From Eubacteriales bacterium OttesenSCG-928-K08 (lineage in GTDB: Bacteria > Bacillota > Clostridia > Christensenellales > CAG-138): a stretch of DNA of 32,942 bases. Made by a program: the position numbers and the translations under genes. Below are positions 1 to 32,942 of the stretch, piece by piece. How positions within the stretch are numbered: the first letter of the stretch is position 1; each line of letters starts with the position of its first letter. The notes beneath the pieces were generated by a model that searched no databases, had not been told where the DNA came from, and saw only the letters and a list, made by a program, of their open reading frames with translations. Location: assembly GCA_030266105.1 (NCBI GenBank), contig JAJDHH010000016.1:1-32942 (forward strand). The letters are read 5' to 3'.

Positions 1-1
1 T

Positions 2-1078
2 GTTAAGCCCGGTGAAAAGATTGTGATTATCACAAGCGATATCACAAGGCCTATGCCAACATATGCCGTTATACCTGCGCTGCTTGATGAATTGTATGCA
101 GCGGGCATAGATAAAAAAGACATAACGCTTGTGTTTGCGCTTGGCGTTCACCGCAAACATACCGAGGCCGAAATGAAAAAGCTCGCGGGTGAGCGGGCGT
201 GGAACGAAATCACCTGCGTTGATGGTGATGTTAACGACACCGTGCACGTGGGTGTAACAAAACGCGGCACACCTGTGGATGTTGTGCGTCTTGTGGCGCA
301 GGCGGACAGGCGAATTTGCCTTGGTAACATTGAGTACCACTATTTTGCCGGTTTTTCCGGCGGCGGCAAGGCGATCATGCCGGGCGTATCCACCCGCGCA
401 GCCATACAGAACAACCACAGCAGGATGGTCGATCAAAATGCCTGCGCCGGTAAACTCGATGGAAACCCCGTGCGCGAGGATATCGAAGAGGCCGCGCAGA
501 TGGTTGGCGTCGATTTTATACTCAACGTTGTTTTAAATGAAAAAAAAGAAATCATACGTGCTGTTGCGGGTGATTGTGTGCTAGCCCACCGTGAGGGCTG
601 CAAATTTCTCGATACGCTCTATAAAAAGTCAATTAATGAAAGAGCGGATATCGTGCTTGTTTCCCAGGGTGGAGCGCCGAAGGATCTCAACCTGTATCAA
701 ACGCAAAAAGCGCTCGATAATGCAAAGCACGCCGTTAAAAAAGGCGGAGTGATCGTGCTGATCGGTTCCTGCAAGGAAGGCCTTGGCGAGGATGTTTTTG
801 AAAAATGGATGACGGCATCGCCAAGCGCACATTCGATGATTGAGCGCATTGAGCGCGATTTTGAGCTTGGCGGCCACAAGGCGGCGGCCATTGCGATGGT
901 GCTTGAAAACGCAGACATTTACCTCGTGAGCGAAATGGAGCCCGGGTTTGTTAAGAGCATATTTCTCACGCCGTTTGAAACCGCGCAGAAAGCGTTTGAT
1001 GCCGCGATCAAAAAGCTTGGCCCCAACGCAACAGTGCTCGCAATGCCATATGGCGGGTCCACATTGCCAAAGGCATAG
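2..1078 (+). CDS. LarA-family nickel-pincer racemase/epimerase, 5' partial
   Basis: The reading frame is open to the left edge, so the N-terminus is missing; an internal GTG at 23 is not a convincing start. Family: LarA (lactate racemase; DUF2088), which binds the nickel pincer nucleotide cofactor and racemises or epimerises 2-hydroxyacids by hydride transfer. Numbering from the GTG at 23, the LarA active-site pattern is visible: GVHRKH (His43/46), EYHYFAGFSGGGK (His106 and the cofactor lysine Lys116) and NNHSRM (His132). The 10- and 26-residue spacings from His106 match His174/Lys184/His200 of the Lactobacillus enzyme as I recall it. The family covers several substrates, so lactate is not certain. 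No larB, larC or larE cofactor-maturation gene is visible, though upstream genes lie outside the window. Confidence 0.85.
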   Translation, partial: VKPGEKIVIITSDITRPMPTYAVIPALLDELYAAGIDKKDITLVFALGVHRKHTEAEMKKLAGERAWNEITCVDGDVNDTVHVGVTKRGTPVDVVRLVAQADRRICLGNIEYHYFAGFSGGGKAIMPGVSTRAAIQNNHSRMVDQNACAGKLDGNPVREDIEEAAQMVGVDFILNVVLNEKKEIIRAVAGDCVLAHREGCKFLDTLYKKSINERADIVLVSQGGAPKDLNLYQTQKALDNAKHAVKKGGVIVLIGSCKEGLGEDVFEKWMTASPSAHSMIERIERDFELGGHKAAAIAMVLENADIYLVSEMEPGFVKSIFLTPFETAQKAFDAAIKKLGPNATVLAMPYGGSTLPKA

Positions 1079-1098
1079 TCGTGAAATATTATCTTTTA

Positions 1099-1138
1099 AT
1101 AAAACAACAGCCGGTCATTCGACCGGCTGTTGTTTTAT
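1099..1138. terminator. Bidirectional intrinsic terminator
   Basis: A perfect 18-bp stem (1099-1116 with 1121-1138) with a four-base ATTC loop. The core is CAGCCGGTC/GACCGGCTG with A and T runs at the outer ends on both strands. It lies between the convergent racemase (+) and P-type ATPase (-) genes and can stop both. Confidence 0.9.
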
Positions 1139-1158
1139 GATTCAAGTACGTTCTTATT

Positions 1159-3102
1159 TTATGTTGCGCTGCTTGCGCTGACACGGGTGGGAGCGGCCGG
1201 AACCGCGGCCTGAGTGCTCTTCTTATATTTGTAGCCCAGCAGGCGTGAGGAGTTGAGCACCACGAATATGGAGGAAGCATTATGCACAACCGCCGCCATG
1301 ATCGGGTTCAAAAGACCCATGCCGGAAACCACAACACCAATTACGTTAACCAGGAACGCAAACACTATTATGTTTTGCCTGATAATGCTGTAGGTTGCCT
1401 TGCACAGCGCAAAGTTTGTGGGCAGCATGTTCACATTATCGGACATCAAGGCGATGCTCGCCGCCTCGATTGCAACATCCGTGCCCGCGGCGCCCATTGC
1501 GATGCCAACATCGGCAAGCACGAGTGCAGGCGCATCGTTTACGCCATCGCCAACCATGGCGACCTTTTCGCCCGCGGCCTGGAGCTTTTTGATCTCCTCT
1601 AGTTTTTCATCGGGCAGCATATTCGCACGATATTCCGTGATGCCTGCTTCCGCGCAGATCGCTTTTGCTGTGGCTTCGTTATCACCCGTCAGCATTATGA
1701 TGCGCTTAATTCCAATGTTGCGCAGCTCGTTCATTGTGTTTTTAACGCCCTCACGGATAACGTCCGCAACAGCAACGCCGCCAATGGCAACGCCATTCTT
1801 TACGATAACCATTGTTGTTCTGCCCAGATTTTCCTGGGTTTTGAGGTATTCCTCAGCCTCGGTGGATTTTGTTGAAAGCTCCGGCAGCACCTTGCTGTTT
1901 GACACTTCGAATGTATCGCCCTCGTGTTTTACAACAACACCACGGCCAAAGAGCATATCAAACTCGGCATTGGGAACATCGGCAACATCAAACAGTCCCT
2001 TTTCCTTAACATATAGCATCACCGCTTTTGCAATGGGGTGCTGTGAGTTCTTTTCGGCAGTTGCTGCGCTAAAGAGAACATCCTTTTCGGATTGACCTTT
2101 AAACACCGTAAAATCAACAACCTTGGGTTCGCCTTTTGTGATTGTGCCTGTTTTATCAAAGCAGATCGCTGTGACCTTGGCGCTGTTTTCAATCGCAACG
2201 CCACCCTTTATGAGCACGCCACGCTTTGCGGCGTTACCCACCGCTGCGACGACCGCAGTCGGCGTTGCGAGCACCAGCGCACACGGGCAGGCGATAACCA
2301 GAATTGTCATAACGCGCATAATATCGTTGAACATAAACCATACCACAGCGCAGATGATCAATATCGCCGGCAGGAAGAATTTTGCAAACTTATCGGCCGC
2401 CTTTTGTGCGTTACCTTTATTGTTCTGGGCCATGTGAACGGTTTTAATGATTTTGCCAAGCACCGTTTCGCCGCCCAGCTTTTCCGTTTTAACTTCGATA
2501 ACGCCATTTTCGTTAAGCGAACCAACAAACACCTGATCGTCGGTTGTTTTATCAACAGGCATCGATTCGCCCGTGATTGACGCTTCGTTGATTGCAGCGT
2601 GGCCGGTTGTGATCACTCCATCCACAGGGATGCGCTCCCCTGCAATAACCTGAACCATGTCGCCCTTTCTAAGCTGCTTAATCGGCACGACCTTGTATTC
2701 ACCATCAACCAGCTTGCGGCATGTGGTGGGCACAAGCTTAACAAGCTCACGCACAGCGTTTTTGGTTTTTTCCATGGTCAGCTCTTCGAGGAATTCGCCA
2801 AATATCATCATGAACGCTACAATTGCGCCCGAAAGATATTCGCCCACATAAGTGGTGCCAATAAGCGCGAGAACCACGAGCATGCCCGCTGTGACCTTTT
2901 TTAGCTCAATTGTGGCTTCAAGTGTGGATTTTATAACAAAGCTGCCCGCAACAAGCAATGGCACGATTGAAAACTGGAATGGCAATGTGCCGGGCCACAC
3001 AAAGTCAAAAAGGGCGCCCGCAATAATCAAAACCAAAATTACTGCCGGGAAAATGAAAATCTTGAACTTTAGCATTGGGTTCCTGGATTTTTCTGAGCTC
3101 AT
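1159..3102 (-). CDS. P1B-type heavy-metal translocating ATPase, probably Cu(I) or another soft/transition metal exporter
   Basis: A 647-residue membrane pump that would use ATP to move a transition metal ion across the cytoplasmic membrane. Visible motifs: TGES 178-181 (actuator), CPC 272-274 in the metal-binding membrane helix, DKTGT 316-320 with phosphorylated Asp316, the P1B-specific HP at 355-356, and GDGVNDAP 518-525. There is no N-terminal CxxC metal-binding domain; the protein starts almost directly with membrane helices. Start ATG is preceded by AAAGGAG. The upstream CsoR-family gene and the dyad at 3162-3180 suggest metal-induced expression. Oddity: the last two helices read VN and HNASS instead of the YN and MxxSS typical of Cu(I) pumps (P1B-1), and lack the DxG of Zn pumps. 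The class is therefore certain but the metal is not. Confidence 0.93.
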   Translation of the reverse strand: MSSEKSRNPMLKFKIFIFPAVILVLIIAGALFDFVWPGTLPFQFSIVPLLVAGSFVIKSTLEATIELKKVTAGMLVVLALIGTTYVGEYLSGAIVAFMMIFGEFLEELTMEKTKNAVRELVKLVPTTCRKLVDGEYKVVPIKQLRKGDMVQVIAGERIPVDGVITTGHAAINEASITGESMPVDKTTDDQVFVGSLNENGVIEVKTEKLGGETVLGKIIKTVHMAQNNKGNAQKAADKFAKFFLPAILIICAVVWFMFNDIMRVMTILVIACPCALVLATPTAVVAAVGNAAKRGVLIKGGVAIENSAKVTAICFDKTGTITKGEPKVVDFTVFKGQSEKDVLFSAATAEKNSQHPIAKAVMLYVKEKGLFDVADVPNAEFDMLFGRGVVVKHEGDTFEVSNSKVLPELSTKSTEAEEYLKTQENLGRTTMVIVKNGVAIGGVAVADVIREGVKNTMNELRNIGIKRIIMLTGDNEATAKAICAEAGITEYRANMLPDEKLEEIKKLQAAGEKVAMVGDGVNDAPALVLADVGIAMGAAGTDVAIEAASIALMSDNVNMLPTNFALCKATYSIIRQNIIVFAFLVNVIGVVVSGMGLLNPIMAAVVHNASSIFVVLNSSRLLGYKYKKSTQAAVPAAPTRVSASSAT

Positions 3103-3161
3103 ATTCTTTCTCCTTTTATAAATATGGAACGATGTGTAAGCCGCGCATGTGCATAGCGGGT

Positions 3162-3180
3162 TATCCCCATCCGGGGGATA
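3162..3180. promoter_or_regulatory. Probable CsoR operator upstream of the ATPase
   Basis: Inverted repeat TATCCCC-N5-GGGGATA. The A/T-flanked C-tract/G-tract dyad is the general form of CsoR-family operators. On the minus strand it begins five bases after the -10 box, so a bound repressor would cover the transcription start. Confidence 0.7.
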
Positions 3181-3185
3181 GGTTG

Positions 3186-3214
3186 AGTATAAAACCGTAT
3201 GTCGCTTTTGTCAA
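3186..3214 (-). promoter_or_regulatory. Sigma-A-type promoter of the ATPase gene
   Basis: Read on the minus strand: TTGACA (3214-3209), 17-base spacer, TATACT (3191-3186). Near-consensus spacing and sequence, followed directly by the G/C-tract dyad. Confidence 0.8.
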
Positions 3215-3230
3215 TATGATTACCAAAATA

Positions 3231-3259
3231 AAAAACGAGGCGCAGTTTTTTTGCGCCTC
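3231..3259 (-). terminator. Intrinsic terminator of the csoR-like gene
   Basis: Stem GAGGCGCA/TGCGCCTC (3237-3244 with 3252-3259), 7-base loop, followed on the minus strand by GTTTTTTATTTT. It separates the regulator gene from the ATPase promoter although both are transcribed the same way, so the two are probably separate transcripts. Confidence 0.85.
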
Positions 3260-3295
3260 AAAATATCGTTAAAAGCTATTCTATTTTTGTGGTTG

Positions 3296-3592
3296 TTACC
3301 TTACAAATTTATCGATCGCATCAGTGAGCTCATCGAGCACCTTTTGCTTTTCAGCTTCATCGCTATGCGAGGCCTCAACCACACAATGCTTGATATGATC
3401 ATCCAGCAGCAGCTTGCCCACATTATTAAGCGCGGCGCGAACGGCGGCGATTTGAATAAGCACCTCCGCGCAATCCCTATCGTCCTCTATCATTGTTTTA
3501 ACTGAAGACGCATGACCCACAATTCTGGACATGCGGTTGAGTAGATTTTTTTTTGCAACTTCCGAATGATGGTGGTGCGGATGTGTCGCCAT
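3296..3592 (-). CDS. CsoR-family (DUF156) metal-sensing transcriptional repressor
   Basis: 98 residues from the ATG at 3592, chosen because GGGAGG lies six bases upstream; the longer reading to 3646 has no good binding site. All-helical CsoR/RcnR fold expected, acting as a dimer or tetramer on DNA. The ligand pattern visible is Cys in DRDC, His in LDDH, and Cys four residues later (HIKHC). This C-H-xxx-C set is that of Cu(I)-sensing CsoR; Ni/Co-sensing RcnR has His at the last position. The N-terminus carries an unusual HPHHHH run that may add metal ligands. The neighbouring P1B ATPase and Cys/His peptide are the likely targets. The spacing to the oppositely oriented peptide gene at 3862 gives a divergent control region. 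Confidence 0.88.
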   Translation of the reverse strand: MATHPHHHHSEVAKKNLLNRMSRIVGHASSVKTMIEDDRDCAEVLIQIAAVRAALNNVGKLLLDDHIKHCVVEASHSDEAEKQKVLDELTDAIDKFVR

Positions 3593-3712
3593 GGTCAACC
3601 TCCCGATTGGTGTTTTTTGCTTGCGTGCTTTTATTAACCGTAACACATAGCCAGAATATTGTAAACCGCAAAGGGCCTAAACAGAACAAAATGTTTTTGC
3701 AATTTATATGTA

Positions 3713-3741
3713 TTGACAGCGGTATTTTCGTTGTGTAAAAT
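3713..3741 (+). promoter_or_regulatory. Sigma-A-type promoter of the Cys/His peptide gene
   Basis: TTGACA (3713-3718), 17-base spacer, TAAAAT (3736-3741). Transcription would start near 3748, placing the whole triple repeat at 3757-3827 in the leader. Same architecture as the ATPase promoter. Confidence 0.75.
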
Positions 3742-3756
3742 GAGTTTATGAATAAC

Positions 3757-3827
3757 CCCACTGGGAGGATGCGATCTTAAGACCCATCGGGGGGGATGCG
3801 ATATTTCATCCCAGCGGGACGGATGCG
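3757..3827 (+). repeat. Three CCC-N3-GGG...GGATGCG repeat units in a leader; candidate regulator sites
   Basis: Units at 3757-3773, 3783-3800 and 3810-3827, at 26-27 base intervals. Each has a short dyad CCC-N3-GGG (N3 = ACT, ATC, AGC) followed by a variable base or G run and GGATGCG. The dyad resembles the ATPase operator at 3162-3180 (C-tract, A/T-rich centre, G-tract, then GAT). The second unit could also pair GGGATG 3793-3798 with CATCCC 3807-3812 as an RNA hairpin. They may be DNA sites for the CsoR-like protein or an RNA leader structure. Confidence 0.6.
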
Positions 3828-3861
3828 GAAATGCCGCAAATTTTAATTAGGAGGCACCAAC

Positions 3862-3990
3862 ATGCACGAAGGTAAACATGGAATTCTTGATGGCGTTGAA
3901 GACATGGACGATCTGTTTGGATCGGACGAGGACGAAGAAGCAGAACATGCTCATGGGGATGGCTGCGGCTGCGGCCATGACCACGGCTAA
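3862..3990 (+). CDS. Small acidic peptide with Cys/His metal-binding tail
   Basis: 42 residues: ATG at 3862 with TAGGAGG upstream, TAA at 3988. A strong promoter (3713-3741) precedes it and a stem-loop follows. The middle is very acidic (an 11-residue stretch with eight Asp/Glu around residues 22-29). The tail reads HAHGDGCGCGHDHG, giving two Cys and four His in 14 residues, plus two His near the N-terminus. Such a tail is expected to bind Cu, Ni or Zn; the CGCG core recalls the metal-binding N-terminus of HypB-type proteins. No signal peptide or membrane segment, so a cytoplasmic metal buffer or chaperone for the neighbouring ATPase is plausible. I do not recognise the family; function is inferred from composition and context. 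Confidence 0.75.
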   Translation: MHEGKHGILDGVEDMDDLFGSDEDEEAEHAHGDGCGCGHDHG

Positions 3991-4020
3991 AACTCCTGAT
4001 ATCTCTTTTTTTCCACAAAT

Positions 4021-4051
4021 GGCAAAGCGCCATTTATATTGGCGCTTTGTC
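4021..4051 (+). terminator. Stem-loop after the Cys/His peptide gene, possible terminator
   Basis: CAAAGCGCCA (4023-4032) pairs with TGGCGCTTTG (4040-4049), 7-base loop. A T run precedes rather than follows it (only TCCGTTTA downstream), so termination on the plus strand would be weak. Confidence 0.5.
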
Positions 4052-4127
4052 CGTTTAGGGGCACCCGGGTGTTTTTCGCCGGGTCATACGCCATCCCACT
4101 TCGAACAAACAAAAAAGGGGCAGGCGT

Positions 4128-5225
4128 ATGAATAATAGCACACCGGCATTATTGCGGACTTTGCTCTTAATGGATACCCGGGAAGGTTCCCCCGAAATTC
4201 AAAAGGCAATCGAATTTGTGGCCGACATTTTGTCGGAGTGTGGCGTTCGATATGAGATCGTTTGCCCTGTTAAGTGTGCGCCCAGCATAGTTGCGCATAT
4301 ACCGGGCAAAAGCGGCAAAAGTATAGTTTTGTGCGCCCACATGGACACCGCGGATTTTGATAAAACGCTGTGGCATGTTGATCCATTAGGCGCTGTGTGT
4401 TTGAAAGGCAAAATGTTCGGCAGAGGTGCGCTTGATTGCAAAAGCCTGTGCGCGGTGTGGCTAAGCTTACTCACGCAAATTGCCAATAGCAAGATTGTGC
4501 CAAAGCACGGAATTACGCTCCTTATCACTTCGGATGAGGAAAGCGGCGGTGAATGGGGCGCAAAATGGGCGCTCAACAACACTCAGCTGCTTAATGATGT
4601 TATGCTTGTGCTAAGCGAAGGCGGCGGCTACCCTGTTTACCAGAACTCATCGCTTCTTTACACGGTTCAGTGCGGCGAGCGGGGCAGGATCAAAATTCAA
4701 GGTGAATATGATCCGCCTAAAATAAGCCGCCAGGAGCTTATGCAGCAGGGCGTAAGCGCAGGGTTTTACTCGGAAAAAACGGTGGAATACTCAAAGCATG
4801 CGCCGGGAAAAGCGCGGCACATTCCCCTAAAAGAGTTTGATGCGGTTCAATGTGAAAGGGACAATAAGTACACAATAATCTACAAGCTGCCCTTTTTAGA
4901 TAACTATAAGCTGGAAATCGACCCAAGCCGCATTATAGAAAGCGTTGAATGCGGAAAGACAAATGGTGCAATAAAGTTTTTGCCCACATTGCAGCGGGCG
5001 CTAACAAAACACATGGATGCTCAGCTGCTGCCAATCATCACGCCGGGTTACAGCGACAACCGGCACTTTAGAAACGCGGGTATACCCGTGCTGGGATTTT
5101 TCCCACTTTCAATAGATAACGGCATTGCCGGTATTCACGGCAATGATGAATATATCACCCAACAAAGCCTGGATTTGGCCGAAGCGGTTTTATCGGAGAT
5201 TGTAAACACTCTCGCATTTCAATAA
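4128..5225 (+). CDS. M20-family zinc metallopeptidase / deacylase
   Basis: 365 residues, soluble, no signal peptide. The M20 fold is indicated by AHMDT (His71, Asp73), a metal-bridging Asp103 in GRGALDCKS, and DEES with general base Glu137 and ligand Glu138. A C-terminal GYSDNRHFRNAGIPVLGF segment followed by IHGNDEY gives the final His ligand of the ArgE/DapE/CPG2 group. These enzymes hydrolyse peptide or N-acyl amide bonds with two zinc ions. Substrate cannot be told from sequence: no arginine or lysine biosynthesis gene is adjacent. The start ATG has only a modest site (GGGGCAGG) upstream. It is likely a single-gene transcript. Confidence 0.85.
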   Translation: MNNSTPALLRTLLLMDTREGSPEIQKAIEFVADILSECGVRYEIVCPVKCAPSIVAHIPGKSGKSIVLCAHMDTADFDKTLWHVDPLGAVCLKGKMFGRGALDCKSLCAVWLSLLTQIANSKIVPKHGITLLITSDEESGGEWGAKWALNNTQLLNDVMLVLSEGGGYPVYQNSSLLYTVQCGERGRIKIQGEYDPPKISRQELMQQGVSAGFYSEKTVEYSKHAPGKARHIPLKEFDAVQCERDNKYTIIYKLPFLDNYKLEIDPSRIIESVECGKTNGAIKFLPTLQRALTKHMDAQLLPIITPGYSDNRHFRNAGIPVLGFFPLSIDNGIAGIHGNDEYITQQSLDLAEAVLSEIVNTLAFQ

Positions 5226-5377
5226 AACAGCGCAGGCGGTTACCACAACAAAATGACTTCCCGCTGAAGCGTAGATAATCAGAATATATCCCGATTATTC
5301 TAACGCCTTATGTTTGGCGCACCCTATTGACTAAGAACTGAAACTAAAAAATAAACAATCTTGAGGAGGACAGTCCC

Positions 5378-5680
5378 GTGAAAAACACAAAAAAGCTTAT
5401 CGTTTTGTCCCTTGCCGTTATGCTGGTGCTTTCATGCGGTGTTGCAAGCGCCACGAGCGGGCAAATTGTTGGCGCTGAAGCAGGAGCGACATTCTCGCTC
5501 ACATCCACCATTCCGATTAAAACTGATACCGATCACGATGATGATGGTGGCGTTTTGGATCATTCCACCGAAAACGCAGGCGGCGCCATGGCTTGGATAC
5601 TCATTGGCTCTATGATTGGCCTCGCCGCCATACAGATGTTTGTTGGCAAGGCGCGCGAAAACAGCAAAAAGAAAAAATAG
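5378..5680 (+). CDS. Small exported single-pass membrane protein, unknown function
   Basis: 100 residues from a GTG start with GAGGAGGA eight bases upstream. N-terminal signal peptide (KNTKK then a hydrophobic run to VASA, likely signal peptidase I cleavage after residue 25 or so), a short extracytoplasmic stretch with an acidic HDDDG patch, and a C-terminal hydrophobic helix (about residues 70-89) ending in a Lys-rich tail (KKKK). Expected topology: outside domain of about 45 residues anchored by one helix. The Cys in VLSCG is not a good lipobox. It sits alone between an M20 peptidase and a LysR gene and has its own terminator. I do not recognise the family. Confidence 0.7.
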   Translation: MKNTKKLIVLSLAVMLVLSCGVASATSGQIVGAEAGATFSLTSTIPIKTDTDHDDDGGVLDHSTENAGGAMAWILIGSMIGLAAIQMFVGKARENSKKKK

Positions 5681-5704
5681 CAATATTCGCATGGTTTGGT
5701 GCCT

Positions 5705-5736
5705 GGCCTCGCCTGCTTTTTGGGCGGGGCCTTTTT
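5705..5736 (+). terminator. Intrinsic terminator
   Basis: GGCCTCGCC (5705-5713) pairs with GGCGGGGCC (5723-5731, one G-U pair), followed by TTTTT. Ends the small membrane protein transcript. Confidence 0.85.
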
Positions 5737-5783
5737 AATATGATAAACAAACAGCAGCTATTAACAGCGCCCGCACCAATTGC

Positions 5784-5812
5784 TTGAGTAATAAAAGCCA
5801 TAAAGGTATACT
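5784..5812 (+). promoter_or_regulatory. Promoter of the LysR-type regulator gene
   Basis: TTGAGT (5784-5789), 17-base spacer, TATACT (5807-5812). A start of transcription near 5819 would leave almost no leader for an ATG at 5827, supporting the ATG at 5848. Confidence 0.6.
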
Positions 5813-5847
5813 GAACACAGAAAAAAATGACTGAGAGTGAGCTAAAA

Positions 5848-6753
5848 ATGGAAATTAAGCAGCTCGAATTTTTTATTGCAGTTTGTAAATATGGCAGCTT
5901 AAGCAAGGCGGCCACAAGGCTTTACACAAGCCAGCCTAATGTGAGCAAGGTCATTCAATCGCTCGAAAAGGAGCTGGGCTCCCCCTTGTTTGACAGGACA
6001 AGCAAGGGCCTAAGGCTAACGCCATACGGAAAATCCATTTATGATTACGCCGAAAATGTGCTGACAAACGCAAAGCTGATCTCAAACTCCAGGCATGAAC
6101 CGGAAAACCGCAAGCTGGAGGTTTCAACATTCTCAAGCAATCTTATTTCGTGGCTGATTGTGGAGCTTTACCAACAGCACCCCGAAATCACAATCGAGCA
6201 TCACCAGGGTGTTGTTGAGGAAATCACGGATCATGTGGCGCAGGGTATATCCGAGCTTGGAATACTCTATGTTTCGCAAAAGCAGCTCAAGGCGTTTAAG
6301 CATACAATCGCGCACAAAAAGCTTGAGTTTATTGAGCTTAGCAAACGGGAGGCCTGCATTTATGTAGGCCCGCACAGCCCGCTTTATGAAAGGGAATCGC
6401 TCACCATAGATGAGCTTGTATCGTTGCGCCTTACAAGAAGCCTTAACGACTTTTTTTCCGTTGAGCATCACTTAAAACAGGTTAATGCCGGCACCGTTCG
6501 CTACGAAAGCCTCAACCATGTTGTTTTTACAAACAGCGAGCACCTGGCAACCGACCTTTTAATCAGAACCGACCTTGCCTCATTGGGAATTAACATGACA
6601 TATCCTTTGCTGCAGCAATACGACATTAAAAACTTGCGCATCGATGGTGAGGATGCGTACTTAACATTGGGTTATGTTGTGGAAAAAAAGCACTCGCTCT
6701 CCGTGCTATCCCAGGAGCTGCTGGATCGCCTCGAAAACGTGCTAAAGCTATAA
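5848..6753 (+). CDS. LysR-family transcriptional regulator
   Basis: 301 residues from the ATG at 5848 (MEIKQLEFF), the usual LysR start and length; an in-frame ATG at 5827 lacks a binding site and is too near the predicted transcription start. The N-terminal winged helix-turn-helix spans about residues 1-60, with the typical SLSKAATRLYTSQPNVSK recognition region and LGSPLFDR. The remainder is the LysR effector-binding domain. The gene is followed on the same strand by the dehydratase/cyclodeaminase operon, whose promoter carries a dyad (6786-6800), so that operon is the likely target, with a related amino acid as a plausible effector. Same-strand order rather than divergence is less usual for LysR genes. 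Confidence 0.92.
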   Translation: MEIKQLEFFIAVCKYGSLSKAATRLYTSQPNVSKVIQSLEKELGSPLFDRTSKGLRLTPYGKSIYDYAENVLTNAKLISNSRHEPENRKLEVSTFSSNLISWLIVELYQQHPEITIEHHQGVVEEITDHVAQGISELGILYVSQKQLKAFKHTIAHKKLEFIELSKREACIYVGPHSPLYERESLTIDELVSLRLTRSLNDFFSVEHHLKQVNAGTVRYESLNHVVFTNSEHLATDLLIRTDLASLGINMTYPLLQQYDIKNLRIDGEDAYLTLGYVVEKKHSLSVLSQELLDRLENVLKL

Positions 6754-6771
6754 CAAATCGTTATAGCTTTT
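6744..6771 (+). terminator. Terminator overlapping the end of the LysR gene
   Basis: AAAGCTATAAC (6744-6754) pairs perfectly with GTTATAGCTTT (6760-6770), 5-base loop. The stop codon is inside the 5' arm. The stem is A/U-rich and the tract after it is TTCCTC, so strength is uncertain. Confidence 0.6.
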
Positions 6772-6785
6772 CCTCTCCAAACCGA

Positions 6786-6817
6786 CATTTGTTACAAATG
6801 ATATTCGCAACTATAAT
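6786..6817 (+). promoter_or_regulatory. Promoter with overlapping LysR-type operator, dehydratase operon
   Basis: TTGTTA (6789-6794), 17-base spacer, TATAAT (6812-6817). The -35 lies inside a perfect dyad CATTTG-TTA-CAAATG (6786-6800), which contains the T-N11-A pattern common to LysR binding sites. Confidence 0.7.
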
Positions 6818-6855
6818 AGATATATAAGTAAAAACTTAGCCAGGAAGGAGCCACC

Positions 6856-7845
6856 ATGGAAAAAAGCGGGGTTACATTAAACGATGTTAAAGCGGCGGCA
6901 AAACGCATAGCGCCATATGTCAGGCGCACGCCCTTGCTGCGCGAAAATCTGATGGATAAAAAACTAAAATGCGAGGTTTACCTCAAGCCTGAAATGCTCC
7001 AGGTTACGGGTGCATTTAAGCTAAGGGGCGCAATGAGCAAAATACTATCGCTGACAAAAGAGGAGCAGGCAAGAGGCATTATCACCAGCTCATCGGGCAA
7101 CCATGCGCAGGCTTGCGCCTATGCCGGGCAGCTGCTGGAGATCAAGGCGGTTGTTGTTGTGCCTGAGAACACCCCGCCACTCAAAATCGAAAACGCCCGC
7201 GCCATGGGCGCCGAAGTTATACTGTGGGATCGTAAATATGCCGAGCGCTGGAAAAAAGTGCGCGCTGAGGTTGCCGAGCATAATTATACGATAGTTCACC
7301 CCTATGAGGATTTTACCGTTATGGCCGGGCAGGGAACAATCGGTCTCGAAATTTTAGAGGATTTACCTGATGTTGAAACTGTGCTTGTGCCTATTGGCGG
7401 CGGCGGGCTGATTTCGGGAATATCCACCGCAATTAAGGCAACCAACCCAAACATCCGTGTGATTGGCGTTCAGGTCGCGGCAAGCGCCGCTTATGCCGCA
7501 AGCCGAAAGGCCGGAAAACCCATTGCAGTGGAGCCCACGCCAACAATTGCAGATGGCTTGACCTGCACACGCCCGGGCGAAAACCCCTACCCCATCATCG
7601 AAAAGCTTGTTGACGACATCGTTGCCGTTTCTGAAGAAGATCTTCGCGAAGCCGTTAAAATCGTTGGCAGCGATGCAAAGCTTGTGGCGGAGCCTTCCGC
7701 ATGTGTTGGCATTGCGGCGCTTTTGGGCGGCAATGTGAGCGTGCGCCCGAATGAAAAGGTGTGCACCGTGCTTACATCCGGCAACTGGGATATCGACATG
7801 ATCGCCAGGATTTATAAAAAAGAGCATGTTGACGGCATTTTATAG
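6856..7845 (+). CDS. PLP-dependent threonine/serine dehydratase-family enzyme (fold type II)
   Basis: 329 residues, starting after AGGAAGGAG. Fold type II PLP enzyme of the catabolic threonine dehydratase group: Schiff-base Lys55 in TGAFKLRGA, SSGNHAQ 79-85 gripping the substrate carboxylate, and the glycine loop GGGGL 181-185 binding PLP phosphate. There is no C-terminal ACT domain, so it is not the feedback-regulated biosynthetic IlvA type. Expected reaction is beta-elimination of water and ammonia from a hydroxy amino acid (threonine, serine, or hydroxyaspartate). It is 15 bases upstream of an ornithine-cyclodeaminase-family gene, a pairing also seen as EutB/EutC in ectoine breakdown and as BhcB/BhcD in the beta-hydroxyaspartate cycle. 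No other gene of either pathway is visible, so the substrate remains open. Confidence 0.9.
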   Translation: MEKSGVTLNDVKAAAKRIAPYVRRTPLLRENLMDKKLKCEVYLKPEMLQVTGAFKLRGAMSKILSLTKEEQARGIITSSSGNHAQACAYAGQLLEIKAVVVVPENTPPLKIENARAMGAEVILWDRKYAERWKKVRAEVAEHNYTIVHPYEDFTVMAGQGTIGLEILEDLPDVETVLVPIGGGGLISGISTAIKATNPNIRVIGVQVAASAAYAASRKAGKPIAVEPTPTIADGLTCTRPGENPYPIIEKLVDDIVAVSEEDLREAVKIVGSDAKLVAEPSACVGIAALLGGNVSVRPNEKVCTVLTSGNWDIDMIARIYKKEHVDGIL

Positions 7846-7860
7846 GAACAGGAGAAAATA

Positions 7861-8850
7861 ATGAAAACATTATTGCTTAATAAAAGTGAGGTATACAGCC
7901 TCATCGACAGGGATAAAATTTTGCTCGCTGTTGAAGATGGCTACCGTTCTTTTAACAAGGGGCTTGTTGTGCAGCCTGACTTTATGGCGATTGAAATGCC
8001 CAACACACATGCTGGGGTCGATTTTAAAGGCGGGCTGGACATGGGCGGCGGTTACATGACGCTCAAGGCTTCCTCCGGCGGGTACGCTAAAAACCCGGAG
8101 CTTGGCCTGCCGCGCGGCATGAACACTGTTATGCTTTTTGAGGCAAGCACAAGCTTCCTTAAATGTGTGATGGATGGCACATGGATCACCGGCTGCCGCA
8201 CCGCGGCGGCGGGGGCGATTTCAGTCAAGCATCTTTCAAGGCCCGATGCAAAAAAGCTCTGCGTAATAGGCGCGGGCAATCAGGCAAGGCATCAGCTTCG
8301 CGCAATTTGCCGCGTGCGCGACCTAAGCGAGGTTATCGTTTGGAATGCAAACGAAGATGAGCGCGAGCAATACATAAAAGAAATGACCGAAGAAACAGGG
8401 TTAAAAATGCGCGGGGCAGACATTGAGGAGTCCGTAAGCTCGGCCGACATTATCGTAACCGCCACAATTGGCCGCCAAGGCCCTGTTGTTCGCCGCGAGT
8501 GGGTTAAGCCCGGCACGCATATTGCGGCAATCGGCGCGGATATGCCTGATAAGCAGGAGCTTTTCAGCGATGTTTTTAGCGGCGCAAAGGTTGTTTGCGA
8601 CTCCATTAACATATGCGCAAAAAATGGCGAAACCCACCATGCGCTTGACGATGGAATAATTAGCAAAGAGGATATCCATGCGGAAATCGGCGAGGTTTTG
8701 CTGGGCACAAAGCCGGGCAGGGAAAACGCGCAGGAGATCACGATTTTTGATACGGTTGGTATGGCCATTCAGGATAATGTGATGGCTTCGATGCTTTTTA
8801 AAAACGCGGTTGAAAAAAACCTTGGAACATGGTACTCGTTTTTAGCATAA
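7861..8850 (+). CDS. Ornithine cyclodeaminase/mu-crystallin family protein
   Basis: 329 residues, ATG preceded by GGAACAGGAG. Family features: Lys69 in MTLKASSGG, the GCRTAAAGA stretch at 111-119, and a Rossmann NAD(P) motif GAGNQA at 137-142 followed by VIVWN. Members include ornithine cyclodeaminase, archaeal alanine dehydrogenase, iminosuccinate reductase and ketimine reductases, all acting on imine intermediates of amino acids. Position directly after a dehydratase that releases an enamine/imine suggests the protein acts on the product or the same amino acid; this is inference. Co-transcribed with the dehydratase from the promoter at 6786-6817. Confidence 0.88.
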   Translation: MKTLLLNKSEVYSLIDRDKILLAVEDGYRSFNKGLVVQPDFMAIEMPNTHAGVDFKGGLDMGGGYMTLKASSGGYAKNPELGLPRGMNTVMLFEASTSFLKCVMDGTWITGCRTAAAGAISVKHLSRPDAKKLCVIGAGNQARHQLRAICRVRDLSEVIVWNANEDEREQYIKEMTEETGLKMRGADIEESVSSADIIVTATIGRQGPVVRREWVKPGTHIAAIGADMPDKQELFSDVFSGAKVVCDSINICAKNGETHHALDDGIISKEDIHAEIGEVLLGTKPGRENAQEITIFDTVGMAIQDNVMASMLFKNAVEKNLGTWYSFLA

Positions 8851-8862
8851 TTTTCACTAGTT

Positions 8863-8918
8863 ACATAAAAACTCCTTCATGGTACTATAACATTATAAAC
8901 CTGAAGGAGTTTTTATGT
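8863..8918 (+). promoter_or_regulatory. 17-bp stem-loop burying the start region of the cysteine-desulfurase-family gene
   Basis: CATAAAAACTCCTTCA (8864-8879) pairs perfectly with TGAAGGAGTTTTTATG (8902-8917), extended by A8863-T8918; loop 22 bases. The 3' arm contains the GAAGGAG binding site, the spacer and the ATG of the gene starting at 8915. With its A run and T run it also looks like an intrinsic terminator for the upstream operon. A TATAAC at 8886-8891 in the loop could be the -10 of an internal promoter. Confidence 0.75.
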
Positions 8919-10057
8919 TGGTTAATATGAACCATGCGGCAACCTCCGGCACAAAACCAAAAGAAGTGGTTGACGCAATTACTGAATATATAAACGAAAA
9001 TCACCACCAAAGCGTTGGGCGCGGCGGGAATGAGCTATCGACCGCCCGAATGGTTTTTGATAGCCGGGTGGCTCTTGCTGAACTTTTTGGCGCGAGCAAA
9101 CCGGCAAATGTTGTTTTTACTTCAGGGGCTACCGACAGCCTGAACATCGCCATAAACGGACTCGTTAGGCCTGGCTGCCATGTGCTGGCAACAAGCCTTG
9201 AGCACAATGCAGTTGCGCGCCCGCTTTACCTTTTGCAAAAACAAAAGCAAATAGAAGTCACCTTTTTGCCCCATCACCCGGATGGAACTTTTGACCCTGA
9301 AACGATATCCGCCGCCATTCGCCCCAACACACGTTTACTTATAATGACACACGCATCCAATGTGCTTGGCAACATACTGCCTGTTGAAGAGGCCTTTAAA
9401 ATAGCTAAGCAGCACGGCCTTTTTACCGTGCTGGACGCTGCCCAAACAGCCGGGCACATGCCCGTCGCATTAAACGAAAACACGGACATAATAGCGTTTA
9501 CTGGCCACAAGGGGCTGCGCGGCGTCGCGGGGATTGGCGGGCTTGCTTTAGGAAAGAGCATCGCAAGCGAGCTGCAGCCCTATAAAGCGGGCGGCACAGG
9601 CAGTTTTTCCCATTCGCTGGATATGCCGGATTTTCTGCCCGACAAACTCGAGCCGGGCACACCTAACCTGATTGGAATAATAAGTCTGAAAGCAGCGGCG
9701 CAAGTTATTCAAAAAACCGGATTTAAAGCGATACGCGAGCATGAGCAACGCATCACCACCCGATTTGTTAATGGCTTAAAAAAACTGCCCGTAACCATAT
9801 ATGGCAACTATAACGAACAAAATTGGATGCCTGTTGTTTCCATCAATGTGCCTGATATGGATGCCGGAGCGCTTGCCCGCAGGCTTTTTGATGAGTTTTT
9901 AATCGAAACGCGTAGCGGGTTGCATTGTGCGCCGTTGGCGCACAAAACAATCGGCACCATCGATTTCGGCACGCTGCGCTTTAGCTTTGGGGTGGACACA
10001 ACAGAAGAAGAAATCGACTATACATTAAAGTCGCTGGCTGCAATTATAGAAACATAA
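8915..10057 (+). CDS. Cysteine desulfurase family protein (class V aminotransferase fold)
   Basis: 380 residues. PLP enzyme of the NifS/SufS group: TSGATDSLN 69-77, SLEHNA with His98, Asp174 in DAAQ, Schiff-base Lys199 in TGHKGLRG, and a catalytic-loop Cys338 in RSGLHCAP. Expected reaction is removal of sulfur from cysteine (or selenium from selenocysteine) to form a Cys-bound persulfide. The sequence resembles the stand-alone subgroup common in Clostridia rather than IscS/SufS; no iscU, sufU or thiI gene is adjacent, so the sulfur acceptor is unknown. The ATG at 8915 is fixed by GAAGGAG five bases upstream. The ribosome binding site and start sit in a long hairpin, so translation from read-through mRNA should be low. 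Followed by a terminator. Confidence 0.88.
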   Translation: MLVNMNHAATSGTKPKEVVDAITEYINENHHQSVGRGGNELSTARMVFDSRVALAELFGASKPANVVFTSGATDSLNIAINGLVRPGCHVLATSLEHNAVARPLYLLQKQKQIEVTFLPHHPDGTFDPETISAAIRPNTRLLIMTHASNVLGNILPVEEAFKIAKQHGLFTVLDAAQTAGHMPVALNENTDIIAFTGHKGLRGVAGIGGLALGKSIASELQPYKAGGTGSFSHSLDMPDFLPDKLEPGTPNLIGIISLKAAAQVIQKTGFKAIREHEQRITTRFVNGLKKLPVTIYGNYNEQNWMPVVSINVPDMDAGALARRLFDEFLIETRSGLHCAPLAHKTIGTIDFGTLRFSFGVDTTEEEIDYTLKSLAAIIET

Positions 10058-10063
10058 ATAAGC

Positions 10064-10094
10064 AAAAATCCCCGGATTTTCCGGGGATTTTTTT
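10064..10094. terminator. Bidirectional terminator
   Basis: AATCCCCGG / CCGGGGATT stem around ATTTT, flanked by an A run on the left and a T7 run on the right. Separates the convergent desulfurase (+) and Cys-rich protein (-) genes. Confidence 0.88.
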
Positions 10095-10111
10095 GTTTGG
10101 CCTTTAATATC

Positions 10112-10732
10112 TTATTTGGAGAACATCTGGAAGAGCTCCATCAGCTTTGAAAAGCTGTTGCTCTGATTTGTGTTGTTGTTGCAGCTTGAGCTTGTGTTGC
10201 TGTTGCAGTTTGTGTTGCCCGGAAGCTGTACGTTTGGGCAGGAGTTCCCGGCATTTGTGCAATCGTTAGTTGCGCAATCGCCAGTTACACATTCAGAGCC
10301 ATTGCAATCGACTGTTTGGCAATCGATCGTATCGCAGTTGTTTGTTTCGCAATCCGTTCCGTCGCAATCGCTTACCGAACAATCGACCGTGGTGCAGCTA
10401 TTGTTGGGTGTGTTGCAGTTAATGGAAGAATCGTTTGTTTGCTCATTTTTAATGCCCAGCAGCTGTGAAAGCATATTCGCGTTTTGTTCGCAGAGCACTC
10501 CGCTATCCACAAAGCTTTGCAGCGAGCCGCTGTTTACATTTGTTGAGGGCGGACAATTGCTGTTGGAGGATGATGTTGAGCAATTTTTGTTCTGCGCAAG
10601 CAGCATGTTAATGAAATTTGTGCCGGAGCTTGCTTGATTGTTTGATGCGGCAAGCGCCGGAACGCTCAGGGCAAATACAAGCACAAATGCGCTGGCAACG
10701 GCAAAGATAATACGAAACTTTCTATTCATCAT
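10112..10732 (-). CDS. Secreted Cys-rich protein with ten Cys at five-residue spacing
   Basis: 206 residues from the ATG at 10732, chosen because AGGAGGT lies upstream and the signal peptide follows directly; a longer reading to 10849 would put 39 polar residues before it. Signal peptide: MMNRKFR, a hydrophobic run, and VPALA (cleavage near residue 28). The mature protein has 17 Cys and is rich in Asn, Ser and Thr. From Cys113 to Cys158 there is a Cys at every fifth position (113, 118, 123 ... 158), usually preceded by Asp or Asn: VDCSVSDCDGTDC and so on. The C-terminus ends in a short amphipathic segment (FSKLMELFQMF). Period five with xDCxx resembles a pentapeptide-repeat helix with Cys at the core position, or a metal/disulfide ladder. 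Family not recognised. It lies next to spore protein genes, so a spore-coat or envelope role is possible but unproven. Confidence 0.72.
   Translation of the reverse strand: MMNRKFRIIFAVASAFVLVFALSVPALAASNNQASSGTNFINMLLAQNKNCSTSSSNSNCPPSTNVNSGSLQSFVDSGVLCEQNANMLSQLLGIKNEQTNDSSINCNTPNNSCTTVDCSVSDCDGTDCETNNCDTIDCQTVDCNGSECVTGDCATNDCTNAGNSCPNVQLPGNTNCNSNTSSSCNNNTNQSNSFSKLMELFQMFSK
10259..10396 (-). repeat. 15-bp coding repeat giving the Cys pentapeptide ladder
   Basis: About nine degenerate 15-base units; on the plus strand a GCAATC/GCAGTT-like core recurs every 15 bases, for example GCAATCGACTGTTTG then GCAATCGATCGTATC. It encodes the xDCxx units spanning residues 113-158 of the secreted protein. 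Confidence 0.8.
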
Positions 10733-11167
10733 TAAAAATGACCTCCTGGTTTTTTTGTGTGGCCGTTTCTCTCGACCCATGCATGAGTATACAGTGCATT
10801 CATGGCAAGACTGTGTAATGAATATTAACAAACACTCATTTTGCCGCACAATATTTGGTTCAAAAAGTTCAAATAGTGCAGCGTTTCTTGGATTTTCCGC
10901 TTAATTTCCCGGGCAATAAAACTATTTAAGGATAACAAACGATCGATTGCGCGGTTATACAAAAAAATGAAACATTATCCATTATTTCAAAATGTTTTTC
11001 GATGAATTTTGTCCACTCCAACAAAGCATCCTAATTATATACATGAATGAAAAATGATTGTTTTTTGGAACCATAATTTTCATATATGGATAACAATAGA
11101 TTCCAGTCATAGATTTTTTGCACCGGGACAGATTAATAGCACAGCAACATGAAAGGAGGAAACTTTA
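10733..11167. other. A/T-rich intergenic region between divergent genes
   Basis: 435 bases with no supportable gene. It must hold the promoters of the Cys-rich protein (-) and of the first SASP (+). I see AGGAGG sites at both ends but no sigma-A box pair for the SASP gene, as expected if a sporulation sigma factor is used, and no clear sigma-G box pair either. A weak A/T-rich dyad ATGAAAA...TTTTCAT lies around 11047-11092. Confidence 0.5.
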
Positions 11168-11362
11168 ATGGCTAGCAACAAAGCGGTTGTTCCCGAAGCT
11201 AAGGCTGCGCTCAACCAGTTCAAAACCGAAGTGGCATCTTCATTGAACGTAAACCTCAAGCAGGGCTACAATGGCGACCTGACCTCAAAGCAGGCTGGCT
11301 CGATCGGCGGCGAAATGGTTAAACGCATGATCCAGTACGCTGCGCAGAATATGCCTAAATAA
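11168..11362 (+). CDS. Alpha/beta-type small acid-soluble spore protein (SASP)
   Basis: 64 residues, ATG after AAAGGAGG. SASPs coat and stiffen DNA in the dormant spore and protect it from UV and heat, and are degraded at germination. Diagnostic features: the GPR protease site in FKTEVASSLNV (cleavage after the Glu) and the conserved KQGYNGDLTSKQAGSIGGEMVKRMI core that contacts DNA. Expression in the forespore under sigma-G is usual for the family. A second copy follows 77 bases downstream. The presence of the gene indicates a spore-forming organism. Confidence 0.96.
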   Translation: MASNKAVVPEAKAALNQFKTEVASSLNVNLKQGYNGDLTSKQAGSIGGEMVKRMIQYAAQNMPK

Positions 11363-11439
11363 CACAAACTAAATAACGCGTGTGCAAAATTCATAATTTA
11401 TAGTTACACGCGCTACTCTTTAGAAAGGAGACAAATACA

Positions 11440-11667
11440 ATGACGAACAACACAAACCAGAGCGGCAACAGCAGCGGAATCAATCCTGAGCAAAAGGCTT
11501 CGCTTTCCCGCTTTAAGAATGAAGTGGCTTCTTCGTTGAATATCAACCTCAAGCAGGGTTACAATGGCGACCTGACCTCAAAGCAGGCCGGTTCAATCGG
11601 CGGCGAAATGGTTAAGCGCATGATACAATACGCTGAGCAGAACATGTCCGGCGGCACCCCCCGCTAA
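11440..11667 (+). CDS. Alpha/beta-type small acid-soluble spore protein, second copy
   Basis: 75 residues, ATG after AAAGGAG. Same family as the preceding gene: protease site FKNEVASSLNI (Asn instead of Thr before Glu) and a core nearly identical from NLKQGYNGDLTSKQAG to MIQYA. It differs by a longer polar N-terminus (NNTNQSGNSSG) and a GGTPR tail. Nucleotide identity in the core is also very high, pointing to tandem duplication or gene conversion. It has its own binding site, and a dyad CGCGTGT/ACACGCG (11377-11412) lies between the copies, so the two may be separate transcripts. Confidence 0.96.
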   Translation: MTNNTNQSGNSSGINPEQKASLSRFKNEVASSLNINLKQGYNGDLTSKQAGSIGGEMVKRMIQYAEQNMSGGTPR

Positions 11668-11746
11668 CAACCCACCCCTCAAATGAGATTGGGTTTATAC
11701 GGAGACGCTTAGTTATGGCCGTTATGCTACAACTGGCGCTCCAAAT

Positions 11747-11785
11747 AAAAAAGGCAGGCGATTTATATTTTCGTCTGCCTTTTTA
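11747..11785. terminator. Bidirectional terminator
   Basis: AAAAAGGCAGGCGA (11748-11761) pairs with TCGTCTGCCTTTTT (11771-11784), one G-U pair. Lies between the convergent SASP (+) and hemW (-) genes. Confidence 0.88.
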
Positions 11786-11787
11786 TA

Positions 11788-12930
11788 TTATTCTAAAAAG
11801 TATTGGAGTGCCGTATTTTGCATGTCGAGCCCCTTTGTTGTTAGCCGGATGTAACCTTGCGTGGCCTCAAGCCAGCCGATATCCATAAGCTTTTGTGTAG
11901 CCTTGGGGTAAGCGTCAAAAACCGAAACGCCAAAGCGCTTGAAAAAAGCATCTAACTTAACCCCACATATTTGCCTCAAACCAAGCATTATTGTTTCGAA
12001 TTGCTCTTCCTTTTTGGGTATTCTCTGCGGTTCATTTATAACACGGCCGGAAGCGCTCCCAGCGATATATTCTTCAATGTCAAATGTGTTTTCCCAGCGG
12101 CTCCAGCCCAAACCCGGCAAATTCCAGGCAGAATGCGCACCCGCACCCAAACCAAGATAGGCGCCGTTATTCCAATAGTTTATGTTGTGGGCGCAGGTAT
12201 ATCCCGGGCGGGCGAAGTTTGAAATTTCATAACGTTTATAGCCCCGCTCCTCCAAAAGGAGCATGCCTAAATCCTGCATTAAATAGGTGTTGTCCTCCTC
12301 AGGTAATTTCACAATGCCCGCTTCTATTTGAGCGCTTAGCGGAGTGCCTTGCTCCACTATCAGGCAATAGGCTGAGATATGCGTTGGCGAAAAATCAATA
12401 ATGCGGTTTAGCGTATGAATATATTCCTCCTGCTGTTGGCCGGGCAAGCCGTGCATCACATCCACATTGATGTTTTTAAAGCCCGCCTGTTGGGCAAGCG
12501 CAAGCGCCTGCTCCGCCTGCGCGGCGTTATGGATGCGCCCGATGGACTTGAGCAGATGATTTTCAAGGCTCTGCACGCCAATCGAAAGCCGGTTTACACC
12601 TGCTGCGCGGTAGGCTAAAAGCTTTTCCAAATCCAAGGTGCCCGGGTTGCACTCCATGCTGATTTCCGCCTCCGGCGATAGCTTAAAGCGTTGGCGTATC
12701 CCATCCAACAAATATGTAAGCTGAGCGCCCGACAACAGCGATGGCGTGCCGCCGCCTAAAAACACCGTTTCAAACAGGCCCCAATCGCGCTCTTTAACAA
12801 AACGCTCAGCCTCCATGAGCAAAGCCTCGATGTAAGCCTCAAGCCTTGCCTGCTGGCCGGGATAGGACACAAAATCGCAATATAGGCATTTTTGCTGGCA
12901 AAAAGGAATGTGTAAATACAACCCCGGCAT
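11788..12930 (-). CDS. hemW: HemW-type radical SAM heme chaperone
   Basis: 380 residues. Radical SAM 4Fe-4S motif CxxxCxxC at Cys11, Cys15, Cys18 in HIPFCQQKCLYCDF, GGGTPS for SAM binding, and HNINYW, the HNxxYW signature that marks HemW rather than coproporphyrinogen dehydrogenase HemN. HemW is thought to bind heme and hand it to respiratory enzymes; many such genes are misannotated as oxygen-independent coproporphyrinogen oxidase. ATG is seven bases after GGAG. In many Firmicutes hemW lies just upstream of hrcA on the same strand; here it is adjacent but divergent, with the CIRCE-bearing promoter region between. Confidence 0.93.
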   Translation of the reverse strand: MPGLYLHIPFCQQKCLYCDFVSYPGQQARLEAYIEALLMEAERFVKERDWGLFETVFLGGGTPSLLSGAQLTYLLDGIRQRFKLSPEAEISMECNPGTLDLEKLLAYRAAGVNRLSIGVQSLENHLLKSIGRIHNAAQAEQALALAQQAGFKNINVDVMHGLPGQQQEEYIHTLNRIIDFSPTHISAYCLIVEQGTPLSAQIEAGIVKLPEEDNTYLMQDLGMLLLEERGYKRYEISNFARPGYTCAHNINYWNNGAYLGLGAGAHSAWNLPGLGWSRWENTFDIEEYIAGSASGRVINEPQRIPKKEEQFETIMLGLRQICGVKLDAFFKRFGVSVFDAYPKATQKLMDIGWLEATQGYIRLTTKGLDMQNTALQYFLE

Positions 12931-13044
12931 AAGAATTCTCCAATAACATAGTCAGATGTATCTGGCGTTCATCATAACACAAAAATGCCCCAAACGCCCA
13001 CATGTTTGTTTCCATTTTGTCACATTGGCGCACCCCTACTTTGC

Positions 13045-13073
13045 TTGACAAAGCAATGCGGGAGTGGTAACGT
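13045..13073 (+). promoter_or_regulatory. Promoter of the hrcA-grpE-dnaK operon
   Basis: TTGACA (13045-13050), 17-base spacer, TAACGT (13068-13073). The -10 is weak but the CIRCE starts 12 bases downstream, the usual arrangement for a HrcA-repressed promoter. Confidence 0.65.
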
Positions 13074-13084
13074 ATTAACAGCGA

Positions 13085-13111
13085 TTAGCACTCACCAAAC
13101 ACGAGTGCTAA
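13085..13111 (+). promoter_or_regulatory. CIRCE operator (HrcA site)
   Basis: Perfect consensus TTAGCACTC (13085-13093), nine-base spacer, GAGTGCTAA (13103-13111). HrcA bound here represses the heat-shock operon until unfolded proteins titrate GroE. The region 12931-13306 has no gene; besides this site it holds the promoter and the nested hairpin. Confidence 0.98.
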
Positions 13112-13149
13112 CGCCCTGATTGTCTAGTACTTTGCGGCATTTAAGACTT

Positions 13150-13261
13150 CGGTTTGCGTTGAGAAATTTTTTCGTCAGGCAAGGCGAAGGAAGAAGGCGT
13201 AGCCGGAGCTACGGCGACTGACGACAACGCCGCTTGACGGAAAAAGGGCCAACGCAAGCCG
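13150..13261. other. Long three-tier inverted repeat in the hrcA leader (RNA structure or MITE-like unit)
   Basis: Outer stem 13150-13161 with 13250-13261 (12 bp, one G-U); middle stem 13167-13180 with 13232-13245 (14 bp including T/A run); two-base bulge, then GGCG 13183-13186 with CGCC 13228-13231; an inner hairpin CGTAGC-CGGA-GCTACG at 13198-13213. The tiers are nested like one designed structure rather than chance dyads. It sits between CIRCE and the hrcA start, so it would be in the 5' UTR. No T run follows, so it is not a standard terminator. Copy number in the genome would decide between a palindromic mobile unit and a leader RNA. Confidence 0.7.
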
Positions 13262-13306
13262 ATGAACTCATGTGGCGCAAAGCGCTCGGGAAAGGAGGGT
13301 GCGGCA

Positions 13307-14353
13307 ATGGAAATGGATAAGCGCAAAATGCGCATTTTGCAGGCAATAATCGACGACTATATTCTGACTGCCGCGCCGGTCGGCTCAAGGTCACTTTCCA
13401 AACGAGCGGATTTTAACATCTCCTCGGCGACCATCAGAAACGAGATGAGCGACCTTGAGGAGATGGGCTACCTCGAGCAGCCGCACACATCCGCCGGGCG
13501 TGTGCCCTCCAACAAGGCCTACAGGCTGTATGTAAACTCAATCATGCAGCGTGCGCAGCTTAACGAAACTGAGCGCAAGGCAATCCGCGCCTACTTTAAC
13601 CAGCGCGCTAACCAGGTGGAAGGCCTCGTGCGCCAAACCGCCACCGCCCTTTCGGACATCACCCGCTACACGGCAATGGTGCTGCCCCCGCAGCTTAGCA
13701 CGGTGCGCATAAAGCACATTTCGCTTGTGCAGCTAAGCCCTGAGCGTGCGCTTTTGGTGCTGGTGACGGATACAGGATTTATACGCGATGTGCTAATCCG
13801 CCTCCCTGAGGGAATAGACAATTACGACCTTGAGCGTTTCACAAAACGCCTGAACGAAACACTGCACGATATGCGGCTTGACCGCATGGTGGTGGATGAA
13901 GTAACATCCATGAGCGAGGAGCTTGGCGCGGATCGTGCGTTTTTCCAAAGCGTGCTTGAAGCGCTGGAGGATCAAGTTCAGCAAAACGCCCAGAAGGTGG
14001 AGCTTGCAGGCACAACAAACCTGCTTTTCCACCCGGAATACAGCGATATGGCTAAGGCAAAGGAGTTCCTCGTTGCGCTGGAGGGTAAGGATACGCTTTA
14101 CCAAATGCTCAAAAAGGCATCCAGCATGGAATTTTCCATAACAATAGGTGAGGAGAACGAAGCGGAGGAGCTCAAGGATGTCAGTATAGTTACGGCAACC
14201 TACCGCATTGGCAGCCAGCCAATGGGCACATTTGGAATTTTGGGTCCCACACGCATGCATTACGGCCGTGTGATATCCATATTAGAATACATGCAGCTAA
14301 GCCTGTCCGAAGCCTTGCTGGGCCTTATAGAACAGGATAGGCCGGAGGAATAG
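13307..14353 (+). CDS. hrcA: Heat-inducible transcription repressor HrcA
   Basis: 348 residues from the ATG at 13307, chosen because AAAGGAGGG lies at the right distance; an in-frame ATG at 13262 is without a site and lies inside the hairpin region. N-terminal winged helix (about residues 1-75) with VGSRSLS, SSATIRNEMSDLEEMGYLEQPHTSAGRVPS, the standard HrcA recognition region, followed by the dimerisation and GAF-like domains. HrcA binds CIRCE and is kept active by GroEL. First gene of the operon with grpE (16-base gap), dnaK and probably dnaJ; a second likely target is htpG at 20705. Confidence 0.97.
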   Translation: MEMDKRKMRILQAIIDDYILTAAPVGSRSLSKRADFNISSATIRNEMSDLEEMGYLEQPHTSAGRVPSNKAYRLYVNSIMQRAQLNETERKAIRAYFNQRANQVEGLVRQTATALSDITRYTAMVLPPQLSTVRIKHISLVQLSPERALLVLVTDTGFIRDVLIRLPEGIDNYDLERFTKRLNETLHDMRLDRMVVDEVTSMSEELGADRAFFQSVLEALEDQVQQNAQKVELAGTTNLLFHPEYSDMAKAKEFLVALEGKDTLYQMLKKASSMEFSITIGEENEAEELKDVSIVTATYRIGSQPMGTFGILGPTRMHYGRVISILEYMQLSLSEALLGLIEQDRPEE

Positions 14354-14369
14354 CAGGAGGAACGCTGGA

Positions 14370-14963
14370 ATGGCAAAAAAGACGGAAGACAAAACAAAGG
14401 CCGTAAAAAACGAAACGGCGGACACTAAGCTCACCAACGAAACTGAAGCGGGCACTGCTGAGGCCGGGGAAGAAAGCATCCCCGAAGTGGTGCAGCTCAC
14501 ACGGGAAGAGTTTTTGAAGGTGCGCGAGCACATTGAGGCGCTCAAAAAGGAAAAGGACGAGAACGTTAACCTCGCGCAGCGCTTGCAGGCGGACTTTGAT
14601 AATTACCGCAAGCGCAACAGCAGCTTAAAAAAGGACAGCTACGATGAAGGCCAGCGCGATTGTATGCGCACGCTTTTGCCCACGCTCGATAATTTCGAGC
14701 GGGCGCTTAACAACGCCAAGGGCGTTGACCCCGCGTATGTTGACGGAATGAGGCTCGTGCAGAAAAATCTGCTTGAAACGCTCGGCAAGCTGGGCATGAA
14801 GGAAATTGACGCAACGGGGATGTTTGACCCCAACCTGCACAACGCGGTTATGCAGGAGGAGGTCGAGGGCCGCTCCCCCGGCGAAATACTCGAGGTGCTG
14901 CAAACGGGCTACGAGGTTGAAGGAAAAATATTGCGATACAGCATGGTTAAGGTTGCGCAATAA
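14370..14963 (+). CDS. grpE: Nucleotide exchange factor GrpE
   Basis: 197 residues, ATG after AGGAGGA. A charged, probably disordered N-terminus (about residues 1-45), a long coiled-coil with LAQRLQADFDNYRKR, then the beta-domain with the family pattern DNFERAL, GMRLVQKNLLETL and FDPNLHNAVMQEE. GrpE acts as a dimer and releases ADP from DnaK. Position between hrcA and dnaK is the standard one. Confidence 0.97.
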   Translation: MAKKTEDKTKAVKNETADTKLTNETEAGTAEAGEESIPEVVQLTREEFLKVREHIEALKKEKDENVNLAQRLQADFDNYRKRNSSLKKDSYDEGQRDCMRTLLPTLDNFERALNNAKGVDPAYVDGMRLVQKNLLETLGKLGMKEIDATGMFDPNLHNAVMQEEVEGRSPGEILEVLQTGYEVEGKILRYSMVKVAQ

Positions 14964-15013
14964 AAAATAGATATATAACACATTTTAACTTGATATTTTA
15001 CAGATTGTGATAG

Positions 15014-16876
<1,863 letters not shown>

Positions 16877-16910
16877 GCATACTATTATAGAGTTGTTAAA
16901 GGATTAAAAG

Positions 16911-16933
16911 TATGAGGGGCAAAGCCCCTCATA
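16911..16933 (+). other. Perfect stem-loop between dnaK and dnaJ
   Basis: TATGAGGGGC (16911-16920), AAA loop, GCCCCTCATA (16924-16933). No T run follows, so it is more likely a processing or mRNA-stability element, or a partial terminator that lowers dnaJ relative to dnaK. The remaining 100 bases to dnaJ contain only weak G/C-rich dyads. Confidence 0.6.
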
Positions 16934-17033
16934 CAAACCTTTCCGGCACAGCCTAGCATGTGCGTTTTATTGTGCCTGGCGGCACTTTGTTTTGTGAGCC
17001 GGTGGCAAGCTCCGGCCAGGGGGATGAAGAATT

Positions 17034-18182
17034 TTGGCAAATAAACGTGATTATTATGAAGTGCTGGGGGTAGAAAAGGGCGCATCGGAAAGCGAAATAA
17101 AAAGCGCTTTTCGTAAGCAGGCAAAAACCTGCCACCCTGACCTGCACCCGGGCGACCAGGAAGCGGAGGCTCGGTTTAAGGAGCTTAATGAAGCTGCCGA
17201 GGTGTTATCCGACCCGCAAAAGCGCGCGCAATACGATCAATTTGGCCATGCCGCATTCGATCAAAGCGCAGGCGGCGCCTACTCCGGCGGCAACCCGTTC
17301 AACGGGTTTAGTGGCTTTTCGGACATATTCGAAACCATGTTTGGCGGCGGCTTTTCATCGGGCGGCAACCGAAATGGCCCGGTTGCGGGCAGCAACCTTC
17401 GCTATTCGCTTACAATTTCCTTTGAGGACGCGGCCTTTGGCGTAAAGCGTGAAATTATGGTGCCGCGCGAGCAGAATTGCTCAACATGCGGCGGTTCGGG
17501 CGCAAAGCCCGGCACCAGCCCCGAACGATGCTCAGCCTGCGGCGGTTCGGGCCAGGTTCGTGTGCAACAAAACACATTTATGGGCTCGTTTACAACCGTG
17601 CGCCCCTGCACGGCCTGCAATGGTTCGGGTGAGGTCATTAAAGAGCAATGCCTTGATTGCCACGGCGCGGGCAGGCTCAAAAAAACAAGCCGCGTGATTG
17701 TGGATATACCCGCGGGCATCGACGATGGGCAAACGATTAACCTTTCGGGCGAGGGCGAAGCGGGCCACCGCGGCGGCCCCAGCGGCGATTTATATGTGAG
17801 CATACGCGTCAAGCCGCATAAGCTTTTCCGCCGCAATGGTTATGATTTGCTGCTGGATATGAAAATTCCGTTTACAACCGCCGCGCTTGGCGGCGAAATT
17901 CAGGTGCCCACATTAACCGGCAAGGTTAAATATTCGATACCCGAAGGCACACAAACAGCCACAACCTTCCGCATGCGCGGCCAGGGAATACAGCGCCTGC
18001 GCGGCAAGGATAAGGGCGACCTTTTAGTTAAGGTTGAGGTGGATGTGCCAAAACGCCTTAGCTCCAAGCAAAAAGAATTGCTGCGCGCCTTTGGCGATGC
18101 GCTGGGCGAAAGCCCGGGCGAGGCAAAGCAAAGCAAGCGCACCGTATTTGGCAAGGTGAAGGATGCTTTTAATAACGAATAG
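17034..18182 (+). CDS. dnaJ: Co-chaperone DnaJ (Hsp40)
   Basis: 382 residues from a TTG start at 17034; AGGGGGATGAAG upstream supports it and no ATG is available before the J domain. J domain residues about 5-67 with the essential HPD at 34-36; G/F-rich linker with GGNPFNGFSGFSD; four zinc-finger motifs CSTCGGSG, CSACGGSG, CTACNGSG, CLDCHGAG; then the two C-terminal substrate-binding domains. DnaJ delivers unfolded clients to DnaK and stimulates its ATPase. The 157-base gap after dnaK holds a stem-loop, so it may be expressed by read-through at a lower level. Confidence 0.98.
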   Translation: MANKRDYYEVLGVEKGASESEIKSAFRKQAKTCHPDLHPGDQEAEARFKELNEAAEVLSDPQKRAQYDQFGHAAFDQSAGGAYSGGNPFNGFSGFSDIFETMFGGGFSSGGNRNGPVAGSNLRYSLTISFEDAAFGVKREIMVPREQNCSTCGGSGAKPGTSPERCSACGGSGQVRVQQNTFMGSFTTVRPCTACNGSGEVIKEQCLDCHGAGRLKKTSRVIVDIPAGIDDGQTINLSGEGEAGHRGGPSGDLYVSIRVKPHKLFRRNGYDLLLDMKIPFTTAALGGEIQVPTLTGKVKYSIPEGTQTATTFRMRGQGIQRLRGKDKGDLLVKVEVDVPKRLSSKQKELLRAFGDALGESPGEAKQSKRTVFGKVKDAFNNE

Positions 18183-18197
18183 CACGTTACCATAACG

Positions 18198-18232
18198 GCG
18201 GCATGAATAAAAAATCGTGCCGCTTTGTTTTG
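18198..18232 (+). terminator. Intrinsic terminator after dnaJ
   Basis: GCGGCATGA (18198-18206) pairs with TCGTGCCGC (18215-18223, one G-U), A-rich loop, followed by TTTGTTTTGT. End of the DnaK operon. Confidence 0.82.
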
Positions 18233-18299
18233 TATATCCCTTTTTTACGTCCAATATGCTATTATAGGATGAGCAACAAAACTGCTGCCGGAGGACAAT

Positions 18300-19568
18300 A
18301 TGGAATACGTGATTACACCCAAACCGCTTGCGGGAGTTGTTAAAGCTCAACCCTCCAAAAGCGCGGCGCAACGCCTGCTGATCTGCTCTTCCCTGGCAAA
18401 CGGCCAATCAGTGATCGACAGAATCGGCTTTTCTGACGATATTAAGGCCGCCTGGCGTGTTGCAGCGCAGCTTGGCCTTTCCCAAACGAGCATCGTTGGG
18501 CGCACCGCCATCGTCAATGGCGGAGGCGATCTTGTGGGGGACACTGCTTTTTGTGGTGAATCGGGCGCCGTTTTGCGCCTGATGCTGCCGCTGGCGTTTC
18601 TAAGCGGCAAGCGGGTTACTTTTTCCGGCGCACAAAGGCACATTTCGCGCCCTATGGACGCATACGCTCAAATTGTGACCTCGCAGGGCGGCGAGTGGAC
18701 GCAGGCTGAACAGTCAGTCACCGTGCGCCACAAGCTTCGCGGCGGGGAATTTCGCATCGTTAACGCAACGGCGGCCTCCCAGTTTTTATCGGGGCTGATG
18801 CTCGCGTTGCCTCTCGTGCAGGAAGATTCCGTTTTGCACATAATAGCCCCGGAGGAATCCCTCCCCTACGTGCTACTCACCCAGCAAACCCAGCGTTTGT
18901 TCGGCGTGGAGTGCGATGTTGACGCAAAGCGTGGTTTAATAAGCATTCCGGGCGGCCAAACATATCTCCCTGCCAATGCGGATGTCGAGGGGGATTGGTC
19001 CCACGCCGCATACGCAGTCGCAGCCGGGGCAATCGGTGAAGAGGGGGTTTCGCTAAGGGGGCTCGATCCGCAATCGCTCCAGGCGGATAAAAACATACTG
19101 CTGTTCCTCAACCAAATGGGCGGCCACTATTCATTTGATGATAAAGGCGTTTTGCATGTGGATTCCGCGCAGCTAAGGCCCATCACTGTGGATATTTCCG
19201 AGTGCCCTGATCTGCTTGCGGTGCTCGCGGTGCTTGCATGTGCAGCAAGGGGAACTTCACGGATAACCAATCGCCTGCAATATAAAGAAAATAGCCGCTT
19301 TGCTTCGCTCAGCGCCGCACTTGGCGCGCTTGGCGGCAAGGTGAGCCACGAAGGGGATGGGCTTGTCATTCAGGGAACAGGCCGCTTGCGTGGCGGCGAG
19401 GCAGATTGCTTCTGCGACCACCGCGTTGCAATGGCGCTTGCAGTCGCAAGCAGCATTTGCGATAATCCCGTTACGCTTGTCGGAACCGAATGCGTTAGAA
19501 AATCCGCCCCGTTATTCTGGGATGAATTCAAAAACCTTGGCGGTCAGTTTGACGAAAGAGCGAGATAA
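18300..19568 (+). CDS. aroA: 3-phosphoshikimate 1-carboxyvinyltransferase (EPSP synthase)
   Basis: 422 residues, ATG after CCGGAGGA. Catalyses transfer of enolpyruvate from PEP to shikimate-3-phosphate in aromatic amino acid synthesis; cytoplasmic. Two inverted alpha-beta domains with the family residues: Lys20-Ser21 in PSKSAAQR, CGESGAVLRL (Ser88), RPMDAY, DVEGDWSHAAY with catalytic Asp, YKENSRF and CDHRVAMAL. The GESG..LR form is the divergent Firmicute type. The gene is isolated here: no other aro gene is adjacent and terminators flank it on both sides. Upstream CTATTAT may be its -10. Confidence 0.93.
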   Translation: MEYVITPKPLAGVVKAQPSKSAAQRLLICSSLANGQSVIDRIGFSDDIKAAWRVAAQLGLSQTSIVGRTAIVNGGGDLVGDTAFCGESGAVLRLMLPLAFLSGKRVTFSGAQRHISRPMDAYAQIVTSQGGEWTQAEQSVTVRHKLRGGEFRIVNATAASQFLSGLMLALPLVQEDSVLHIIAPEESLPYVLLTQQTQRLFGVECDVDAKRGLISIPGGQTYLPANADVEGDWSHAAYAVAAGAIGEEGVSLRGLDPQSLQADKNILLFLNQMGGHYSFDDKGVLHVDSAQLRPITVDISECPDLLAVLAVLACAARGTSRITNRLQYKENSRFASLSAALGALGGKVSHEGDGLVIQGTGRLRGGEADCFCDHRVAMALAVASSICDNPVTLVGTECVRKSAPLFWDEFKNLGGQFDERAR

Positions 19569-19571
19569 TCT

Positions 19572-19610
19572 TAATAAAAGTGCTGCGGCAAAGCCGCAGC
19601 ACTTTTATTA
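19572..19610. terminator. Bidirectional terminator
   Basis: Perfect 18-bp stem with AAA loop (19572-19589 and 19593-19610); core AAAAGTGCTGCGGC, T run on both strands. Between convergent aroA (+) and the MBL-fold gene (-). Confidence 0.93.
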
Positions 19611-19623
19611 GCTAACCACATTT

Positions 19624-19646
19624 TGCTTGCAGCAAAGCTGCAAGCA
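19624..19646. other. Second AAA-loop hairpin beside the terminator
   Basis: TGCTTGCAGC (19624-19633), AAA, GCTGCAAGCA (19637-19646). Perfect 10-bp stem without a T run on either side. Together with the stem at 16911-16933 it shares the AAA triloop form. Confidence 0.6.
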
Positions 19647-19654
19647 TTCATTTA

Positions 19655-20533
19655 TTATAGCGCCTTAAATAACAATCTGTTTTGCTCGAATATAACCTCA
19701 AGGCAGCCTTTATCGAGCAAATACGCAAGGTATGAGCGCAGCGTGCTTCCCACCAGCACATACTGATTAAAATCCATCTTTAACCCAAAATGATCAAACA
19801 CGGCTTTAATGATATCCTCCGTGGAGCACGGGCTTTGGCAAAGCGCACAAACAAGCGCGATTATGCCCTGCACCTTTTCGCGGTTAATCGTTGTAAGCTC
19901 AAGTATGTTTTCAACCGGGCTTGCATGCGCGGGAATATAAAGCTTTGCGTTTATGCTTTCCACACTATCAAGCGTGTTAAGATACTGCTCAACATCATAC
20001 ACAAAATTGACATGATATTTTTCGACTATGTGCGCGCCGCTTAAGCAATCGCCCAAAAACAACACATCATCGGGTGTTCTTACACCAATCATGTCAAAAT
20101 AATGCCCGGGCAGCGGGATAATTTCAAATCCGCCATCCAAATCCGCACCAACAACGCCTGTCGGCACGCTTGGCTGCGCCATTAAAAACTTGTTGCGCAA
20201 GGGCTTGGGTGGAAACCCTCCATACAAAAGCGAAGGCTCAAGATGCGGGAATTTTGTGAAAACCGCCTCAACCTCTGTTGTTAAAAGCTCCGCCTGCGCC
20301 CGCTGCTGCAAAAATGCGTTGCCGCCAACATGATCCGCATGAGAATGCGTGTTGACTATGCGCTTAAGCGTCCACTCGTTTGCTTTAAGATGCTGGTTGA
20401 TCTTTCTGCCCGCTTCTTTGTCGCTGCCGGTATCGATCAATGTCACATTTTTGTTTTCATCCACATACAGCCCGGCTTTTGCGGGGGATTCAATGTAATA
20501 GGTGCGCTTGGCCACCTGAACTAGTTCGTACAA
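19655..20533 (-). CDS. Metallo-beta-lactamase-fold hydrolase
   Basis: 292 residues, TTG start with GTGAGGTG upstream. The HxHxDH zinc motif is THSHADH (His63, His65, Asp67, His68); further ligands are in LPGHYFD, FLGDCLSG and IPAHASP. Fold shared by glyoxalase II, lactonases and other hydrolases; the last 80 residues look helical, as in the C-terminal domain of the LACTB2-like group. Substrate unknown. It has its own promoter at 20560-20588 and is divergent from htpG, without a shared CIRCE near its own start, so co-regulation with heat shock is not implied. Confidence 0.85.
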   Translation of the reverse strand: MYELVQVAKRTYYIESPAKAGLYVDENKNVTLIDTGSDKEAGRKINQHLKANEWTLKRIVNTHSHADHVGGNAFLQQRAQAELLTTEVEAVFTKFPHLEPSLLYGGFPPKPLRNKFLMAQPSVPTGVVGADLDGGFEIIPLPGHYFDMIGVRTPDDVLFLGDCLSGAHIVEKYHVNFVYDVEQYLNTLDSVESINAKLYIPAHASPVENILELTTINREKVQGIIALVCALCQSPCSTEDIIKAVFDHFGLKMDFNQYVLVGSTLRSYLAYLLDKGCLEVIFEQNRLLFKAL

Positions 20534-20559
20534 AATTTACACCTCACAATTCACTAACT

Positions 20560-20588
20560 AGTATCACGACAAATGTGTTAATTGTCAA
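20560..20588 (-). promoter_or_regulatory. Promoter of the MBL-fold gene
   Basis: Minus strand: TTGACA (20588-20583), 17-base spacer, GATACT (20565-20560). Confidence 0.72.
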
Positions 20589-20646
20589 CGACGTATTTTT
20601 ACAAGTTTCTCACATTCGGCCTATATGAATTTTTGGAAAATTGAGT

Positions 20647-20682
20647 TATACTGTATTAGCACTCTAATATCTAGAGTGCCAA
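20647..20682 (+). promoter_or_regulatory. CIRCE operator at the htpG promoter
   Basis: -10 box TATACT at 20647-20652 (no good -35 seen), then TTAGCACTC (20656-20664), nine-base spacer, GAGTGCCAA (20674-20682). One mismatch to the CIRCE consensus. The site begins four bases after the -10 and so covers the transcription start. Confidence 0.92.
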
Positions 20683-20704
20683 TACACACGGCGAGGATTA
20701 AAAT

Positions 20705-22600
20705 ATGCAACCATTTAAAGCGGAATCTAAACGACTTTTGGATCTGATGATCAACTCCATCTACACACATAAGGAAATTTTCCTGCGCGAGCTTATAAGC
20801 AACGCAAGCGACGCGATCGATAAGCTTTATTATCGTGAACTGGATGAAGGCACCGTTGGCCTTTCCAAAGAGGATTATTTCATTTATATTTCAGCGGATG
20901 AGGAAAACCGCACGCTTACGATTTCCGATAACGGCATCGGCATGACAAAGGACGAGCTTGAGCTCCACCTTGGCACAATTGCCGATAGCGGCACGCTACG
21001 CTTTCGCGAGGAGCAGAACAACGCGGAAATTGAAAGCATCGGCCAATTTGGCGTGGGTTTTTATTCGGCGTTTATGGTCGCGCAAAAGGTCAATGTTGTT
21101 AGCCGCGTTTTTAATTCGGATGAGGCATGGCAATGGGAAAGCGAGGGTGTTGAAGGTTTCACGATCTCTCCCGCCGAAAAACAAACGCAAGGCACAACAA
21201 TTACGCTTGTGCTAAAAGAGGACACGGATGATGAAAATTATGGCGAGTTTTTAGAGCAATACCGCTTGCAATCGCTCATCAAAAAATATTCTGATTATAT
21301 CCGCTATCCCATCAAAATGGAGCTTTCAAAATCCCGCCCGGTTGAGCAGGAGGAAAACGCGCCGGAGGATGCCCCAAAATACGAAAGCTACACCGAAATT
21401 GAAACTATCAACTCCATGATCCCGCTGTGGAAGCGCAGCAAATCGGACATTACAAAAGAAATGTACGATCAGTTTTACAAGGAAAAATTCATGGATTATG
21501 AAGCGCCGCTTAAGGTTGTGCACACAAGCGCGGAGGGTGCGGTTTCCTACCATGCGCTGCTGTTTTTCCCGGGGCGCGCGCCATATGATTACTACACTAA
21601 GGAGTTTGAAAAAGGGCTGCAGCTTTACTCAAGCGGCGTGCTGATTATGGACAAATGCGCCGACCTCCTGCCCGACCATTTCAGCTTTGTGAAGGGGCTT
21701 GTCGACTCGCCCGATCTTTCGCTCAATATCTCCCGCGAGCTTTTGCAGCACGACCGCCAGCTTAAGGTGATTGCAGGCAACATCGAAAAGAAGATCAAAA
21801 ACGAGCTTATGGGCCTGCTGACATCCGAGCGCGAAACATACGAAAAGCTTTGGGTTTCGTTTGGCCTGCAGCTCAAGTTTGGCGCATACAGCAACTTTGG
21901 CATGAAAAAGGAGCTGCTGCAGGATCTGCTGCTGTTCCACTCGATGAAGGAAAACAACTTAATAACCCTTCGTGAATATAGGGATGCCATGCCCGAAGCT
22001 CAAAAGGCAATCTATTACGCGAGCGGCCAATCTGTCGAGCGCATCAACCAGCTGCCCCAGTTGGACGCGCTGAGCGATCATGGTTACGATGTGCTATTTT
22101 TGACGGACGATGTGGATGAATTTGTTATGCAGGTGCTTGAAAGCTACGACGAAAAACAATTCCAGTCCATTTCAGGGCAGGATTTGGAGCTTGGCGGCGA
22201 TGAGGAAAAAGAAGCCGCAAAGGAACAATCCGAGGAGCACAAAAAACTGCTCGATGCGCTTGGCAACGCACTTTCCGGGCAGGTGAAGGCCGTGCGACTT
22301 TCCACAAGGCTTAAGCGCCATGCTGTTTGCCTATCCACCGATGGCGCGTTATCCATCGAAATGGAAAAGGTGCTAAACTCCATGCCCACCGACCAGAAGG
22401 TCAAGGCTGAGCGTGTGCTGGAGCTTAACCCCACCCATGCTGTGTTTGAAAAGCTGACGGACATGGACATAAATGACACTGAACGGGTTAATGCCTATGC
22501 GCAAATACTATATGCTCAGGCTCAGCTGCTTGAGGGGATACTGCCGGATGACCCAATCGCCTATAGCGAGGCTGTTATGAACATGATGGCGGGCAACTAG
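20705..22600 (+). CDS. htpG: Molecular chaperone HtpG (Hsp90)
   Basis: 631 residues, ATG after GCGAGGATT. Dimeric ATP-dependent chaperone. The GHKL ATPase domain shows LRELISNASDAIDKL (Glu29, Asn33, Asp36), SDNGIGMTKDEL and GQFGVGFYSAF; the middle domain has the LDLSLNISRELLQ-type region (DLSLNISRELLQ with its catalytic Arg) and the C-terminal dimerisation domain ends in the MMAGN tail. Length is normal for bacterial HtpG. A CIRCE lies between promoter and gene, so HrcA should repress it together with the DnaK operon; in Bacillus subtilis htpG is outside the HrcA regulon. Ends with a strong terminator. Confidence 0.98.
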   Translation: MQPFKAESKRLLDLMINSIYTHKEIFLRELISNASDAIDKLYYRELDEGTVGLSKEDYFIYISADEENRTLTISDNGIGMTKDELELHLGTIADSGTLRFREEQNNAEIESIGQFGVGFYSAFMVAQKVNVVSRVFNSDEAWQWESEGVEGFTISPAEKQTQGTTITLVLKEDTDDENYGEFLEQYRLQSLIKKYSDYIRYPIKMELSKSRPVEQEENAPEDAPKYESYTEIETINSMIPLWKRSKSDITKEMYDQFYKEKFMDYEAPLKVVHTSAEGAVSYHALLFFPGRAPYDYYTKEFEKGLQLYSSGVLIMDKCADLLPDHFSFVKGLVDSPDLSLNISRELLQHDRQLKVIAGNIEKKIKNELMGLLTSERETYEKLWVSFGLQLKFGAYSNFGMKKELLQDLLLFHSMKENNLITLREYRDAMPEAQKAIYYASGQSVERINQLPQLDALSDHGYDVLFLTDDVDEFVMQVLESYDEKQFQSISGQDLELGGDEEKEAAKEQSEEHKKLLDALGNALSGQVKAVRLSTRLKRHAVCLSTDGALSIEMEKVLNSMPTDQKVKAERVLELNPTHAVFEKLTDMDINDTERVNAYAQILYAQAQLLEGILPDDPIAYSEAVMNMMAGN

Positions 22601-22626
22601 CTCTAAACCACAATAAACAAGTATTT

Positions 22627-22671
22627 AACCCCCATAAAAAGCCCCAAACGGGCATTTTATGGGGGTTTTAC
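22627..22671. terminator. Bidirectional terminator
   Basis: AACCCCCATAAAA (22627-22639) pairs with TTTTATGGGGGTT (22655-22667), with an inner GCCC/GGGC pairing, followed by TTTA. Between convergent htpG (+) and rlmH (-). Confidence 0.9.
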
Positions 22672-22702
22672 TTGACTTAATACCTTACAACGCATCTTTA
22701 CA

Positions 22703-23182
22703 TCACTTGTGGTAACTCTCATTCGCGTTGATCTTAAACGCGCGATACAACTGCTCAAGCAGCAGCACCCTTGCAAGCTGATGCGGAAATGTCATTTTCG
22801 ATAGCGAGATTTTTGCATCGGCACGCCTTAGCACCTCAGCTGAAAGGCCCAGCGAACCACCAATAACAAACACAATCCGCCCTTGCGCCTGCGTTAGCCA
22901 ACCGTTAAGCTCTGAAGCAAAAGCTTCTGAAGCATGTGCCTGCCCTTCCAAACAAAGCGCCACGACAAAATCCCGCGGGGATATGCCCGCCAACAAACCC
23001 GCACCCTCTAAAAGCAGCACCTGCTCGCGCTGCGCCGGCGAAAGGCGCTCAGGCGCAGGCTGATCGCGCACCTCTTTGATCTCAAGCTGTGCAAAACGGC
23101 TAAGCCGCTTTTGATATTCGGCGGCGGCATCCCGCCAATAATTTTCCTTGAGCTTACCTACGCAGGCAATTAACATCTGCAT
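22703..23182 (-). CDS. rlmH: 23S rRNA (pseudouridine1915-N3)-methyltransferase RlmH
   Basis: 159 residues from the ATG at 23182 (MQMLIACVGKLKE), the usual family start and length. SPOUT-class enzyme with a knotted SAM site: FVIGGSLGLS, then the conserved C-terminus KMTFPHQLARVLLLEQLYRAFKI and ESYHK. It methylates a pseudouridine in helix 69 of 23S rRNA. The start codon follows the stop of the upstream CPBP gene by one base (TAATATG), so translation is probably coupled. Last gene of the walJ-CPBP-CPBP-rlmH series. The 3' end of rlmH is the site used by staphylococcal cassette elements; nothing is inserted here. Confidence 0.95.
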   Translation of the reverse strand: MQMLIACVGKLKENYWRDAAAEYQKRLSRFAQLEIKEVRDQPAPERLSPAQREQVLLLEGAGLLAGISPRDFVVALCLEGQAHASEAFASELNGWLTQAQGRIVFVIGGSLGLSAEVLRRADAKISLSKMTFPHQLARVLLLEQLYRAFKINANESYHK

Positions 23183-23183
23183 A

Positions 23184-24233
23184 TTAAAACCACCCAAAGA
23201 ACCAGTTTGCAACAACCACCAGGTTTAACGTGATAAAAAGCACATATGTCGCTATGGATGAGGTTGTCGCTATGCGAAGCGGAGTTTTCTTTTTTTGAGG
23301 GCCGCGCTTGGGGTGATTTGTGTGCCACTTATCCAGCATCGCCCGAATTTCTTTAAGCTCGATTGTTTCCTGCTTACGCGCCTGCTCACGGCGCTCCTCC
23401 CTATCTTCATCGGGGTCCTCAAGCCTTCTTGCGGCTGAGCGCGATAGCCTGCCTATTAAAATGTGGATAAGCCCCGCGCCGGAGACGATATACAATAGGC
23501 AGCTTAAAATCACCTCGCTAAACGCAGGTATGACCTGCTCGCTGCCCGTTCCGCCCGACATTTGAATTATCCACAGCACCGTTACGCTATAGCCAATTTG
23601 TATCCCCATAGATGCGTAACACGAACCAACACGATCCGCAACGTAGCCAAGCAGCAGCCCAACAAGCAATGTTGAAGGGAGCGCCGCTGGTGAAAGCTGG
23701 GCGAGTGCATAAATAAGCGCCGTGTGCCAGATAGCGCGGCGGCGACCCATGGGTTTCCAGCCGTTGAGCAAAATGCCGCGAAAAAGTGTTTCCTCCACAT
23801 ATGAGGGGATAATCGCCATCAACAAAATCAGCGAAAGGAAATGCCATGTTTTTTGCTCAGGAATCTCCATTGAGGCAAGCGCCTGCGGCAAACCAACCGC
23901 AGCAAAAAACTGATGCAAAAGCATGTTAAGCGCATTAACCACAAAAAACATCGCAACGCCCGTTAAAAACGCATATATCCACTCCGGCAGGCTAATGCGC
24001 ACAAAACCGAATGTTTCGCGCCCCCCACGAAAACGCATAAAACCACGCGCGGGCATATACATCGCCAGCAGATACACAAGCATAGCGTACCATGCAGCAT
24101 AGCGAACAAGGTCGTCCGTTTTTCCCGCGATAAGGGCGACCAGCACCTGCATGAACACCGTAAAGCAGCAGATGAACAACACTACTGTGTCGGTTAGGCT
24201 GCGCTGGCGCACAGCAAGAGTTTGTTTTGGCAT
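23184..24233 (-). CDS. CPBP-family membrane protein with degenerate protease site
   Basis: 349 residues from the ATG at 24233, chosen for GGGGAG upstream. About eight hydrophobic helices. CPBP (CAAX prenyl protease/Abi) family members are intramembrane metalloproteases with motif 1 EExxxR, motif 2 FxxxH and motif 3 HxxxN/D. Motif 1 is intact (EETLFR, Glu147-Glu148, Arg152), but motif 2 reads YALAQ (Gln179 for His) and motif 3 reads QIGYS (Gln212 for His, Ser216 for Asn). Both metal-binding His are therefore replaced, so proteolysis is unlikely. After the last helix of the core there is a charged cytoplasmic segment (DPDEDREERREQARKQ) and a final membrane helix. It is the paralogue of the next gene upstream, 28 bases away. 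Confidence 0.85.
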   Translation of the reverse strand: MPKQTLAVRQRSLTDTVVLFICCFTVFMQVLVALIAGKTDDLVRYAAWYAMLVYLLAMYMPARGFMRFRGGRETFGFVRISLPEWIYAFLTGVAMFFVVNALNMLLHQFFAAVGLPQALASMEIPEQKTWHFLSLILLMAIIPSYVEETLFRGILLNGWKPMGRRRAIWHTALIYALAQLSPAALPSTLLVGLLLGYVADRVGSCYASMGIQIGYSVTVLWIIQMSGGTGSEQVIPAFSEVILSCLLYIVSGAGLIHILIGRLSRSAARRLEDPDEDREERREQARKQETIELKEIRAMLDKWHTNHPKRGPQKKKTPLRIATTSSIATYVLFITLNLVVVANWFFGWF

Positions 24234-24261
24234 TGTTTTCTCCCCTAAAGCTTGCTTTTTA

Positions 24262-25224
24262 TTATACAAGCTTGGCCAATAATGTCCATATATTGATGAC
24301 GATCAGCACAATGTATGTAAGCGTAAGCACAATCGCCTCCGAACGCGCCGTGCTTCTGCGTGCGGGCTGCTCCAGCGGCACGCGGGTGAATTTAGGCGGC
24401 CCCTGTGTTGTTATCAACGCAAAGCGCCTTAACCCGCGAAAGGCGGGATAAAACAAAACTGTGCCCATAACAGCGAATATCAGCGCAAGCAGCAGGTAGG
24501 ATGAGGATACGCCTGCTGCATCAGCAACTGAAGCTGTTGCGGTGGCCTCAGGCACGAGCGCACGAAGAATGAGCGATGCGCCATTATAAGCGCAATGCAG
24601 CACCATTGGCGCAAACACGCTGCCCGTGCGCCTGTTTACCCAACCGAGCACCAGACCCAGCGCAAAAAGCGTAAGTAAATTTGATGGCTGGAAATGCAGC
24701 AGCGCAAACACAAGCGCGCTGTGCAACAGCGCCATGTGTGGATCGAAACTTTCCCAAACCCTGAATAACGCGCCACGAAAAAGCGTTTCCTCTGCAAACG
24801 CGGGGATTATCGCCACAAAAAGCAGCAGCACGGGCAGCGAACCCTCGCCAGCGTTTGGCAGCGATGTGCCTGTTTGGGCAATGCCTAAGCCCTGCCACAT
24901 CGGCAAAAGCAGTGAATTGAGGGCGGTTGTTAAAAAAAACATGCCCATCCCTAAAAAAAAGGAATACGCCCAGCATATGCCCCGCATGCGCACAAAACCA
25001 AACTTTGCGCGCCCACCGTTAGCGCGGATAAAAAGAACCGCAGGCAGGCAAAGCACGCAGAACTTGACAACCAGCGCATTAAGCATGTGCAGTTGCAGCG
25101 CGTTTGTAACGCCAAGCACGGAAACAAGCATGCTCACAAGCAGCATCACAGGGCCTGTTGCCAGCACGATACAATCGATCGTTAATTTTTGTTTGCCGGT
25201 AAAGCGGCTTTGATCTAAACGCAC
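24262..25224 (-). CDS. CPBP-family intramembrane metalloprotease
   Basis: 320 residues, GTG start after AGAGGG. Multi-pass membrane protein with the complete CPBP site: EETLFR (Glu145-Glu146, Arg150), FALLH (Phe173, His177) and HCAYN (His210, Asn214). Members cleave or process membrane-linked peptides, and some give bacteriocin immunity or protect against phage; substrate unknown here. It shares with the downstream paralogue the overall layout, including the EETLFRG block, a late helix and a charged segment. It lies 29 bases after walJ and 28 bases before the paralogue, so the four genes are probably one transcript. Confidence 0.88.
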   Translation of the reverse strand: MRLDQSRFTGKQKLTIDCIVLATGPVMLLVSMLVSVLGVTNALQLHMLNALVVKFCVLCLPAVLFIRANGGRAKFGFVRMRGICWAYSFFLGMGMFFLTTALNSLLLPMWQGLGIAQTGTSLPNAGEGSLPVLLLFVAIIPAFAEETLFRGALFRVWESFDPHMALLHSALVFALLHFQPSNLLTLFALGLVLGWVNRRTGSVFAPMVLHCAYNGASLILRALVPEATATASVADAAGVSSSYLLLALIFAVMGTVLFYPAFRGLRRFALITTQGPPKFTRVPLEQPARRSTARSEAIVLTLTYIVLIVINIWTLLAKLV

Positions 25225-25253
25225 ATGCGGCCCTCTTTGCTGCCTAAATAATG

Positions 25254-26036
25254 CTATTCTATGTGGAAAACACCGCAGGGCCTATCCCTGTGGGACATTA
25301 ACACGTTCATATCGTACACATCCTGCTCGTGCAGCGTTGATTTTACGGTTTCCATAGCAACCCGCTCATCGTTATTTTCTGCGCTTAAATGCCCCAGCAC
25401 AGCGTAGCGCAGCCCGCGCGAATAAAGCCTGCACAAGGCGCGCGCGCTATCCGCATTGCTCAAGTGGCCCTTTCTTGAGAGTATGCGCTGCTTAAGCGGG
25501 TAGGGGTATGGGCCGTTGCGCAGCATCTCTTCATCGTGGTTGGCCTCAATCAGCAGCAGGCGGCAGCCATACACAGCGTCGTATAGCTCGGCCTCCATGC
25601 ATCCGATATCCGTCAAAAGGCCCGCCTTTTCGTTTTTGTGCTCAAATGTGTAACCCACGGGCTCCGCGGCATCGTGCGGGGTGGCAAATGGAAGTATGTT
25701 GACATTGTTGATGAAAAAATCCCGCCCGGTTTCAAACACGCGCATGCACGATGGCGCAATGGGGCCGATTATTTTTTCCATTGCGCTCCAGCAGCCCGCG
25801 TTTGCATAAACGGGGATATTATATCTTCTTGAAAGCACACCCACGCCACGAATGTGATCGCTATGCTCATGTGTGACTAATATTGCATTAAGCGTTTGTG
25901 CAGGTGCATTTACAGTTTCCAGCGCCTGCTCAATTCGTTTGCCGGTTAAGCCTGCATCCACTAAAATGCGCACGCCACCCGCTTCAACAAGCGTTGCGTT
26001 CCCGGAAGATCCTGAAAACAGGGGCGAAAATAACAT
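25254..26036 (-). CDS. walJ: WalJ/YycJ-type MBL-fold metallohydrolase
   Basis: 260 residues. The N-terminus FSPLFSGSSGNATLVEAG is the YycJ/WalJ signature; zinc motif THEHSDH (His56, His58, Asp60, His61), later LLTDIG, EANHDEEML, GHLSNADSA and LGHLSAENN. It is a predicted metal-dependent nuclease linked to the cell-wall two-component system WalRK and to DNA damage response. No walRKHI genes precede it here, so it is detached from that operon, but rlmH still follows, as in Bacillus, with two CPBP genes between. Extended -10 (26073-26068) upstream; ATG after AAAGGAAAAGG. Confidence 0.93.
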   Translation of the reverse strand: MLFSPLFSGSSGNATLVEAGGVRILVDAGLTGKRIEQALETVNAPAQTLNAILVTHEHSDHIRGVGVLSRRYNIPVYANAGCWSAMEKIIGPIAPSCMRVFETGRDFFINNVNILPFATPHDAAEPVGYTFEHKNEKAGLLTDIGCMEAELYDAVYGCRLLLIEANHDEEMLRNGPYPYPLKQRILSRKGHLSNADSARALCRLYSRGLRYAVLGHLSAENNDERVAMETVKSTLHEQDVYDMNVLMSHRDRPCGVFHIE

Positions 26037-26375
26037 GGCCTTTTCCTTTGTTCAAAATATCTTTTCTATTATACCACAATGCCCTTGTCGCAGGGATACG
26101 TTTCACAAGATTTTCTCCTGCCTGCAGCAGGCATTTTAATTCCAAATTCGTTGCCCTAAGCGCATTAAACTGTGCTATTATAATCATTATTACTCCTGTA
26201 CTTAAAAACAGGAAACCGAGCGGTGCAGTCTTTCGTGCTGAGCAAGGAAGATAAGCGCAGGAATAGCAGCGCTATTTCAAGCTTTGATGATGCAGCTCGA
26301 CGCGAAAAGATGCGTTGCGAATTTTCTAGTGTTAAGTTCAGGGGTAATAGCTGGGAAAGATATGGAGGCTCACTT
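26037..26375. promoter_or_regulatory. Divergent promoter region of walJ and the zinc-ribbon gene
   Basis: 339 bases without a supportable gene. Minus strand: extended -10 TGG-TATAAT at 26073-26068 for walJ. Plus strand: TGC-TATTAT (26173-26181) is a candidate -10 for the gene at 26376, which would give a leader near 190 bases. A short CCTGT/ACAGG hairpin lies around 26193-26210. The in-frame extension upstream of 26376 is not supported by a binding site. Confidence 0.5.
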
Positions 26376-26648
26376 ATGAAATACGTATCCCGAAAAAAGG
26401 TGATCCTTTGCTCGCTGCTGCTTGTTGGGGCGCTGCTGCTTGTTGTTATTGCGCCGCTTTTCCCTCGCATCGCGCATGAAATAATGCTTTACATAGGCGT
26501 TGGGCTTTTAATTGCGGCGATTTTTTTGCAGCTCCTGTTTTTTAAATGCCCTCATTGCGGCAGCCGATCTACCGCGTGGATGATAAACATGTATGTTCGT
26601 GAAAATATCCGCTGCAAGAAATGCGGCAAAATGATAGGCCAGCAATAG
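26376..26648 (+). CDS. Small membrane protein with C-terminal zinc ribbon
   Basis: 90 residues from the ATG at 26376, chosen for TATGGAGG upstream. Two hydrophobic helices (about residues 8-27 and 36-56) are followed by a cytoplasmic zinc-ribbon: CPHC (Cys58, Cys61) and CKKC (Cys80, Cys83). Positive residues at the N-terminus (RKK) and after the second helix predict both ends inside. Family not recognised; zinc-ribbon membrane proteins of this size are often of unknown function. It is 33 bases upstream of a D-2-hydroxyacid dehydrogenase on the same strand, which may be co-transcribed. Confidence 0.72.
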   Translation: MKYVSRKKVILCSLLLVGALLLVVIAPLFPRIAHEIMLYIGVGLLIAAIFLQLLFFKCPHCGSRSTAWMINMYVRENIRCKKCGKMIGQQ

Positions 26649-26681
26649 CAAAATATTTTATAAATGGAGGATGTAGCGTAA

Positions 26682-27659
26682 ATGGAACGGCTTGCTCTTG
26701 TCAAAATTCCCACAACAGAGGAGCTGCGCGAAAAAATGCGCGCCGCCGCCCCCGAGCTGACTTTTCAATTCATTGAGCGGGGCGAGGATTATTTGGAATA
26801 TTATGAACGCGCCGAAATCGCCTTTGGCAGCTTCCAGCCCAAAAAGCTCCCCTACCCCCAAAAGCTTAAATGGATGCAGGTGCTAAGTGCGGGTGTCGAG
26901 CGTTACATAGCGCCCGGCGCTTTGCCGCAGGACGCTGTTTTGACCAGCGCAAGCGGCTCCTATGGCGTGACAATTTCAGAATTTATGTTAGCCCAAACTT
27001 TGGCGTTATACAACCGCCTGCATATTTATCGCGATAATCAAAATAAATCGCTCTGGAAACCCACAAGCTATAATGAGCAGATAAACGGCAAAACAGTGCT
27101 CATTTTAGGGCTGGGCAATCTTGGCCTCAATTATGCGAGGCTTATGCGTGCGCTTGGCGCATACACAATTGGCGTGCGCAGGAGCGACCCTTCGCGCCCC
27201 GCTTATGTGGATGAGCTTTTCTTCTTTGACGATCCCGAGCTTGAATCGCAATTTACCCGTGCGGACATAATCGCCATGTGTATGCCCGGCACGGCGCAAA
27301 CAGCCAACACTTTATGCGCAAAACGTATTGCGCTGTTAAAGCCCACCGCCATTGTGATAAACGTTGGCCGGGGCAGTGCGATTGACGAAAAGGCGCTGGC
27401 TTACGCACTAAAAGAGCGGCGCATTCAAGGCGCCGCTTTGGATGTTTTTCAGGAAGAGCCTTTGCCCGAAACAAGCCCGCTTTGGGGGCTTGAAAATGCG
27501 CTCCTCACCCCACACATTGCAGGCGGGGATTATGCGCCGCAGGTGCTGCAAACCACAACCGCGCTCTTTTTAGAGAACCTTGCAGCCTATCGCACAAATT
27601 CGCCGCTCAAAAACGCGGTGGATCGTTCGCTTGGCTACAGCGTAGGCAGAGAAAAATAG
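26682..27659 (+). CDS. D-isomer-specific 2-hydroxyacid dehydrogenase family protein
   Basis: 325 residues, ATG after GGAGGATG. NAD(P)-dependent oxidoreductase that interconverts 2-hydroxy and 2-oxo acids. NAD motif GLGNLG 143-148; catalytic Arg in INVGRGSAID, Glu in DVFQEEPLP and His in LLTPHIAGG, the usual R-E-H triad. The N-terminal half is divergent (LSAGVERY, as in the GyaR/Ghr-like group). Substrate unknown: glyoxylate/hydroxypyruvate reductase-like is the nearest description. Ends in a terminator shared with the convergent gene. Confidence 0.9.
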   Translation: MERLALVKIPTTEELREKMRAAAPELTFQFIERGEDYLEYYERAEIAFGSFQPKKLPYPQKLKWMQVLSAGVERYIAPGALPQDAVLTSASGSYGVTISEFMLAQTLALYNRLHIYRDNQNKSLWKPTSYNEQINGKTVLILGLGNLGLNYARLMRALGAYTIGVRRSDPSRPAYVDELFFFDDPELESQFTRADIIAMCMPGTAQTANTLCAKRIALLKPTAIVINVGRGSAIDEKALAYALKERRIQGAALDVFQEEPLPETSPLWGLENALLTPHIAGGDYAPQVLQTTTALFLENLAAYRTNSPLKNAVDRSLGYSVGREK

Positions 27660-27680
27660 CGGCTTTAATTGCCGCTATTT
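27654..27680. terminator. Bidirectional terminator
   Basis: AAATAGCGGC (27654-27663) pairs with GCCGCTATTT (27671-27680), 7-base loop; overlaps the stop codon of the dehydrogenase gene. Confidence 0.82.
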
Positions 27681-27693
27681 AATCATCGGTTGT

Positions 27694-28248
27694 TTAGCGC
27701 ACCACCGTTAAATACATCACCGCCACAAAAAGGCTGCCGGCCGTGCTCCACTCAAAACCGCGCATTATTGCCGAAACAACAACATAGGCCGCACATGCAA
27801 GCAGCATATATAAACCTAGCCTTCTGCACCCTTGGCGCAGGGCCAGGTTTTTTGTGCTTCTTATTCCCTGCACGCCGCACACGATCTGCAGTGCGCCAAT
27901 CAGCACCAGCACGCCCATAAGCGCAACCAGGCCAAGGTTGCCGCCCGCGCCGCCAAGCATCGAGCCAATCCCGGTGCCCAGATTAAAAAAGCCAAACAGC
28001 AGCACCAGCGCGCAGGCCATAATCACAGGCTCCTTTGCCTGCGGTGGTTTTGGTTTTTCTGGTTCCTCTTCTTTTGCCGCGTTTATGGCGGCAAGCTCCG
28101 CTTCAAGCAATTCCTGATCGGAAACTAAATCTTCACCCGAAGTTTCCTCATCCGTTAATTGGATATCGGATTCTTCAAGGCCGAACTCGCTCTCTTCAAA
28201 AAGCGTATCTTGTTTTTGCTCAAACTCCAAATCGTTTCGTTCTTCCAT
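27694..28248 (-). CDS. Membrane protein with acidic N-terminal tail, unknown function
   Basis: 184 residues from the ATG at 28248 (AAAGGCG upstream; an in-frame TTG two codons before is less likely). The first 70 residues are very acidic and without hydrophobic segments (EESEFGLEESD, AAKEEEPEKPK), probably disordered in the cytoplasm. The rest holds four hydrophobic helices with Gly-rich turns (GSMLGGAGGN). Family not recognised. An extended -10 TGT-TATACT at 28295-28290 (minus strand) lies just after the V-ATPase terminator, suggesting its own promoter rather than read-through from the ATPase operon. Confidence 0.75.
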   Translation of the reverse strand: MEERNDLEFEQKQDTLFEESEFGLEESDIQLTDEETSGEDLVSDQELLEAELAAINAAKEEEPEKPKPPQAKEPVIMACALVLLFGFFNLGTGIGSMLGGAGGNLGLVALMGVLVLIGALQIVCGVQGIRSTKNLALRQGCRRLGLYMLLACAAYVVVSAIMRGFEWSTAGSLFVAVMYLTVVR

Positions 28249-28296
28249 CAGCAATCGCCTTTCTGGTTAGTTGTTTTGTGGTATACATCAGTATAA

Positions 28297-28333
28297 CAAA
28301 AAATCGGCGCGTCCGCCATACGGGCGCGCCGAT
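28297..28333 (-). terminator. Terminator of the V-ATPase operon
   Basis: ATCGGCGCG (28303-28311) pairs with CGCGCCGAT (28325-28333), with CCG/CGG inside; a T6 run follows on the minus strand. Located after the subunit D gene. Confidence 0.88.
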
Positions 28334-28346
28334 CGTTACCTGAGCA

Positions 28347-28970
28347 CTATTTGTCCGCCATCATTTCCTTAACCTTCATGAGCCTTGTGGTGTTGCCACG
28401 CTCGTTTTCCTCAAGCTTCATTCTAATCTGGCGGATTGCCTCTGTGAACTGCGGAATCATAACATATTCCAGCGCGTTTACGCGGCGGCGGGTCTTTTCG
28501 ATTTCGTCCGCCAGCCGGTTACAGGTTTTTTCCACCTGCGCAAGCTCCAAAAGCAATGGCAAAAGATCAGAAAGCGCCTGCACGGCAGCATCAAGCTCCG
28601 AGGAAGTTGTCGCAAACCCATAAGGGTAGGCAAACGCGCCTGATTGATCAATCGTCATCTCCGGCACAGCAACGCTAAGCTCGTACTTTTTGCCAACGGT
28701 TACGTTTGCCGCGCGCGCAGGATACATGAGCGCCTCTTCAACGGCCTCGTTGCCCATCGATGCGCGGGCGAGCACAAAGTCCTGCATAGCGGCGGCCAGC
28801 TTTTCTTCAACCTGCTCGCGCAGCTCCTTATTGCGCCGGATATATATGATGAAACGGCGCACGAGTTCATCGCGCTTATCCTTCATCATTTTATGCCCGC
28901 GCACAGCAACCTGCTTACGCTTTTTCAGGTTGCTCATTTCCATGCGGGTGGGTTTATATTGTAATGCCAC
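28347..28970 (-). CDS. atpD: V-type ATP synthase subunit D
   Basis: 207 residues, GTG start after GGAGGG. Long antiparallel coiled-coil protein forming the central rotor stalk of the V1 part, analogous to gamma of F-ATPase. Signs: the N-terminal PTRMEMSNLKKRKQVAVRGHKMMKDKRDEL helix and the C-terminal RRRVNALEYVMIPQF motif typical of the family. Three bases separate it from the subunit B stop. Last gene of the operon. Confidence 0.96.
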   Translation of the reverse strand: MALQYKPTRMEMSNLKKRKQVAVRGHKMMKDKRDELVRRFIIYIRRNKELREQVEEKLAAAMQDFVLARASMGNEAVEEALMYPARAANVTVGKKYELSVAVPEMTIDQSGAFAYPYGFATTSSELDAAVQALSDLLPLLLELAQVEKTCNRLADEIEKTRRRVNALEYVMIPQFTEAIRQIRMKLEENERGNTTRLMKVKEMMADK

Positions 28971-28973
28971 GCG

Positions 28974-30353
28974 TTATCCCTCCTCTTGGGGGAGATATTT
29001 GTCCAAATACTCTTCGCGGATACGCTTTAGCTCCGACCTGGGCAAAATTGATAAAAGCTTCCAGCCGATAGCCAGCGTTTCCTCGATGCTCCTGTTGGTG
29101 TAATAACCCTGTGAAACATACTGCGCCTCAAACTCATCGGAGAACTTTGCATAAAGCTTATCCGTGTCGGAGAGCGCCGCGTCACCCAGAATAACCGCAA
29201 GCTCCTTAGCGTCCTTACCACGGGTATAGGCCGCAAACAGCTGGTTCATCGTGTCCGCATGATCCTCGCGTGTTTTCCCCGCGCCAATGCCCTTATCCTT
29301 CAAGCGCGAAAGCGAGGGCAAAACGTTGATTGGCGGCGTGAGGCCACGGCGATAGAGATCGCGCGAGAGTATGATCTGCCCCTCGGTGATGTAGCCTGTC
29401 AAGTCCGGTATGGGGTGCGTTACGTCATCCTCCGGCATGGAGAGTATGGGGATCATCGTTATTGAGCCCGCGTTATCCTTAATTCGCCCAGCGCGCTCAT
29501 ACATAGTCGCAAGGTCGGTGTAGAGATAACCCGGATAACCACGGCGGCCTGGAACCTCACGGCGGGCGGCCGACACTTCACGAAGCGCCTCTGCGTAGTT
29601 GGTGATGTCTGTGATTATAACAAGCACGTGCATCCCAAGATCATACGCGAGGTATTCCGCAGCCGTGATCGCCATACGCGGGGTTGCGATACGCTCGATG
29701 GCCGGGTCGTTTGCAAGGTTGATGAATGTGACCGTGCGCTCGATAGCGCCCGTCTTTTCAAAGTCGGATGTGAAAAAGTCCGCTTCTTCAAATGTGATAC
29801 CTACAGCCGCAAACACAACGGCAAACTTTTCATCCGTTCCCAAAACACGCGCCTGCCTTGCAATCTGCGCGGCGACATTAGCGTGGGGCAGGCCCGAGCC
29901 TGAGAACACGGGCAGCTTTTGCCCACGCACGAGCGTGTTTAGCCCATCAATCGCGGAGATGCCCGTTTGAATAAACTCTGAAGGATAGTCGCGCGCATAT
30001 GGGTTCATGGGCGAACCGTTGATATCCAGCCGCTTTTCTGGTATCAGCTCAGGGCCGCCATCTTTGGGTTTGCCCATGCCGTCGAACACGCGGCCAAGCA
30101 TATCGGGCGCCACATCCAGCTCAAGCGAGCGGCCTAAAAAGCTCGCCTTACTATCGCTGATTTTAAGACCCTGCGAGCTTTCAAAAAGCTGCACGAGCGC
30201 CTTGTCGCCATCGATCTGCAGCACGCGGCCACGGCGAATTTCGCCGTTGGCTTGCTGAATATCCACCAGCTCGTCGTACTTAACGCCGGATACTTCCTTA
30301 ACGAGCATCAACGGCCCTACAACTTCCTGTATGGTACGGTATTCCTTACGCAT
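28974..30353 (-). CDS. atpB: V-type ATP synthase subunit B
   Basis: 459 residues from the ATG at 30353 (GGGAGG upstream). Regulatory, non-catalytic nucleotide-binding subunit that alternates with A in the V1 hexamer. The P-loop is degenerate ([19 protein letters not shown] instead of GxxGxGKT), as usual for [19 protein letters not shown] and [11 protein letters not shown] are also typical. The ATG overlaps the end of the A gene by eight bases (ATGCGTAA), so translation is probably coupled. Confidence 0.97.
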
Positions 30354-32118
30354 TCTCCACACCTCCCTCAGTCAGTTCGCGCACCTGCGCCTTAAGCAGC
30401 GCGGAGATTTCTTCGTAGCGTTCAAGCATTTGCTCCTGCGGTGTGTACTTAAAGCGGCCGATATCCTCACGCACTGGCAGGCTTGAAAGTTTAAAGAAGG
30501 ATGCGTCCTGGCTAAGCGCGTTGAGACACAAATCGTAGTATTCCAAAATGAGCTTGAGCATGCAATACTGCTTTTCGGGCGAGGTATATGTATCCACCTC
30601 GTGGAAAGCGTTCTGGTGGAGATAGTCCTCACGCACGGAGCGCGCTGCCTCAAGCGTCATCCTGTCCTTAAAGGACAAGCTGTCGATACCCACAAGGCGC
30701 ACGATTTCATCGAGCTCATTTTCTTCCTGCAGCATCGTCATTGTGCGCTGCACCATATCCGACCAATCCTCGCTGACGTTTTCGTTAAACCAGGAGGATA
30801 GCTTATCAAGATACAGCGAGTAGGACTGCAGCCAGTCGATCGCCGGGAAGTGGCGGGCATATGCAAGGCGTGAGCTCAGGCCCCAATAAACCTTAACGAT
30901 ACGCAGCGTTGCCTGCGAAACCGGCTCGGAAATATCGCCGCCTGGCGGGGAAACCGCACCAATCGCGGAGACAGCGCCCTCGCGCCCATCGCTGCCGATC
31001 GTTGTTACGACGCCTGCGCGCTCGTAAAACTCGGCCATGCGGCTTGAAAGATAAGCGGGGTAACCTTCCTCACCCGGCATTTCCTCAAGTCGGCCGGACA
31101 TTTCGCGCAGCGCCTCCGCCCAGCGGGAGGTACTATCCGCCATAACGGCAACCTTGTAGCCCATGTCGCGGAAATATTCCGCGATGGTGATGCCTGTGTA
31201 AATGGAAGCTTCACGAGCGGCCACCGGCATGTCTGACGTGTTGGCGATAAGCACCGTGCGCTTCATGAGCGATAGCCCTGTGCGCGGGTCCTTAAGCTCG
31301 GGGAACTCCATGAGCACGTCCGTCATTTCATTGCCACGCTCGCCGCAACCAACGTAAACGATGATGTCCGCATCCGCCCATTTTGCAAGCTGATGCTGCA
31401 CAACCGTTTTACCCGAACCAAACGGCCCCGGCACTGCTGCAACGCCACCCTTTGCAACCGGGAAGAGTGTGTCGATAACACGCTGGCCGGTAATCATGGG
31501 TTCGATTGGCGGAAGCTTTTTGGCATAGGGGCGGCCACGGCGCACCGGCCAACGCTGAAGCATGGGCAGCTCTAGCTCGCCGCTTGCCGTTTCGAGCCTT
31601 GCAATAGGCTCAACGATTGTTGCGCTGCCGCCTTCGTGCAGCCATGTGAGCGTGCCTTTAACGTTTGGCGGAACCATGATTTTGTGGAGCACGGCCTCTG
31701 ATTCTTGCACGATGCCCAAAATGTCGCCGCCGGTAAGCTCCGCACCCACAGCGGCTGTGGGAACAAAGTTCCAGAGCTTTTCATGATCCAGCGCGTCAAC
31801 CGCAATACCGCGGGTGATACGATCCCCCGTTTGCTCGCGGATTTTATTGAGCGGGCGCTGAATACCATCATAAATGCTTTCGATAAGCCCCGGCCCCAGC
31901 TCAACAGACAGCGGCGAACCCGTGCTTTCAACCGGCTCACCCGGGCCAATGCCCGCTGTTTCTTCATATACCTGAATGGACGCGCGGTCGCCACGCAGCT
32001 CGATTACCTCGCCGATAAGTTGCTTTTCGCTAACGCGCACAACATCGTAGAGCTGCACATCCGCCATGCCGGATGCAACGATCAGCGGCCCTGATACTTT
32101 TACGATCGTACCTTGCAT
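30346..32118 (-). CDS. atpA: V-type ATP synthase subunit A (catalytic)
   Basis: 590 residues, ATG after GGAAGG. Catalytic subunit of V1, hydrolysing ATP or making it with proton or sodium flow through the membrane part. P-loop GPFGSGKT 231-238; the A-specific insert (residues about 120-190) is present; [15 protein letters not shown] and the [12 protein letters not shown] segment follow. Ion specificity lies in the K subunit, not in the window. It sits six bases after subunit F and overlaps B. Confidence 0.98.
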
Positions 32119-32124
32119 ATCGTG

Positions 32125-32448
32125 TTACCTTCCTTCCGAGAATAGGATATCCGCGCCGATGGCCTTTTCCACATTGGCCTTAACCTCCGCCATGCCAATC
32201 CCCTTGTTGCCCTGATTGCTCGGGATGGGGATAATGGCCGGGAATGGCTCGGACTTATAGCTTGCAATGGCCTCGCCGCATTGCGTATACAGCTCCTCGG
32301 TGATATAAATCACCTCATACCCCTTGCGGGCAAGCCTGTGCAAGGTTTTGGACGCGGAATCCGGCTCCGTTTCAAAAAAAGTAGTGAGCCCCACCGCCTT
32401 AAAGAGCAATATCGAATCGCGATCGCCAACAACACCAATCTTAGCCAT
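32125..32448 (-). CDS. atpF: V-type ATP synthase subunit F
   Basis: 107 residues from the ATG at 32448 (MAKIGVVGDRDSILLF); a GTG at 32457 with GGAGAGG closer upstream is an alternative giving 110. Small central-stalk subunit with a Rossmann-like fold: VVGDRDSILLFKAVG, then GYEVIYITEEL and PIPSNQG, all family-typical. The ATG overlaps the end of the C gene as ATGGCTAA, the same arrangement as at the A/B junction. Confidence 0.92.
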   Translation of the reverse strand: MAKIGVVGDRDSILLFKAVGLTTFFETEPDSASKTLHRLARKGYEVIYITEELYTQCGEAIASYKSEPFPAIIPIPSNQGNKGIGMAEVKANVEKAIGADILFSEGR

Positions 32449-32941
32449 AAACTTCACGCAACCTCTCCGTAATGACCTGATCGGGCAATTTGTTTCGCTT
32501 GGCCGTCACAATCAGGCGGATACACTTTGCTTCCTGCTCGCGTGCGAGCAGGTAACCAAGCACCGGCTGGAGTGTCATCACATCGTATTTATCGTGTTTG
32601 ATCAGCTGCATCAGGTAATCATCCCGCGCTTTTTCAAGCGCACTGTTTCTTCCGCTTTGCTGCACTGCCTCAAGCCCTGCGGCAATCGCAAAGCCTGCAG
32701 GCCCTGTGGCAAGCACCCTTGCCATTGTTTCAAAGGGCTGCTCCATCGCGTTTAGGAATATGCTTTTTGCGATGTTGCCCGCAGGCAGCAGATTTGTTTC
32801 GAGCATTTCCTTTGGCGCGCCCATTGCGCGAACGCGAAGCACAGCAAGCACATTGTTAAAATCGGCGAGCGCCCGAAAATACTTCTGGGCAAACTCGCTT
32901 TTGCGGGCATTGGCAACATTCAACGCATGCTCAATATAAGC
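32441..32941 (-). CDS. atpC: V-type ATP synthase subunit C, 5' partial
   Basis: 166 residues from the C-terminal half; the frame remains open to the right edge (AYIEHAL before the TTG at 32923), so the start lies outside. Subunit C (homologue of eukaryotic d) joins the rotor to the membrane ring. The AREQEAKCIRLIVTAKRNKLPDQVITERLREVYG C-terminus, with its REQE and IRLI segments, is typical. Order C-F-A-B-D is standard; I, K and E should lie beyond the window. Confidence 0.92.
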   Translation of the reverse strand, partial: AYIEHALNVANARKSEFAQKYFRALADFNNVLAVLRVRAMGAPKEMLETNLLPAGNIAKSIFLNAMEQPFETMARVLATGPAGFAIAAGLEAVQQSGRNSALEKARDDYLMQLIKHDKYDVMTLQPVLGYLLAREQEAKCIRLIVTAKRNKLPDQVITERLREVYG

Positions 32942-32942
32942 A

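Follow-up and report, generated by a model that had tools for sequence, protein, structure and literature searches.

Gene content of the locus

The genes described here lie near one end of a 32.9-kb stretch of DNA, which was analysed as a whole and is referred to below as the window. They encode a P1B-type ATPase and a CsoR-family repressor on the minus strand, followed on the plus strand by a 42-residue peptide and an M20-family hydrolase. The features are as follows.

1159–3102, minus strand: P1B-type metal ATPase, P1B6-like and without an HMA domain, with CPC and HNASS motifs
3161–3181, no strand: putative operator of the ATPase gene, the dyad TATCCCCCGGATGGGGATA
3214–3186, minus strand: ATPase promoter TTGACA-17-TATACT, with the same dyad lying behind it
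3296–3592, minus strand: InrS-like CsoR/RcnR-family repressor, 98 aa (PF02583), with C41-H66-C70 as X-Y-Z
3713–3741, plus strand: predicted sigma-70-type promoter of the peptide gene (TTGACA 3713–3718, 17 nt, TAAAAT 3736–3741)
3752–3772, no strand: unit 1, candidate operator for a CsoR-family repressor, just behind the −10 box
3779–3799, no strand: unit 2, a weaker operator-like copy, 27-bp repeat, ninth match in the matrix scan
3808–3826, no strand: unit 3, a degenerate copy, 27-bp repeat, of doubtful operator status
3824–3838, plus strand: short hairpin followed by AATTTTAATT, weakly terminator-like
3849–3854, plus strand: ribosome-binding site AGGAGG, 7 nt 5' of the peptide ATG
3862–3990, plus strand: peptide gene, 42 aa, comprising a head (residues 1–20) and an acidic tail
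4128–5225, plus strand: M20-family hydrolase (PF01546), a frequent member of the module

The peptide gene runs from an ATG at 3862 to a TAA at 3990 (42 codons) and its product is MHEGKHGILDGVEDMDDLFGSDEDEEAEHAHGDGCGCGHDHG. The first-pass annotation had placed a 42-residue frame with a promoter and an AGGAGG site at these positions, adjoining a CsoR-family gene and a P1B ATPase gene. All of this is borne out by the ORF itself, the promoter matching the consensus at 11 of 12 positions, the 7-nt spacing of the ribosome site and the match of the repressor to PF02583 (E 1.7e-28). The head of the peptide features an HExxH-like arrangement of H2 and H6, and the acidic tail contains four His and two Cys residues and ends in GDGCGCGHDHG. 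Searches of Pfam and NCBIfam with the peptide identified no model covering it. Structure prediction suggests that the peptide is disordered, and a confident structure was not obtained; with a pLDDT of 56 for the model, structure prediction gives docking no support.

Three further ORFs of the window were recorded. Positions 23–1078 encode a LarA-family protein, truncated where the contig starts; its gene lies immediately upstream of that for the ATPase and faces it. LarA proper is a nickel enzyme. A small protein of 100 aa, secreted or located in the membrane, is encoded at 5378–5680, downstream of the M20 gene, and is weakly similar (33% over 60 aa) to a small protein encoded upstream of the peptide in one of the relatives described below (L025). 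The minus-strand ORF at 10112–10849 encodes a protein that looks secreted and contains a repeated Cys-rich stretch (CxTxDCxxxxCxxxxC-like) with Asn/Ser-rich flanks.

The peptide family and its partner ATPase

Homologues were sampled by scanning genome contigs with the window ATPase, which yielded eight close relatives (L025–L032) with 58–69% identity. Two are Oscillospiraceae MAGs, one is a Gracilibacteraceae MAG, one is a MAG labelled Spirochaetes, and the remaining four, two Intestinibacter bartlettii genomes and two records labelled Clostridium sp., form one family group. The clade was thus sampled via similarity to the window ATPase, and few independent lineages of it are known. A hunt for short homologues beside P1B ATPases had been proposed as a check, and eight of these eight relatives carry a short frame beside or near the ATPase gene, starting with MHEG[KH]HG[IL][LF]D[GD]. 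Across the nine sequences (window and relatives), 11 of the 20 head residues are invariant, and the hydrophobic and acidic positions of the head are fixed. Comparison of the head codons of the window with those of L027 identified 13 synonymous differences in 20 codons and one non-synonymous difference, and in all pairs the differences fall mainly at third positions, the pattern of purifying selection on a protein. Together with its presence in all eight genomes with a close ATPase, this comparison shows that the 3862–3990 frame is a real gene, as had been claimed for it. Genes of this length readily escape annotation, and the module could then be taken for a lone pump and repressor.

The tail varies freely in length and residues among the nine members, unlike the near-fixed head. 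Tails are mostly composed of His and Asp, with His, Asp and Cys present in most members; L025 and the Intestinibacter group carry long His-Asp runs, and L028 carries the tail ENCNCGKKDE, which lacks His. A single-sequence query identified no peptide homologue in 103 genomes of the window's own family. Searching the class and the relatives' families by alignment returned no members beyond the set found through the ATPase (one match, G401, is the genome of L028). The viral contigs searched gave no match, and the plasmids searched contained only ATPases of less than 60% identity. No description of the peptide family was found in the literature searched, the coverage of which was incomplete.

A survey of 382 genomes from the class identified a single further ATPase belonging to this clade (64% identity, in the genome of L028), and the peptide is present there. 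The next ten ATPases exhibit 38–41% identity, and none of the ten has the peptide within flanks of approximately 1.5 kb. The proposal that the peptide belongs with the pump is upheld by this comparison, since the peptide lies by every close ATPase relative found and is absent by the next-nearest ATPases. The gene order is variable. The peptide gene is directly 5' of the ATPase gene in L025, L026 and L029–L032, follows it in L027, and is separated from it by an M20 gene in L028 (ATPase, M20, peptide); in the window it is located beyond csoR from the ATPase gene and on the opposite strand. Preservation of the pairing despite these rearrangements argues for a functional link between peptide and ATPase. 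Counterparts of the M20 gene are found in L027 and L030, with similar frames in L026 and L028. The result is an unnamed small-protein family in which every member found accompanies an ATPase of one P1B6-like clade; P1B6-like ATPases are a poorly characterised class of pumps.

A tail that is free to vary in length and residues is what would be expected of a buffer, and this freedom, with the predicted disorder of the peptide, is consistent with an inducible metal sink of metallothionein-like role that is co-regulated with the ATPase and never touches it. Such a role on its own is unlikely, however, as it leaves unexplained both the invariant 20-residue head with its fixed positions and the strict pairing with one ATPase clade. 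A role of the peptide as an accessory of the pump accommodates the pairing, and two known kinds of accessory were compared with it.

CsoR-copA-copZ modules combine a CsoR-family repressor with a P1B ATPase and a small protein that binds metal, all under one control, and the module of the window has the same three-part composition. It differs in that the signatures of its regulator and of its pump argue against copper. CopZ is also a folded HMA domain with an MxCxxC motif, whereas the peptide has no such motif, no Pfam match and no confident fold; a CopZ-type copper chaperone was ruled out for lack of the HMA fold and of MxCxxC. In Mycobacterium tuberculosis, PacL1 (DUF1490) has been proposed as a scavenger or metallochaperone for the pump CtpC (PMC9374683). 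Like the peptide, PacL1 is small and is encoded together with a P1B6-like ATPase of the CPC/HN kind, and it ends in a His/Asp metal-binding motif; a candidate motif of this kind can be recognised at the C-terminus of most peptide members, and the ATPase is adjacent in all. PacL1 differs from the 42-aa peptide in having a transmembrane segment and Glu/Ala repeats, both absent from the nine sequences inspected, and the head motif of the peptide is its own. None of the nine members matched the DUF1490 or DUF6110 models of Pfam at E values up to 1. Since the defining features of PacL are lacking, the peptide is not filed under PacL despite the apparently similar working.

Repressor, pump and probable metal

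The repressor (3296–3592) scores 99.3 bits against PF02583 (cut-off 22.8), which places it in the CsoR/RcnR (DUF156) family. Among solved structures it is closest to the nickel sensor InrS (5fmn), at 88.6 bits, compared with 62.0 bits and lower for copper CsoR proteins. The A-position is occupied by Asp40, so the second-shell Tyr of copper CsoR is absent; the B-position Glu is present in 'DELTDAI', and the N-terminus is His-rich (HPHHHH). The fingerprint of InrS consists of Cys-His-Cys ligands, absence of the A-position Tyr, a B-position Glu and a His-rich N-terminus (PMC4235346), and by alignment the repressor possesses all of these features. In Synechocystis, InrS is a CsoR/RcnR-family repressor that controls the exporter NrsD (PMC4235346, PMC4284471). 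The two systems share a repressor with C-H-C ligands and a His-rich N-terminus, and NrsD has a His-rich tail; NrsD, however, is an MFS permease with the tail attached, whereas the window encodes a P1B ATPase and a separate tailed peptide.

The ATPase contains the motifs IACPCAL and VVHNASS, that is, CPC in TM4 and HN in TM6, which are P1B6-like features and are also present in those ATPase relatives whose ends are available. Cu pumps carry an MxxSS motif. The pair of CPC and HN has been used to call the zinc exporter CtpC P1B6-like (PMC9374683). In L025, a gene for CbiQ, the T component of a cobalt ECF transporter, lies directly 3' of the ATPase gene, so part of an importer and an exporter seem to share an operon. 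In L028, a cation-diffusion-facilitator-like gene adjoins csoR.

The first-pass annotation had proposed a gel shift with Cu(I). Copper is less likely in view of the proximity of the repressor to InrS, the missing A-position Tyr and the P1B6-like CPC/HN ATPase. In a copper system the repressor would be a true CsoR, the ATPase would pump Cu(I) and the peptide would bind Cu, and several observations are compatible with such a system: CPC occurs in Cu pumps too, the Cu model TIGR01511 scores above its cut-off for the ATPase, and the C-H-C triad is common to Cu(I) CsoR (PMC4235346). This explanation is nevertheless regarded as distinctly improbable, since the repressor is nearer to InrS than to any copper CsoR and has no A-position Tyr, the ATPase has HN in place of MxxSS, TIGR01512 (Cd family) outscores TIGR01511, and the peptide tails are mostly His/Asp. 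Since several metals are bound by InrS in vitro (PMC4235346), sequence can only make one metal more probable than another. Our best guess is Ni(II), followed by Zn(II) or Co(II), with Cu the least likely.

The L025 locus (347–3545) belongs to a termite-gut Oscillospiraceae MAG, in which the genes for the peptide and the ATPase are located between a small membrane protein and cbiQ.

Leader repeats, operators and proposed mechanism

The leader of the peptide gene contains CCC-N3-GGG cores beginning at 3757, 3783 and 3810, and GGATGCG at 3767, 3794 and 3821 in steps of exactly 27 bp. The extended pattern CCC-N3-GGG-N1-2-GGAT has three sites in the 32.9 kb, all of them in this leader, and three such units did not arise in any of 20,000 dinucleotide shuffles of the leader sequence; the repeats are therefore not due to chance, and their earlier description as three regularly spaced units holds. 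The pattern CCC-N3-GGG-N-GGATGCG was rejected as a family-conserved leader, as it matches in 16 of 101 genomes in unrelated contexts and without the triple arrangement.

In L026 and L029–L032, a promoter of the TTGACA-17-TAAAAT type is also found upstream of the peptide gene, with a G/C dyad directly behind its −10 box (GTATCCCCCCTGGGGGGATAC in L026 and AATAACCCCCCATAGGGGATATAA in L030, for example). The ATPase promoter of the window has its dyad at the equivalent position, and 5' of the ATPase gene of L028 the sequence CTCCCCACCGGGAGGATAGGATATTAAG closely matches unit 1 of the window with its flank, ACCCCACTGGGAGGATGCGATCTTAAG. A matrix was built from the five L026 and L029–L032 sites only and used to scan both strands of the 33-kb window. 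Unit 1 ranked first and the ATPase site at 3161–3181 second. Unit 2 was the ninth match, with a score of 10.6 compared with 16.9 for unit 1, which is level with background, and unit 3 was missing from the ten best matches of every matrix scan. In 1.83 Mb of the genome (59% complete) the operator pattern has three matches, two of which are unit 1 and the ATPase site; the third (C29:23439) lies within a long coding frame and was taken as chance.

Comparison thus shows a putative operator sequence common to the peptide leader and the ATPase promoter. Type 2 CsoR operators consist of two short G/C tracts with 2–4 bases between them and an outer AT-rich inverted repeat (PMC3902906). The ATPase site, a dyad whose ends are TAT/ATA, fits this layout; in unit 1 the tracts are accompanied by a partial outer repeat, and units 2 and 3 lack the outer repeat. 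Family, position and type of dyad suggest that the 3296–3592 repressor binds this operator. The resemblance of the leader units to the ATPase operator, noted in the first pass, falls from unit 1 (strong) through unit 2 (partial) to unit 3 (weak). The accompanying suggestion of up to three repressor sites in the early transcribed region stands for unit 1, which is very probably an operator; unit 2 may be a weaker one, and unit 3 is doubtful, being a decayed copy or serving something else. Those relatives that have the operator carry a single site. An operator of this type was not found in L025 or L027, and the surroundings of the peptide gene in L025–L027 showed no csoR-family gene, so the regulation is not universal. 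The operator is recognisable across several Clostridia and apparently amplified in one genome.

The predicted transcription start precedes all three units, and a small hairpin with T-rich sequence after it overlaps unit 3, so the tandem units might act in RNA, as hairpins or an attenuator of the 5' leader, and not as DNA operators. This is very unlikely. The leader folds no better than its shuffles (z −0.78), sites like the 3824–3838 hairpin with AATTTTAATT are no commoner than in shuffles, and no Rfam match was obtained for the window or the eight relatives at gathering thresholds, a lax limit giving chance-level matches only. The ATPase promoter also carries the same dyad, as do relatives whose downstream RNA is quite different, and across genomes only the DNA-dyad part is common.

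In the preferred reading, the peptide is small and soluble and serves a Ni/Zn/Co-type pump as a metal-binding accessory, subject to the same repression as the pump; as a whole we consider this model reasonably likely. The module would comprise the InrS-like repressor, the peptide, the P1B6-like ATPase lacking an N-terminal HMA domain and, usually, the M20 hydrolase. Rising metal, most likely Ni(II) with Zn(II) and Co(II) as alternatives, would bind the Cys-His-Cys site of the repressor, which would then come off the operators directly behind the two −10 boxes, and the peptide and the ATPase would be produced together. The disordered acidic His/Cys tail would buffer metal, and the near-invariant head would recognise a partner, most likely the ATPase. 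In the window the peptide operator appears to be amplified, with one good and one or two weaker copies in 27-bp steps, and the additional copies may tighten repression. The small gene, its pairing with the pump and the shared operator are thus retained from the earlier interpretation, and the triple operator and copper are revised; the peptide probably works with the pump under the same metal-sensing repressor, catching nickel or zinc rather than copper. More tentatively, the peptide could be a detached, trans-acting metal-binding domain that loads or switches on the HMA-less ATPase, with a docking head and an interchangeable tail that sets metal capacity or preference. A fixed head and a free tail would allow a clean test of metal delivery to an HMA-less pump.

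The leader also includes a leaderless-looking frame of 10 codons (3748–3777, MNNPTGRMRS) that begins at the predicted transcription start. The frame from the ATG at 3748 was considered as a leader reading frame but lacks a ribosome site; since one 27-bp step corresponds to nine codons, G-x-M-R recurs in one frame.
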